Source: Saprospiraceae bacterium (GTDB lineage Bacteria; Bacteroidota; Bacteroidia; Chitinophagales; Saprospiraceae). From it: 64,000 nucleotides of DNA. Below are positions 1 to 64,000 of the stretch, piece after piece. The notes beneath the pieces were generated by a model that saw only the letters and a program-made list of their open reading frames with translations, had not been told where the DNA came from and made no database searches. Location of the stretch: NCBI GenBank assembly GCA_022844565.1, contig JALHLK010000003.1, positions 186,001 to 250,000 of the forward strand, written 5' to 3'. Positions within the stretch are counted from its first letter, which is position 1. Each line of letters begins with the position of its first letter. The translations under genes and the position numbers were made by a program.

Positions 1-1155
1 TGGAAGTATAAAGGTGTAAAAAGTCAAAATAACGTTTTTGATAGCTGGCTTGACAATGTCAGGACGATGTTAGAAGAACAAGACACCAATGCTTTAGAAT
101 TTGTGAGTGACTTTAAAAATAGCTTCTTTAGCGAAGGAGTCTATGTATACACGCCCAAGGGTGAAATGAGAATCTTGCCTCAAGGTTCCACAGCATTAGA
201 TTTTGCATTTGAGATTCATACAGATGTAGGGATGAGGGCTTATGCTATAAAAATAAATGGTAAGCCAGTACATATGAGTTCTCTACTTAAAAATGGGGAC
301 CAAGTACATGTCACTACGAAGACCAGTCAAAGACCTCAAAAAGAATGGCTTAATAACGTTGTAACAGGAAAGGCGAAAGCCAAAATTAGAAGTTCACTTA
401 GAGATGATTTAAGAGCCGATGCCGATTTAGGTAAAGAAGTTTTAGAGAGGAAATTTAAATCTATGAGAATTGGTTTTGAAGACAATGTAGATTTCTTGGT
501 AAGAAGTTATGGATATCAATCCCGATTAGAGTTTTTCTATGGTTTGTATAACAATGAGTTTAACCTAGATTTAAAGTCGTTTGACTTAGAAAATGGCTTA
601 TTAATTCCTAAAAAAGTAGATATACCCAAAGAAGTTGAATCTACAAAACAGGTAGACCAAAAACGTGCCCGTAAAAAAGTAGAAAATAAGTCAAAAATAC
701 TGGTAAATGGGGAATCAGCAGATATGTATGAGTTTAAATTTGCTACCTGTTGTAACCCTGTGCAAGGTGATCCTATTTTTGGATACTTGACCTCGACCAA
801 TGAATTAAAAATTCATAGATACAATTGTCCGAACGCTTCATTGATGTTGTCTCATTATGGATACAGAGTTTTAAAAACTGAATGGGATACTCTTTCTGAC
901 GAAAGTTTTGTTACTAATCTAAAAATTACAGGAGTTGACACTGGAAAAGGTGTTATTCAGATGCTGACCAATACGATTTCTACAGAGCTTGATATCAATA
1001 TTAAAGGCTTAAATATTCAGGGCAAAGAGGGATATTATGAAGGATTTGTCACTATATTTGTCAAAAATAAAGATCAGCTAAACCAAGCTTTGAAAAGAAT
1101 TAATCAATTGGATGGCGTTAGAACGGTCGAAAGATCTGAAATAGAAGAAAATTAA
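1..1155 (+). CDS. RelA/SpoT-type (p)ppGpp synthetase/hydrolase, C-terminal part (5'-truncated by window edge)
   Basis: Frame is open from base 1 (WKYKGVKSQNNVFDSWLDNVRTMLEE...). TGS domain (VYVYTPKGEMRILPQGSTALDFAFEIHTDVG), zinc-finger-like CCNPVQGD and a C-terminal ACT-like region are present. Confidence 0.93.
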   Translation, partial: WKYKGVKSQNNVFDSWLDNVRTMLEEQDTNALEFVSDFKNSFFSEGVYVYTPKGEMRILPQGSTALDFAFEIHTDVGMRAYAIKINGKPVHMSSLLKNGDQVHVTTKTSQRPQKEWLNNVVTGKAKAKIRSSLRDDLRADADLGKEVLERKFKSMRIGFEDNVDFLVRSYGYQSRLEFFYGLYNNEFNLDLKSFDLENGLLIPKKVDIPKEVESTKQVDQKRARKKVENKSKILVNGESADMYEFKFATCCNPVQGDPIFGYLTSTNELKIHRYNCPNASLMLSHYGYRVLKTEWDTLSDESFVTNLKITGVDTGKGVIQMLTNTISTELDINIKGLNIQGKEGYYEGFVTIFVKNKDQLNQALKRINQLDGVRTVERSEIEEN

Positions 1156-1164
1156 AAATGTAAA

Positions 1165-1644
1165 ATGGCTTTCATAGTAGAGGACAAATTAAAAGAGCTT
1201 ATCGTACAGGTAAAAAAAATATTTTCAATTCATCTTGAGAAAAATAGTTATCGTAAAACCCCAGAAAGATATTCTATTTTGGAAGAAATTTACAAGAAAA
1301 ATGATCACTTTGATGCAGAAGGATTATACATCCATATGAAAAACCAAAACTATCGGGTCTCAAGGGCAACTGTCTACAATACTTTAGAGTTACTCGTAAA
1401 CTGTGATCTTGTAACCAAACATCAATTCGGAAAAAACCTAGCTCAATATGAAAAGTCTTATGGATTTAGACAGCATGATCATTTGATCTGCATAGACTGT
1501 GGAGATGTCCTTGAGTTTTGCGACCCTAGAGTCCAACAAATCAAGAATATGATGGGTGATATTTTATCTTTTGAGGTTACTCACCACTCACTCAATTTGT
1601 ATGGTAAATGTAAGAGGGTTGCTTGTGAAGGAACAAAGAGATAA
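1165..1644 (+). CDS. Fur family transcriptional regulator
   Basis: Fur fold: RKTPERYSILEEIY, VSRATVYNTLELL, HDHLICIDCGDVLEF metal site. Confidence 0.9.
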   Translation: MAFIVEDKLKELIVQVKKIFSIHLEKNSYRKTPERYSILEEIYKKNDHFDAEGLYIHMKNQNYRVSRATVYNTLELLVNCDLVTKHQFGKNLAQYEKSYGFRQHDHLICIDCGDVLEFCDPRVQQIKNMMGDILSFEVTHHSLNLYGKCKRVACEGTKR

Positions 1645-1654
1645 ATAGGTTACA

Positions 1655-3490
1655 TTAATTTTCAATCATAAGCGTACCATTCACAATTTTTATACTTTCG
1701 TCTATTAATTTTAGTTTAAGGTGGAAGATATAGGTACCAGCCTCTATTTCATTTGAACTAATTTTGTTGAAATTAATTATACCATCTACTAGTTGATTTT
1801 CCTTCAGTAAAATATTACCAAATCTATCAAAAAGCAAAAACTCTTCTAAAGTATAGTTTTGCCCAAAAGGACCACTAAATTTAAAATTTCTATTGGCAAT
1901 TTCATTGGGATTTAGGCTGATGATATTAGAGTAGTAGATAGGAATATTTTTATCTATTTTTATGAAAATGGAGTCGATAGCAATGCATCCATTAGGATTT
2001 GTTGCTCTTATGACAACATTTTCATTGCGTAAAGGTACGATTGAATTAGCAGCATTTTGATAATCCGGTGGTGTTACTTCTGTTTTTACAATTGGATAAT
2101 TTGCAGTAGGTTTAATTGATATTTCTTCCCCTAAAAAAATCATTAAGTCAGGACCCATATCGATGTCAAATAAGATAGGGTCAGTAAGTGTAAAAGTATC
2201 ATTGACACTACAAAGATTCCTATCACTAATTTTTATATTATAATCACCAGCGGGTAATTTTTGAAAATCTTTAAAACCTTTATTAATATTATCAGCAACG
2301 GTCACTACATATGGTGTATGTCCTCCTCTTAAATTATTCACAACTATGGTGCCGCTACTTTCTTTAGCACATAATGGTTCGCTCTTCGATCTGTCAAACC
2401 CAATAATATAGTTTGGTACAGTAGTCAATTTTAGAGAAACTATGCTATCGCAGCCCAACGATGATTTGAAAACTTCTTTATAATTTCCGGAGGCATCAAT
2501 TTTTTTTGAGCCAAAAGTAAATTGGGCATTATCACATATGGTATCTTCTACGTAAAAGTTATTTTCGGGTACTTTTACAGTAAACACAGAAGAAAAGACT
2601 CTACAAAACTCGTTGTCGAGATCTTTTTCCTGATTCGCTGCAAAAAACCTATAAAAGTACTGGCCTGTAGTGTCATTTATGTGGGTGATTGATTGGTCTC
2701 TTCCTTTTTTTATTTCAGTCCAATTAACCGAGTCTTTAGAATTTTGCCACAAAACAAATGGTAAAGACGCACTCAAGTTTGGAACAATAGCTAAACCAGG
2801 ACTTTCTTTACAGACGACGGCATTACTTTTGCCATTCAATTGCAATATATTGGTTTCATTGCATGGTCTGAAGGATATGTTATCCAGAGCAAGGTCATTG
2901 CCTATACCTCCGGGAGCATTATTGCGCAAAGTGAGCTTTACACTTGATTGCCCTGCTTTCGTAGTAAAAGTAAAACCGTATTTATTCCACCGTTCATTTT
3001 GTAAAATTGCTCCTGTAGAGAAGACTACGACATCATCAATAAGAAAAGATACGTTCGGTAGACTATGGTTAATGGTTGTAATCCGAACAATATTGATCAT
3101 ATCTGCAGAAAATTCATACAATGTACTAGGACATAAACTATCTATTTTCTTTTCATAAAAAACTCCTGGTCCAAATGAAGCATTTACTACCATAATGTAC
3201 CCATTGGGATCAAATTGATCACCTACATGCATCCAAGAACCATATAAGCCAGATAATAAATTGGTATTTTTTGTGATAGAATATTCCCCATCTCTAGGTA
3301 CTTGTGTCACATAAACATATCCTGGTGCAATCTCAGGATTTTTTAACAACACGGGATCTTGTCCTTTTCCAAAATCTCCATCTTTAAATATATTTTTCCC
3401 CAAATTCCCTTGGCAAAGCTTTTGAGTTTGGCCATAACCAGTAAAAACAAGTATTATAAAAAGGCAAACAAAAAGGAAACTTTTTTTCAT
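1655..3490 (-). CDS. Secreted protein with SprB-like repeat and divergent gliding-motility/T9SS-type C-terminus
   Basis: Signal peptide MKKSFLFVCLFIILVFTGYGQ; SprB-like segment (GTIVVNNLRGGHTPYVVTVADN...LPAGDYNIKISDRNLCSVNDTFTLTDP); C-term LFDRFGNILL...AGTYIFHLKL. Start moved to the internal Met before the signal peptide. Confidence 0.7.
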   Translation of the reverse strand: MKKSFLFVCLFIILVFTGYGQTQKLCQGNLGKNIFKDGDFGKGQDPVLLKNPEIAPGYVYVTQVPRDGEYSITKNTNLLSGLYGSWMHVGDQFDPNGYIMVVNASFGPGVFYEKKIDSLCPSTLYEFSADMINIVRITTINHSLPNVSFLIDDVVVFSTGAILQNERWNKYGFTFTTKAGQSSVKLTLRNNAPGGIGNDLALDNISFRPCNETNILQLNGKSNAVVCKESPGLAIVPNLSASLPFVLWQNSKDSVNWTEIKKGRDQSITHINDTTGQYFYRFFAANQEKDLDNEFCRVFSSVFTVKVPENNFYVEDTICDNAQFTFGSKKIDASGNYKEVFKSSLGCDSIVSLKLTTVPNYIIGFDRSKSEPLCAKESSGTIVVNNLRGGHTPYVVTVADNINKGFKDFQKLPAGDYNIKISDRNLCSVNDTFTLTDPILFDIDMGPDLMIFLGEEISIKPTANYPIVKTEVTPPDYQNAANSIVPLRNENVVIRATNPNGCIAIDSIFIKIDKNIPIYYSNIISLNPNEIANRNFKFSGPFGQNYTLEEFLLFDRFGNILLKENQLVDGIINFNKISSNEIEAGTYIFHLKLKLIDESIKIVNGTLMIEN

Positions 3491-3578
3491 GCAGATATAA
3501 ACATTTACCAAAAATATAACAATTTTTGACTAATTGCTTATAATGCTCCTGAATAGAGAAAATTTAAACAATTATGTT

Positions 3579-4406
3579 TTAATTAGAGTCTAAATCTAGC
3601 TTTTTTAATTCTAATATTCTTTTAATGATATGAAGCTTGTGTGTATATTTCTTTGTCTCCCTATTGTATATCCCTTCATGATCTAAATAATCAATCCTTA
3701 TCATTCCACTGGCATGTATGATCTCCTGATTGGGTAGTATGATGCCAACGTGGATGACTTTATTTTCTTCATTTACAAAAAATGCTAAATCTCCAGTCTG
3801 TGCCAACTGCACGAAATCTATGGTTTCTCCATGGGCAACCTGTTGATTTGCGTCCCTTGGCAAGGGATATCCAAAGATTTTATAAATATTCTGAGTGAAA
3901 CCACTACAGTCAATCCCAAACATAGACCTCCCACCCCAAAGATAGGGGGCGTGAAGATGTTTTAAACAAAGTTTTATCAACTGATCTTCAGTATTAATCG
4001 TATATTCTTTGGAAGTAGCCTTACCTGTGAAAGTAAGTTTGCCTTGTGGCATTAAGAATGACATACCATCATACTTAGGCAGATGTGAGCCAAACAAGAT
4101 ATTGATCATGTGTTTATGATTGCCCACTTGGCTAAAAGTATCAATTACATAAGAAATTTTATTGGTTAACTTATTGTAGTCTCCTTCTGCAATTAAGGTC
4201 AATTGCTTTGGGTCCATCCATCCTTCATACCCATCATGAGTACAACTTATTCTGACCCAGTTGTTCCTCTTACGAAGTAAAATTTTACAAGTCTCGCCAT
4301 ACAATAGCTGACTTATCATTTCGGATTTATCACTTGAATCAATTCTTATAGGTGCACAGGCTACGATGCAGATTCCAAAATCTTTATTAACTCTAGATTT
4401 ACTCAC
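3579..4406 (-). CDS. C40 family peptidase (NlpC/P60) with N-terminal SH3-like domain
   Basis: LHAPYLWGGRSMFGIDCSGFTQNIYK catalytic Cys motif; GDLAFFVNEENKVIHVGI His motif. Confidence 0.9.
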   Translation of the reverse strand: MSKSRVNKDFGICIVACAPIRIDSSDKSEMISQLLYGETCKILLRKRNNWVRISCTHDGYEGWMDPKQLTLIAEGDYNKLTNKISYVIDTFSQVGNHKHMINILFGSHLPKYDGMSFLMPQGKLTFTGKATSKEYTINTEDQLIKLCLKHLHAPYLWGGRSMFGIDCSGFTQNIYKIFGYPLPRDANQQVAHGETIDFVQLAQTGDLAFFVNEENKVIHVGIILPNQEIIHASGMIRIDYLDHEGIYNRETKKYTHKLHIIKRILELKKLDLDSN

Positions 4407-4715
4407 TAAAATATTAAATTGTATGACAAATCTAAGGTTTGTATTTGAGACAAGAAAATTGTAAAGGAATTAAGTTAAAAATAATGACTTTTGTTTTACG
4501 GATGACAGATATGAGTATGCAAAAAAACTTCGAAGTCGTCGTAAGCAGTTTAGGTATTTGATAAAAGCATAAAAACAGTAGCAAATACGATAAGAACCAC
4601 TTTTGGAATAAAGCATATATATACAAATATTCGACAGATAGATCATTATTACATTGGACTAATGGTCAAATTATTTAACAAGGAAGAACTCTAAAAATAT
4701 ATAACGCCTTCTACT

Positions 4716-4763
4716 AAAAATGGATTTTGATCTTCAATAAAATGGAACCCATTTTTGATTTTA
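4716..4763. repeat. Short hairpin resembling a core-deleted version of the 63825-63972 element
   Basis: AAAAATGGATTTTGATC...AAATGGAACCCATTTTTGATTTT matches both ends of the longer element without its core. Confidence 0.45.
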
Positions 4764-4977
4764 ATGTACTATAGTATCTGAATGGTATGCCATCAACATC
4801 TATAAGTATAAAATGTACTTATTTTAGGAGCATAAAGAAATAACGTGCACATTTTGATTTGTTTTTTTGTTTTTTCTTCCTTGTAAATTTGGCAATTAGT
4901 TAATACTATTCTTCTCATTTACGCTTCGAGAACAAATAAAATTTCTTCACCGAATTTGCATACTTTAATTTCCTTAG

Positions 4978-5760
4978 TTAGATCAATGACCTATCCAAAT
5001 GGACATATCCTCCATCGACATGGATCAATTGCCCCGTAGTATGACTTGACTTATCAGAAAGTAAAAAAGCCACCATGTTTGCAATTTCTTCTGCTGTCGT
5101 CATCCGTTTTTCGAATGGAATTTTTGAAGTGATATTTGCTAAAGTTTCTTCATGATTTGATAGCGTTTTTATCCATTTATCATAAAGAGGGGTATAACAT
5201 TCTGCTACTATGACTGAATTGACGCGAATACCGTATTTTAATAGCTCTACAGCCCACTCGCGGGTCAAGGCATTGCGCCCTCCGTTAGAAGCAGCATAAG
5301 CAGATGTTCCGCCTTGCCCTGTTTCTGCTGTCTTGGACCCAATATTGACTATCGGTCCTTTTGATAATTTTAAATATGGTAAGGCATAATGTGCCATCAA
5401 ATAATAATGTACTAAGTTTTTATGTAGCGATGACATAAATGAATCATAACTGCCGTTCTCAAGGTTTACACTATCATTAACTCCAGCATTATTGACCAAC
5501 CCTTCGATGCGCCCATATTCTTTTAAAATTATTTCTACTGCATTTTTGCAGTCTTCTGGCTTTGTCAATTCTGCAACTACTGAAAAGGCATTTCCATTTT
5601 TGGTGTTGATTTTACGAACAGTCTCTAGATTGTCAGCCTCATTGCGGCCCACTATAGCTACTATAGCTTCTTCAGATGCCAATACTTCAGCAATGCCTTC
5701 ACCTATGCCTTTTGCACCACCAGTGACGATGATGACTTTGTTTTTTAAATTTAAATTCAC
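4978..5760 (-). CDS. SDR family oxidoreductase, candidate L-fucose dehydrogenase
   Basis: VTGGAKGIGEGIA Rossmann motif, NNAGV, YAASNGG active site, HVDGGY; location in the fucose cluster. Confidence 0.85.
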   Translation of the reverse strand: MNLNLKNKVIIVTGGAKGIGEGIAEVLASEEAIVAIVGRNEADNLETVRKINTKNGNAFSVVAELTKPEDCKNAVEIILKEYGRIEGLVNNAGVNDSVNLENGSYDSFMSSLHKNLVHYYLMAHYALPYLKLSKGPIVNIGSKTAETGQGGTSAYAASNGGRNALTREWAVELLKYGIRVNSVIVAECYTPLYDKWIKTLSNHEETLANITSKIPFEKRMTTAEEIANMVAFLLSDKSSHTTGQLIHVDGGYVHLDRSLI

Positions 5761-5771
5761 AACATACGTTT

Positions 5772-6611
5772 TTATAGTTTATAAAATCTTGCAGCATTAT
5801 CACCAAAAATTTTCCCCTCTGCTGATGGAATATGCTTTAATATATAGTCTTTTACCAGGTTTAATTGTTTTTCATACCCAGCTGCCAACAGACAAACTGG
5901 CCAATCTGACCCATACATCACTCTATCTGATCCAAAGGCTTCAAATACCACATCGAGGTAAGGTGTAAAGTCATTATCTCTCCATTGATACCAATCAGCT
6001 TCAGTGATCATACCAGATATTTTGCAATGCACATTCTCATATTTTGCTATCGCTTTGATATCTTTTGCCCATTGTTTGATCAAGCCTTTTTTAATAAATG
6101 GTTTTGCCATATGGTCTATCACAAATGCTTGGCTATTGAGTTGTTTTAACATGGATCGCACAGCATTAAGTTGTCGTGGAAATACTAAAATATCATAAGT
6201 AAGCCCCCTTTTACCTAATAATCGCACTCCATCAATAAAACGCCTTTCTAACATAAATTCGGATTTTTCGCTTTGAAGAATATGTCTAAAACCTTTTAAT
6301 TTTGGGTACAAACTAAAAAAATCTAGCCGATCTTCCAATTGATCATTACCTATATCAATCCACCCCACAACTCCTTTGATAAAATCAAATTTTTCAGCCA
6401 AACCAAGCAAAAATATAGTCTCCTTTTCTGACTGATCAGCTTGTACAGCTATACAGCCATTTATTTCATTTTTTATTAGCGTCGGTAACAAGTCTGCAGG
6501 CATAAAGTCTCGTCTGATGACAGACATACTTTGTTCTTCGATCCAAACATCTCGTACTGGATCAAATTGCCAGAAGTGCTGGTGTGCATCGATTGTCATG
6601 ATTTTTGCCAA
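5772..6611 (-). CDS. Amidohydrolase family protein, candidate L-fucono-1,5-lactonase
   Basis: IDAHQHFWQF, VIDHMAKP, MYGSDWPV motifs of COG3618-type lactonases. Confidence 0.85.
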   Translation of the reverse strand: MAKIMTIDAHQHFWQFDPVRDVWIEEQSMSVIRRDFMPADLLPTLIKNEINGCIAVQADQSEKETIFLLGLAEKFDFIKGVVGWIDIGNDQLEDRLDFFSLYPKLKGFRHILQSEKSEFMLERRFIDGVRLLGKRGLTYDILVFPRQLNAVRSMLKQLNSQAFVIDHMAKPFIKKGLIKQWAKDIKAIAKYENVHCKISGMITEADWYQWRDNDFTPYLDVVFEAFGSDRVMYGSDWPVCLLAAGYEKQLNLVKDYILKHIPSAEGKIFGDNAARFYKL

Positions 6612-7450
6612 CTTTTAGCTACTTGTCGCTGTGTACCTAAGCCATCTATACCCAACTCCACTACGTCTCCCGCTTTAAGGTATCTTGGTGGTTTTAGACC
6701 CAAACCAACTCCAAATGGCGTTCCCGTTGAGATCACATCACCAGGTAAAAGTGTCATAAATTGGCTCAAATAGGCTACTAAAAAAGGAATCTTATAAACC
6801 ATGTCATCTGTATTGGAGTCCTGTAGTACTTCGCCATTGACAGTCAACCACAATCGCAATTTATGAGGATCAAAAATTTCCTCTTTAGTAACAAGATAAG
6901 GGCCTATAGGGGCAAATGTATCGTTACTTTTACCTTTGACCCATTGCCCGGATCGTTCTAATTGGAAAGCTCGTTCGGAATAATCATTGTGCAAAACATA
7001 TCCTGCTACATAATCCATAGCCTCAGATTCATCAATATAGCTAGCCTTTTTACCAATAATTACAGCTAATTCCACCTCCCAATCTGTTTTTTCAGAGCCG
7101 CGTGGTATAATCACATTGTCATAAGGGCCACATATAGCCGTAGTGGATTTGAAAAAAATCACAGGTTCTGGCGGTACTGACATGCCTGACTCTGCCGCAT
7201 GCTTGGCATAGTTCAATCCGATGCAGACTATTTTTGAGGGACGCCCTATTGGTGCGGTGAATTTAATATGATCCGTATCTAAAGCAGATAAATTATCATT
7301 CTGAATAAGGTCATTCAATTTTTCCAACCCATCGGATTCAAAAAATAATTCGTCATAATCATTAAAATGTTCGGATACATCATAATTGATACCTTTCAAT
7401 TCAACACCACACTTGGTTTTACCGTTATCTAAAAATTTAAAAAGTTTCAT
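6596..7450 (-). CDS. Fumarylacetoacetate hydrolase family protein, candidate 2,4-diketo-3-deoxy-L-fuconate hydrolase
   Basis: FAH core: IVCIGLNYAKHAAESG, PVIFFKSTTAI, DWEVELAVIIGKKA, PGDVISTGTPFGVG. Confidence 0.88.
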   Translation of the reverse strand: MKLFKFLDNGKTKCGVELKGINYDVSEHFNDYDELFFESDGLEKLNDLIQNDNLSALDTDHIKFTAPIGRPSKIVCIGLNYAKHAAESGMSVPPEPVIFFKSTTAICGPYDNVIIPRGSEKTDWEVELAVIIGKKASYIDESEAMDYVAGYVLHNDYSERAFQLERSGQWVKGKSNDTFAPIGPYLVTKEEIFDPHKLRLWLTVNGEVLQDSNTDDMVYKIPFLVAYLSQFMTLLPGDVISTGTPFGVGLGLKPPRYLKAGDVVELGIDGLGTQRQVAKSWQKS

Positions 7451-7458
7451 TATATATT

Positions 7459-8220
7459 TTAATTGTTCAATTTTAAAAATCCACCATCAATAGGATAGTC
7501 GCATCCAGTTACGAAACTTGCTTCATCACTACACAGATAGAGTGCCAAAGCCGCTACTTCTTCAGGAGTACCCATCCGACCGATAGGTTGCGATTTGGAG
7601 AGTTTTTCAAACATTTCTGGTTTATTGTCGGGATAATTTTTATTTAAAAAGCCCTCTACAAAAGGTGTGTAGACGCGAGCTGGAGAAATCGAATTGCAGC
7701 GAATATTATAGCTTAAATAATCCTTTGCAATTGATAAAGTCAATGACAATACGGCACCCTTTGAAGTTGAATACGCAAATCTATCTGGAATACCTACCAT
7801 AGCCGCAATACTTGCCATGTTTAAAATGACGCCACCTTTATCTTTCATTAATGGAATTGCAGATTTGATAACATTAAATACTCCTTTGACGTTGGTTGCA
7901 TATACCCTGTCAAAATCTTCTTCTGTGGTGGTTTCAACAGTACCCACATGTGCGATACCTGCATTATTGACTAATATATCAAGACTGCCTATTTTTTGAA
8001 AAACAGATAAAACGGCCTTCTGATCAGTAACATTGCATTGGTAAATAGTACAATCTCCTTCAGCAGAATTAATACTATTTTTTGTTTCAAAACCCGCCTC
8101 TTTCGTCAGTTCTAGAATATGAATGATGGCTCCTTGTTTGGCAAAGAGAACTGCTATAGCTTGACCTATACCACTTCCTCCGCCTGTGATTACCGCTATT
8201 TTATTTTTAAGTGAAAACAT
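7459..8220 (-). CDS. SDR family oxidoreductase, candidate 2-keto-3-deoxy-L-fuconate dehydrogenase
   Basis: ITGGGSGIGQAIA, NNAGIAHVG, YSTSKGAV, DGGF; cluster context. Confidence 0.85.
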   Translation of the reverse strand: MFSLKNKIAVITGGGSGIGQAIAVLFAKQGAIIHILELTKEAGFETKNSINSAEGDCTIYQCNVTDQKAVLSVFQKIGSLDILVNNAGIAHVGTVETTTEEDFDRVYATNVKGVFNVIKSAIPLMKDKGGVILNMASIAAMVGIPDRFAYSTSKGAVLSLTLSIAKDYLSYNIRCNSISPARVYTPFVEGFLNKNYPDNKPEMFEKLSKSQPIGRMGTPEEVAALALYLCSDEASFVTGCDYPIDGGFLKLNN

Positions 8221-8269
8221 ATTTTATACAATTGATATTACAAAATTCTACAACCTAAACATTAAAAAA

Positions 8270-9931
8270 CTACAAATTAACACCACGACGCCATGGAATA
8301 AAATCGTCTTGACCTAATATTTCTGCTTTGGTCAGATATTCGCCTGATGCTAAACCAATGAGATAAGCTAGCATCAATTCACCATTTTCATTTATGGTTT
8401 CTTCGCCATTTATGATCCGTCCAGAATCAAAATCAATGATATCCGACATTCTTACTGCCAAAAGGGAGTTGGTTGACACTTTTGCGGTTGGGGTGATAAC
8501 ATTGCCAGTTGGAGTGCCTAGCCCAGTAGTAAAGACAATAAGATTTGCTCCAGAGGCTGCCATGCCTGTGGTCGCCAAGACATCATTTCCAGGGGTGCAT
8601 AACAAATGAAGGCCCGACCGTTGGGGTTGCTCAGTATAATTGAGTACCCCTGCTATTGGTGCATTTCCACCTTTTTTTGCTGCCCCTGCCGATTTGATCG
8701 CATCGGTTATCAAACCGTCTTTGATATTACCTTTTGATGGATTCATGTCAAAACCTGAACCATCAGCCTCTGCTTGAGCTGCATAAGTTTCCATAAGTAC
8801 AATAAATTTTTCTGCGTCTGACACATTTTCGCATCGATTGATGAGATCTTGTTCGACACCGCAAAGTTCAGGAAATTCCGCAAGTAAAGTAGTACCACCT
8901 AAAGAGACGATAATATCAGAAGCATGACCTAAGGCAGGGTTGGCAGATATACCGGAAAAGCCATCAGACCCTCCACATTTTAATCCCAAAGTAATTTTTG
9001 AAAGAGGAGCAGGCTTACGCGTTATCTTATTTATTTCGATTAAACCTTTGAAAGTCTCCTTCACAGCTGAGCTCATCAAAGCATGCTCAGTACCATAAGT
9101 TTGTTGATTAAAATATAAAATGGGCTTATCAAAACTTTTAGATTTACGTTTGATTTCAGCCTGTAAATCTTCAATTTGAGTTTTTTGACAGCCCAAACTT
9201 AGGATTGTAATACCCGCGACATTTGGATTAAGGCACATACCTGCAAAAACCTCTGCTAATATTTGACAATCCTGGTTCGTTCCGCCACATCCCATCTCGT
9301 GCGTTAGAAACTTTATACCATCCACATTAGGGAAAATGGTATTTTTAACAGACGGAACGACTTTATTATCTTCAAATACAAGTTGATCTATTTCTGAAAT
9401 TTTATTATTTTGATAACATTCTATTAATTGTCTTACTTGAAAACGATATTTCTCAGGCTGTGCAAAACCTAATTCACGTTCGAAAGCATCTTTGAGTATC
9501 ATAATATTTCGATTCTCGCAAAAAACCAAGGGTACTACCAACCAATAATTGCGTGTGCCCACACTACCATCAGTGCGATGATAGCCCTTAAAAGTACAGT
9601 TTTGCCACTTTAAGATATTAGGCTCTTGCCACGAAGTATAAGGTTTAGCGTTTTTAAGGCTGAATTTTTCAGATTTGTGCGTCAAATTGTCTGTTGAGAT
9701 CCATTCACCCTGACCAATGTTTTTAGTAGCTTTACCCACTAGTACTCCATACATAATAACTTCGTCTCCTATATTTAGCGTTATTGTTGTGAATTTATGT
9801 TTTGCTGATATATCCATTGCAAGGATGAAATCCAATCCGTATCGGTTGATAGGTGTATCCTTTTTAAGATCTTGCAAAGCAACTAAAACATTGTCATTGG
9901 GGTGTAACTGAGCAAATTTTTGTTTTTCCAT
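8270..9931 (-). CDS. UxaA/altronate dehydratase family protein, candidate L-fuconate dehydratase
   Basis: GYHRTDGSVGTRNYWLVVPLVFC, GCGGTNQDCQ, LGLKCGGSDGFSGISANPALG typical of full-length UxaA proteins. Confidence 0.88.
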   Translation of the reverse strand: MEKQKFAQLHPNDNVLVALQDLKKDTPINRYGLDFILAMDISAKHKFTTITLNIGDEVIMYGVLVGKATKNIGQGEWISTDNLTHKSEKFSLKNAKPYTSWQEPNILKWQNCTFKGYHRTDGSVGTRNYWLVVPLVFCENRNIMILKDAFERELGFAQPEKYRFQVRQLIECYQNNKISEIDQLVFEDNKVVPSVKNTIFPNVDGIKFLTHEMGCGGTNQDCQILAEVFAGMCLNPNVAGITILSLGCQKTQIEDLQAEIKRKSKSFDKPILYFNQQTYGTEHALMSSAVKETFKGLIEINKITRKPAPLSKITLGLKCGGSDGFSGISANPALGHASDIIVSLGGTTLLAEFPELCGVEQDLINRCENVSDAEKFIVLMETYAAQAEADGSGFDMNPSKGNIKDGLITDAIKSAGAAKKGGNAPIAGVLNYTEQPQRSGLHLLCTPGNDVLATTGMAASGANLIVFTTGLGTPTGNVITPTAKVSTNSLLAVRMSDIIDFDSGRIINGEETINENGELMLAYLIGLASGEYLTKAEILGQDDFIPWRRGVNL

Positions 9932-10068
9932 TTGTTTTTCCGCTTTTTACATCAAATGATTTGGTAGATTTAGGACCAAAATATCCAAAACCCAATATGA
10001 TTTTGAAAAATTGCTTTTTTTAGTCACTTGAATTTTAATCATTATAAATTTGGTTATCTTAAAGTTCG

Positions 10069-10398
10069 TTAAAGTTGAAAAATTTTATTTAATACTATCC
10101 ACTTTTCGCCTTCTTTGGCCTCTTTCAAAGGTTTTTGAAATTGCCACATAAGTTCTTCCCATCTTTGTACTTCTGGATTATTGGCATCCATCAGTGCTTT
10201 TTTTTCAAAAGTAAAATCATCTTTGGCTTCCAAAATCATAAATAATCGCGTACCAATGCGGTATATTTCAAGATTAGTTATCCCTGCTTCTTTGATACTT
10301 TTCGTAATTGCCTCAGGTATGTTTTTATGATATTTTTCGTATTCTTCGATATGATTCGAAGTGTTTATAAGATCTAGTGCTAAACAGTATCGTTGCAT
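10069..10398 (-). CDS. L-rhamnose mutarotase (RhaM) family protein, probable sugar mutarotase of the fucose cluster
   Basis: CLALDLINTSNHIEEYEKYHKNIPEAI, GTRLFMILEA, RWEELMWQFQ typical of the RhaM family. Confidence 0.85.
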   Translation of the reverse strand: MQRYCLALDLINTSNHIEEYEKYHKNIPEAITKSIKEAGITNLEIYRIGTRLFMILEAKDDFTFEKKALMDANNPEVQRWEELMWQFQKPLKEAKEGEKWIVLNKIFQL

Positions 10399-10415
10399 TT
10401 TAAATTTAGTTTTTT

Positions 10416-11693
10416 TTAATTTTTTACAGCTTTTAATTCCGAATTTTCTTCTATCTTAGATCCTCTTAATCCGAAATATAAAACGACAAAAAAGCATAAG
10501 AGCGGTACGATATAGCCTACTTGAATATTATCTTCTAGACCATCTATGATACCTCCCATAATGACAGGGAAAATAGCTCCACCTATGATCGCCATGACAA
10601 TGAGAGATGATGCTGATTTTGTTTCTTCCTTTAAGCCATTGATTCCCAGTGAAAATATCGTGGGAAACATAATAGACATAAAAAACCCTAAACCACCCAA
10701 AGCAAAAACTACAAATTTACCATCTGTACATATTGCCACCGCACTTAATACAATACACATTAAAGAATAAAGTGTAAGTAAGCGCGCTGGTGCCAAATAT
10801 TTCACAAGTCCCGATCCCACAAATCTTCCTATCATAAACAGCATACCATACATACTCAAATACCATCCTGCTGTTATTTCATCTACGCCACCGCCTACAG
10901 TCGCCATTCGAATAAAAAAACTGGTAACACAAACTTGTGCACCCACATAAAAAAACTGAGCGATAACAGCCCAACGCACATGTCTGTATTTCATTGTATC
11001 AAATATTCCCGCAGTTTTTTTCTCAATACTGCTTTCATCTTTTTCTTCAATTTCTGGTAAATGCATAAAATAAAATATCAACGCCAGAATTATCAGGAAA
11101 CCACCTAAAGTTAAGTAAGGCATTTTGACAGAATTGGCTTCAGTAGTCAGATAAGTAATTTTTTCAATTTCAGACATTGCTGTTAGTTGCTCCTTGGAAT
11201 ATTCTTTACCTGACAATATAAATAAAGTTCCTAAAATTGGTGCGATAAAAACTGCTAAACCGTTGAATGACTGTGCTAAATTAATTCTAAAAGTGGCATC
11301 TTTAGGTTCGCCTAATCGGATTACGTATGGATTGGCTGCCGTTTCTAACAAGGTTAGACCACAACCTAGTATGAATAAACCAGTTAAAAATACGCTATAT
11401 GCTTGCATATTGGCAGCTGGTACAAAAAGCAATGATCCGGTAGCAAATATCACAAGGCCTAAAATGATACCCTTCTTATAGCCAAATCTTTTTAAAATCA
11501 TTCCTGAAGGAATAGCCATCAAAAAATATGCAAGATATACGGCTGTATCAACAAAAGTAGATTGCAAATTACTCAATTGTAGTGCCTTTCGCAAATGGGG
11601 AATTAAAATACCATTTAAATTATTGGCGATGCCCCACATAAAAAATAGACTTGTTATGAGTATAAAAGGAATGATATATTTGTTGCGATGCAT
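10416..11693 (-). CDS. fucP: L-fucose:H+ symporter family permease (MFS)
   Basis: LFFMWGIANNLNGILIPHLRKALQLSNLQSTFVDTAVYLAYFLMAIPSG matches the FucP-type N-terminus; 12-TM pattern. Confidence 0.88.
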   Translation of the reverse strand: MHRNKYIIPFILITSLFFMWGIANNLNGILIPHLRKALQLSNLQSTFVDTAVYLAYFLMAIPSGMILKRFGYKKGIILGLVIFATGSLLFVPAANMQAYSVFLTGLFILGCGLTLLETAANPYVIRLGEPKDATFRINLAQSFNGLAVFIAPILGTLFILSGKEYSKEQLTAMSEIEKITYLTTEANSVKMPYLTLGGFLIILALIFYFMHLPEIEEKDESSIEKKTAGIFDTMKYRHVRWAVIAQFFYVGAQVCVTSFFIRMATVGGGVDEITAGWYLSMYGMLFMIGRFVGSGLVKYLAPARLLTLYSLMCIVLSAVAICTDGKFVVFALGGLGFFMSIMFPTIFSLGINGLKEETKSASSLIVMAIIGGAIFPVIMGGIIDGLEDNIQVGYIVPLLCFFVVLYFGLRGSKIEENSELKAVKN

Positions 11694-11846
11694 TATTATA
11701 TTATTTGTGTGTTAAAAGTAATACTCTTAGCCCTAGTATAAGACAAAAGTAACCTTCCCCAGTCATATTTTTTTATGAAATGTTACAGATTGTTAATGAA
11801 ATATTATCAAATTTGAGAAAAATTAAGTATAAATTTGTAAAATTAT

Positions 11847-12731
11847 TTGAATATGCATCCAATACTTCGAAAAATTGATTCAACTGATGGTACCTCGTTT
11901 GTTGTTAGGACTGATATGTTTTCTCATTTTTACAACAAATGGCATTTTCATCCTGAATTGGAATTGACTTATATTATTAAAGGTAAAGGTAATCGATTCG
12001 TGGGGGATAATATTGAGTTATTTGAAGAAGGGGATTTGGTACTTATAGGTGCAAACCTTCCTCATGTATGGAAAAGTGACAGCAGCTATTTTGAGGGTAG
12101 AGAAAATCAAATTGCAATGGCAAATGTGATTCAATTTCTTCCGAAGTTTTTTGGAGAGACTTTCTATCACTTGAAAGAACTAGAAAACATTAGATTATTG
12201 ATGGAAAAATCAAGACTAGGTTTAAGGATTGAAGGAGCAACAAAAATTAGTATAGTGAAGCTCATGTCTCTTATTTTTGAAACTGACAATAGTTTAAAAA
12301 GACTATGCATTTTGCTAGAAATACTTGAAACCGTGGCGCTCTCAAAAGATTTAGTTCAGTTAAGCTCGCTTGGTTTTGTGAAAGCATATGAAAAGTTTGA
12401 TACTCAAAAAATAAATTCTGTTTATGAATTCACTATAAATCAATATCATAGGAAAATATTGATTGCAGAGGCTGCTAATGTAGCTCATATGTCAGTTCCA
12501 AACTTTTGTAAATATTTTAAAAGTAGAACACAAAAAACTTATATCCAATTTTTAACAGAAGTACGCATTGGTTTTGCATGCAGATTGTTGATTGAAAATA
12601 AAAAGAATATCCAACAAATTGCATTAGATTGTGGGTTTCATAACCTATCCAATTTCAATCGTTCGTTTAGGTTATTAAAAAACCAAAAACCTGCCGAATA
12701 TAGACATATTTTCAGTGCGTTTAAGGATTAA
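11847..12731 (+). CDS. AraC family transcriptional regulator, divergent from the fucose cluster
   Basis: N-terminal cupin (WHFHPELELTYIIKGKGNRFVGDN), C-terminal double HTH (IQQIALDCGFHNLSNFNRSFRLLKNQKPAEYR). Confidence 0.9.
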   Translation: MNMHPILRKIDSTDGTSFVVRTDMFSHFYNKWHFHPELELTYIIKGKGNRFVGDNIELFEEGDLVLIGANLPHVWKSDSSYFEGRENQIAMANVIQFLPKFFGETFYHLKELENIRLLMEKSRLGLRIEGATKISIVKLMSLIFETDNSLKRLCILLEILETVALSKDLVQLSSLGFVKAYEKFDTQKINSVYEFTINQYHRKILIAEAANVAHMSVPNFCKYFKSRTQKTYIQFLTEVRIGFACRLLIENKKNIQQIALDCGFHNLSNFNRSFRLLKNQKPAEYRHIFSAFKD

Positions 12732-12750
12732 TTCTTTCAGTCTAACTAAT

Positions 12751-13177
12751 GGGGAGTTCTAAAAACTCAATTTCCATTGCAAAAAATTTATCACGTTGTG
12801 AATACTTCGTGACTGCAAAACTCAATTACTGCGTTAAAAGTTAAAAAGTGTCCTCGATGGATTATAGCTGCTATAAATATTCTCTATGCTAGTCCAGCGG
12901 GAACGAAATAAGATAACATAGAAAACTTGATCTTATTTTCAATATCTGTGTTAAAAATCCTCGCCATAGTAGCCGTACTATAACTGCGGTTTTTGCCTTG
13001 GTCTTGAAAATAATATACTTCGTTTTATGATGTATTTATTTTGTTCCCGTTACACTAGTGCACGGAGGCCCTAGTGCAGAGCTAAAATCGTTTGCGGCGA
13101 TTTTGTTTTGCTCTTCATGACTTGATCTTGGCTTTTTCATATTTTTTCACTACGAAAATGAGATTTTAGAACTCCCC
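12751..13177. repeat. Hairpin element copy A (outer), TIR GGGGAGTTCTAAAA...TTTTAGAACTCCCC, interrupted by a nested element
   Basis: Shares ends and internal core with 44197-44375; flanked by TAAT on both sides (12747-12750, 13178-13181). Confidence 0.8.
12889..13058. repeat. Hairpin element nested inside copy A, TIR CTAGTCCAGCGGGAACGAAATAA / CTAGTGTAACGGGAACAAAATAA
   Basis: Imperfect ~23-bp terminal inverted repeat read directly; internal core CTGTGTTAAAAATCCTCGCCATAGTAGCCGTACTATAACTGCGGTTTTTGCCTTG. Confidence 0.7.
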
Positions 13178-13237
13178 TAATAAATGAAAAATAGTTTTAG
13201 CTAACACTATAACAAAGTAACGAATCATAAGGCCAAT

Positions 13238-15232
13238 TTAAAAAGCCTTATATTTTCTCGTACTTATTTCTTTTTGCTCTATTTCAAAAATAATGTTATT
13301 TCCTTTAGTGAGTAGGAGGCCGGTTTCATTTTCATAAAGATTTTTGTACTTTTCATAAATTACCGTTGGCATTTTTTCACCATTTATTTTCAATTCTTTG
13401 TGATTGAGCTCTACCTTATTCTTTTTACCACTTTTTAACAATCCATCTTTGTTGAGTTGTTTTTCAATGGTTTGTGTTAGTAACCCTTTTTTAGGAGACA
13501 TAAAATCAAATCGCCTATCCTCCTCTTCATTTTCGTTTAAGCGACGGAGACCTTTGTTTCTTGTTTCAGGTCCTCTTTTGATCACAATATCATTATCATC
13601 CATAAAATCATCAAGCTTAAATTCAAATCCATTTACGAAACTATCAATGTCAAAATGAAAGTTTTTACCATTACTGTTAAAGCCAAACCCACGTGCTTTT
13701 CCTCCAATCAAGCTATCCGACTCCATAAGACCAAAGCTAAAATTCGAAAGACTGCCAAATGGTGATAGACTTGAATCTATTCTTTCAATTAAATCATTAA
13801 AATTGAAGTTAAACCCTTCAAAAGAATCTCCTTCAGGAAACCCTTCTTTTATTTTGCCTAACATTGAATCGAGATCCATCATTCTCATCTTAGACATTCT
13901 ACCGAATTCATCACTAAAATCCAATTCAGGATTGTCACCTCTTATTCTTCTTTTTATTCTCCCTTGACTTTCCTCCGTGTATTTATCAAATTCACTTTCG
14001 TCAATCTTTTCACCGTTGACTTCCACATCGATAATTTTTCCATCTTCCATCTTAATAGTTGTAGTTTTATCTCCTTCCACTTTGGTAATAACTTGAGAGG
14101 TTTTACGCTGTGTATTAAGAGGTATGGTATCAGATAAATTATAGTTATTTAAAAGGTCTAGTTTCTTTAGCGAGTTATTTTGAGTAGTTTCACTACCCAA
14201 TTCAGCTTCTAATTCCTCCTCCACAGCATTTACAGTATTGTATTTATAAGCAAAAAGTCCCGCAGTCATGGATAAAAATAGTAAAATAGTCAGTCTAGCT
14301 TTGATTGATGTGTTGTGTACAGGCATGTTAAAAAGTCTTTTTATACGATTAGAAAAATTTTTATTATCAGAAAATCCATTGGTAGTCAAGGCTACTAGGT
14401 TTAGTTTTAATTCTTGGAGTTTTATTAAGGTATGGGCATACTGTGATTGTGTACTACAAATACGAATTGCAGACATATCACAATCATATTCTCTTTCATT
14501 GTCGATGACTTTATTAGCCCACCAAATGAAAGGATGGTAATAAAGGAAAGTATTTATTAAAGATAGAATTACCTTGACGATGTAGTCTTGCCTTTTGATA
14601 TGCATCAGCTCATGCGCTAAAATCATGGTGACTTCATCTTCTGAAAGATTGTTTAATAAGGCGGTTGGCCAAATGATGACAGGTTTTATAAAGCCGTAGG
14701 TAAACACTCCTGTGACCTTATCAGTTACTCTAATGGATATTTCCTCGGTTATTGCCATGATTTTGGTGAGCTGGCTTTTGATACCGATAATATCTGGATC
14801 AATCACTTCAAGTGCTTTGTAGCCAATCCAATAGGTATAAATAATGGCCATCACAAATCTACCCAAAGTAAAAATTAAGCCTAATATCCATAATATTCCA
14901 AAAATCAAGGATGCTGAATAAGTATTAAATTCTGATGTAGCAATTGTTTGGTAAACCTCATTTACATAGTTTGCTATTACGGGCTGGTCAATATTCGGAT
15001 CTAAAGCAAAATTGTTTTTATAACTCATAAGTAAGGTCTGGCAAACGGTCGCAAAAAACAAAACTACGCTTAGTGTCGCTACCCAATATCGTAGACTTGC
15101 ATTCATTTTAGGTACAAATTTTAAGATAATTGCTGCCAAAACCCAAAAAGCCGCTCCTTGCCATAACGAGTGGAATAATGTCTCGCCAATGGTAATTAAG
15201 GAAGAAAAATCAAATGTTAGTAATAGGTTCAT
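13238..15232 (-). CDS. M56 family metallopeptidase (BlaR1/MecR1-like) with long charged C-terminal extension
   Basis: N-terminal TM helices, HELMHIKRQDY zinc motif, DNEREYDCD; no recognisable penicillin-binding domain. Confidence 0.9.
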   Translation of the reverse strand: MNLLLTFDFSSLITIGETLFHSLWQGAAFWVLAAIILKFVPKMNASLRYWVATLSVVLFFATVCQTLLMSYKNNFALDPNIDQPVIANYVNEVYQTIATSEFNTYSASLIFGILWILGLIFTLGRFVMAIIYTYWIGYKALEVIDPDIIGIKSQLTKIMAITEEISIRVTDKVTGVFTYGFIKPVIIWPTALLNNLSEDEVTMILAHELMHIKRQDYIVKVILSLINTFLYYHPFIWWANKVIDNEREYDCDMSAIRICSTQSQYAHTLIKLQELKLNLVALTTNGFSDNKNFSNRIKRLFNMPVHNTSIKARLTILLFLSMTAGLFAYKYNTVNAVEEELEAELGSETTQNNSLKKLDLLNNYNLSDTIPLNTQRKTSQVITKVEGDKTTTIKMEDGKIIDVEVNGEKIDESEFDKYTEESQGRIKRRIRGDNPELDFSDEFGRMSKMRMMDLDSMLGKIKEGFPEGDSFEGFNFNFNDLIERIDSSLSPFGSLSNFSFGLMESDSLIGGKARGFGFNSNGKNFHFDIDSFVNGFEFKLDDFMDDNDIVIKRGPETRNKGLRRLNENEEEDRRFDFMSPKKGLLTQTIEKQLNKDGLLKSGKKNKVELNHKELKINGEKMPTVIYEKYKNLYENETGLLLTKGNNIIFEIEQKEISTRKYKAF

Positions 15233-15606
15233 TGTTCTTTTTCTTGAATTGATTTAATAAATCTCTTAATCTCGTCTAGCTCTTCTTTTGATGAACTACC
15301 TTCACCTAATGCCTCAACTACAAGTGCTTTCATTGATCCATTGAACGTATTTTGAACAAAATTTTGAAGAAGACTTTGTTTCGTTTTTCCTTCTTTTATG
15401 TTAGACTTATAAATGTGGGTTTTGTTACTATCGTCACGTGTTATTAACCCTTTCTCAAACATCAATTGCATGATTTTAAGTGTTGTAGTATAGCCTACCT
15501 CTCTTTTTTGGTTAAGCTTTTCATTGATAAACCGCACATTGTTAGGACCGTTTGCCCAAAGTATATTGAGTATTTCTAATTCTGAATCTGTAGGGTGCAT
15601 AGACAT
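15229..15606 (-). CDS. BlaI/MecI/CopY family transcriptional repressor
   Basis: LEILNILWANGPNNVRFINEKLNQKREVGYTTTLKIMQLMFEKGLITRD; overlaps the M56 gene by 4 bp. Confidence 0.92.
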   Translation of the reverse strand: MSMHPTDSELEILNILWANGPNNVRFINEKLNQKREVGYTTTLKIMQLMFEKGLITRDDSNKTHIYKSNIKEGKTKQSLLQNFVQNTFNGSMKALVVEALGEGSSSKEELDEIKRFIKSIQEKEQ

Positions 15607-15675
15607 TAATTTTTAATAAATTCAAATCAAAATATATAGTCCAAATTATCAGACGTAAATTATTAAACAAAGTTG

Positions 15676-15691
15676 TACGAAATAATTCGTA
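15676..15691. promoter_or_regulatory. Putative BlaI-family operator dyad TACGAA-ATAA-TTCGTA
   Basis: Perfect 6-bp arms upstream of the BlaI-family gene. Confidence 0.6.
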
Positions 15692-15706
15692 GTTGCAAAT
15701 TTTATC

Positions 15707-15722
15707 TACGAAATCATTCGTA
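15707..15722. promoter_or_regulatory. Second putative operator dyad TACGAA-ATCA-TTCGTA
   Basis: Identical arms, 31 bp from the first dyad. Confidence 0.6.
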
Positions 15723-15801
15723 TTTAATAATTATTTAACAAAAAACTAATCTTAAAAAGATAAAAGATTAATTCTATTTAAATATATTTGTAAAATTATA
15801 A

Positions 15802-15822
15802 TACGAAACTAATCAGTTCGTA
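15802..15822. promoter_or_regulatory. Third, wider dyad TACGAA-N9-TTCGTA
   Basis: Same arms with a longer spacer, between the blaI-like gene and the divergent HAD gene. Confidence 0.4.
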
Positions 15823-15877
15823 CATTGGGTTTTTCAAAGTGATCTAGTTTTTCTTAACCAAACCTATAAATTTAGTT

Positions 15878-16462
15878 ATGGATAAATCACATTTTTTATA
15901 TCGAGTAGATCCATCCTGGACACTTTTTTTGGATAGAGATGGTGTCATTAATCAAAAGATTGACTATGGTTATGTGAGGAATCTGAGTGAGTTTGAGTTT
16001 GAAAAAGGAGCAATAGAGGCTATATACCGCCTGACTGATTTGTTTTTTAAAATCATCGTCGTTACCAATCAGCAGGGGATAGGTAAAGAAATTATGACCC
16101 ACGATGATTTGGGTAAAATACATCAATACATGATTTATGAAATAGAAAATGCCTATGGTCGAATTGACCAGATTTACTATAGTGCTGATATCGAAAATAT
16201 GGAGTCATACTCAAGAAAACCGTCACCAGGCATGGCATATCAAGCCAAAAAAGATTTTCCTGAAATCGATTTTGAAAAGTCAATTATGGTGGGAGACAGT
16301 GTGACAGACTTGGTATTTGGCAAAACAGTAGGTATGAAAACAGTGTATATTGGCAACAGTGGACTTGGGGTTAATAACAAGTTGGCTGATGTAATTTGTG
16401 GTAGCTTATCACAATTTGAAAAGTTATTGTATAGTTATCAGTATGCGAGGAAAGCGATATGA
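15878..16462 (+). CDS. HAD-IIIA family hydrolase (D-glycero-D-manno-heptose-1,7-bisphosphate phosphatase-like)
   Basis: LFLDRDGVINQKIDYGYV, VVTNQQGIGKE, RKPSPGM, MVGDSVTDL. Confidence 0.88.
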   Translation: MDKSHFLYRVDPSWTLFLDRDGVINQKIDYGYVRNLSEFEFEKGAIEAIYRLTDLFFKIIVVTNQQGIGKEIMTHDDLGKIHQYMIYEIENAYGRIDQIYYSADIENMESYSRKPSPGMAYQAKKDFPEIDFEKSIMVGDSVTDLVFGKTVGMKTVYIGNSGLGVNNKLADVICGSLSQFEKLLYSYQYARKAI

Positions 16463-16539
16463 GTTTTTTTAAATCTATTCTTAGCATATTATCGCATTCT
16501 ATGTATGAACCATCCTAGTTCTTTTATCCATTTTTTCAC

Positions 16540-16547
16540 TACCTTTG
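16540..16547 (+). promoter_or_regulatory. Possible Bacteroidota -7 box TACCTTTG upstream of the RidA gene
   Basis: Matches TAnnTTTG, 17 bp before ATG at 16564; -33 box not clear. Confidence 0.35.
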
Positions 16548-16563
16548 CCTCAAAATTAAAAAT

Positions 16564-16947
16564 ATGACACGTAAATCATATTCATCAGGCTCACCATGGG
16601 AAGATAAAGTAGGGTATACTCGATCAGTTAGGGTTCACAATATCATAGAAGTGGCTGGTACAGTGGCATCAAAAGATGGGGTGGTTCAATGTGTTGGTGA
16701 TGCAGGTGGTCAAACTGATGTGATCTTGGCTATTATAAAAAATGCGATTGAAAATCTTGGCGGAAAGTTAGAAGATACGGTTAGAACGAGGATTTTTTGT
16801 ACAAACATTGCTGATTTTGAAGCCATAGGCAAAGTACATGCAGCATATTTTAGTGCTATCAAACCAGTGATGTCGATAGTCGAAGTTTCAAAATTAATTC
16901 ATCCGGATATGTTGGTAGAGATCGAGGCTACAGCAATCATACCTTAA
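16564..16947 (+). CDS. RidA family protein
   Basis: YjgF/RidA pattern: VHNIIEVAGTVAS, RTRIFCTNIADFEAIGKVHAAYF, LVEIEATAI. Confidence 0.88.
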   Translation: MTRKSYSSGSPWEDKVGYTRSVRVHNIIEVAGTVASKDGVVQCVGDAGGQTDVILAIIKNAIENLGGKLEDTVRTRIFCTNIADFEAIGKVHAAYFSAIKPVMSIVEVSKLIHPDMLVEIEATAIIP

Positions 16948-16964
16948 TTCTTAAGCAAGTACTA

Positions 16965-17594
16965 TTGAAAACTTATAAAGTTAAGGAAATATACTATACC
17001 ATCCAAGGAGAAGGGTATCACACAGGTAAACCTGCTATCTTTTGTCGTTTTGCAGGATGTAATCTATGGACCGGAAGGGAGGAAGATCGTGATAATGCAA
17101 TTTGCAAATTTTGTGACACAGACTTTTGGGGCACTGATGGAGTCAACGGTGGAAAATATACAAAAGAAGAATTAGCAAAATTGGTGAGAGGTCTTTATCG
17201 TGGCAATGATGACCCTTTTGTAGTGTGTACAGGGGGAGAACCCGCTTTACAATTGGATAAAGAAATGATCGATGCTTTTCATAGCGAAGGGTTGAAGATT
17301 GCAATAGAAACCAATGGAACGATCGCTTTAAAGCCAGGTATAGATTGGATTTGTGTAAGTCCTAAAGCGGATACCAGCATTGTCGTCACCAAAGGTCATG
17401 AATTAAAATTGGTCTATCCCCAGCTTGAAAACGAGCCTTATGAATACGAACACTTAGATTTTGATCACTACTACCTCCAACCGCTTGATGACGAAAATCA
17501 AGCTGAAAATATCAGAGAATGTGTGCAATACTGTCTTCAAAACCCCAAGTGGAAGTTAAGTCTTCAAACCCATAAGTTTATTGGGATTGATTAA
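16965..17594 (+). CDS. queE: 7-carboxy-7-deazaguanine synthase
   Basis: YYTIQGEGYHTGKPAIFCRFAGCNLWTGREEDRDNAICKFCDTDF; CTGGEPALQLD; CVSPKA. TTG start. Confidence 0.93.
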   Translation: MKTYKVKEIYYTIQGEGYHTGKPAIFCRFAGCNLWTGREEDRDNAICKFCDTDFWGTDGVNGGKYTKEELAKLVRGLYRGNDDPFVVCTGGEPALQLDKEMIDAFHSEGLKIAIETNGTIALKPGIDWICVSPKADTSIVVTKGHELKLVYPQLENEPYEYEHLDFDHYYLQPLDDENQAENIRECVQYCLQNPKWKLSLQTHKFIGID

Positions 17595-17731
17595 TTTTAG
17601 GATTGGAATGATATGTTTTATTCTTAAGTTCTATTGAAAAGTTTGTTGAGTTGAATTTTAACTTATTGTTCTTTTTTTGCTGTTATTAAAAATTCAGATG
17701 TATTTTTGTTATTCATCAGTCAATTTAAGCC

Positions 17732-19981
17732 ATGAAGTCAATAAAATACATCGTCACAAGTTTCTTAATTTGTTGTAGCATATTTGTAATTGCTCAGACA
17801 AGACAAATAAAAATTATTGATAATAATACAAAGGAAGTACTCACAGGAGCGACGGTACTTTGTGAAAATAGTGGGGAAATCTCCGATATCAATGGCTTTG
17901 TTAAAATTGATGCTTCAAAATGTAAGCAATTGACCATTAGTTATGTTGGTTATCAAAGCATAGTTTTAAGAATAGAGGATTTGACAGATGAAATAGGTCT
18001 AAACGCTTCTAATAATGAACTTGATGCGATAACGGTGACGGGTAGTAGATACGAAAGAAGATTGAGTGAAAGTACCATATCTGTCGATGTATTAAAAGCG
18101 TCATTGGTCAACTCTATCAATACATCTAAGGCTGATGAAGTATTAAATAAGGTACCTGGAGTACAAGTGGTGGGTGGCCAAGCCAATATCAGAGGTGGGA
18201 GTGGATTTTCATATGGAGCAGGTAGTAGGGTAATGGTGCTACTCGACGGTTTACCAGCCTTGCAAGGTGATGCTGGACTATCTAATTGGGGTGATATGCC
18301 GATAGAACATATAGATCAAATCGAAATCTTAAAAGGAGCTGCCTCGTCTATGTATGGATCTTCTGCATTGAATGGTATCATCAATTTTCGACGTAAAAGG
18401 CCAACTTCTACTGCTTCTTTCTCAGCATTTAATGCCACGACAATCTATGCAGACCCCAAAGATAAACGAAACAAGTCTTGGGATTACTTGCCGTATAGAA
18501 ATAATGTCGGTGCTAGTTATGCTCAAAAGGTGAAAAAGTTAGATATAGGCCTTCATGGATTTTATTCAAAATTGAAAAGTTTTAACCAACAGACAGAAGA
18601 TGATAAAATAAGAATAGGTGCCAATACCACTTATTACATTAATGACAATTTGAAAGTAGGCTTAAATTTGATGTTAAACACCGGAGATGGCAGTGATTTT
18701 TTCTTATGGCAAAATGCAATTCGAGGTGTGTACCGACCATTTCCAGGTACGGTGTCAGCTGGTAGAAGAACCAGATTTATGATAGATCCTTTTTTAATTT
18801 ACAATGATGTAAGTGGTGGAAATCATAAGATACAAGGTCGAGTTTTTTATACTAACAATGATCTCAATATGAACCAAGCCAATACCAATCTTACCAACAT
18901 GATAGAGTATCAATATCAGCGCAAGATTCTTCCTTTGGATCTCGTCACGACTTTTGGGGCTTTTTACACCAGTACAGATTCACGGGCAGAACTTTTTAAT
19001 GATTCTACGTACTTATACCAAAACATGGCTGTCTATGGACAATTAGAAAAACAGTTTGGTAAAAAGCTGAGTACTTCACTGGGAGTAAGATATGAATACA
19101 ACGATCAAAAAAGTCCTAAAGAGTTTTTCGGAGTTCAAATACCAAATGGAAGAGTCACTGATGGGGCAGTAGTAGCAAGAGCAGGTATCAATTACAGTTT
19201 AGCACAATATACCAACTTACGAGCTTCCTGGGGCCAAGGGTATAGATATCCTACCATTACTGAAAGATTCATCAGGACAAGTTTTGGGGGCTTTCAGATT
19301 TTCCCCAATCCAATACTTCAGCCAGAATTCGGATTTTCTACCGAAATAGCAGTAAAACAGGGTGTGAAACTTGGGAAAATACAAGGATTTATCGATGTGG
19401 CTGGATTCTGGCAAGAGTATAGTGACATGATAGAATTTACTTTTAAAACCAATCCATATGGTTTTCAACCCATCAATGTGGGTAATACCAGGATCACAGG
19501 TTTTGAGACAAGTTTTATAGGTAAATTTGATATTTGGAAAATCAATTTTACAACCTTAATGGGCTACACCTTTATAGAGCCAATTTACAAAGATTACGAC
19601 ACCAATGATCAAATCAAAAGTTCTGTATCAGCGGGTGTCAACGTACTAAAATACAGAAGCAAACATTCAGCAAAAATTGATATCGAAGGCTCATTTAAAG
19701 GAGCTTTTATCGGATTTGCCCATCAATATTATAGCCATATCATCAATATAGATAAGCAGTTTGAAGAGCCTCTAGTAGGTGTAGATCTTTTCGAAATAGG
19801 AGCGTTCAGAAGATTAAATGGTAAGGGTTTTAATGTGATGGACATCAGAGCTGGATACACACTTAATAAGCTTAAATTTAGTGCAATAGTGAGTAATATC
19901 ACTAATCAATTGTATACTGTTAGACCTGGACTCGCTGAAGCTCCAATAAATTATACCTTCAGAGTAGATGTAAATTTTTAA
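17732..19981 (+). CDS. TonB-dependent receptor with carboxypeptidase-like N-terminal domain
   Basis: ITVTGSRYERRLSESTISVDV TonB-box region, plug domain (NKVPGVQVVGGQANIRGGSGFSYGAGSRVMVLLDGLP), barrel ending ...FRVDVNF. Confidence 0.93.
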   Translation: MKSIKYIVTSFLICCSIFVIAQTRQIKIIDNNTKEVLTGATVLCENSGEISDINGFVKIDASKCKQLTISYVGYQSIVLRIEDLTDEIGLNASNNELDAITVTGSRYERRLSESTISVDVLKASLVNSINTSKADEVLNKVPGVQVVGGQANIRGGSGFSYGAGSRVMVLLDGLPALQGDAGLSNWGDMPIEHIDQIEILKGAASSMYGSSALNGIINFRRKRPTSTASFSAFNATTIYADPKDKRNKSWDYLPYRNNVGASYAQKVKKLDIGLHGFYSKLKSFNQQTEDDKIRIGANTTYYINDNLKVGLNLMLNTGDGSDFFLWQNAIRGVYRPFPGTVSAGRRTRFMIDPFLIYNDVSGGNHKIQGRVFYTNNDLNMNQANTNLTNMIEYQYQRKILPLDLVTTFGAFYTSTDSRAELFNDSTYLYQNMAVYGQLEKQFGKKLSTSLGVRYEYNDQKSPKEFFGVQIPNGRVTDGAVVARAGINYSLAQYTNLRASWGQGYRYPTITERFIRTSFGGFQIFPNPILQPEFGFSTEIAVKQGVKLGKIQGFIDVAGFWQEYSDMIEFTFKTNPYGFQPINVGNTRITGFETSFIGKFDIWKINFTTLMGYTFIEPIYKDYDTNDQIKSSVSAGVNVLKYRSKHSAKIDIEGSFKGAFIGFAHQYYSHIINIDKQFEEPLVGVDLFEIGAFRRLNGKGFNVMDIRAGYTLNKLKFSAIVSNITNQLYTVRPGLAEAPINYTFRVDVNF

Positions 19982-19987
19982 ATATAA

Positions 19988-20031
19988 ATTGGGTTACTGC
20001 GTTTGTATACCTCAGTAACCCAATAGGTTTT
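19988..20031. terminator. Intrinsic terminator between convergent genes
   Basis: ATTGGGTTACTG ... CAGTAACCCAAT (12-bp perfect stem) followed by AGGTTTTTTT. Confidence 0.85.
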
Positions 20032-20034
20032 TTT

Positions 20035-20880
20035 CTATCTTTTTATAAACTTAATGACAATTGGTTGTGCGACTGCATCATTCACCCTGATGAAATATAC
20101 ACCTTGACCTAAGTCAGATACATCAAGCAAATCACCATTAAATTTATTTGTAAACGATTTGACCGTTTTTCCGTCCATCGTATTGAAATCCAATGTACTT
20201 CCTTTAGCGGAACAACCAAAGCATGAGTATGTGATGACATCACCTTGTGCAGGATTTGGTGCAAATGATATGTCAGTAGACATTACTACGTTTGGTGCAA
20301 ATATCTTGGTTTTTGTCTCACTTTCATCAAGGTCTACGCCCACTATTCTAAGGTAGTTTGGTTGAGTAGTTACATTTTGTAATACTGCTGTATATTCTTT
20401 TGCTGTTGATCTTTGATTTAGGATATTATTTTCTATCGCTCTTGATGTCCACTTCTCTCCATCACTGCTCATCTCTATTTTAAAAGATGCAACATTTACT
20501 TCATTGGTTGTAGACCACACTAAGGATAGTGTTTCGTTGTTGAAAGTACCTTTAAAACTAACGAAGTTGAGGGGAAGTACACCAGCAGCATAAATGCAAC
20601 TTGTGCCATTATAAATAATAGTACCCGTGAAATTTGTATAAGTTGTCCCACTACAGTTATTTTCACCAGCAGCTCTGTAAGTAGCAAGAGTTCCAGACTG
20701 ACTATCCAAGTTGTAGGTAGTACCATTTATTGTAATCGGACTTACTGCTGTCCCAGAAACTATCATTTGTACACACAATTTTTTATTAGGGCTTGTATTA
20801 ACTGTTGTCGAAGTCGGACATTGTCCAATAATAAAAAAATTAATACATAAAAAAGCTGAAGTAAAAATTGATTTTTTCAT
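20035..20880 (-). CDS. T9SS type A sorting domain-containing secreted protein
   Basis: Signal peptide; LPLNFVSFKGTFNNETLSLVWSTTNEVNVASFKIEMSSDGEKW; C-term ISFAPNPAQGD...GQGVYFIRVNDAVAQPIVIKFIKR. Confidence 0.85.
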   Translation of the reverse strand: MKKSIFTSAFLCINFFIIGQCPTSTTVNTSPNKKLCVQMIVSGTAVSPITINGTTYNLDSQSGTLATYRAAGENNCSGTTYTNFTGTIIYNGTSCIYAAGVLPLNFVSFKGTFNNETLSLVWSTTNEVNVASFKIEMSSDGEKWTSRAIENNILNQRSTAKEYTAVLQNVTTQPNYLRIVGVDLDESETKTKIFAPNVVMSTDISFAPNPAQGDVITYSCFGCSAKGSTLDFNTMDGKTVKSFTNKFNGDLLDVSDLGQGVYFIRVNDAVAQPIVIKFIKR

Positions 20881-21061
20881 AATAGTTGAATTTTAAAGGT
20901 TTATTAATATAACAAATTTACGCATTTATTTTGAAATAAGACCAAAAAGCATAAAATATTTTAATAAAAAATTATTTGGTAATTTGGATTTAGAATTAAA
21001 ATAACAATTTATAATTTCGTAAATGATATATTATCTCAAAGAAAACTTACTTTCAATAAAC

Positions 21062-21111
21062 CCGAAATTAAATTCATGCGCAAACATGTTTGTTCATGAA
21101 TTCAAATTCGG
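21062..21111. repeat. Intergenic hairpin CCGAAATTAAATTCATG...CATGAATTCAAATTCGG
   Basis: ~17-bp arms with few mismatches; apex CAAACATGTTTG. Confidence 0.6.
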
Positions 21112-21120
21112 CATTAATGG

Positions 21121-21160
21121 AAAAAGGCCTTAATCAACATTACTGATCAAAGCCTTTTTT
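21121..21160. terminator. Terminator-like hairpin downstream of the sigma factor gene
   Basis: AAAAAGGCCTTAATCA...TGATCAAAGCCTTTTTT; stem with flanking A/T tracts, 21 bp before the minus-strand gene end. Confidence 0.7.
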
Positions 21161-21180
21161 AAAATTTTTATTAATGAATT

Positions 21181-21774
21181 TTACATTACCTCAGCCAAAA
21201 CACCTTCGTTTTCGGTCATCATTTTACGCATATTGATCAATGCGTATCTCATTCTACCTAGTGATGTATTGATACTTACTTTAGTCAACATGCTGATTTC
21301 TTTAAAGCTCATATCAGCATAATGGCGCAATAGCACCACTTCTTTTTGCTCCTCAGGAAGTTTTTCGATGATTTGTCTTAACTTGTTGTGTGACTGATTT
21401 TGTATCATTGAATCTTCCATATTCGAATCGTTAGACTCGATGATGTTGAGTATATCAAATGACTCTGTAGAAGAGACTTTGGTTCTTCTTTTATTTTTTC
21501 TAAAATGATCTACACATAGGTTATATGAGATTCTTAATGCCCATTGTATGAACTTGCCTTCATGATTGTATTTTCCTTTTCTAATCGTATCTACGATCTT
21601 AATGAATACATCTTGAAAAATGTCATCTGCTAATTCTGCATCTTTTACGAACATATACACAGATGCATATACTCTATCTTTGTGTCTGTTTAATAAAATT
21701 TCGAATGATTTGTCGTTACCCTTAAGATAAGATGTAATAAGGTCTTGATCTGATAAACTAGATACTACTTTCAT
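21181..21774 (-). CDS. RNA polymerase sigma-70 family (ECF-type) factor
   Basis: ADDIFQDVFIKIVDTIRKGKYNHEGKFIQWALRISYNLCVDHFRKNKR; LPEEQKEVVLLRHYADMSFKEISMLTKVSINTSLGRMRYAL. Confidence 0.93.
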   Translation of the reverse strand: MKVVSSLSDQDLITSYLKGNDKSFEILLNRHKDRVYASVYMFVKDAELADDIFQDVFIKIVDTIRKGKYNHEGKFIQWALRISYNLCVDHFRKNKRRTKVSSTESFDILNIIESNDSNMEDSMIQNQSHNKLRQIIEKLPEEQKEVVLLRHYADMSFKEISMLTKVSINTSLGRMRYALINMRKMMTENEGVLAEVM

Positions 21775-22195
21775 ACCAATGTAAGTTTTTAAATTTTTGA
21801 ATTAAATCTTTAAAAAATATTAGTGTAAAAGTCTTATCTTATATGTTTATATCTAAAATGTGAATGAAATATTTGTCAAATATAAGGGCAATTACAATAC
21901 TATACAAGTCTTATTAGAAAATATTTTTTAAGTTAAATTAATAAATATATATAAATACATCATAATCAATAATATATATTTTTTTAATCACTAAAATTAT
22001 TTATAAAATGAAATCGGTTTTGCACTAATTCTCTAAATATTTTTATTCTAGCTGTGGTTTGACTGCTCATTTAGGACTACTACAGTTGCAGGCTTCCGTA
22101 AATCTTATCTTAGAATAAGGTTGTTTTATATATAAAATACATCTAAATTCCTAAAAAAATTTGACCAAATTGAAAATTAGCGCTATTTTTATTGC

Positions 22196-25100
22196 ATGAC
22201 TAAAAAAATTGGTTTTTTCGTTGTTTGGCTAGTTATCTATTGGATTTCTTTATTACCTGCTTTTGCTCAAAGTATGGATACTCCTTTTGGGAAGAACCGT
22301 ATCCAATATCATGAAAATTTTAAGTATTGGGATAAGTATGAGTCTGAAAACTTCATCGTATATTGGTATGGTAGAAATAGATATTTGGGCCAGTCAGCAG
22401 TGCAGATAGCCGAAATGGACCATGATGAGATTAGAAAAATCATAGAGCATCGGATCAATGACAAAATAGAAATCATAGTTTATACAGATCTTCATGATTT
22501 AAAGCAAAGCAATATCGGTATTGAAGATGCTTTTCACAATAAGACAGGAGAGACAAAGATAGCCGGAAACAAAATGTTTGTTTATTTTGATGGCAATCAC
22601 CAGAATCTACGTAAAGGAATAAGAGAGGGTATAGCTTCAGTGTATTTAGGTGCGCTCATGTTGGGCAATAATTTTCAAGAACTGCTACAGAGCAGTGTTT
22701 TAGAAGAATTGCCTGAATGGTACTCTAAAGGTGTAGTGAGTTTTGCGGGTGATTATTGGAATGTTTTAAAGGAAGATGAATTAAGAGATTTGTTAGAAAG
22801 AAATCCGAAAATGTGGAACTGGAAAAAATTCTCCGAGCGTCACCCGGAGATCGCAGGACACAGCTTTTGGAATTTTATAAGTCAACAATATGGCAAAACG
22901 ACAATATCAAATATCATCTACCTATCTAAAATTTCGAGAGATGTAAAAGGGGCCTTCGAGTTTGTATTAAACGTGCCTTATGTTAATATTATTAATGAAT
23001 GGGAAGAGTATTATCGAACGCTGTTTGATTTAGAAACCAATAAATTTGATAAATTTAACAAGCGAGAACAGGTTTCCTTAAAAAATAAGAAGTACAACAT
23101 TGTCACCCAACTGAAAGTAAATAATAGTAATACCTTATTAGCCTATGTTTCAAATAATATAGGAAAAGTCCAAGTCAGAATACATAATATGAAAAGTAAA
23201 GAGGATTATGTACTGTGGGGCAAAGGATATAAAAATGCTTTTCAGCAAACAGATTATCTTTATCCCCAATTATGCTGGCACCCAAGTAAAGATGAACTCT
23301 CCTTTGTTACAGTAGAAGGAAAGCACATCATTCTTCAAAAATATAATTTGGAGGAAAAAGTTAATATTTCACAATTGCTACCGCTTGCATTTCAAAGAGT
23401 GTATTCGATTAGTTATTTGGATGATAGGTATTATATATTGAGTGCATCTATTGAAGGTGTATCTGATCTTTTTTTATACGATACCAAAAATAGAGAGTAC
23501 CTTAATATTACTGCAGATTATCATGATGATTTAGATGCTCACTATACTACTTGGAACGGCGAGAAGGGAATCGTTTTCTCTTCAAATCGCACACAGGATC
23601 ATATTTTAGCTAATAAATTGGATACTATAATACCAACCAATAATTTTGATATTTTTTTCTATCCATTAAAAGGTCCTTTGGATGAATTTGGATTGAGGGA
23701 TGCACCAAAAACAGTGGAGCGATTAACATTTACGGTAGGAGAAAATGAAAGATACCCTCTAATATTCAACGGTGGAAAATCCTTAATGTTTTTAAGTGGG
23801 CAATCTGGTATCATTAATCCTTTTGTATTAGAAAAGATCAATGCAGATCCTTTTCCAACAGCAAATTTGGCACGTAATTCTATAGCACATACTATTTCAG
23901 AAGATGGGAAAAGTTATTACTATACACTTTATCATGATGGAATGTATAAGGTTTATAATACAAAATTAGATCTTACGCTTGAAAAAGAACAATTTGTAAC
24001 CGAACAAAAAAGATCAACTAATGACCAATTAAGAGATTATCTACTAGAGAAAGAAAATAGGCCGAAATCAAAAAATGAGTACACATTTCAATCAAGGTTT
24101 AAAGACCTAGAGCAAGTAAAAGAAATAAGAGAAGAAGATAAAAAGCCAATCATTTCTACTCAATCAGAATCGAGCTTACCAGATATCTCAGAAAAGTCTG
24201 CTCCAAAGTTTTCAAATATGCAAGTTACAGCGGCTGGATTGGTCTTTAGATTTCACGATGTGACAACCAAAATGGATAATTCCGTATTATTCGAAGGATT
24301 AGAGTTGTTTGGGGGGCAAAATCCTCAAGTCAATCAGGTGCCCATGGGTTTTTTAGCAAAGGCAAGTGTATCTGACTTGTTTGAGGATCACAGATTAGAA
24401 GGAGGTATTCGCGTGCCAACCTCTTTCAATGGCAATGAGTTTTTTATCACCTATGATAATAATAAGAAGCGAATAGATAAAAGGTTTGCTCTTTATCGTA
24501 GAGTGCTCACTGAGCCAAGAACGGAGAATACTGCGGAACTCTTTAAGTCAGGAAAGGAACAAATCATGGCACTCTATCAAATGAAATATCCTTTAAGCGT
24601 ACATGCGAGTTTAAGAGGTATCTCGTCACTAAGATTTGATAGAAATTTTGTAAAAGCACAAAATGAAGCATCTTTTAATAATCCTATAGAAAGAGAAAAA
24701 AGACTTGGTTTGCGATTTGAATATGTATTTGATAATACGTATGAGTATTCTATGAATATTTTGCACGGTAGTCGAATGAAAATTTATCTCGAGGGGATGA
24801 ATCAATTTGAGTTTGATTTTATAGATGGATTTAATGTAGCGTTGAATAAAGGTTTTACAGGGGTAATTGGCATTGATGCTCGGCATTACATTGAGGTGCT
24901 CAGGCACAGTGTGTTGGCATTGCGAGGTGCCTCGGCATTATCTTTTGGAGGTAAGCCAAACTTGTATTATCTAGGTGGTGTAAACAATCAAGTATTTAAC
25001 AGCTTTGATCAATCAACGCCTACAGGAAATAGGGATTTTGCATTTCAAGCCAATGCTAATCACCTTAGAGGGTTTAGGAGTAATATTAGAAATGGTACAA

Positions 25101-25456
25101 GTTTTGCTTTGATAAATAGTGAATTGCGTGTACCTATTTTTCAGTATTTTCTAGGAAGAGGAAAAGGATCTTCCTTCTTTAGAAATTTTCAAGTCATTGG
25201 CTTTTCTGATTTAGGAGTAGCTTGGTATGGCATGAGTCCTTATTCCTCGGAAAATCCGCTGAATACAGAAAGGGTGCAAACAAATCAAATACTTTTGGAT
25301 ATCAAATATTTTAGAGATCCTTTGGTAGCAAGTTATGGAGTGGGGGTTAGAAGCTCGATTTTTGGATATTTTGTAAGAATAGATTATGCTTATGGAGTAG
25401 AGACTAGGGTTGTACAAAAACCAAGAATTCACTTAAGTTTAGGTTTAGATTTTTAA
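22196..25456 (+). CDS. Large exported protein: peptidase MA-like N-terminus, TolB-like beta-propeller, C-terminal outer-membrane-barrel-like region
   Basis: Signal peptide; EELPEWYSKGVVSFAGDYWN; propeller-like WHPSKDELSFVT; C-terminal strands ending RIHLSLGLDF. Confidence 0.65.
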   Translation: MTKKIGFFVVWLVIYWISLLPAFAQSMDTPFGKNRIQYHENFKYWDKYESENFIVYWYGRNRYLGQSAVQIAEMDHDEIRKIIEHRINDKIEIIVYTDLHDLKQSNIGIEDAFHNKTGETKIAGNKMFVYFDGNHQNLRKGIREGIASVYLGALMLGNNFQELLQSSVLEELPEWYSKGVVSFAGDYWNVLKEDELRDLLERNPKMWNWKKFSERHPEIAGHSFWNFISQQYGKTTISNIIYLSKISRDVKGAFEFVLNVPYVNIINEWEEYYRTLFDLETNKFDKFNKREQVSLKNKKYNIVTQLKVNNSNTLLAYVSNNIGKVQVRIHNMKSKEDYVLWGKGYKNAFQQTDYLYPQLCWHPSKDELSFVTVEGKHIILQKYNLEEKVNISQLLPLAFQRVYSISYLDDRYYILSASIEGVSDLFLYDTKNREYLNITADYHDDLDAHYTTWNGEKGIVFSSNRTQDHILANKLDTIIPTNNFDIFFYPLKGPLDEFGLRDAPKTVERLTFTVGENERYPLIFNGGKSLMFLSGQSGIINPFVLEKINADPFPTANLARNSIAHTISEDGKSYYYTLYHDGMYKVYNTKLDLTLEKEQFVTEQKRSTNDQLRDYLLEKENRPKSKNEYTFQSRFKDLEQVKEIREEDKKPIISTQSESSLPDISEKSAPKFSNMQVTAAGLVFRFHDVTTKMDNSVLFEGLELFGGQNPQVNQVPMGFLAKASVSDLFEDHRLEGGIRVPTSFNGNEFFITYDNNKKRIDKRFALYRRVLTEPRTENTAELFKSGKEQIMALYQMKYPLSVHASLRGISSLRFDRNFVKAQNEASFNNPIEREKRLGLRFEYVFDNTYEYSMNILHGSRMKIYLEGMNQFEFDFIDGFNVALNKGFTGVIGIDARHYIEVLRHSVLALRGASALSFGGKPNLYYLGGVNNQVFNSFDQSTPTGNRDFAFQANANHLRGFRSNIRNGTSFALINSELRVPIFQYFLGRGKGSSFFRNFQVIGFSDLGVAWYGMSPYSSENPLNTERVQTNQILLDIKYFRDPLVASYGVGVRSSIFGYFVRIDYAYGVETRVVQKPRIHLSLGLDF

Positions 25457-25465
25457 AATTATAGT

Positions 25466-26236
25466 ATGCATCTTGTCGTAGATATTGGTAATTCAAATAT
25501 AGTATTAGCAATTTGGAATGGTAATTCTTGGTCTAACCAAACTCGGATAGAAACAAAGCAAATTCAACCTCAAGTCTTTTACGAACGTGCAATTGTCAAT
25601 ATGTTTTTAGAGCAAGGCATTACACGCAAAGATGTTCACTTTTGTGCTATAAGCAGTGTAGTACCAGATCTGAATGAAAAAATCGAAATCGCTTTAACCA
25701 ATCTTCTTGATTTAGAAATATTCAGAATTACTCCTGAAGTATTGACAAAACTCAATATGCACATCCCTCATCCTTATGTGATAGGCTCAGATTTGGTCAG
25801 TAATGCTTATGCTGCCTATCATAAATATTCAAATAAAAGTTTGATCGTTGACTTTGGAACAGCACTTACATTTACAATGGTTGATGGCAACTATGGCATC
25901 AAAGGTGTGAGCATCATGCCAGGTCTTAAAACAGCTATTTCGTCATTGTTTGAAAATACGGCACAGCTACCAGAAGTACCCTTGGTGCTGCCTGAATCTT
26001 CATTAGGTCATGATACGACCTCTGCGATACAATCTGGTATACTTTGGGGATATGTGGGTGCAGTAAAAGAATTAATATCACGAGTTAAATCTGAATTTGG
26101 TGATGATTTAAAAGTAATTGCCACAGGCGGTATGTCAGAAATTTTAAAACCACTTGAAGCTCAGTTTGACGTGGTAGACAAGGATTTGACCTTGTTTGGT
26201 ATTTTGTTGATTCACAATTATTATAAAAATATATAA
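25466..26236 (+). CDS. coaX: Type III pantothenate kinase
   Basis: LVVDIGNSNIVLAIWNG; IGSDLVSNAYAAYHKY; IVDFGTALTFTMVDG; GVSIMPGLKTAISSLFENTAQLP. Confidence 0.94.
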   Translation: MHLVVDIGNSNIVLAIWNGNSWSNQTRIETKQIQPQVFYERAIVNMFLEQGITRKDVHFCAISSVVPDLNEKIEIALTNLLDLEIFRITPEVLTKLNMHIPHPYVIGSDLVSNAYAAYHKYSNKSLIVDFGTALTFTMVDGNYGIKGVSIMPGLKTAISSLFENTAQLPEVPLVLPESSLGHDTTSAIQSGILWGYVGAVKELISRVKSEFGDDLKVIATGGMSEILKPLEAQFDVVDKDLTLFGILLIHNYYKNI

Positions 26237-27157
26237 ATGAAAAGAAAATTATTATACGGCTGCATGCATCTTGGAGGTAGTTGGGATGAAAGTCCAATAT
26301 CAGATGAACAACAAGCAATGGCCAATGATATTTTAGACTTTTTAATAGGAGATTGTACGATTAGAGATTTCGATCACGCAGATATTTATTGTAAGGGTAA
26401 GTCTGAAAAAATATTTGGAAATTATTTTAAGCAAAATGGGTTAAAGCGAGAAGATTATTTTATACAAAGTAAATGTGGAATCCAGCTAGGTGCAGGTGCG
26501 TTAGGAAGTAGTCACTTTTGTTTTGATAAAAAACATATTATTGATCAAGTTAATCAATCCATAGAAAATTTACAATGTAAATATCTCGATGCTTTACTTT
26601 TGCATAGGCCTGATCCACTATGGCATCCTGAAGAAGTTGCAGAGACATTTGAATATTTAAAAAGTCAAAAGTTAGTACATAAGTTTGGTGTTAGTAATTT
26701 TTCTTCTTCAAAATTAGCTTACTTAAAACATTACTTTCCTGATATTTTTGCAAATCAAGTACAGTTTTCTTTAGGACATAGCCATATTATACACGAAGAA
26801 GTTGTTTTTAATACCAATCATGAGATGGCAACAGACACAGGATTTATGACGTATCACAATCTAAATAATATAGAAATTCAAGCGTGGGGACCATTAGACC
26901 AAGGTAAACATCTATCTGATAAAGTGGTAAATGTTGCTCTGAAAAATAAGCTCATAGAGCTGTCAAAGAAATATGAAGTTGCGGCTGAAGCAATATTGAT
27001 AGCATGGATTCTAAAGGTACCTGGTCAAATTGTGCCAATTTTGGGATCATTGCAAAAAGATAGAATGTCAAAACTTTTGTTAGCCTTTGAAGTAGATCTA
27101 TCCCGACAAGACTGGTATGATTTATGGATATTATGTAATGAGCAAAAACTACCATAA
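26237..27157 (+). CDS. Aldo/keto reductase
   Basis: FDHADIYCKGKSEKIFG, DALLLHRPDPLWHPEEVAETFEYLKSQKLVHKFGVSNF. Confidence 0.9.
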   Translation: MKRKLLYGCMHLGGSWDESPISDEQQAMANDILDFLIGDCTIRDFDHADIYCKGKSEKIFGNYFKQNGLKREDYFIQSKCGIQLGAGALGSSHFCFDKKHIIDQVNQSIENLQCKYLDALLLHRPDPLWHPEEVAETFEYLKSQKLVHKFGVSNFSSSKLAYLKHYFPDIFANQVQFSLGHSHIIHEEVVFNTNHEMATDTGFMTYHNLNNIEIQAWGPLDQGKHLSDKVVNVALKNKLIELSKKYEVAAEAILIAWILKVPGQIVPILGSLQKDRMSKLLLAFEVDLSRQDWYDLWILCNEQKLP

Positions 27158-28443
27158 TGTTAAAAAGACGATCTTTCTTAAAAAGCACATTGGCTCTTGG
27201 AGCATTTTCTTCTAATAGTCTGTACAATCAGGTACACGCAAATGCCTTAGAAGCGTACACAAATTCATTTAAGGATTTATCCAATCAAGATATTGCCAAA
27301 GATGAAGATTATTGGAGCTTTATATCTCAAGCCTATACAGTTCACCCTTCCATTGTCAATCTTAATAATGGTGGAGTAAGCCCAAGTCCTAAGATTGTAC
27401 AAGATGCATTGCAAAGGTATAATGACTTGTCAAATGAAGCACCTTCTTATTATATGTGGAGAATTGTGGATCAGGGGAGAGAGCCTTTGAGATATAAATT
27501 AGCTCAATTGGCAGGTTGTGACCCAGAAGAAATAGCTGTAAATCGTAATGCAACAGAAGCACTGAATACGGTCATTTTTGGATTAGACTTAAGTAAAGGA
27601 GACGAAGTCATTGGTACCAAACAAGACTATCCAAACATGATTCAAGCTTGGAAACAAAGAGAACAAAGAGAAGGTATTGTTTTTAAGCAGATAAGTTTTG
27701 ATTTTCCAATTGAAAATGATGAAGCAATCGTTAAGGCATTTGAGGCTGCAATAACTCCTAAAACTAAAGTTCTTCACATCACACATATCATTAATTGGCT
27801 TGGTCAGATATTACCTGTTTCAAAGCTTTGCGCTTTAGCTAAAAAGTATAAGTTAGTAACCATTGTTGACGGGGCACATAGTTTTGGTTTGTTAGATTTT
27901 AAGATACCTGAGTTGGGGTGTGACTATTTTGGTACCTCACTTCATAAATTTTTGTCAGCTCCCATTGGAAGTGGTATGTTATGGATTAAAAAGGAAAATA
28001 TTAAAAATATCTGGCCATTGATCTGTAATGATAAGCCAAAAGGTGACGATATTAGAAAGTTTGAGACATTGGGTACGAGGAGTTTTCCAATAGAACAAGC
28101 TATAGGTGAGGCAATTAATTTTCATAATGGTATTGGAAGTAAACGAAAAGAAGAACGGATCAGGTATTTAAAGAATTATTGGATGACTGCTGTGAAAAGT
28201 ACACCAAGGGTAAAAATTCATACTTCAATGCAAGACCAATATTCTTGTGCTATTGGAGGTGTAAGTATAGAAGGTATGAAACCAGGCGAATTAAGTGAAA
28301 AATTGTTTTCCAACCATAAGATTCATACTGTTGGCATAGAATGGGAAAATATATCTTGTGTTAGAATTACTCCACATGTGTATACTCGGATTGATGACTT
28401 AAATCGCTTGATAGAGGGCATAAATAAGATAGCTAAAAGTTAA
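27157..28443 (+). CDS. Aminotransferase class V-fold PLP enzyme (isopenicillin-N epimerase-like) with Tat-like signal
   Basis: MLKRRSFLKSTLALGAFSS Tat-like leader; NLNNGGVSPSP; IVDGAHSFGLLDFKIPELGCDYFGTSLHKFLSAPIGSGMLW. Confidence 0.9.
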   Translation: MLKRRSFLKSTLALGAFSSNSLYNQVHANALEAYTNSFKDLSNQDIAKDEDYWSFISQAYTVHPSIVNLNNGGVSPSPKIVQDALQRYNDLSNEAPSYYMWRIVDQGREPLRYKLAQLAGCDPEEIAVNRNATEALNTVIFGLDLSKGDEVIGTKQDYPNMIQAWKQREQREGIVFKQISFDFPIENDEAIVKAFEAAITPKTKVLHITHIINWLGQILPVSKLCALAKKYKLVTIVDGAHSFGLLDFKIPELGCDYFGTSLHKFLSAPIGSGMLWIKKENIKNIWPLICNDKPKGDDIRKFETLGTRSFPIEQAIGEAINFHNGIGSKRKEERIRYLKNYWMTAVKSTPRVKIHTSMQDQYSCAIGGVSIEGMKPGELSEKLFSNHKIHTVGIEWENISCVRITPHVYTRIDDLNRLIEGINKIAKS

Positions 28444-28475
28444 TAATTTAGAATCTTTTGCCTAAAAGATTGAAA

Positions 28476-29168
28476 TTACCTCTTGTTAAGCCTTAAACTT
28501 TTAAGAGTCTTACCTTTATTGTCCATGAGCTTGACGAAATAAATACCTTTGTTCATGTCTGAAATATCGTGAGATTGACCCTTTGAGTGTTGTTCAGATC
28601 TAATTTCTTTGCTCATGATATTATAAAAAACAACTCGATTTACGTTTTGATCACTTTTGATAAAAAAGAAATGGTCTGAGGGATTTGGGTAAATAATTAA
28701 ATCGTCAATACTATTTTGATTGGAAGAAAGTGCGATATCTGCTACAACCGTGGCCGATGCTTTGGTCTGTGCTACAACATTTTTAAAATCTTTATCGTCA
28801 AATAATTTTACTTGCATAGTGGTATTTCCTTTCGTGTTTTCGGAAAAAAGGTCTAACTTAAATGTTAGTGATTTTCCTGCTTCGATTTTATTCCCACGCC
28901 TTGGGTCAGCTTTATCCGCATTGGCGTCATAACATAATTCATTATCGCACATGACCGTTTTCCAAGCTGCTGGAAAGTTAGCACCTTTAATAACTTCCCA
29001 CCAAAGGCTTACTTCTTTAGTTGATTTGTTTGTGATCACAAGGTTGTACGCATGATTTTTTGTTTCATTAAATACTACTTCTAATGAACCGGGCTCTATG
29101 CTTATTTGAGCAAGACAAAATATTGAATTAATGAATAATAAAGTAAGGATTGTAAACGTTCTAATCAT
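28476..29168 (-). CDS. T9SS type A sorting domain-containing protein
   Basis: Signal peptide; C-term LIIYPNPSDHFFFIKSDQ...DISDMNKGIYFVKLMDNKGKTLKSLRLNKR. Confidence 0.85.
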   Translation of the reverse strand: MIRTFTILTLLFINSIFCLAQISIEPGSLEVVFNETKNHAYNLVITNKSTKEVSLWWEVIKGANFPAAWKTVMCDNELCYDANADKADPRRGNKIEAGKSLTFKLDLFSENTKGNTTMQVKLFDDKDFKNVVAQTKASATVVADIALSSNQNSIDDLIIYPNPSDHFFFIKSDQNVNRVVFYNIMSKEIRSEQHSKGQSHDISDMNKGIYFVKLMDNKGKTLKSLRLNKR

Positions 29169-29343
29169 TTATTATTTTTTTAGTAGTTATCATGTAGCAA
29201 AAGTAAGTCATTGTATCATTTTATATATGAAATATAATGTTAAATTGTTGCAAAAGGACTTAAAAATCTATTAATAAATCTTTCTCGTCTAAATTAATTC
29301 TGATAAGAAAGGTAAATGCCATCTTAGGTTATTTCTGTAGATT

Positions 29344-30282
29344 TTAAATTATGTTGTCTTGATGTTTGAGGATATAAGTTAAACTACTACAATTATTTTT
29401 ATTAAAAAGTGCCGAAATATTCGAAAAAAGTCCAATTAAAACGCCTCGGAAGCTAAACCCGTTTTTATATTTTTCGCTTAGGATTGAAGCATAAATTGAA
29501 TCAAACCACATTCTTTTTTTTGAAATTATCTTAAATCCGAATGATTGAGCAAACCAATCCATAGATTTTGGAGTGAAGTGATATAAATGTCGAGGCACAT
29601 CAAGCGCACCCCAAAATTCTTTATAATAATGTGCATCTTGACTTGTTGGATTAGGCACAGCAATAAGTAATATGCCATCTTTAGCTAAAATGCTTTTTAT
29701 TTTTTTTAAATAGCCTTCTAAATCATGGAGATGTTCTAAAACATGCCACAAGGTAATAACATCATATTTTTGATTTATTTTATAAAAATCGGAAGGAGGC
29801 AAGGAGTCAATATTATTGATTCGTAAAGCATTTGCTCTTGCAACATCATCGACTTCAATACCTGTAATCTCCCAACCCTTTTTTCTCAGAAATGCTAAAA
29901 ATGCGCCTGTTCCACTACCAATATCTAAAGCGCGTTTTGTATGTAAATTGTATTGACTTATCCAATTGTATTTTATTACAAGCATAAGACTTCTAACAAA
30001 ATGGTAAGCTTTAAAAAAGAGGGATTTATTTGTATCTGTATGACTTACATAGTTTTCGAATTTGTAATATTTACCAATGTTACTTTCATCTGGAATGTTG
30101 TTAGTAAAGATTAAATCGCAATTAGTACATTTTTGTAATTGAAATGACTCTTGTGTAACATTGAAGTCTTTCACCTCAAGATAATCTTCTTTCGAAGCAG
30201 ATTTACATAATGGACAAGAGTCTAGTTTGACCAACATATTAGCTAGTTTGTTTTCCAGGACAAAACTATACTTTTTTTGCAA
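29344..30282 (-). CDS. Class I SAM-dependent methyltransferase
   Basis: Zn-binding-like CPLCKS...CTNCDLIFTN; ALDIGSGTGAFLAFLRKKGWEITGIEVD; DVITLWHVLEHLHD. Confidence 0.9.
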   Translation of the reverse strand: MQKKYSFVLENKLANMLVKLDSCPLCKSASKEDYLEVKDFNVTQESFQLQKCTNCDLIFTNNIPDESNIGKYYKFENYVSHTDTNKSLFFKAYHFVRSLMLVIKYNWISQYNLHTKRALDIGSGTGAFLAFLRKKGWEITGIEVDDVARANALRINNIDSLPPSDFYKINQKYDVITLWHVLEHLHDLEGYLKKIKSILAKDGILLIAVPNPTSQDAHYYKEFWGALDVPRHLYHFTPKSMDWFAQSFGFKIISKKRMWFDSIYASILSEKYKNGFSFRGVLIGLFSNISALFNKNNCSSLTYILKHQDNII

Positions 30283-30348
30283 TATATTAAGTAATAGTAT
30301 AATATATTGTAAGAAATTTAAAGTGAAGCTAAACTTAAAAAGTAAATT

Positions 30349-30708
30349 TTAGGAACCTTTGCAAAGTGTATTCATATTTTTAAAACCTGCAGGTAAGTAG
30401 ACTTTGTTGTTCCCAAATTTTTCATTGAGAAAGTTTATTAAGTTAGCATATTCGACGTCTGTTAATTTGAAGCCGGGCATTACAAGATTTTTATTTCCCT
30501 TACCTTTACTTATAGTACAAATTTGGAGGTAAAAATCCATGTTTTTGTTTTGAAGTGAAGAAATGTAAGAGCCGAGTCCAGAACCATCATCCATATGACA
30601 GGATTGGCATTTTTGTATATATAAGGATTTACCTTTTGCAAATTGAGTATCAAAATTACAAGAAATAATAAAAGTACTTAGAGCAATTCCGAAAACGAAT
30701 TTTCTCAT
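30349..30708 (-). CDS. c-type cytochrome (lipoprotein-like)
   Basis: Lipobox-like ISCNFD; heme motif CQSCH; distal Met in KNLVMPGF. Confidence 0.88.
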   Translation of the reverse strand: MRKFVFGIALSTFIISCNFDTQFAKGKSLYIQKCQSCHMDDGSGLGSYISSLQNKNMDFYLQICTISKGKGNKNLVMPGFKLTDVEYANLINFLNEKFGNNKVYLPAGFKNMNTLCKGS

Positions 30709-30709
30709 A

Positions 30710-31330
30710 TTACTTAAATTCTTGTTCGATCAATTTATAGATATCTTTAATCAATCTTGGTGTTTCTGTAGGATCTGTACCTTCAGAGAATGATCTTATA
30801 TGACCATTTTGATCCACTAAAATAATTTTACCACTATGATCAAAACCTCCAGGAACTGTTGCATCTTCAAATGCTGCTACAAAATATTGAGAAGCCAAAA
30901 CTAAAGTTGAATCTTTATCTCCCGTTAGTAGCCACCATTTATCATGATTGATTGATAAATTATCACCAAATTGCTTTAGTTTATTGGGCGTATCTCTTTT
31001 TGGATCTAGGGTGAAGGATACGAGTTTTACCTTTGGGTTATCTTTAAATTCTTGATGAATTTTAAGCATTTCTTTCGCAACCTTAGGGCAAATCGAAGGA
31101 CAAGATGTGAAAAAGAAATCGGCTACATATATATAAGGTGAAAGCGATTTATTGGATACTTGCAGGCTGTCTTGATTTGACATAGTCCAATTTGGAATAG
31201 TATGGTACTTTGTAACACCATCTTCGACCGTGGTTTGTCCCAAATAAGGTAGTGGACTTGTGTCTTTACACGACAATAAAGCAACTAAAGCAATTAAGGT
31301 ATGGAAATAAAATCTATTGAATCGTATCAT
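30710..31330 (-). CDS. SCO family protein (copper chaperone)
   Basis: YVADFFFTSCPSICPKVAKEM CxxxC; FTLDPKRDTP; FDHSGKIILVDQNG. Start set at MIRFNRF. Confidence 0.9.
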   Translation of the reverse strand: MIRFNRFYFHTLIALVALLSCKDTSPLPYLGQTTVEDGVTKYHTIPNWTMSNQDSLQVSNKSLSPYIYVADFFFTSCPSICPKVAKEMLKIHQEFKDNPKVKLVSFTLDPKRDTPNKLKQFGDNLSINHDKWWLLTGDKDSTLVLASQYFVAAFEDATVPGGFDHSGKIILVDQNGHIRSFSEGTDPTETPRLIKDIYKLIEQEFK

Positions 31331-31754
31331 TAACTGGTTTGATGTATTGAGAAGTAAAAGTACTAACATCTTTAATAACTTTTAGCATCTTATCTTTAAC
31401 ATCTTTTATACGTGAAAGTTCAAGATTTAGGTAGGTAAGCTTTTCTTCTTCCTTCGTGTCCTCAGCTGGACTTTCGTATTCATCCATCCATACCATCATC
31501 GCTTCGTCAGCTTCGTCAAGTTGGTTTAAATATTCAAATACTTTAGTGCTATCCGCCCCATTTGCAAGAGCCATTTCTAACTCTTTTTTTGAAGATTGTA
31601 AATCCGTCATCTTGGGCATAACTTCGTCGTGTACATTCATGACTTGTTCTTCAAGAGCTTGTGATTTTGAGACGTCAGGATTACAAGCTGTTATTAAAAT
31701 TAACAACGAGAACGCGAGGATCGATAAGATTCTTTTTTGATATTTGATTACCAT
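31314..31754 (-). CDS. Hypothetical lipoprotein
   Basis: Lipobox LITACNPD; stop overlaps the start of the SCO gene. Confidence 0.65.
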   Translation of the reverse strand: MVIKYQKRILSILAFSLLILITACNPDVSKSQALEEQVMNVHDEVMPKMTDLQSSKKELEMALANGADSTKVFEYLNQLDEADEAMMVWMDEYESPAEDTKEEEKLTYLNLELSRIKDVKDKMLKVIKDVSTFTSQYIKPVNDTIQ

Positions 31755-31941
31755 TTATATGTCTTTAGATGATTTAAATGAAGTGCTAATTTACAAATTT
31801 AATATTAAACTTAATAAAAATTAGTAATATTGTGTTTAAGATTTTAAAGTGAGAAAAAATTTTTTCATCCATAAAAATCAAATTATATTTAATTATTATC
31901 TTGAAAGAAGTATAAAACTATTTTTAAAAATTTCTGCTCAT

Positions 31942-32904
31942 ATGTCTAAAATTATATTTTTTGATGCCTATACCTTAAATGGTGGCGATATTTCATGGGA
32001 TAAACTATATGATTGTGGTGAGATATCCATACTTGATAGGTTTGATCCTACTCTTGATTATACGAACAATTTTAATGATACCGAAATCATCATAGTCAAT
32101 AAAGTAAAGGTAAATCAGGACTTAATCGCTCTACTACCCCAGCTTAAATATGTGGTGGTATCAGCAACTGGCTATAATAATGTAGATCTGGCTTTATGCA
32201 ATGAAAGGGGTATAAAGGTTAGTAATGTAAAAGGATATAGTACTGAGGGCGTCGTACAACATGTGTTTGCAGCATTGCTTAGTCATTTTAATAGGTTGGA
32301 GTATTATGCCAAACAGGTGAAAGATGGTAGATGGCATAAAACTCCGGACTTTTGTTTTTATGATCATTCCATCTTAGAAATGTCTGGAAAAACAATTGGT
32401 GTAATAGGTTATGGTACAATTGGGAAACGGGTCGCTCAAGTATCCGAAGCTTTTGGCTTAAATGTACTTATCTACAATAAATATGGTCAAGGTAGAAAAC
32501 TTTCTGAAAAAAGTCATGAGGTTGATCTGCCGACATTGTTTAAAGAATCTGACATCATATCGCTGCATGTACCATTGAATGATCAAACTAAAGAAATCAT
32601 CAATAGCCAAAATCTTGCTTTGACCAAAACCGATGTCACGATAGTTAATACTGGTAGGGGAGGCTTGATTAATGAAGATGATTTAGTATCTTTTTTGTCA
32701 AACCATAGACATGCTGCAGCCCTGCTAGATGTAATTACTGTAGAACCTCCTAAAGATCATCATCCCTTATACTCCATAGACAATTGCCACATCACACCAC
32801 ATATCGCTTGGGCTTCGAAAGAGTCACGAATCAGGCTTTTGGATGGTATAATCGAAAACATTTTGGCATTCCAAAAAGGTGAACCAATTAATTTAGTAAG
32901 TTGA
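31942..32904 (+). CDS. D-2-hydroxyacid dehydrogenase
   Basis: GKTIGVIGYGTIGKRVAQV; ISLHVPLNDQTKEIIN; TGRGGLINEDDLV. Start moved to MSKIIFFDAY, in frame with the 31849 ORF. Confidence 0.92.
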   Translation: MSKIIFFDAYTLNGGDISWDKLYDCGEISILDRFDPTLDYTNNFNDTEIIIVNKVKVNQDLIALLPQLKYVVVSATGYNNVDLALCNERGIKVSNVKGYSTEGVVQHVFAALLSHFNRLEYYAKQVKDGRWHKTPDFCFYDHSILEMSGKTIGVIGYGTIGKRVAQVSEAFGLNVLIYNKYGQGRKLSEKSHEVDLPTLFKESDIISLHVPLNDQTKEIINSQNLALTKTDVTIVNTGRGGLINEDDLVSFLSNHRHAAALLDVITVEPPKDHHPLYSIDNCHITPHIAWASKESRIRLLDGIIENILAFQKGEPINLVS

Positions 32905-33659
32905 TCATGCACTTAGTAAAATATGGAGGTTTTAAATTGCAATATCGACTGAGTGTAGTGTTTCTGACCCTTTTTGTCTATTCATCCAGCTATGTTATTG
33001 CACAAAAAAGTATTTTGGGTGTGGCGTTTAGCTATGGCCCTGATTTTTCATATGGAGATTTGGCCGATCGATATGGTACACATACGAGTTTTGGAGTAGG
33101 AACGGAGTATTTGACCGCTTCAAACTTTGGTTTTTCATTAGAATGGCGTTATATGTTTGGGGACAATGTCAAGTCAGAGCCTTACAGCCCATTAAAACAA
33201 ATGGGGGGTAGTATTGTCGGGGTAGATGGGACGCCAGCAGATTATTTTTATACAATAGTTGGTGATCAAATCAATTTACAGGTACGTAAAATATTAGGAA
33301 AGAAGGGATCTGGATTTGTGGTCGGAAGTAGTATAGGCTTATTTGCATATAAAACGGTATTAAAAGATCTCAACAGGACAATTGCTCAATCTTTTGAACC
33401 TTATTCATTTTATTATGACCAATTAAGTAGAGGAGTATCATTCAAACAAATCGTTGGGTATGAGTTTCACTCAGATAATGGGCTGATCAATGGATCAATA
33501 ACCTTGGAAAATAGTCTAGGATTTACAAAAGCAATCAGAGGTGCATTAGCATTAGAAAAAGGTGATCAAACACTTATGGACAATTCATTTGGTATCCGTG
33601 CTAGGTGGGTCATACCTTTTAAGAAAGGAGAGAAAAAAGACAAAGTCAAATATTTTTGA
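32901..33659 (+). CDS. Hypothetical outer membrane beta-barrel-like protein
   Basis: Signal peptide, aromatic/glycine-alternating strands; ATG overlaps previous stop. Confidence 0.6.
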   Translation: MIMHLVKYGGFKLQYRLSVVFLTLFVYSSSYVIAQKSILGVAFSYGPDFSYGDLADRYGTHTSFGVGTEYLTASNFGFSLEWRYMFGDNVKSEPYSPLKQMGGSIVGVDGTPADYFYTIVGDQINLQVRKILGKKGSGFVVGSSIGLFAYKTVLKDLNRTIAQSFEPYSFYYDQLSRGVSFKQIVGYEFHSDNGLINGSITLENSLGFTKAIRGALALEKGDQTLMDNSFGIRARWVIPFKKGEKKDKVKYF

Positions 33660-34882
33660 TGTATAACCTCTTAATTCAACTATTGGCAATTTTCTTGAAG
33701 ATCAAAGGTGTATTTGATCCGAAAATCAGACAATGGAATAAAGAGCGGGCTAAGCAATTATTAAAATATTATAAAAGCCAAGCGCCTAATGCAAGAAATG
33801 TGGACATATGGATACACTGTGCTTCGTTGGGCGAGTATCAGCAGATTGCAAGCGTCATTGAACTTATAAAATTAGATACACCTGATGTTTTTATATTATT
33901 GTCTTTTTTTTCGCCTTCAGGGTATGAAAACGTAAAAAACACAAAAGCAGATGAAATAATCTATTTGCCATTGGATAAGCGAAAAGACATGAAAAAGCTC
34001 ATTGATTATTATCGCCCTCGGATATTTTTAGGCGTTAAATACGAATGGTGGTGGAATCTTTTTGATGAGTTAAACCAACGTAAAATTCCCAAAGTATTGG
34101 TAGCTGTGAAATTTGACAAGAGTCATTATATCTTTCAATGGTATAGTAATAGATTTGCAAAGATTTTACGAAATAATACCACCATGTTTTGTCAAGATCA
34201 ATCGACGAGTGAACTGGCAATTTCTTTGGGAATAGCGTATGTCAAGCAAATTGGTGACCCTAGAGTTGACACCGTTCTCAGAAAAAAAGATAATCACTAC
34301 GTAAATGCTAATATGTTTTTAAAATTAGCTCAAGCTAAAGAAATTATTGTCTACGGCAGCGTATATCAAGATGATTTAAAGTTGATAGGTCATACTATTA
34401 AGGATCATGAAGACAAATTTCACATTGTTGTGCCTCATGATATCAGTGTAGCAAATATCAAAACTTTTCAAGAATCGTTACATTGCAAGAGCCTTTTTTC
34501 AAAAATTCAAAATTTCGAGTATAATAGAAATGTAGTCATCATTGATACGATAGGTGAGTTATTTGGATTATACAGTATTGCCTCCTATTGCTATATTGGT
34601 GGTGGATTTACCAAAAATGTGCACAATACCTTGGAGCCAGCCGTATTTGGAATGCCTATTTGTATTGGTCCAAAACACAAAGGATTTGCAGAAATTGATT
34701 ATTTTAAGAAACATAATCTTATTAAAATTATCACCAAAAACTATGAATTTAGCACATTTTTAAAAAATGTAACACCATCGCGAAAAGAAGAAATTTCGAA
34801 TGGATTGGACCTATTTTTTGAACGGTCAAAAGGATCTTCTTTTATTTTATCAGATTATTTACAAAAAGTGGTTAGAAGTTAA
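33656..34882 (+). CDS. waaA: 3-deoxy-D-manno-octulosonic acid transferase (Kdo transferase)
   Basis: DIWIHCASLGEYQQI; LLSFFSPSGYEN; YIGGGFTKNVHNTLEPAVFGMPICIGPKHKGFAEI. Confidence 0.92.
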   Translation: MMYNLLIQLLAIFLKIKGVFDPKIRQWNKERAKQLLKYYKSQAPNARNVDIWIHCASLGEYQQIASVIELIKLDTPDVFILLSFFSPSGYENVKNTKADEIIYLPLDKRKDMKKLIDYYRPRIFLGVKYEWWWNLFDELNQRKIPKVLVAVKFDKSHYIFQWYSNRFAKILRNNTTMFCQDQSTSELAISLGIAYVKQIGDPRVDTVLRKKDNHYVNANMFLKLAQAKEIIVYGSVYQDDLKLIGHTIKDHEDKFHIVVPHDISVANIKTFQESLHCKSLFSKIQNFEYNRNVVIIDTIGELFGLYSIASYCYIGGGFTKNVHNTLEPAVFGMPICIGPKHKGFAEIDYFKKHNLIKIITKNYEFSTFLKNVTPSRKEEISNGLDLFFERSKGSSFILSDYLQKVVRS

Positions 34883-35007
34883 ACAATGATATTGGAAATC
34901 TTCTTTTATGTGTAGGCAGTTCTAAAAACACAAGACTTGTTTTTATAAAGTTAAAATTTTATAGATGAGTCAGCGTTTAGTTAGTTTTACATTCAATCAC
35001 AGTAATT

Positions 35008-35469
35008 ATGAATACTCTTAGTCTATATGGTTTAGCTTTTTTAATAAGTTGCGTCAAGTTTCTTTTTGCAGCTTCAATCATGAGCACCTCTGCGTTAAGC
35101 CCTCTTGAAATAGCATTATGCACAGGTTTGGGTGCATTGGTAAGTTTTAACATTTTTTACCTTTCTGCCGGCTATTTTATGCAAAGAACAAAAGATAAGA
35201 AGCTGAAAGCCATAGCAGAAGGCACTTATGTGAGGAAAAATGCCTTTACCAAATTAAACAAATTTATGGTTAGGCTCAAGAGTTCTAAAAGTGGGTTTTG
35301 GATAGCTTGTCTTTTTGCTCCATTGATACTTTCTATACCTGTAGGCTCTATTATTGTTGCCAAGTTTTATCGAGAAACAAAATTAACTTATACTGTTGCG
35401 ATGAGTGCAATTGCAGTTTGGGCATTTGTTTTGGCATATTTGAATGATATTATTTTTGCCCAGTTTTAA
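35008..35469 (+). CDS. Small multi-pass membrane protein of unknown function
   Basis: Several hydrophobic segments; no family recognised. Confidence 0.6.
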   Translation: MNTLSLYGLAFLISCVKFLFAASIMSTSALSPLEIALCTGLGALVSFNIFYLSAGYFMQRTKDKKLKAIAEGTYVRKNAFTKLNKFMVRLKSSKSGFWIACLFAPLILSIPVGSIIVAKFYRETKLTYTVAMSAIAVWAFVLAYLNDIIFAQF

Positions 35470-35541
35470 AGATTTGGAGGAAAATGTCGGTAAGAATATT
35501 CTAATTATTCTCTTATTTTTAGAAATCCCTTAAGGTATAAT

Positions 35542-35669
35542 TGTAATATTTAGCTAAATTCATTAACTGTAGTTGCAGTATTTAGCTGAATTTATCAACT
35601 ATGATTGTAATATTTAGCTAAATTTATTAACTATGATTTTAATATTTAGCTAAAATTATTAACTTTGTG
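35542..35669. repeat. Tandem array of four 32-bp units containing TTTAGCTAAA-like dyads
   Basis: Units begin at 35542, 35574, 35606 and 35638, e.g. TGTAATATTTAGCTAAATTTATTAACTATGAT. Confidence 0.9.
35660..35667 (+). promoter_or_regulatory. Possible -7 box TAACTTTG in the last tandem unit, upstream of the ATPase
   Basis: TAnnTTTG match 29 bp before ATG at 35697. Confidence 0.45.
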
Positions 35670-35696
35670 GTTTAGTTCAAGTGTAAAACGATAACA

Positions 35697-36818
35697 ATGG
35701 TTGATAGAATTATATATAAATCGATTGAAAGTCAATTATTTAAGGGTAAAACTATTTTATTAACTGGGGCCAGACAAACAGGAAAAACATCCCTAGTGAA
35801 AAATATCGTAAAAAATAACGAAGGTGTTTATTACAATTGCGAAATACAAGAAGTAAAGGAATTATTAAGCAGTACCTCCATTTCTACGCTTTCAAAATTA
35901 ATCCCTAAAAGTAAACTCTTAGTGTTTGATGAAGCCCAAGACATCGACGATATAGGCAAGAAAATAAAGATATTGCATGATGAATTTCCAGATATACAGA
36001 TCATTGCTACAGGTTCTTCGTCTTTTGAACTTTTGAATAGAGCCTCTGAACCTTTAACGGGAAGAAGCAGAGAGTTTATGCTTTACCCTGTAAGCTTGCA
36101 AGAGATTATTAATGATATCGGCATAGTTTATGCAAAGGGTATAATATCAGACCTTTTAGTTTTTGGGTCATATCCTGAAGTCTACAATACAGCATCCAAT
36201 GATGAAAAGATAGATGCTTTAACTAATATTAGTAGCAATTATCTTTATAAAGACACATTAAAATATGAAGACATCAAAAAACCATTGGTTTTCAAAAAGC
36301 TATTGACAATTTTGGCTTTGCAGATAGGTAGTGAAGTAAGCCTAAATAAATTGTCTAATGAAGTTAATGTTTCTATTCAAACTGTAGAAAAATACATTGA
36401 CATATTAGAAAAAAATTATATCATCTTTTCTCTGATGTCCTTCAGTCGTAATTTGATAAAGGAAATATCAAAATCTCGCAAATATTATTTCTATGATTTG
36501 GGGTTGAGAAATAGCATCATCAATAATTTTAACCCAATCACACTTCGTCAAGATGTTGGCCAAATTTGGGAAAATTTTTGTGTGATCGAAAGGGTAAAGC
36601 ACAATCAATATTCTAAACTTCATAAGAATCTATACTTTTGGAGAACGTATGATCAACAAGAAATAGACCTCGTAGAAGAATATGATGGCAAACTTTCTAC
36701 CTTTGAATTCAAATTCAATGCTGAGAAAGCAAAGTTCCCAAAGATATTTGCAGAAACTTATACAAATAGTTCATTTAAATTGATCAATCAGAAGAATGTG
36801 TTTGATTTGTTGGATTAG
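35697..36818 (+). CDS. ATP-binding protein, AAA domain + DUF4143-like C-terminus
   Basis: LLTGARQTGKTSLVKNI Walker A; LLVFDEAQDI Walker B; C-term NFCVIERVKHNQ...NLYFWRTYDQQEIDLVEEYDGKLSTFEFKF. Confidence 0.9.
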   Translation: MVDRIIYKSIESQLFKGKTILLTGARQTGKTSLVKNIVKNNEGVYYNCEIQEVKELLSSTSISTLSKLIPKSKLLVFDEAQDIDDIGKKIKILHDEFPDIQIIATGSSSFELLNRASEPLTGRSREFMLYPVSLQEIINDIGIVYAKGIISDLLVFGSYPEVYNTASNDEKIDALTNISSNYLYKDTLKYEDIKKPLVFKKLLTILALQIGSEVSLNKLSNEVNVSIQTVEKYIDILEKNYIIFSLMSFSRNLIKEISKSRKYYFYDLGLRNSIINNFNPITLRQDVGQIWENFCVIERVKHNQYSKLHKNLYFWRTYDQQEIDLVEEYDGKLSTFEFKFNAEKAKFPKIFAETYTNSSFKLINQKNVFDLLD

Positions 36819-36847
36819 CTATTTTTAAGGCTTTCCACCAATATTTC

Positions 36848-37699
36848 TTATTGAAGAGATTTTAAATATGCTATACTCATAGGCACTTGTTGCCAAACAT
36901 TTGAAGATTCATCTTCAATATAATAGTGTTTAATTTTTGTATTTTTTGCAGCATTTAAGATTTGAGGTATATTAAGTTGACCACTTCCGAGGGTGACATC
37001 GTTTTCTGTTGACGTTGTACCGCTAAAGTCGCCAACAACGCCTTTTTTTAGGTCTTTAAGGTGCATTATTTTAAACCTATTTGGGTATTTTTCAAGTAGT
37101 TTGGCAGGGTCGTGTCCTGGGTGAAATACCCACAAAATATCCATTTCAAACGATACAAAGTCAGGATTGGTGTTTTGCACAATATAATCAAAGTATGTTC
37201 CTTCACCATATGGAAGAAACTCAAATCCGTGATTATGATAACAAAATGTAAGGTCGTTTTTAGCCAATATTTTTCCAAAAGCATTAAAGTCTTCCACTGT
37301 TTTTTGTGCCAATTTTATGTCCATTGGCTTATTATGGGGTATCCAAGCTACTCTTACAAATTCCGCACCCAAAGTTTTTGCATCATTGATGATTTGATCA
37401 GGTTTATTTTGTAAGGCATCATAGCTTACTCCATAACTTGTACAAACCATGGCTCGAACGTCTAAAAGCGCTCTTAATTCGGTAGCTGTTTTACCAAAGA
37501 GGTTTGAAAACTCAATATTTGTGACGCCCAAAGCTTTAATATTATCCAAGGTTTTGGCTACATCTTTAGCAAAGTCATTTCGAAATGTGTACGAAACGAT
37601 TCCTGGAGTATTTTCCATTAATTTTCCGAATCTTTCTTGAGCTGAGACGTTTATCCAAATACTCAAAATTATTATTATTATTCCTATTTTATTCTTCAT
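36848..37699 (-). CDS. Exported sugar phosphate isomerase/epimerase-like (TIM barrel) protein
   Basis: Signal peptide MKNKIGIIIIILSIWINVSAQ; LTFCYHNHGFEF; SFEMDILWVFHPGHDPAKLL. Confidence 0.87.
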   Translation of the reverse strand: MKNKIGIIIIILSIWINVSAQERFGKLMENTPGIVSYTFRNDFAKDVAKTLDNIKALGVTNIEFSNLFGKTATELRALLDVRAMVCTSYGVSYDALQNKPDQIINDAKTLGAEFVRVAWIPHNKPMDIKLAQKTVEDFNAFGKILAKNDLTFCYHNHGFEFLPYGEGTYFDYIVQNTNPDFVSFEMDILWVFHPGHDPAKLLEKYPNRFKIMHLKDLKKGVVGDFSGTTSTENDVTLGSGQLNIPQILNAAKNTKIKHYYIEDESSNVWQQVPMSIAYLKSLQ

Positions 37700-37709
37700 T
37701 GGTATATTT

Positions 37710-39053
37710 TTAAATTTTCATTTCCCAACCTTTTTCATATTCTCTTTGCCAAAGTTTCATGGCTTCTTTATCCTTTATAATATGTCCATTTTTGGCATCA
37801 CAATTTAAAGTACGCCCAACTCTGTAGGAAATATTTCCCAATTGAGGTAATAAAGTTGATTTATGTCCTTCGATAATTGGAGCTGTGAGTTTACTTTTTC
37901 CTCTTATAGATTCTATGAAATTATCAAGGATGATTATATCTAATAATTCACCCATGCCCATGGTATTGGTTTGAGTGGCACTTTGCAATTCAGTTTTAAC
38001 ATCTTTGATTAGTTTATTCCCTAAATCATACACCTTGTAATCATCTCCGCCTGGAATAGAAAGTGTACCTTTCTCACCATAAAAAATTACACCTCTGCTC
38101 TGGCCTTCCACAGGAAATCCATTACAACTTCTTCCTTCCCAAAGCATGGCTTTTTTATTGGGGAACTCAAAAGAAATCGTTTGTGTATCAGGCGTCTGCC
38201 AATCATCAGTGTAGGCAAACCGACCACCAATCGATGTTACTTTCGTAGGATAATCTACGCCCATGCCCCAACGCATAACATCTAATTCGTGTGTTCCATT
38301 GTTTAGGGCTTCACCAGTTCCCCAATTCCAGAACCAATGCCAATTGTAATGTACTAAATTATCTTTATATGGGCGACGAGGAGCTGGTCCTTGCCAAAGG
38401 TCAAAGTTTAGATGAGCAGGTGGAAGTATAGTTTTGCCATTTCCGATAGGTTTTCTATTATTTGCATACCAGCCTTTTGCGAAATATACGTTTCCAATAA
38501 TACCTTCTTTCAACTCATTAACAGCTTGAATGACCTTCGGAAATGACCTGCGTTGGGAACCCATTTGTATTAATTTGTTGTACTTTTGGGCAGCTTCTAC
38601 TAAAATTTCACCTTCTTTTGGATTGTGAGAACAAGGTTTTTCAACAAACACGTGTTTTCCCGCTTTAACTGCTAATAATGAAGCTGGAGCATGCCAGTGA
38701 TCAGGGGTTGCTATCATCAAGGCATCCATATCCTTCTCCTCCAACATGATGCGAATGTCTGTATATCCTTTTGGCTTTTTTCCCGTTAATTTTTCTATTT
38801 CAAAGACGGTTTTTTCAACCACTTTACTATCTACATCACACACAAACCCTACCTCTACATTTGGAAGTTTAGCAAACATGCGAGCAACAGCCAATCCTCT
38901 GCTATTTGTACCCATGGCTCCAACTACAACTTTTTCATTTGGTGATCCGCGAAAGGCATATAAACTTGAAGAAGTCAACACAGCTGCTGTTGCAAGAGAA
39001 GACTGTTTTATAAAATTTCGGCGATTTTGCATGTTTATAATTGTTTTATTCAT
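37710..39053 (-). CDS. Gfo/Idh/MocA family oxidoreductase with Tat-like signal
   Basis: NRRNFIKQSSLATAAVL; VVVGAMGTNSRGLAVARMFA; DALMIATPDHWHAPASLLAVKAGKHVFVEKPCSHN. Confidence 0.92.
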   Translation of the reverse strand: MNKTIINMQNRRNFIKQSSLATAAVLTSSSLYAFRGSPNEKVVVGAMGTNSRGLAVARMFAKLPNVEVGFVCDVDSKVVEKTVFEIEKLTGKKPKGYTDIRIMLEEKDMDALMIATPDHWHAPASLLAVKAGKHVFVEKPCSHNPKEGEILVEAAQKYNKLIQMGSQRRSFPKVIQAVNELKEGIIGNVYFAKGWYANNRKPIGNGKTILPPAHLNFDLWQGPAPRRPYKDNLVHYNWHWFWNWGTGEALNNGTHELDVMRWGMGVDYPTKVTSIGGRFAYTDDWQTPDTQTISFEFPNKKAMLWEGRSCNGFPVEGQSRGVIFYGEKGTLSIPGGDDYKVYDLGNKLIKDVKTELQSATQTNTMGMGELLDIIILDNFIESIRGKSKLTAPIIEGHKSTLLPQLGNISYRVGRTLNCDAKNGHIIKDKEAMKLWQREYEKGWEMKI

Positions 39054-39201
39054 CTTTTATATTTGGACACCAATATAAGACTTTTCTAGAATTTTCAATC
39101 ATGGGCTGTTTCTTTTTCATTTAACTACAATGAATTATTTTTAAGAGACTTTTTCGATTTAAAGCTATTTAAAATTGTTGAAGTATTAATTTTTATCAAA
39201 G

Positions 39202-40029
39202 TCACCCCACCTCATTCTCCAGCTCCCCAATTCCCATAATCCCAATCTTTATCACATCCCCACTCTGCAACGTAAATGTATTAGGAGGCACAATACCTGT
39301 ACCCGTCATAACGATACAACCATGAGGGAAACTACACTCCATACATACATACTTGACCAATTCTTCCGGTGTGCGCTTCATCTGCGATAGGAGGATGGTG
39401 TCATCAAAGGCAGTTTGACCAGCTCTGTTGATGGTAAGTTGAATGGTCGTGTCAGCATTGGAGAATGGATTTATCACAGCTATACATGGGCCTAAGGCTG
39501 CACAAGCATCATATGTTTTTGCTTGAGGTAAGTATAAAGGATTTTCGCCTTCTATGCTGCGACTACTCATGTCATTACCGATGGTGTAGCCTATGATTTT
39601 ACCTTTGCTATTGACTACAAGGGCTAGTTCGGGTTCGGGTACATCCCAAGTGCTGTCTTTTCGGATTTTAACTTTAGCTCCTGGACCTACCACTCTTGAG
39701 GGATTGGCTTTGAAGAAGACTTCGGGTCGGTCGGCATGGTATACTTTTTCGTAGAAATCACCGCCACCTGCTTCTTTGCTTTCTTCTTGCCTGCCCACCT
39801 TGCTGCGTAAATAGGTGACGCCACAAGCCCACAATTCTTGTTGGCTTCCTATGGGTGCTAGGATGGAATGTTGTGCAATGTCTGCATCTACACCTGATGG
39901 CCAAAGTTGGCTCAATGTATCGGCTAGATTATCTGCATTGACGATGTCATCAAAAGAAGCGTCAAAAATTCGATATTCATGGGCTTGCTCAATAGCAATT
40001 TGATTGTTGGTAAGTTTGTAAAGTTTCAT
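39202..40029 (-). CDS. Fumarylacetoacetate hydrolase-fold protein, candidate 2-keto-3-deoxy-pentonate dehydratase
   Basis: ELWACGVTYLRSK, RPEVFFKANPSRVVGPGA, DSTWDVPEPELALVVNSKGKIIGYTIGNDMSSRSIEGENPLYLPQAK. Start trimmed to MKLYKLTNNQIAIEQ. Confidence 0.87.
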   Translation of the reverse strand: MKLYKLTNNQIAIEQAHEYRIFDASFDDIVNADNLADTLSQLWPSGVDADIAQHSILAPIGSQQELWACGVTYLRSKVGRQEESKEAGGGDFYEKVYHADRPEVFFKANPSRVVGPGAKVKIRKDSTWDVPEPELALVVNSKGKIIGYTIGNDMSSRSIEGENPLYLPQAKTYDACAALGPCIAVINPFSNADTTIQLTINRAGQTAFDDTILLSQMKRTPEELVKYVCMECSFPHGCIVMTGTGIVPPNTFTLQSGDVIKIGIMGIGELENEVG

Positions 40030-40030
40030 T

Positions 40031-41044
40031 TTATCGTAATTTCCAGCGTAAAAATTTATTATTATTGGTGATATACAATGTCTTTTGATCTTTTGATAAT
40101 GCACAATTACTAGTCGGATCACTCAAAGACAATAATCCCAACTTTTTTCCATTTTTATCAAATACGTACACTCCACCTGGACCTGTGGCAAAAACATTTC
40201 CATTTTTGTCTATTTTAAAACCATCAGGGAGACCACGTAAGGATTTATCATGTCCTTTGGTGCTGTAGAATAATCTTCCATTCGTAAAATTCGTACCATC
40301 ATAATCAAAAATATACCAATTGGGTAGAGCAGGGTCACTGTTGGCTACGATTACACTTTTGCCATCAGGCATAAAGGCAATACCATTAGGCCGAGTTAGA
40401 CTATCAACCATAAGCGTGACTTTGCCATCCTTACTCACCTTGTAAACCCCTTGAAAACTGATTTCTTTAGTTGGGTCATTGGCTTGTTTTTCTAATCCAT
40501 AAGGAGGGTCGGTAAAAAATAGATCTCCATCTTTATTGTAACATGCATCATTTGGGCTACTAAAGCGTTTGCCATCATACTTATCTGCCAAAGTTATAAA
40601 TTTAGGTTGAGGATTCTTAAGATCAGCATCCATCATAGCCATCCTTCTATCACCATGTTGACAAAGGACTAGCTTCCCTTGAGGATTTAAGGTAAGGCCG
40701 TTACTTCCTGTCTCACCTCCTCTCGGAATCGAACTTGTGTATCCACTTGGTTGTAAATAAGGTGACATACCCGACGTAGGTGACCATAAGTGGATGATGT
40801 TATTGGGCACATCAGAAAAAATGACTCCAATCCCTTCCAATTCTAGAGGTCCTTCACTCCATTTATATCCTGACCCTAAGATTTCTCCTTGCGAATTGGA
40901 TTTAACCAACTTGTCCAAGCCATCATCGTATTGGATCACCTTTCCTATCTTTTCATAATTAACATTCATGTTTATTTCCTTTTTCTTCATTGCACAACCA
41001 AAAACCAACAAACCACATAAAATCACTAAACCTCTACTCCTCAT
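40031..41044 (-). CDS. SMP-30/gluconolactonase family protein, candidate sugar-acid lactonase
   Basis: SEGPLELEGIGVIFSDVPNN; RFSSPNDACYNKDGDLFFTDPPYGL; RPNGIAFMPDGKSVIVANSDP; lipoprotein-like N-terminus. Confidence 0.9.
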   Translation of the reverse strand: MRSRGLVILCGLLVFGCAMKKKEINMNVNYEKIGKVIQYDDGLDKLVKSNSQGEILGSGYKWSEGPLELEGIGVIFSDVPNNIIHLWSPTSGMSPYLQPSGYTSSIPRGGETGSNGLTLNPQGKLVLCQHGDRRMAMMDADLKNPQPKFITLADKYDGKRFSSPNDACYNKDGDLFFTDPPYGLEKQANDPTKEISFQGVYKVSKDGKVTLMVDSLTRPNGIAFMPDGKSVIVANSDPALPNWYIFDYDGTNFTNGRLFYSTKGHDKSLRGLPDGFKIDKNGNVFATGPGGVYVFDKNGKKLGLLSLSDPTSNCALSKDQKTLYITNNNKFLRWKLR

Positions 41045-41103
41045 GACACTTATCTTTTTTTAATAAAAACCTAAACTCTAAAACCTAACACCTAAAACCT
41101 AAA

Positions 41104-42825
41104 TCAATGTGAATCCCTCGTCACCACACTCCCCGAACTTCCTACCAAATAATCCAAATCCGCTCCTTTATCCGCCCCATTCACATGCTTGATGTACATG
41201 CTTACGTACCCGCGCGTGGCCGCAGGCCCAGGAGGTGTCCAAGATGCTCTTCGTTTAGCCAATTCTTCATCACTCACATGGAGATGTAGGAGCCGTTTTT
41301 CTACGTCCAATTCGATCATATCACCATTCTGGACAAAAGCTAGCGTACCACCAATAGCAGATTCAGGTGATACGTGCAGTATGGCGGTGCCATAGGCGGT
41401 GCCACTCATCCTACCATCCGAGATCCGAACCATATCCTTAATACCTTTTTCTAAGATTTTCTTGGGCAAAGCCATATTGCCTACTTCGGGCATACCCGGA
41501 TATCCCACAGGACCTACATATTTCATGACCATGACACAAGTTTCGTCTATATCTAAGCCAGGGTCATCTACGCGATGATTATAATCTTCTATGCTTTCAA
41601 ATACTACGGCTCTCCCTGTATGTTTGAGCAAATGAGGGCTTGCTGCCGATGGCTTTAATACCGCACCATTTTCAGCCAAGTTGCCTTTTACTACTACTAT
41701 TCCAGCTTCTAGTTTGATAGGTTGCTCGTATTTTGCGATGACATCTTCATTGTAGCAATCTGTGTTGCCTTGTATGTTTTCATGATGATTTTTACCAGAT
41801 ACGGTTATGACATTTTTATGTAGAAGATCCTTCAATTCATTTAAAATAACAGGTAGGCCACCTGCGTAATAAAAGTCTTCCATCAAATATTTACCCGAAG
41901 GCATCAAATTGAGTAACAAAGGAATTTTACTACCTAAACGATCAAAATCCTCTAAAGTAAGGTCAACACCAATTCTCCCTGCTATAGCCATCAAGTGAAT
42001 AACAAAATTGGACGAACCACCTACTGCGGCATTGACTTTGATGGCATTTTCAAAAGCTTCACGCGTCAATATTTTATCAATGGTCAAGTCTTCGTTGACC
42101 ATTTCGACGATTCTTCTACCACTCAATTGGGCCATGACTCGTTTTCGAGAATCGGCAGCAGGTATCGCAGACGCTCCTGATAAAGTAAGTCCAAGAGATT
42201 CTACCATGACTGCCATGGTGGAAGCTGTCCCCATGGTCATACAGTGGCCAATACTTCGGCTCATACAACTTTCTGCGTACTCACATTCTTCCTGAGTCAT
42301 TTTACCTGTCTTCATGTCTTCATCAAACTTCCATACATGAGTGCCAGACCCGATGGTTTGTCCTTTATATCGTCCATTGAGCATGGGGCCTCCTGGTACT
42401 ACAATGGTAGGTAGGCCTACACTTGCTGCACCCATTACGGTAGAAGGAGTGGTCTTATCACAGCCCGTCATCAGTACGACTCCATCAATAGGATTAGCCC
42501 GTATAGATTCTTCTGCATCCATGCTTGCTAGATTGCGGTACAACATCGCGGTGGGTTTGATCAAAGTCTCTCCCAAACTCATGATAGGAAATTCAACTGG
42601 AAATCCACCAGCTTCCAATACGCCTCTTTTTATCCGTTCTGCAAAATCGCGAAAATGCGCATTGCATGGAGTCAATTCACTAAATGTATTACAAATACCA
42701 ATTACAGGCCTACCATCAAACATATCTGTTGGCATACCTTGATTTTTCATCCATGAACGATAGATTATTCCGTCCTTATCTTTTTTGCCAAACCAACCAC
42801 GACTTCTGAGCTCTTTATGTGACAT
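41104..42825 (-). CDS. IlvD/Edd family dehydratase, candidate pentonate dehydratase
   Basis: RPVIGICNTFSELTPCNAHFRD; VVLMTGCDKTTPSTVMGAASV; GHCMTMGTASTM; RISDGRMSGTAYGTAILHVSPES. Confidence 0.92.
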   Translation of the reverse strand: MSHKELRSRGWFGKKDKDGIIYRSWMKNQGMPTDMFDGRPVIGICNTFSELTPCNAHFRDFAERIKRGVLEAGGFPVEFPIMSLGETLIKPTAMLYRNLASMDAEESIRANPIDGVVLMTGCDKTTPSTVMGAASVGLPTIVVPGGPMLNGRYKGQTIGSGTHVWKFDEDMKTGKMTQEECEYAESCMSRSIGHCMTMGTASTMAVMVESLGLTLSGASAIPAADSRKRVMAQLSGRRIVEMVNEDLTIDKILTREAFENAIKVNAAVGGSSNFVIHLMAIAGRIGVDLTLEDFDRLGSKIPLLLNLMPSGKYLMEDFYYAGGLPVILNELKDLLHKNVITVSGKNHHENIQGNTDCYNEDVIAKYEQPIKLEAGIVVVKGNLAENGAVLKPSAASPHLLKHTGRAVVFESIEDYNHRVDDPGLDIDETCVMVMKYVGPVGYPGMPEVGNMALPKKILEKGIKDMVRISDGRMSGTAYGTAILHVSPESAIGGTLAFVQNGDMIELDVEKRLLHLHVSDEELAKRRASWTPPGPAATRGYVSMYIKHVNGADKGADLDYLVGSSGSVVTRDSH

Positions 42826-42992
42826 TTTAATATTTGAATTTTTTTAATTATTAATGTCAAAAATACAATATATAGTTGGAATAAGAAAAAAGATGTATAA
42901 TTTTGAAAAATAAACTTTAGAGAATAATGAAACAAGATTACACATCAATTTTTGTATTTGACTTACTAATCTTTATATTAGGATTTAGCCTT

Positions 42993-44078
42993 TTACAATT
43001 CTGGTTTCAACAAATGTACCTTTTCTTCTAAAGTCCTAGTTACCGCTTCTATCACCAAAAGATAAAATGCCTCGGGCTCTCCATTAATTTGTACAGATTC
43101 AAGCGCTTTGAAATAGCGAAGTCGTGTCGTTTGATCTCCTTTTAATATAGCCATAGGGTAGCCATGCATTAACAAAATCAGATTCATCACCAATCTGCTC
43201 GAGCGACCATTGCCATCAATGAAAGGATGTATCGTGACCAATCGCTCATGCATCTCCGCGGCAAGTAAGACTGGATGAAGGGACTTATGCATAGCTTTGT
43301 AAAAATCAAAGTATTCTTCCATCAGCTTTGTAATAAGGTATGGCTCAGGTGGAATGTGCTCTGCACCCAAGATTCGAACATTGACATTCCTATATTTTCC
43401 GGCATTCGCACGATTAATACCTCTTAGTATAAGCCCATGAAATTGTAAGAGCACATATTCAGAAAAGTCAATTTTGCGGTCAACAAAATCATATAAAAGT
43501 TCGATAGCCTCACTGTGGTTGATGGCTTCTAAATGCTCATTGACAGATTTTCCACTAATAGTAATACCTTCTTTAATGACCATCATTGTCTCACTCAAAG
43601 TTAATGTATTACCTTCGATTTTATTTGATTCGTAGGTGAAGCGAAGGGCAAAATGTTCCTCTACTTTTTGTAAATGTATACTTTTTTCGACCTTTATATT
43701 TTGAAGCTCCCTTTTTAATTCATCAACTCTTTCTAATGCTACTTTGATATCAGGTGTTACTTGTATTTGGTCAACAATTTTTTTGTTTGCCAAATATGCT
43801 ATTCTTGGCTCAGCTGCCATGAATGCTTCAAATCCATACGGCTCATTGGCCAAAATCTCATATACTTTCTCGACAAGCTGGTATTTTTTTAGCTCATTGT
43901 AGGGTATTTCAAAACATTTGGCCAAAGATATGATTTGATCATCTGTAGGAATCCTACTGCCATTTTCAAACTTGCTTATTAATGCTTGATCTATACCTGT
44001 CATAGCGACTACTTCGCGCATTTTTAAGTCTTGCTCAACTCGTTTGTTCTTGAGGTATGTGTGTAATGGTATTTTCAT
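42993..44078 (-). CDS. Fic family protein with N-terminal XRE-type HTH
   Basis: HTH: MREVVAMTGIDQALISKFENGSRIPTDDQIISLAKCFEI; Fic motif HPFIDGNGRSSRL; upstream SNKIEG fits the (S/T)xxxE(G/N) inhibitory motif. Confidence 0.93.
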   Translation of the reverse strand: MKIPLHTYLKNKRVEQDLKMREVVAMTGIDQALISKFENGSRIPTDDQIISLAKCFEIPYNELKKYQLVEKVYEILANEPYGFEAFMAAEPRIAYLANKKIVDQIQVTPDIKVALERVDELKRELQNIKVEKSIHLQKVEEHFALRFTYESNKIEGNTLTLSETMMVIKEGITISGKSVNEHLEAINHSEAIELLYDFVDRKIDFSEYVLLQFHGLILRGINRANAGKYRNVNVRILGAEHIPPEPYLITKLMEEYFDFYKAMHKSLHPVLLAAEMHERLVTIHPFIDGNGRSSRLVMNLILLMHGYPMAILKGDQTTRLRYFKALESVQINGEPEAFYLLVIEAVTRTLEEKVHLLKPEL

Positions 44079-44196
44079 TCCACAAAGATACAATATCTTT
44101 AAATGTCATGACAAAAAACGTCATATTTTTATTTTAAATAAATTTTGACATAAATTATCATAGGGATTATCTAGTTTTGTTCTTATTTTATATTTA

Positions 44197-44375
44197 GGGG
44201 AGTTCTAAAAACTCTATTTCTATTACAAAAAACTGCAAAACCCAATTACTGCGTTAAAAGTTAAAAAGTGTCCTCGATGTAGCTCTGGCTACACCTGCGG
44301 TACTTTTCAACTTTTGCCTTGTTCTTGGCTTTTTCGTATTTTTTTCACTACGAAAATGAGATTTTAGAACTCCCC
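44197..44375. repeat. Hairpin element copy B, uninterrupted; TIR GGGGAGTTCTAAAA...TTTTAGAACTCCCC
   Basis: Perfect 14-bp TIR, core shared with 12751-13177, flanked by TTTA on both sides. Confidence 0.85.
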
Positions 44376-44399
44376 TTTAATTTTAAAGTTTTGATAAAG

Positions 44400-45023
44400 A
44401 TGCTAAAGACATTAAGCTTTATATTTATTTTTTTAAATTCTATTTCTTGTGGCGAAAATGGGAATAAAGTTACTCAACCTATTGCAAGCACTAAAGACCC
44501 AGTATCATTGGCTAATGATACGGAAAGTGGAAAAGAAGATATCTCTGAAATGGGAATCTTAAAAGAAGTAGAAGATTCTGGGTATCCATTTGCAACACTT
44601 ACGATTGAGTTTCCAGAACGTAACTTTACAGAGTATTTTACTATAAATATGGAGGAGGTAAAAAATGCTTCTATCACTCAATTAAATAGCTATGTTAATC
44701 GTTATGTTAAATTTACATATACTACTGAAATTTCATATGCTTTGTTGGATATGTATCATGAAGGCAAGTCCATTTTTGGAGCTGAAGTAAGCCCAGAAGG
44801 TGAAAGTATAAAATCAATAGAAGGTGTATTATACGGAGCCGAACAAGTAACAGATGGGGACATTCCTGGTGAGGTTAGTGTATTTGCAGATGATGGTGAG
44901 AACTTATACTTTCAGTTTTTTGTCACTCAGGAAATGGTAAATGTAAATGAGAAAAGGGTTGCTGCCTTTTATGAAAGAAGAACAATGAATACGATCACAT
45001 CAATAAAAATGTTAAAAAAATAA
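44400..45023 (+). CDS. Hypothetical lipoprotein
   Basis: MLKTLSFIFIFLNSISCGENG lipobox; the longer ORF start at 44319 lies inside the repeat and is probably wrong. Confidence 0.7.
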   Translation: MLKTLSFIFIFLNSISCGENGNKVTQPIASTKDPVSLANDTESGKEDISEMGILKEVEDSGYPFATLTIEFPERNFTEYFTINMEEVKNASITQLNSYVNRYVKFTYTTEISYALLDMYHEGKSIFGAEVSPEGESIKSIEGVLYGAEQVTDGDIPGEVSVFADDGENLYFQFFVTQEMVNVNEKRVAAFYERRTMNTITSIKMLKK

Positions 45024-45026
45024 AAA

Positions 45027-46466
45027 TTAGGGTACGATATTTTTTAATCGGCCTATTTCATTGATCATACCTCTAAAGATAAAACCATGAAAAGGGAGTA
45101 CAGCATACCAATACAATCTTCCAAAAAGGCCTAATGGGCGGAAAGTGGCAGTTTGGGTTAATACATCATTTTTGTCTATCTTGAATTCGAGCCATGCTTC
45201 TCCTGGTAGTTTCATTTCTGCATATAATAACAAACGTTTTTGGTCTTTGTCGGCTATCATGACTCTCCAAAAATCAAGGGCATCACCTGTGAATAATTCT
45301 TGTTCGCTTTTTCTTCCTCTGCGCATGCCCACTCCACCTACCAATTGGTCTAGGAAACCACGTAACTCCCAAAGCCAAGTGCCATAATACCAACCTTTTT
45401 TACCTCCAATAGACCATATCATCTCTAAAGCATTATTACCTTCCTGCAATTTTTTGACACGAATGTCTGTAAAACATCCGTTGGTAGGTACTTGTACAAA
45501 CTTTGAGACCCCTTCATTCAAAAGATTGCTCGTTTGTGCGTCTTTCCAGCTTGAGATTACTTGATTTTGCTCTATTTTATCAAAAGCAAGTTGTATGGAT
45601 GTATCATAATCAATTGGTTTTATACCTAGTATCTGAGCTAGTGGATTAGGTTTACAAATAACTTCAACTTTCATACTGTTTACAAGGTTTTTGGCGAGGG
45701 CATATGATGTAGATGTTACAAAGTAAAGCCAGTAAGATGATATTTTTGGAGTCATCACAGGTACAATGACAATGCGCCTTTGCAGACCTCTTAACTTTGC
45801 GAAGCGTAATAACATTTCTTTGTAAGTTAGAATATCAGGACCACCTATGTCGTAAGATGCATTGTAAGTCGCAGGGTTGCCTATCACACCAGTCAAGTAT
45901 TCGATCACATTTCTAATAGCTATCGGTTGGCATCTCGTATTTAACCATTTTGGTGCTATCATGAAGGGTAATTTTTCTACGATGTCGCGTATTATCTCGA
46001 AAGAAGCACTTCCTGAGCCAACTATTATTCCAGCTTTCAATGTAGTTAGAGCATATTTTGAGTCAGATAATACAGCCTCTACATTTTTTCGCGATGATAA
46101 GTGTTTTGAAAGTTCTTCTGTATTGACGATGCCACTTAGATAGATGACTTGTTTTGTATTGGTTTGCGCGATGCTTTCTTTAAAATTAGTAGCACAAATT
46201 TCTTCCATATCTCCAAAATCGCCACTCTTTGTAGACATGGAGTGTATCAAATAATAAGCAACATCAATATCTTTTGGGATATTTTTTAAGCTTTCTTTGT
46301 TTAGAAAGTCTACTTCAATGATGGTAAGTTTAGATGTATTATAGTTTTTTTTATTAAATCTATTTTTGTCTCTGACACAACATACTACATCATAATCTTT
46401 TTCAAGTAAAACAGGTAACAACCTTTGAGCGATATATCCTGTCACACCCGTTAGTAATATTTTCAT
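45027..46466 (-). CDS. NAD(P)-binding SDR-type protein with DUF2867-like C-terminal domain
   Basis: MKILLTGVTGYIAQRLLPVLLEK; C-term SIGGKKGWYYGTWLWELRGFLDQLVGGVGMRRGRK...DALDFWRV. Confidence 0.88.
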   Translation of the reverse strand: MKILLTGVTGYIAQRLLPVLLEKDYDVVCCVRDKNRFNKKNYNTSKLTIIEVDFLNKESLKNIPKDIDVAYYLIHSMSTKSGDFGDMEEICATNFKESIAQTNTKQVIYLSGIVNTEELSKHLSSRKNVEAVLSDSKYALTTLKAGIIVGSGSASFEIIRDIVEKLPFMIAPKWLNTRCQPIAIRNVIEYLTGVIGNPATYNASYDIGGPDILTYKEMLLRFAKLRGLQRRIVIVPVMTPKISSYWLYFVTSTSYALAKNLVNSMKVEVICKPNPLAQILGIKPIDYDTSIQLAFDKIEQNQVISSWKDAQTSNLLNEGVSKFVQVPTNGCFTDIRVKKLQEGNNALEMIWSIGGKKGWYYGTWLWELRGFLDQLVGGVGMRRGRKSEQELFTGDALDFWRVMIADKDQKRLLLYAEMKLPGEAWLEFKIDKNDVLTQTATFRPLGLFGRLYWYAVLPFHGFIFRGMINEIGRLKNIVP

Positions 46467-46581
46467 TAAAGATAAATTGAAACATGTTAAATAGATAACC
46501 TAACATAAAAATCAAGAAGATGTTATAGAAAATTCTAAGATCCGCTAAAGATGTGATTTTGAAATCAATATTTAGAAGTTT

Positions 46582-47469
46582 TTACTTCATCTCTTTTCTC
46601 ATTAAATCTCTAATTTGCCTCCAAGTAACTAGTTTTACATTATTTTTTGTAAGAATGGTTTTTGCTTCTTTACTCATGAAAAAGTCAAAATCTTTTTGTC
46701 TCCAAAGACTACCCCAAAATGGTTGATCAGCAGTGATTGAGCGCATTTCATCATTGTCGTAAGCTATATGTAGAAGGAGTACGGTGATGCCAGGTTGTAA
46801 GTTTTTAATCAATTCTGTATAGTATTGTTTGGTGCGATTAGGATAAAACTCAGGGGTGATGCTTTCTATTTTGTCTATAGCATAAGGATAATTTGGCATG
46901 CGATTGTCAGCCATTACAGGTATATTATATTTTTTTCCTAATCTAAAGTACAGCTGTATTAAATCCTCCCTACCTAAGATACTTCCCATATGTGTATCTA
47001 AATGGGTGATGTCTAACCCCATCTTTTGAGCTAATTCTATTTGAGCGATGAGCTCTTTCTCCACTTCTTCAATTTTTGAATTTTTTGCCACTTCTTCATT
47101 TGATGCGTACATAAATCCATACTGATTTACAAGACTTGGCACTGCTGGGCTGCCTAATAAGGGTGGCCACTTATAATTTTTCCATTCTGAGGTTAACGTA
47201 AGATGTACACCTACATCAAAACTAGGATTTTTAAACATTTCTATAGCATCATAAGCCCAAGCACATGGCACCATGACTGCACCTGAATTCACGACACCTT
47301 TAGTCATACTCACATATGAAGCTGCATTTTCTGATTGGCTTAAACCGATGTCATCATTGTGGATGATAAGTAACTTATCGTTTTTGGAATAGCCTAGTCT
47401 CTCGGCTAGGGTTTGGGCCATCATATATTGCGATAAAAGTAGTGCGCACATCAAGAGTTTGAATTTCAT
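46582..47469 (-). CDS. Exported polysaccharide deacetylase / ChbG-YdjC-like protein
   Basis: Signal peptide; LLIIHNDDIGLSQSENAA; FDVGVHLTLTSEW; ITHLDTHMGS. Confidence 0.87.
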   Translation of the reverse strand: MKFKLLMCALLLSQYMMAQTLAERLGYSKNDKLLIIHNDDIGLSQSENAASYVSMTKGVVNSGAVMVPCAWAYDAIEMFKNPSFDVGVHLTLTSEWKNYKWPPLLGSPAVPSLVNQYGFMYASNEEVAKNSKIEEVEKELIAQIELAQKMGLDITHLDTHMGSILGREDLIQLYFRLGKKYNIPVMADNRMPNYPYAIDKIESITPEFYPNRTKQYYTELIKNLQPGITVLLLHIAYDNDEMRSITADQPFWGSLWRQKDFDFFMSKEAKTILTKNNVKLVTWRQIRDLMRKEMK

Positions 47470-47535
47470 TTTTTTAACTTTTAATATAACAATTTGCCAA
47501 ATATATCTTGATTAATTAGTTTTTCCAAATTATTG

Positions 47536-47943
47536 TCAATGTTCATTCCCTTTATATATCCACATAGGTTCAGTTTGTCCTGCCCGTTCAAATCCTATTT
47601 TTTTATAAAAGTCTATAGCTTGACCATCAGCAGTGAGCATTTGCATATGAAAATTGTGGTATTTTTCTTGCATTTTACCCATAATCATTTGGCCAATTCC
47701 CTTGCCTTGATAACTGGGAAGTACTAGTAAATGTGGGTAATAAACAACCAAATGGCCGTCAGAGATGGCATTGCCAATCCCCACCAATACATCATCATCC
47801 CATGCTGAAATAAGATGATCTGAATTCATTAATGCTTTATAAAGTTGCTCAGGTTTATCTGCTGAACTCCATTTATTTGCCTGATAAAGATCTATTATTT
47901 TATCGAGAGCGATATCTCTTGTATCTGAAATTTTTACAGTCAT
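47536..47943 (-). CDS. GNAT family N-acetyltransferase
   Basis: LLVLPSYQGKGIGQMIMGKM; ADGQAIDFYKKIGFERAG. Confidence 0.9.
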   Translation of the reverse strand: MTVKISDTRDIALDKIIDLYQANKWSSADKPEQLYKALMNSDHLISAWDDDVLVGIGNAISDGHLVVYYPHLLVLPSYQGKGIGQMIMGKMQEKYHNFHMQMLTADGQAIDFYKKIGFERAGQTEPMWIYKGNEH

Positions 47944-47969
47944 AGAAAATTTGGATTATTAAATTTTGT

Positions 47970-49070
47970 TTATTTTAGATAAATCGTTTTACCTTTTTTG
48001 GCTGACAATTTTGCAGCCTCAAGTATCTGAACAACAATCATATTATTTTCTAAAGAAGATAGGTCGTGAGGTTGGATAACAATTTCCTTCCTAATAATGG
48101 CTGCAAAAAAAGTAAAAGGGTCATTATTTGGAGAAGGTAGATCTTCTAATTTCTTGGAAGTTTCTTTGTATCCGTCATATCCTACGGCAATACGCATTCT
48201 AAGATCATTTTTATTATCTGCATAGATCACGCCTTTTGAGCCATAAACTTCCATATCTTTTCTTCCAATGGGCCAATTCCATGACGGTTGAATGGTCGTT
48301 TTTGCATCATTATAAGTTAGGATAATTGTCGCTTCGTCATCTACTTTTGGGTTGTTTTCTTTTTGAAATTGTTGGGTAAGAGCGGTGACAGATTTTGGTT
48401 TTTGTCCATTCATAAACCAAGTAGAAATATTGGCGCCATAACAACCAAAATCCATAATTGCTCCCCCTCCATTTTGTACAGGATCAGTGAGCCAATCTAA
48501 AAACTCTTTATTGATACCAATCTTAAGTGGACCTTTATGACCATCTCTAATTACTAATTGGCTTAATTTCCCGATACTATCTTTGGTTAATAACTCTTTT
48601 GAACGATGCAGTGTAGGATACCAGGTCGTCTCATAATTGGTAAGCAAATAAATAGCATGTTTTCTAGCTAAAGCCTCCATTTTCTTAGCGTGCTTCGTAC
48701 TTACAGCAAGTGGTTTTTCAACCATCACATGTATTCCTAATGGTGCACATTTTTCAACAATATGTAGATGTTCGTAGATGGTTCCAAAGGCAGTTACAGC
48801 TTCAGGATTTGCTTTTTTGATCATTTCATCAATCGAGGAATAAACTAGATTTAATGGGAAACCGTGTTGTTCAGAATACCTTTTGGCCAAATCTTTATTT
48901 GTCTCTACAATTCCTACTATCTGGACTTTGTCGTCTTTTGGTCTACCTAAGATCCAATGTACGTGCGTGTGAGTCAACCCAACCACCCCTATCCGCAATG
49001 GATTTGATTGACTGGATAGATTCAAGCTCATCAGAGTGATAAGAAGGAGAATTGTCAATGATTCTTTCAT
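47970..49070 (-). CDS. Exported Gfo/Idh/MocA family oxidoreductase
   Basis: Signal peptide; LRIGVVGLTHTHVHWILGR; GIHVMVEKPLAVSTKHAKKMEALA. Start set to MKESLTILLL. Confidence 0.9.
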   Translation of the reverse strand: MKESLTILLLITLMSLNLSSQSNPLRIGVVGLTHTHVHWILGRPKDDKVQIVGIVETNKDLAKRYSEQHGFPLNLVYSSIDEMIKKANPEAVTAFGTIYEHLHIVEKCAPLGIHVMVEKPLAVSTKHAKKMEALARKHAIYLLTNYETTWYPTLHRSKELLTKDSIGKLSQLVIRDGHKGPLKIGINKEFLDWLTDPVQNGGGAIMDFGCYGANISTWFMNGQKPKSVTALTQQFQKENNPKVDDEATIILTYNDAKTTIQPSWNWPIGRKDMEVYGSKGVIYADNKNDLRMRIAVGYDGYKETSKKLEDLPSPNNDPFTFFAAIIRKEIVIQPHDLSSLENNMIVVQILEAAKLSAKKGKTIYLK

Positions 49071-49202
49071 GCTAGTAGCGTTAAAGATGAAAATTTCTTT
49101 GGAAGTAAAGATATTAACTAATTGTTTACTCCGTAACATTTTCAATACTTAAGTGAAATATTTTCATTTATGACTTTGTGAAAATTTAAATATTTATATT
49201 TC

Positions 49203-49364
49203 TAGTGCTCCGACTAATTAAAGATCTAAATTATAATGGCAGTAGTTTTTACAAATATCAAGACAAAAATTAGAAGCATAGCAGCGGCACGCTGAGAATT
49301 TTTAACGCAGAGATTTGGAAAAAGAACAACATTTAATTAGTTTCTTTAATTGGACGGAGCACTA
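49203..49364. repeat. Hairpin element, TIR TAGTGCTCCGACTAATTAAAGA / TAGTGCTCCGTCCAATTAAAGA
   Basis: 22-bp TIR with 3 mismatches; reverse strand carries core CTGCGTTAAAAATTCTCAGCGTGCCGCTGCTATGC...TTTTTGTCTTG. Confidence 0.75.
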
Positions 49365-49414
49365 GTTCTGTTTTATGAATAAACAAAAACATTATTGTGA
49401 ATAGCCGGTAAACA

Positions 49415-49643
49415 TCTCTCGCGTATTTTTTTTCCCGCAGATTTTCGCAAATCAAATTCGCAGATTTTCGCTGATTAAATTGTACTTGGTGTAAGCAGTG
49501 GTGGAGTGACTTTGTAAAAATATGAATGCTCTGTTGTCGTGAAAAATCTCGCGTATTTATTTCCCGCAGATTTTCGCAAATTAAAAGCGTAGATTTTCGC
49601 TGATTAACTGATTAAATTGTACTTGATGTAAGCAATTGTTGAG
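49415..49643. repeat. Two direct copies of a ~95-bp repeat (TCTCGCGTATTT...CCCGCAGATTTTCGCAAAT...TTTTCGCTGATTAA...GTACTTGRTGTAAGCA)
   Basis: Copy 1 ~49415-49506, copy 2 ~49546-49643. Confidence 0.8.
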
Positions 49644-49679
49644 AATTATGCTCCCTTCTTTTTATCATAAATTTGTTTG

Positions 49680-50534
49680 CTATATATTCGAATTCATAGG
49701 CTTATTATTTCTACTCCATTCACTCCAAGAACCAACATAAAGTTTGGGAATCGCCAATCCTGCATAAGATATGGCTAATAAAGTATGACAAGCTGTAACA
49801 CCTGAGCCACAATGTACTATGATGTTGTCACTAGCTATGGTTTCAAAAAGTTTTTCATATTTTGCCTTAAGTATATCTGGTGGTAGAAACAAACCATTTT
49901 GATCTAAATTTTCTGTAAAAGGCACATTGATGGCTCCTGGGATATGGCCAGCGATAAGATCAATAGGCTCAGTAAGTCCGTTATATCGATCAGCATCTCT
50001 TACATCTATGACTAAATGATTTGAAGAGGGTGCGGCTACTTCTACATCACTTAAAGAGGCAGTTGGGAGTTTCCAATTCTCTACCGTCATGTAAACAGTT
50101 TTTGTCTTGTTTTCAATTTTAGAAGTCATGGGAAGTTTCTTTTTTTCGGCTTCTTGTATCCCACCATTTAAAACTTGAACCTTTTCATGCCCAATAGCTT
50201 TTAACATCCACCACAGACGAGCAGCAGCATTTGCTCCACTTTTATCATCATAGATTACAATATGACTTTGAGGTGCAATACCAATTTCTGAAACCGTTTT
50301 TAAAAAATCAAGAACTTCAGGTAAGGGGTGTCTTCCTCCATTGGAGACATCTTGTACAATTTTTGCTAATTGAGTATCTAGATCAATAAAAATAGCACCA
50401 ACTAAATGACTTTTTTCATAATTTGATCTAGCATTTTTACCATTACTTGCGTCCAAAATGATTAAGTCTTTTTCAAAATAAATTTGCTTAAGATCTTCCG
50501 CTTGGATGATTGTTGAGAAAACTTCTTTTTGCAT
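49680..50534 (-). CDS. Sulfurtransferase (tandem rhodanese)
   Basis: HIVIYDDKSGANAAARLWWMLKAIGHEKVQVLNGG; VIDVRDADRYNG; IVHCGSGVTACHTLLA active-site Cys. Confidence 0.92.
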   Translation of the reverse strand: MQKEVFSTIIQAEDLKQIYFEKDLIILDASNGKNARSNYEKSHLVGAIFIDLDTQLAKIVQDVSNGGRHPLPEVLDFLKTVSEIGIAPQSHIVIYDDKSGANAAARLWWMLKAIGHEKVQVLNGGIQEAEKKKLPMTSKIENKTKTVYMTVENWKLPTASLSDVEVAAPSSNHLVIDVRDADRYNGLTEPIDLIAGHIPGAINVPFTENLDQNGLFLPPDILKAKYEKLFETIASDNIIVHCGSGVTACHTLLAISYAGLAIPKLYVGSWSEWSRNNKPMNSNI

Positions 50535-50763
50535 TTTTTAAAATTATTGGATTTAAGGGACAAAATAGCAATTTCCTGTTACTTCTAAAACATAGAAGAA
50601 GAGAATATATAAAGACATTAAATTATTATCGGATGATTGATCTTTACTTGGAATTTTGGAATAACATTGTATCATAAAAATTCGTTACTATGGAGACTAT
50701 TGTTGTTGGTAATCCGATCTTTTTGCTTACTTTTGTTATTGATTATGAAGAAAAAACAAACTA

Positions 50764-51834
50764 TTGAGAGGCTTAATTTTAATAATATTATTTTTTGCGA
50801 GTAGCTTTACAAATTCTATCGGTGGGCAGAAGTTTGTCAATGAATTTTTAAGTATAGGAGTAGGTGCTCGTGCTCAGGCTATGTCAGGAAGTGTGGTAGC
50901 GTCAACTTCGGATGCAACTGCTTCGTATTGGAATCCAGCTAACCTTACTTCTATAAACAAGCCTATGCAATTAAATGCTATGCATGCTAATTGGTTTGGT
51001 GGCATAGCCAATTATGATTTTGCCTCATTGGCCTTTAGAATGAAAGGTGGTAAATCTTTTGGCAGTCTGAGTTTGATTCGGATGGGGATTGATAATTTGC
51101 CAAATACTTTAAATTTAATTGGGCCGGATAATTCCTTAAACTTTGATAGAATCATTACATTTAGTGCTGCAGATTATGCCCTTTTACTCAGTTTTGCCAC
51201 CAAGAAAAATGATAATTTGGATATTGGGGGTAGTTTAAAAATTATTAATAGATCGATCGGTAGTTTTGCAACAGCGTGGGGATTCGGAGCAGATCTTGGC
51301 ATAAGATATAAAATGGGCAATTTTATCCTAGCCGCTCAAGGTAGGGATATCACGACTACCTTTACAAGTTGGAATTTTAATTTAAATAAGGAGGAAAAAG
51401 AAAAATTTTTAGATACAGGAAATAATGTACCTATAAACAGTACTGAGTTGACAATCCCAAGGGTTATCACAGGATTAGCTTATAAAAAATCATTTTCATC
51501 ATTTGATGTGTTAGCAGAAGCTAATGTTCATTTATCAACAGATGGTAGAGCATCGGGGTTGATATCTAATAGGAATTTTATAGCGGAGCCTAGCTTTGGA
51601 ATAGAGTTTGGAGTTTTAGAGAAGGTATTCATTAGAGGAGGAGTTGGTAATATTCAAAGAGTAATAAATCTTTCGTCAGAAAATAAGATTATTGACTTCC
51701 AACCAAATGTAGGATTAGGACTTGTTTTAGGAAGACTTAGAGTAGATTATGCTTTGGCTAATGTGGGAAATGTAAGTGGAGTATTAACTTCACATATATT
51801 TTCATTAGCTTTAGATTTTAAGGAGAAAAAATAA
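50764..51834 (+). CDS. PorV/PorQ family protein
   Basis: FLSIGVGARAQAMSGSVVASTSDATASYWNPANL; FadL-like barrel strands; TTG start. Confidence 0.87.
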   Translation: MRGLILIILFFASSFTNSIGGQKFVNEFLSIGVGARAQAMSGSVVASTSDATASYWNPANLTSINKPMQLNAMHANWFGGIANYDFASLAFRMKGGKSFGSLSLIRMGIDNLPNTLNLIGPDNSLNFDRIITFSAADYALLLSFATKKNDNLDIGGSLKIINRSIGSFATAWGFGADLGIRYKMGNFILAAQGRDITTTFTSWNFNLNKEEKEKFLDTGNNVPINSTELTIPRVITGLAYKKSFSSFDVLAEANVHLSTDGRASGLISNRNFIAEPSFGIEFGVLEKVFIRGGVGNIQRVINLSSENKIIDFQPNVGLGLVLGRLRVDYALANVGNVSGVLTSHIFSLALDFKEKK

Positions 51835-51836
51835 AA

Positions 51837-52352
51837 TTGTATAAAATGACCATAGAAGAAAAGTGTAGAGCAATATACAAAGGTGATGTTCTCGCGGGGT
51901 CTTTCTATTTATTTCTTGGTTTTTTTTTCCTTATCACAGGATTTTTACTCCAAAAGTATGTTATCACTTTAGGATTCCAATACTTAGGTTTGGGATTGAT
52001 TATTTTTAGTATTCTGGCTCTTGGCAAAGGGTTTGCTATTATGTATTTGTATAATAGTCGATTGAATTTTTACAAAGGTGTGGACAACCTATCTTTATCT
52101 TTAATAAAAGAGGAGCAAGAATATACAACGTATCGGCTTATGAAAAAATCAAAAAACCGAAGAGCCTACATATATATCACAATATTTGGAATGGTAGGTT
52201 CAGTTTTAGGAATATTTAGTGATTCAAAAAGTATAATAATGGGTACATTAATTCCAATTGCTTTGTTTTCTGGCATTGAGTTTTGTATCAGTTTATTAAC
52301 AGAATTTAGATTGTGGGAATATAACAGGCATCTAGAAAAAACTCGAGCTTAG
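51837..52352 (+). CDS. Hypothetical integral membrane protein
   Basis: Paired TM segments; no family recognised. Confidence 0.65.
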   Translation: MYKMTIEEKCRAIYKGDVLAGSFYLFLGFFFLITGFLLQKYVITLGFQYLGLGLIIFSILALGKGFAIMYLYNSRLNFYKGVDNLSLSLIKEEQEYTTYRLMKKSKNRRAYIYITIFGMVGSVLGIFSDSKSIIMGTLIPIALFSGIEFCISLLTEFRLWEYNRHLEKTRA

Positions 52353-52409
52353 TTTTATTGAAACATTTTTTATACAAAAGTTGTATATTTATGAAAGAAA
52401 AGATGATAA

Positions 52410-55202
52410 ATGCTTAAAACTAAAGATCAAACTTACGGCATTGATAAACTGTGTGTGTTTTTCAAAGATATAGACTTGATTAACATGTATTTTTTATTAG
52501 GTAAAGTTTCATTTTTATTTATTATTGTTGGGTTTTTAATCATTTTACCAGAGAAACTGAATGCAACTCATAACCGTGCTGGAGAAATCACTTATGAACA
52601 GATTGGTCCACTATCTATTAGGATGCTATTGGTCACATACACAAAAGCGAGTAGTAGTGGTGCTGATAGAGATAGCGTTGAGATTTTGTGGGGAGATGGC
52701 AGTAAACAGTGGGTGAGCAGATCAAATGGTAGTGGAGAGATACTACCAAATGATATAAAAAGAAATGAATATATAAAAGATCATACTTACCCGGGTAGAG
52801 GAACTTATACTATATTTTTTACAGATCCAAATCGAATTGCCAATATATTGAATGTCAATTTTCCGCAATCAATTGATATTCAATTTTCTTTAACATGTAC
52901 TTTCACTTTACTAGATCCACAATTTCAGGGATTGAATAGTTCTGTGAAACTCCTTCAGCCCCCTATTGATTTTGCATGTGTGGGTACCCGATTTATTCAT
53001 AATCCTAATGCATATGATGCAGATGGCGATAGTCTGGCATATGAATTTGGTGTTCCATCAGAGGGGCCAAACGATCCTGTCCCTAATTACCAGTTCCCGG
53101 ATAAAATCTTACCAGGGCCTAATAATATTATACAGTTGAACCCATTAACTGGTGAGTTTATATGGCAAAGTCCACCTCAACAAGGTGAGTATAATGTTGC
53201 TATCAAAATAAAAGAATATCGTCAAGGAGTTCTTATCAATACCACTATTAGGGATATGCAAATATTGGTTCGAGCATGTATGAATAATCCTCCAGAAATT
53301 ACCTCAATTAATGAAATTTGTGTAATTGCAGGACAAAAGCTAGAAATCCCTATTAATATCAAGGACCCTGACAGAAATCAACTGGTAGAAATCTCAGCTT
53401 CTGGGGCTCCTTTTATTTTACAAAATCCTGCCAGTCTGTCAACGGCAAATAGGTTTTTACAACCACCGTATAATTCGAATTTTACTTGGAATACGAATTG
53501 TAATCACATCTCAAGTCAGCCATATAAATTAGTAGTTCGTGCGGTAGATAATTTTTTTGGAGATACTTCAGGATTAGCAACGCTCAAAACTATTTCGATC
53601 AAAGTGGTCGGTCCACCACCTGTATTAACATCTGTGGTTGCGGAGCAAAATCAAGCAGTCGTAAGATGGGAAGATCCATATGCATGTCAAAACGCCTCAG
53701 ATAACTTCTTTTTAGGATTCTCTGTGTGGAGGGCTGAAAGATCTAGTGTATTACCAAATGATACTTGTGGGACTGGAGTAGATAGATTAGTGTATAGAAA
53801 AGTAGTATTCATCACTAAAGAAAAAGATGCGGAAAGTTATGTATTCAGGGATAGGAATATCGAACCTGGAAAGTTATACTGTTATAGGATTTTAGGGGAG
53901 TTTGCTAGATTTACTTCGACAGGTAATCCATTTGGTATTGTGGAAAGTATTAAATCAAACGAAATATGTTTTTCCTCTACAAGGGTTATTCCATATATCA
54001 CTAAAGTAAGTGTAATTAGCACCAATCAGGCTAATGGTAGTATACAAGTCAATTATTCTAAACCTGATCCTATGAACTTTAATGGAGCAGCATTTCCTGG
54101 CCCATATCGGGTAGAATTATTTAAAAGACTTTCAGGTACAGTTAATTTTGTGAGAATAGATCAAGCTACACGTGCGTTTCCTAATTTTTCATCAATATTT
54201 GATACCACCTATTTGGATCAAAATCTTAATACTGTATCTAATCGATATGAATACCAAGTTAAATTTTTTACTTCTATTGGAGAATTTGGTGCTTCCTTAC
54301 CTGCATCAAGTATTTTATTACAAACAAGTGGTACAAAAGATAGAATTAATTTATCTTGGGCGGCATCGGTTCCTTGGGCAAATACAAAATATCATATCTA
54401 CCGAAAAACGCAAGGTAATAATAATTTTGTTCTTTACGACAGTACTACTAATACACAATATGCAGATGTTGGACTTTTGGATGGAAGGCAATATTGTTAT
54501 TATATTGTTGCTTTTGGCACTTATAATATTCCTTTTATAGAATCTCCCTTAAGAAATTTTTCGCAAGAATCATGTGCAATTCCCGTAGACAATAGACCGC
54601 CTTGTGCTCCAATCCTCAAAGTTGACAATTTATGTGATCAGATCCAAACGAGCAGGCTAGAAGACTTAAAGAATTTTTTAACATGGAGTGATCCAAATGC
54701 AAATTGTCCATATACCGAAAATGTTGCAAGTTATAAAATATATTATAGGCCTGATAGCTCATCAAATGATATAGTTATAGCCACAATTTCAAATCCTCAA
54801 TTTAAAAATTTTGAACACATTTCTGATCAATTTGGACTTCAAGGCTGCTATGCTGTAACGGCTCTTGATTCATTAGGTAATGAAAGCATAAAAAGTAATC
54901 TAGTTTGTCTAGAGAACTGTCCACTATATCAACTTCCAAATACATTTACTCCTAATGGTGATGGTAGCAATGATGAATTTGTCCCATCAAGAAATTATTT
55001 TATATCACGCATTGATATGAAAATCTATAACCAATGGGGCACTTTAGTTTTTGAGACAAAAGACCCTGCTATTAAGTGGACCGGTAATTCAACCCCTGAG
55101 GGTACCTACTATTATACATGCAAAGTTTTTAGGAGAAATTTGGATGGGACGGAGAGTGAAAATACTAATTTATTATCTGGATTTATCAACTTATTGAGAT
55201 AA
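52410..55202 (+). CDS. Gliding-motility-associated / T9SS type B sorting domain protein
   Basis: THNRAGEITYEQIG N-terminal motif; C-term LPNTFTPNGDGSNDEFVPSRNYFISRIDMKIYNQWGTLVFET...GTYYYTCKV. Confidence 0.9.
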   Translation: MLKTKDQTYGIDKLCVFFKDIDLINMYFLLGKVSFLFIIVGFLIILPEKLNATHNRAGEITYEQIGPLSIRMLLVTYTKASSSGADRDSVEILWGDGSKQWVSRSNGSGEILPNDIKRNEYIKDHTYPGRGTYTIFFTDPNRIANILNVNFPQSIDIQFSLTCTFTLLDPQFQGLNSSVKLLQPPIDFACVGTRFIHNPNAYDADGDSLAYEFGVPSEGPNDPVPNYQFPDKILPGPNNIIQLNPLTGEFIWQSPPQQGEYNVAIKIKEYRQGVLINTTIRDMQILVRACMNNPPEITSINEICVIAGQKLEIPINIKDPDRNQLVEISASGAPFILQNPASLSTANRFLQPPYNSNFTWNTNCNHISSQPYKLVVRAVDNFFGDTSGLATLKTISIKVVGPPPVLTSVVAEQNQAVVRWEDPYACQNASDNFFLGFSVWRAERSSVLPNDTCGTGVDRLVYRKVVFITKEKDAESYVFRDRNIEPGKLYCYRILGEFARFTSTGNPFGIVESIKSNEICFSSTRVIPYITKVSVISTNQANGSIQVNYSKPDPMNFNGAAFPGPYRVELFKRLSGTVNFVRIDQATRAFPNFSSIFDTTYLDQNLNTVSNRYEYQVKFFTSIGEFGASLPASSILLQTSGTKDRINLSWAASVPWANTKYHIYRKTQGNNNFVLYDSTTNTQYADVGLLDGRQYCYYIVAFGTYNIPFIESPLRNFSQESCAIPVDNRPPCAPILKVDNLCDQIQTSRLEDLKNFLTWSDPNANCPYTENVASYKIYYRPDSSSNDIVIATISNPQFKNFEHISDQFGLQGCYAVTALDSLGNESIKSNLVCLENCPLYQLPNTFTPNGDGSNDEFVPSRNYFISRIDMKIYNQWGTLVFETKDPAIKWTGNSTPEGTYYYTCKVFRRNLDGTESENTNLLSGFINLLR

Positions 55203-55244
55203 ATTTTTCAGATGTCAGTTTAATAATAATTATAAAAACAATTT

Positions 55245-55844
55245 ATGTTTACAGGTATAATTGAGCAAATAGGAGAGGTTGTTGGTTTGAATAAAGTAGA
55301 CGAGAATTTAAACCTAACTATTAAAACAGTAATTGCCAAAGAAGCGTACATTGACCAAAGTATATCGCATAATGGAGTTTGCTTGACTGTAGTTAGTATC
55401 GAAAATGATACTTATATTGTAACAGCAGTAAAAGAAACACTACAAAAGACAAATCTAGGAGATCTTGAAATAGGTGATTTTGTAAATTTGGAAAGAAGTA
55501 TGGTGCCCAATCAAAGACTGGATGGGCATTTTGTGCAAGGTCATGTTGACTCTACGATCGTTTGTACATCGATTTTAGATGAAAATGGTAGTTGGAGATT
55601 TTCTTTTGAATTACCAGTAGAACACAAAAATTTAGTTGTTCCTAAAGGTTCTATTTCTCTCAATGGTACAAGCCTTACTGTGATAATGGACGACGAAAGC
55701 AGTGATGAATTTTCTATTGCTGTTATCCCATACACTTACGAACACACGATTTTTAAAAACATGAAGGTAGGTGATAAGGTAAATGTAGAGTTTGATATTT
55801 TTGGAAAATATATTGCTCGATATTTTCAGAATTTAAAGAGCTAG
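55245..55844 (+). CDS. ribE: Riboflavin synthase
   Basis: MFTGIIEQIGEV; SISHNGVCLTVVSI; GHFVQGHVDST; GSISLNGTSLTV. Confidence 0.95.
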   Translation: MFTGIIEQIGEVVGLNKVDENLNLTIKTVIAKEAYIDQSISHNGVCLTVVSIENDTYIVTAVKETLQKTNLGDLEIGDFVNLERSMVPNQRLDGHFVQGHVDSTIVCTSILDENGSWRFSFELPVEHKNLVVPKGSISLNGTSLTVIMDDESSDEFSIAVIPYTYEHTIFKNMKVGDKVNVEFDIFGKYIARYFQNLKS

Positions 55845-56669
55845 AGCCTCGTATAATATTTTACCTAAATCTTGAGCCTTAGCGTTCATGATTTTAATGA
55901 CGGAGTCTAATGTCGTAAACTTTATGCGATCCTTTGGATAACATACATTGGATACTACTGAAAGCATACATACATCCATATCATAATATTTACCAACAAT
56001 TACCTCAGGAATGCTCGACATACCTACCACGTCCGCACCAATAATGTTTATCATTTTGTATTCTGCAGGTGTTTCAAGAGATGGTCCAGGCCAGCCGAAA
56101 TATACACCTTGTTTAATTGGGATGGAAAGTTTTTTGGTAGCATCCATTACTTTCTTACTGAGTACCTCGCTGTAGGGAACTGACATATCTGGGAACCTAG
56201 GTCCTCGGCTTTCTTCATTTATTCCTCTTAGTGGGTGATCAGGAAAAAAATTGATATGATCATTGATAAGCACAATCTCACCTTCTTGGTAATGAGGATT
56301 TACCCCGCCAACAGCGTTTGTGATAAATAAGTTTTTAACACCCAGACCAGCTAAAACATGGATTAAAAAGGTGGATTGACTTGCAGAGTACCCTTCATAC
56401 ATATGCATCCTTCCAGAAAGAATCCATATGTTTTTTTTTCCGTTGTTGGCCAAAATGATTTTACCAGTATGACTCTGTACGGTACTCATTGGTGCAAATG
56501 GTATGTCTTGATAGGGTATTTCACCTATAATAGAAAAGCTCTCTATAGAGTTACCTAATCCAGTTCCTAAGACCAATGCATCAAGAGCTTTTTCATTATC
56601 AATTCTATTGTCCACATAGTTAACCGCCTCGTCAACCTCTAAACTGTTGAAGTTTTGCTTTAATTCCAT
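55833..56669 (-). CDS. Purine-nucleoside phosphorylase
   Basis: LVLGTGLGNSIESF; QSHTGKIILA; SGRMHMYEGYSA; TNAVGGVNPHYQEGEIVLINDHINF; VGMSSIPEVIV. Confidence 0.92.
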   Translation of the reverse strand: MELKQNFNSLEVDEAVNYVDNRIDNEKALDALVLGTGLGNSIESFSIIGEIPYQDIPFAPMSTVQSHTGKIILANNGKKNIWILSGRMHMYEGYSASQSTFLIHVLAGLGVKNLFITNAVGGVNPHYQEGEIVLINDHINFFPDHPLRGINEESRGPRFPDMSVPYSEVLSKKVMDATKKLSIPIKQGVYFGWPGPSLETPAEYKMINIIGADVVGMSSIPEVIVGKYYDMDVCMLSVVSNVCYPKDRIKFTTLDSVIKIMNAKAQDLGKILYEALAL

Positions 56670-56672
56670 ATG

Positions 56673-57821
56673 TTAGTCTATGATCATGGTTGCATAATCT
56701 AATTTTTGTTGTTTTATATTGGTTGGTAATTCTCGATATTCGTATTGTTGATCACGCAATCTAGGTGTGAATCCTACTTCACTGATGGCATCTTGTATTC
56801 CTTGAGCTGTAAACCTAAATGCTGCACCAGCGACAGAAACTACATTTTCTTCAATCATTATGCTGCCAAAATCATTAGCCCCAGCAAAAAGACATATTTG
56901 AGCAGTCTTTTTCCCTACAGTCAACCAGGATGCTTGAATATTTTTAATGTTAGGGAGCATAATTCTGCTCATTGCTATCATTCTTATATATTCATCCGAA
57001 GTAACGGTGTTTCGAGCTCGTTTTATTTTCTTCAAGATCGTATCTTCATCCATAAAAGGCCAAGGAATAAAGGCAAGAAATCCTTTCGCATGATCTGGTT
57101 TTTCGCTCTGTACTTGTCTTATATCAACTAAATGTTGCATTCTTTCTACATTCGTTTCTATATGTCCGAACATCATCGTTGCAGATGTTGTGATGTTTAA
57201 TTGATGGGCAGCTCTCATAATGTCTAGCCATTCTTGTGCTCCACATTTACCTTTTGATATGAGCCTTCTTACTCTATCGTTCAGAATTTCTGCTCCTGCT
57301 CCCGGCAATGAGTCTAATCCAGCATTTTTTAAAGCTTGTAAGACTTCGGTGTGGGTAGACTGCTCTAATTTGGTAATATGGGCAATTTCTGGGGGTCCTA
57401 ATGCATGGAGTTTTAGGTTAGGATACAAATTTTTTAACTCTTTAAAAAGGTCAACATAGAATTTTAGACCTAAATCTGGATGATGTCCACCTTGAAGTAA
57501 TAATTGCTCACCGCCATACTCAAAGGTTTCTTCAATTTTTTGTTTGTACTCTTCAATCGTCGTGATATAGGCTTCGTCGTGTCCAAGTCTTCTATAGAAA
57601 TTGCAAAATTTACAGTTTGCTACGCATACATTGGTTGTATTACTATTTCTATCTATAATCCAAGTCACTTCTTTCTTAGGTTTTTGAATCATTCTCAAGG
57701 CGTGGCCAACATACATTAGTTCTGCAGTTGCGGCATTTTCAAAAAGGAAAACACCCTCCTCAACAGTAAGAAATTCAAAATTTAATGCTTTTTGAAGTAG
57801 GTCATTTATGCTATATTCCAT
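56673..57821 (-). CDS. mqnC: Cyclic dehypoxanthinyl futalosine synthase (radical SAM)
   Basis: NTTNVCVANCKFCNFYRR (CX3CX2C); LLQGGHHPDLGLKFYVDLF; LPGAGAEIL. Confidence 0.9.
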   Translation of the reverse strand: MEYSINDLLQKALNFEFLTVEEGVFLFENAATAELMYVGHALRMIQKPKKEVTWIIDRNSNTTNVCVANCKFCNFYRRLGHDEAYITTIEEYKQKIEETFEYGGEQLLLQGGHHPDLGLKFYVDLFKELKNLYPNLKLHALGPPEIAHITKLEQSTHTEVLQALKNAGLDSLPGAGAEILNDRVRRLISKGKCGAQEWLDIMRAAHQLNITTSATMMFGHIETNVERMQHLVDIRQVQSEKPDHAKGFLAFIPWPFMDEDTILKKIKRARNTVTSDEYIRMIAMSRIMLPNIKNIQASWLTVGKKTAQICLFAGANDFGSIMIEENVVSVAGAAFRFTAQGIQDAISEVGFTPRLRDQQYEYRELPTNIKQQKLDYATMIID

Positions 57822-57925
57822 TTATTAGGATAAAGATTTAGTTCTTATTTAATACTTGATAACAAAGATAGTTTAATTAGGTTTTATCTCTTTTATTTTT
57901 GATAATTTTAGTTAAAATTAGATTG

Positions 57926-58102
57926 AACCCAGATTACGCATTAGAAATTAACTGCAAGAAAATTATGCTTCATATTAGTTTCAGTACTCAATTTTCCGTC
58001 CTCAATGCAGTTAAGGCTGCATCTGCGGATTAAAATTTCCGTGCTTCACTACTATTTTGCCTAATTTCCTTTCGAATAAAGTCCAATGCGTAATCTGGGT
58101 TT
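57926..58102. repeat. Hairpin element, TIR AACCCAGATTACGCATT
   Basis: Ends AACCCAGATTACGCATTAGAA ... TCCAATGCGTAATCTGGGTT; core CCGTCCTCAATGCAGTTAAGGCTGCATCTGCGGATTAAAA...TTTTGCCTAAT. Confidence 0.8.
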
Positions 58103-58397
58103 AAATACTTCAATTTGATGGTTCTACTACGATTTTAATCGATAATGGCAAAAAAGCCATTAGCTCTAAAAAAAATGGTCCTACCCTTAAAATTATTCAA
58201 AAGGATTATGAAAAAAGTTTTATATCTTGAACCCTAATTTCTGATCTTCCCGTCTAATTTGCATTAGAACCAATTTTATTAAACTTTTATTGACAATTTT
58301 ATAAATATGCAAATAAAAGAACCATTCATTTAGATTATGGAGATTTGCAATTTACCTTTATGATTTAATTAATATTAGGAAGTATAGTAAATATCTT

Positions 58398-59168
58398 ATG
58401 GTAAAAAATAAACCAATTATAGAAATTATAGACGAAAATTTTAACATACCCCAATTAAATCGATCTCGGAGAATATCTGCACTTTTGCCGCACGATTATT
58501 ATGAGAACAAACAAAAGACTTACTCTGTACTCTATCTGCATGATGGTCAAAATTTATTTGATGATTATGCGCCTTATGGTAATTGGGGCGTAGACAAAAC
58601 TTTGACTCAAATGGCAGCTAAAGGCATGAAAGATACGATTATTATTGCAATTGATCATGGTGGAGAGCTGAGAATCAAAGAACTAATACCTTTCAAAACT
58701 CATAAATTTAAGCATGTCGAGGGCAATCAATATATAGAATTTATGATGAATACACTTATGCCTATTATCAACCATCGATATCGAATAAATCACGATAGGG
58801 CTTGTACTGGTATAGGAGGTAGTTCATTAGGAGGTCTCATTAGTCTGTACGCAGGATTTAAATATCCACAAGTTTTTGGTAAATTAATGATTTTTTCGCC
58901 TTCCCTTTGGATTACGAATGATATTTATATCCAAGCGCTAAATTTCCCTAATCACATACCTTTAGATATTTATTTATATGCTGGAGGATTGGAAAGCGAA
59001 ACACATTTAGAAAGCGTTACAAAGTTAGCTGAAGTTTTATCAGGAAAACAGGCTATGCACGATCAGTTAAATTTAAAATTTATTACTAATCCAAATGGTA
59101 GGCATCAAGAAGTGTATTGGGGTGAGCAGTTTCCACAAGCAGTAGAATTTTTGTATTATAAAAGATAA
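58398..59168 (+). CDS. Alpha/beta hydrolase (esterase D/enterochelin esterase-like)
   Basis: YSVLYLHDGQNLFDD; RACTGIGGSSLGGLISLYAGFKYP nucleophile elbow; NGRHQEVYWGEQFPQAVEFL. Confidence 0.9.
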   Translation: MVKNKPIIEIIDENFNIPQLNRSRRISALLPHDYYENKQKTYSVLYLHDGQNLFDDYAPYGNWGVDKTLTQMAAKGMKDTIIIAIDHGGELRIKELIPFKTHKFKHVEGNQYIEFMMNTLMPIINHRYRINHDRACTGIGGSSLGGLISLYAGFKYPQVFGKLMIFSPSLWITNDIYIQALNFPNHIPLDIYLYAGGLESETHLESVTKLAEVLSGKQAMHDQLNLKFITNPNGRHQEVYWGEQFPQAVEFLYYKR

Positions 59169-59196
59169 GAATTTTTCTTTTTACTGACCTTAATCA

Positions 59197-59242
59197 AACC
59201 CTAATTCGCATTCATTTTTGCGCATGAATCCAAAATTGGGTT
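59197..59242. repeat. Short intergenic hairpin AACCCTAATTCGCATTCAT...GCGCATGAATCCAAAATTGGGTT
   Basis: Imperfect inverted arms; similar to 21062-21111. Confidence 0.55.
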
Positions 59243-59352
59243 AGAGATGTATTCATTGTTATGATATACTTTTCAATAGGACAACGAAATTATATGACCC
59301 GTCTTATATACGTAATGCCTGTTGAAAATGAAAAAGAAATTTTCCTTTTTTA

Positions 59353-60297
59353 TCACCTTCGCTCCACAACCGTCTTAAAGTATTCATAAGTGAGCCTCAA
59401 ACCTTCAGCTCTATCAAATTTAGGTGTCCAGTCCAAGATTTGTTTTGCTTTTGTGATGTCTGGTTGTCTTTGTTTTGGATCATCCACTGGTAAATCCTTA
59501 AAAACAATATGTGCCTTAGGGTTATCTACTAATTCCAATATTTCATCAGCAAACATCCGAATCGTAATTTCTACTGGATTTCCAATATTTACTGGCATGT
59601 GGTAGTCACTTAATAGTAACTTATATATCCCTTCAACTAAATCGTCAACATAACAAAATGAACGTGTCTGACTACCGTCTCCAAAGACAGTCAGTCCCTC
59701 ACCTCTTAAGGCTTGAGAGAAAAAAGCTGGCAGAACTCTACCATCTTCTACACGCATTCGTGGTCCATATGTATTGAATATTCTAACAATTCTAGTTTCT
59801 AATCCATGAAAGTTATGGTATGCCATGGTAATCGCCTCTTGAAATCTTTTGGCTTCATCATAGACCCCTCTTGGTCCTATTGGATTGACATTTCCCCAAT
59901 ATTCTTCATTTTGAGGATGTACTAGTGGATCTCCATACACTTCAGAAGTAGATGCAATAAGAATTCTTGCATTCTTTGACTTCGCTAGACCAAGTAAATT
60001 ATGGGTACCTAATGATCCAACTTTCAAAGTTTGAATCGGCATCTTTAAATAATCTATCGGACTTGCAGGTGAAGCAAAATGTAATATATAATCTAAATCA
60101 CCAGGCACGTGAACAAACTTACTGACGTCGTGATGATAAAATTCGAATTCTTTTAGTTTAAAAAGATGTTCGATATTTGCTAAATTGCCTGTAATAAGAT
60201 TATCCATACCAATGACATGATAACCTTCTTTTATAAATTTATCAGATAAATGTGATCCTATAAAACCTGCCGCCCCTGTAATAAGTACTCTTTTCAT
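59353..60297 (-). CDS. UDP-glucuronic acid decarboxylase-like NAD-dependent epimerase/dehydratase
   Basis: [80 protein letters not shown]. Confidence 0.92.
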
Positions 60298-60341
60298 AAA
60301 TTTTTTATATAGCAGCAAAAGTAAGATATTTGAGCTAATTA

Positions 60342-61340
60342 TTATAGTAAAAAGCCTTTTTCAGCTTTAATTGGTGGAGGTATGTCATTATCATTAATCA
60401 TTTCTCTAATATCTATTTCAATAGCTCGAACAATAGAGGTAATAGGCACATCATTATAATTTCCCTCAAATGGGTTTTCGGAATAGTCGCCTATACGCTC
60501 CATAAGGAAAAATACCCAGATGACAAGTGCAGAAAGTGGCACTGTGAGCCAAATGTAGTTTATTGAAACATTGGTTACTACATTCATCATACTCCATGGA
60601 AGAAGTAAAGCGAATATCCATGTTACCCATAATGTAGTAGAAGCATATTGTCTAGGAAAAGGAAAGTTTTTAATTCGCTCCGCTTTTCCTTGTTCATCAA
60701 AAAAACTATTACAGAATTGTTTAATTTCCAGCATTTTAAATAAATCAATCTTTTCTTCAAGATGTAGCTGCTCTATTCTAGCAACTTGCTTATGCATTAT
60801 GTGGGTAGCCATATTTGTCTTGCCAGTGATAAAGGTTATTTCTTCATTTGAAATGTACGGGCTTACAGCATTTTCAAAATCTTGATAATACTCTTTGCAA
60901 ACATTTGGTGAAAATAAATAATTTAACCTATCCTCAAGATGTTCCCATTCTCTGCTCAATCGCAATTGATATCTTAGCGCTGTCATCCATGCAATATGTC
61001 TATAAATTAGTTCTTTATGAACCTCAGCCGCATTATCTCCTTTAATAAATGAAGTAACAGACGCACCAAAACTTCTAGAACTATTCACTATAGCGCCCCA
61101 AATTTTTCTGGCTTCCCAAGTACGGTCATAGCTTGCACTATTTTTGAAGCCTAAGTAAAAAGCAACTCCAATACCCAAAACACTAACTGGCTCCCAAGGG
61201 AGATAAATTCTTATTTTAAAATTGTAGTAAACTAATATATAAATCAGTACAGCAAATAATGCGTAAATCCACCCTATTAAAAATGGTTTTCTTGACCAAA
61301 TAAAAGTCATTTTAAAACTGTAATGCTGTTTTGTATACAT
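60342..61340 (-). CDS. Bestrophin family ion channel
   Basis: Bestrophin/YneE-like: [56 protein letters not shown]. Confidence 0.9.
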
Positions 61341-61350
61341 ATATTATAAT

Positions 61351-62298
61351 TTATTTTTTATTCATTCTGTGAAGATCTGATTCTGCGGCTATGAATCCAA
61401 AAGCTGTAAATGATGACCCAGCAGTGATTTTTTGTAAGATAGCTTTTGCTTGCGCGGTATCTTTTTGTTGTAAATACCAATTCGCCACTCCATACCCTTG
61501 GGTGGCTAGTTTTAATTCTAAATCTTGGTCTGAATCGCTCACATTTAATACTTCTTCTACCTTTATCTTTTGTTTATAAAGCTTAATCCTTGTCAAATAG
61601 CTGTCATTTTCAATAACTTCAGAATTATCATCAATTGTATTTATAAAGATTATGGCTTCTTCTGATTTATTTAGACGCTGTTTGGTCATAAACATCCAAT
61701 CAGCTGTTGCAATCTTAAGGTCATTATTATCACTGTATTTCATGCATTCTACATATGCTTTTTCTGCCTCTTCGTATTCACCTTTTAGGTAATGCGCAAG
61801 CCCAAGATGATAAAATATATTAAAATGATAGTTGGACAAAGGTTTATTCAGTTTATTTGGAATGCCATCGGGCTCTAATTCTATTATTTGACCTTTTATC
61901 AACTCAGCAGCTTTATTAAGATCATCTATGGCCAAGTCAAATTTTCTTAAGGAAATGTACCTGTGGCCTCTGTGGCGTAAAATTTTGTAAGAGTTGGGGT
62001 AAGAAGTTAATCCTTGAGAAAATATAGTAATAGCCTCATCTAATTTGTATAAATAGGCCAGTCTTCGGCCAACCCAGATAAGGTTTTCTTCACTTGGATT
62101 ACTTTCATATTTAATTTTGGCTTCATCAAGATTTTTCTCCAACTCAGCTTTTTTATCATCAGTAAAAATGGGTAATTCATAAACGGTACCATCCAGCCCA
62201 GTAACCACAATTGTTTTATCTACATTGGGTATTGGGCTAACCTTCTCTTTGCAACCAAAGGTGAAAACAAGTGAAAATAGTATTAAAATCTTTCTCAT
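61351..62298 (-). CDS. Tetratricopeptide repeat lipoprotein
   Basis: Lipobox VFTFGCKEK; TPR-like AITIFSQGLTSYPNSYKILRHRGHRYISLRKFDLAIDDLNKA. Confidence 0.8.
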   Translation of the reverse strand: MRKILILFSLVFTFGCKEKVSPIPNVDKTIVVTGLDGTVYELPIFTDDKKAELEKNLDEAKIKYESNPSEENLIWVGRRLAYLYKLDEAITIFSQGLTSYPNSYKILRHRGHRYISLRKFDLAIDDLNKAAELIKGQIIELEPDGIPNKLNKPLSNYHFNIFYHLGLAHYLKGEYEEAEKAYVECMKYSDNNDLKIATADWMFMTKQRLNKSEEAIIFINTIDDNSEVIENDSYLTRIKLYKQKIKVEEVLNVSDSDQDLELKLATQGYGVANWYLQQKDTAQAKAILQKITAGSSFTAFGFIAAESDLHRMNKK

Positions 62299-62457
62299 TA
62301 TCCTAAGTATTTTGGACTATATTTCACACTTGTCATTTCTTGGCCAAGGAAATATGATCAGCATTAATGCCCGTAAATATAAGCTGTACCTAGACTTTAA
62401 ACTATCAAGAATAAAAAATTAACATTTATAAATCTAAGGAATCAATGAAACTAACAC

Positions 62458-62874
62458 TTATTCCCCATAGTACTCTGCGTAAATATTTTCAGTTTCTATC
62501 AATTTTATACAGTGCAATTCACAACCCGATAGATGGTCTTTTAGTTCACCCCAAATGAGGATGGCTAGGTTTTCGGTAGTAGCTTGTAATGTTTTTGGGA
62601 TAAAGTCTACATCTAGATTGAGGTTAGAATGATCCAGCTTATCAGTAACTTGCTGTTTAATAATGGTGGATAATTTTTTAGCATCTATTACAAACCCTCG
62701 CAACGGGTCAGGAGTGCCCTTTACCGTGACGTGCAATGTATAGTTGTGTCCGTGCCAGTTTTTGTTAGCGCATTTACCAAATTCTTCAAAATTTTTTTCT
62801 TCAGACCAGTCATTTACCCACAATTTGTGAGCAGCATTAAATCTTTCTACCCTTGTAAGGTATACTAAAGCCAT
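62458..62874 (-). CDS. queD: 6-carboxytetrahydropterin synthase family protein
   Basis: RFNAAHKLW; CANKNWHGHNYTLHVTVKG; LDHSNLNLD; PTTEN-like QATTENLAILIW; KLIETENIYAEY. Confidence 0.9.
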   Translation of the reverse strand: MALVYLTRVERFNAAHKLWVNDWSEEKNFEEFGKCANKNWHGHNYTLHVTVKGTPDPLRGFVIDAKKLSTIIKQQVTDKLDHSNLNLDVDFIPKTLQATTENLAILIWGELKDHLSGCELHCIKLIETENIYAEYYGE

Positions 62875-63054
62875 CTTTATTTTTTTTTGCAAAAATAAGG
62901 TTAATTTACAAATGAAGTTAAATATTATTGTATTTATCTAAAATCAAAGGATTTTATTAGCTTTGTGTCTATTTATTGAATAGGAATAAAAAGATCAATT
63001 TTTCTTTTTCAATTTTTTATTAAAATCGAACGAACAATTAAACAACCGTAATTA

Positions 63055-63792
63055 ATGAATATTCTTCAGATCACCGATATGCACCTATCCATACCTAATG
63101 ACAACCCTTTTGGAGTAGACTGTAAAATTTCATTCGAAAAAGCATTATCAGAAGGTCTTAGTAGATACAAGGTTGATTTTATTGTGCTCAGTGGAGACCT
63201 AAGTCTTCAAGATCCTGATCCAAATGTTTATCAATATGTGAAGGAAACTATGCAAAAGATCGATAAACCTTACTATATAATATCTGGAAATCACGACAAC
63301 CCTGCTTTGATCAATGAATTTATTTTTTCCAAAGTAAATGACAAAAAACTTTACTACGCTGAAGAGATAGAGGGTAATAAGATATTGTTTTTGGACACCA
63401 CTACGGGAGAAATTGATGCAGAACATTGGGCTTGGTTTGAGGATGCTTTAAATCAAAGTGAGGAAGATGAAATAACAATTTTCATGCATCACCCTCCTTC
63501 ATTGGCGTTGATGCCACACATGGATACAAACTACAGATTTCTGGAAATAGATAGATTTATTGATGTGTTAAATAAATATCCAAGCAAAAAATTTTATATT
63601 TTTTGTGGACATTATCACAATGAGCGTACGATTGTTGAAGGGAATATCACTATATTTATTACACCTTCTACCTATGCTCAATTAAGTGATGCGGGAGACC
63701 AAATTGGAGTATATCATACGAAGCCTGCTTACAGATTCATACAATTGAATGACAAAAAATTGACAACTTTTGTGAATTATTGTGATATGTAA
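63055..63792 (+). CDS. Metallophosphoesterase (CpdA-like cyclic nucleotide phosphodiesterase)
   Basis: ILQITDMHLS; VLSGDLSLQDP; ISGNHDNP; FMHHPP; FCGHYHNE. Confidence 0.9.
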   Translation: MNILQITDMHLSIPNDNPFGVDCKISFEKALSEGLSRYKVDFIVLSGDLSLQDPDPNVYQYVKETMQKIDKPYYIISGNHDNPALINEFIFSKVNDKKLYYAEEIEGNKILFLDTTTGEIDAEHWAWFEDALNQSEEDEITIFMHHPPSLALMPHMDTNYRFLEIDRFIDVLNKYPSKKFYIFCGHYHNERTIVEGNITIFITPSTYAQLSDAGDQIGVYHTKPAYRFIQLNDKKLTTFVNYCDM

Positions 63793-63824
63793 GTGTGATT
63801 TTTTACCTTTGATGTTGTACCTAT

Positions 63825-63972
63825 AAATCTAAAATGGATTTCCTATTACAGCCCAAAATTACTGCAAAATCAGCACTTTTTGCTTCGTACCATAGCAGCG
63901 GCTATGATTTGTTGCAATAAATCCTGATTTTATTGTACTTTTGACCTTCACTACGGAACCCATTTTAGATTT
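63825..63972. repeat. Hairpin element, TIR AAATCTAAAATGG
   Basis: Ends AAATCTAAAATGGATTTCC ... GGAACCCATTTTAGATTT; internal ACCATAGCAGCGGCTATG stem-loop. Confidence 0.75.
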
Positions 63973-64000
63973 TTAGATTATAGAAAATAATAATATGAGT

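Follow-up and report, generated by a model that had tools for sequence, protein, structure and literature searches.

MITEs that prokaryotes derive from insertion sequences (IS) are short and non-coding, carry terminal inverted repeats (TIRs), duplicate their target, lie at AT-rich intergenic sites, fold as stem-loops, and are moved in trans (PMC10969869). The element at positions 44197–44375 of the window, i.e., the whole stretch of 64,000 nucleotides analysed here, shares with these IS-derived MITEs (PMC10969869) its size class, TIRs, target duplication, type of site, and fold, and presumably its mobilisation in trans as well. In contrast, the usual MITE is an internal deletion of one IS, whereas the interior of this element does not come from an IS and one core extends across many TIR types and phyla.

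Parts of the element resemble described families. The genome paper of Geobacter metallireducens reports 24 "predicted short RNA elements" that have the central palindrome GRCGTAGCGCTGCTACGCC, a family that occurs also in other Geobacter and in Desulfotalea (PMC2700814). This palindrome closely resembles the head hairpin of the window element; however, the accessible portion treats the family as predicted RNAs and makes no mention of transposability or of links to other phyla (PMC2700814). Geobacter and other delta copies of the core carry CGACGTAGCnnnGGCTACGCC. A second likeness is to Rfam RF02228 (sX9, a Xanthomonas sRNA), whose consensus AUGUACCACUCGUACACUCCGGUUCCUCCGCGCCGUCCG aligns with the + strand of the 3′ half of the core in related elements; these relatives score 25.7–28.2 bits, below the sX9 gathering score of 44. 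On the window, Rfam returned only meaningless plant miRNA scores and no sX9 match to the element. The Geobacter "short RNA" family is probably a part of this system seen before, and sX9 perhaps another. A literature search for the sequences returned the Geobacter paper alone, besides short chance strings, and found no paper joining the Geobacter RNAs or sX9 to MITEs, within a coverage that included few subscription papers.

Integron attC sites carry integrase core sites, recombine as single strands, and produce no target duplication; REP/RAYT elements have a GTAG-type foot and a tyrosine transposase, again with no target duplication. The 4-bp target duplications of the present element argue against both classes. 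The BoxC or triplex motif of E. coli is likewise a short palindromic intergenic repeat, but its consensus, CCCTCNCCC...GGGNGAGGG, is unrelated and absent from 44197–44375 (PMC4666352).

The element, its copies, and its mobility

An earlier note, made from the sequence alone, had described a perfect 14-bp TIR with TTTA on both sides, and the sequence bears this out; it placed the element correctly, but gave about 180 or 181 bp for a true size of 179 bp. The left TTTA of the 4-bp target duplication (44193–44196) is followed by the left TIR, GGGGAGTTCTAAAA, on the + strand (44197–44210), and by the left arm (44211–44271, +) with the conserved TATTTCTATTACAAAAAACTGC and the CTGCGTT of the distal internal loop. 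The head, composed of CCTC, the hairpin TGTAGC/TCTG/GCTACA, and CTGCGG (44272–44300, +), was recognised from the cross-phylum pattern and alignments. The right arm with GCCTTG and TTTTTCACTACGAAAA (44301–44361, +) was delimited, like the left, from the alignment of copies and from cross-phylum copies, and the element closes with the perfect 14-bp right TIR, TTTTAGAACTCCCC, on the − strand (44362–44375), beyond which lies the right TTTA (44376–44379). Covariance models R1 and R2 detected the conserved core at 44242–44329 on the + strand, with 76 and 84 bits, respectively.

The hairpin proposed in the earlier note is present at 44278–44293. The arms extend the pairing imperfectly, as an inverted repeat of 45 nt with 73% complementarity, and the folded strand reaches −60 kcal/mol versus −30.6 ± 3.6 kcal/mol for 200 shuffles (z = −8.3; 0/200 as good). 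No gene-like ORF lies within the element, as had been observed, and one mechanical ORF (44319–45023, TTG start) runs over its right end. One neighbouring gene, on the minus strand (42993–44093), has HTH_3 and Fic domains; it is only 55–56% identical within the genus and has different neighbours there. The other, on the plus strand, has no Pfam match and probably starts at ATG 44400, 25 bp past the element. DNA similarity searches found the window element absent from plasmid records.

BLAST of the element against its own genome, proposed earlier as a check, returned 85 matches. The description of the element as the only uninterrupted copy of its TIR type in the window is right as worded, since the copy at 12751–13177, whose TIRs are the same and likewise perfect, is broken by a nested element; beyond the window, the GGGGAGTTCTAAAA type is far from unique in the genome. 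At least 23 copies could be delimited with both ends, and exact 4-bp direct repeats (TTTA, TTAT, ATAA, CTAA, TAAT, or ATGA) flank 10 of the 23, a number that would not be expected by chance; other copies differ by one base. The copy G000:C4:151487-151705 is inserted within a TAGTGCTCCGTC-type element, and its flanks, joined with a single copy of the 4-bp repeat, align without gaps to uninserted paralogs, including window positions 49191–49364. This is a paralogous empty site for the inserted copy and not for the one at 44197–44375. The window family was found in none of five same-genus genomes at E ≤ 0.001, and relatives of it occur in one other genome of the same bacterial family.

The family targets AT-rich sites, where its insertion duplicates 4 bp; it is present in many copies and codes for nothing. 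Its mobility is well supported, and by its ends and behaviour the element is an ordinary MITE: short, non-coding, terminated by inverted repeats, dispersed in multiple copies, and provided with a target-site duplication and, for another copy, an empty site. The non-autonomous, MITE-like nature suggested in the earlier note agrees with the 23 two-ended copies, their 4-bp repeats, the empty site (at one copy), the non-coding interior, and the absence from the five same-genus genomes. In a copy of the window family near the end of another contig of the genome (L047, 1501–1643; end of G000:C15), the first 27 bp are followed by an interruption, GTGTGCCATGC..., that resembles a group II intron at its 5′ end, and the contig runs out at this point.

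Distribution of the core

The core consists of CCTC–hairpin–CTGCGG together with the distal GCGTT/GCCTTG loops, and elements that differ in their terminal repeats carry it. Within the window, it is present under three end types. Besides 44197–44375, it occurs in an element with AACCCAGATTACGCATT ends (57923–58104, +; R1 49 bits at 57970–58058) and in the nested element with GGGAACGAAATAA ends (12899–13048, +; R1 33 bits at 12939–13014). The latter interrupts the second GGGGAGTTCTAAAA-type copy (12751–13177, +), which has a TAAT duplication and an alternative head cassette. The genome as a whole yielded 44 core matches at E < 1e-3.

Sampling of 248 genomes from the phylum revealed the core in 41 at E ≤ 0.001, most of them from one family, f37, which we take to be the Chlorobiaceae. 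A search with the head pattern identified at least 109 contigs from many phyla, mostly metagenome-assembled genomes (MAGs), assigned to Saprospirales, Desulfobacterales, Desulfarculaceae, Geobacter, Planctomycetota, Acidobacteria, Nitrospirae, Uhrbacteria, Lysobacterales, and others. Beyond the phylum, core-bearing groups comprise Desulfobacterota, Planctomycetota, Acidobacteriota, Nitrospirota, and gammaproteobacterial and CPR MAGs. Most of these cross-phylum copies came from an exact-pattern search in which part of the helix is preset, and MAG contigs can be misbinned, so a single record is no proof of presence in a phylum. The copies inspected lie within long quasi-palindromes whose ends vary by lineage (GAGTCCACTCCGAAAACCC, GAGCCTATCCGAATAACCC, TAGCCCGGATATTTCATGA). 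In several Desulfobacterales and Nitrospirae contigs (L108, L129, L131, L093, L195), core units follow one another head to tail every ~135–150 bp.

BLAST with an f37 element also gave matches in E. coli, Klebsiella, and Salmonella records. An E. coli copy occurs in 5,403 of the 5,426 complete genomes of this species, at a median of 5 places per genome, and no annotation underlies the E. coli copies among the matches listed; in MG1655, one copy lies between ycbX and rlmKL. Model R2 confirmed four copies (E = 4.5e-7 to 1.6e-3) and found no match in ~57 kb of other K-12 sequence. R2 was built with f37 copies included and R1 missed the E. coli copies, so the link to E. coli runs through the f37 elements. 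These dispersed, palindromic enterobacterial repeats of ~140–145 bp share the core and have ends (GAGCCTATCC) like those of planctomycete elements; unlike the window element, they have another TIR and a rewritten helix. A 145-bp copy on enterobacterial plasmids is flanked by TTA, and the same place is empty in one related plasmid, which constitutes an orthologous empty site. The core is apparently present in repeats of nearly every E. coli genome. In E. coli, these may be the RSA repeats, which are 152 bp long.

The centre of 44197–44375 is one instance of a structured core found under unrelated-looking terminal repeats in many phyla, and it is this interior, common to many phyla under different ends, that makes the element unusual. 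The conserved internal structure suspected earlier finds support, over a range far wider than had been guessed, with the same core across phyla and covariation in its stem.

Ends, fold, and competing explanations

The f37 genomes contain elements of 1277, 1290, and 1303 bp that share 15-bp ends (GGGCAYCTCTAAAAA and close variants) with 142-bp MITEs of the same genomes. The intact element tested encodes an IS5-family transposase (NF033581, 288 bits against a cutoff of 140; PF01609 DDE_Tnp_1 and PF05598 DUF772). Models R1 and R2 found no core in three autonomous f37 IS loci, so the ends alone are common to IS and MITE, and their sharing points to mobilisation in trans. This IS5 link rests on another bacterial family and concerns the ends of the f37 relatives, not the GGGGAGTTCTAAAA ends. 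The genome of the window, a draft assembly of 102 contigs, contained no gene of the two types searched, DDE_Tnp_1 and DDE_Tnp_4, so its mobiliser is absent, lost, or of another type. No autonomous GGGGAGTTCTAAAA-ended copy was encountered either, as no pair of ends spaced 0.5–3.2 kb occurred at the loci examined and no TIR pair in small contigs. An autonomous partner with the same ends is usual for a MITE but not strictly defining, and partners can be lost.

The stem of the core covaries. Alignment A2 comprises 72 matches; its named pairs are standard in 85.5% of cells versus 66.7% after shuffling, and 182 cells carry double changes versus 56 shuffled and 43–81 in slid controls. Changes on both sides affect 15 of 17 pairs, with a covariation score of 0.394 versus 0.155 shuffled and 0.062–0.146 in slid controls; because the model itself served to build the covariation alignments, these lean toward the structure. 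The window family alone has 10 pairs changed on both sides. CCTC and CTSCGG are kept while the helix between them is rewritten, giving TGTAGC, TGCAG, and GTAC types.

Taken together, we consider it likely that 44197–44375 is a non-autonomous, fully palindromic MITE, moved in trans, with a core kept for its fold. The 14–15 bp at its ends could be all that a resident DDE transposase needs, of IS5 type where a partner was found; if these suffice, the element would be moved in trans. The ends would drift or be exchanged to match local insertion sequences, leaving the core as the inherited part. What is kept may be a folding need, namely a hairpin with the asymmetric internal loops CCTC/CTGCGG and GCGTT/GCCTTG in a one-strand nucleic acid. 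We weakly prefer a DNA-level role, in which a hairpin or cruciform would aid the persistence or movement of the element; an RNA copy comes a close second. A caveat is that compensatory changes could partly stem from template switching in palindromes.

The core could instead be an RNA module under RNA-level selection, its transcript hairpin binding a widespread RNA-binding protein or acting as an sRNA, which we regard as possible but somewhat improbable. The alignment of sX9 with the + strand of the core 3′ half (28 bits) speaks for it, although sX9 scores under its gathering score, as does the designation of the Geobacter GRCGTAGCGCTGCTACGCC family as predicted short RNA elements (PMC2700814). 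Pair R46.U68 is G.U in 98 and A-U in 28 of 129 cells on the + strand, though at a position fixed by the search patterns. Mismatches in the helix show no + strand G.U excess: G.T versus A.C on the core strand, counted only at pairs that are for the most part Watson-Crick, is 2:7 in the window family, 7:14 in A2, and 22:24 in A3. This strand test, without a G.T skew to the core strand, does not support RNA selection on that strand, although such selection may still act. Predicted RNA folds do differ by strand, yet the minus strand is the more stable in 38 of 41 representatives, which favours the strand opposite to sX9 and is probably due largely to its purine-rich loops. Conservation of the stem might also be mutational, with template switching in the quasi-palindrome transferring changes between the arms, and the core no more than an old passenger of successful MITEs. 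The arms do change in blocks among copies (AAAACCC/GGCTTTT versus AATGGCA/ACCATTT), but template switching should perfect the palindrome, and the asymmetric CCTC/CTGCGG loops are kept in 42 of 42 aligned A1 sequences, partly imposed by the search pattern, and survive rewriting of the helix from GTAGC to GTAC; we judge this explanation unlikely. Least credible by far is an immobile chromosomal terminator or regulatory hairpin, as might be imagined from a position between divergent genes and 25 bp ahead of a likely start codon; copy number, target duplications, nested insertions, the empty site, and the absence in the genus all contradict it.

The interior of a bacterial MITE is usually regarded as meaningless and the element itself as a decayed insertion sequence; in the present case, no part is more conserved than the interior. 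We tentatively propose, as a serious possibility, that a cross-phylum superfamily of palindromic repeats, those of nearly every E. coli among them, inherits one ancient module: a hairpin whose two asymmetric internal loops are conserved in sequence. This module would be the true unit of inheritance, would ride different IS by taking on their ends, and would need its fold for its own success. Such a superfamily would unite the predicted short RNAs of Geobacter, perhaps sX9 of Xanthomonas, and the dispersed repeats of E. coli, and would open the function of the core to tests in E. coli K-12.

Head cassettes and other elements

Copies with GGGGAGTTCTAAAA ends come in three arrangements: 177–179 bp with the head of 44197–44375, 216–240 bp with another structured head, and longer copies with nested insertions. 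The second head occurs in the TAGTGCTCCGTC family too, so the pairing of heads with ends is not fixed. This structured head (GGCACGGAGGCCACAGTTC..AAAATCGTTTGCGACGATTT), which may contain a pseudoknot, is common to two MITE families with different ends, in the genome of the window and in L214, L216, L198, and others.

Window positions 49203–49364 are occupied by a MITE of a different family, with TAGTGCTCCGTC ends and a related interior (CTGCGTTAAAAATTCTCAGCGT...); the alternative head cassette is found in at least 14 of its relatives elsewhere in the genome. A 156-bp quasi-palindrome at 63821–63976, with ends AAATCTAAAATGG, has a core-like interior (CTTCGTACCATAGC..GCTATG) that models R1 and R2 missed. 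At two other loci (L012 and L252), elements ending in AACCC...GGGTT lie inside other MITEs at TTAA, with TTAA flanking both sides.
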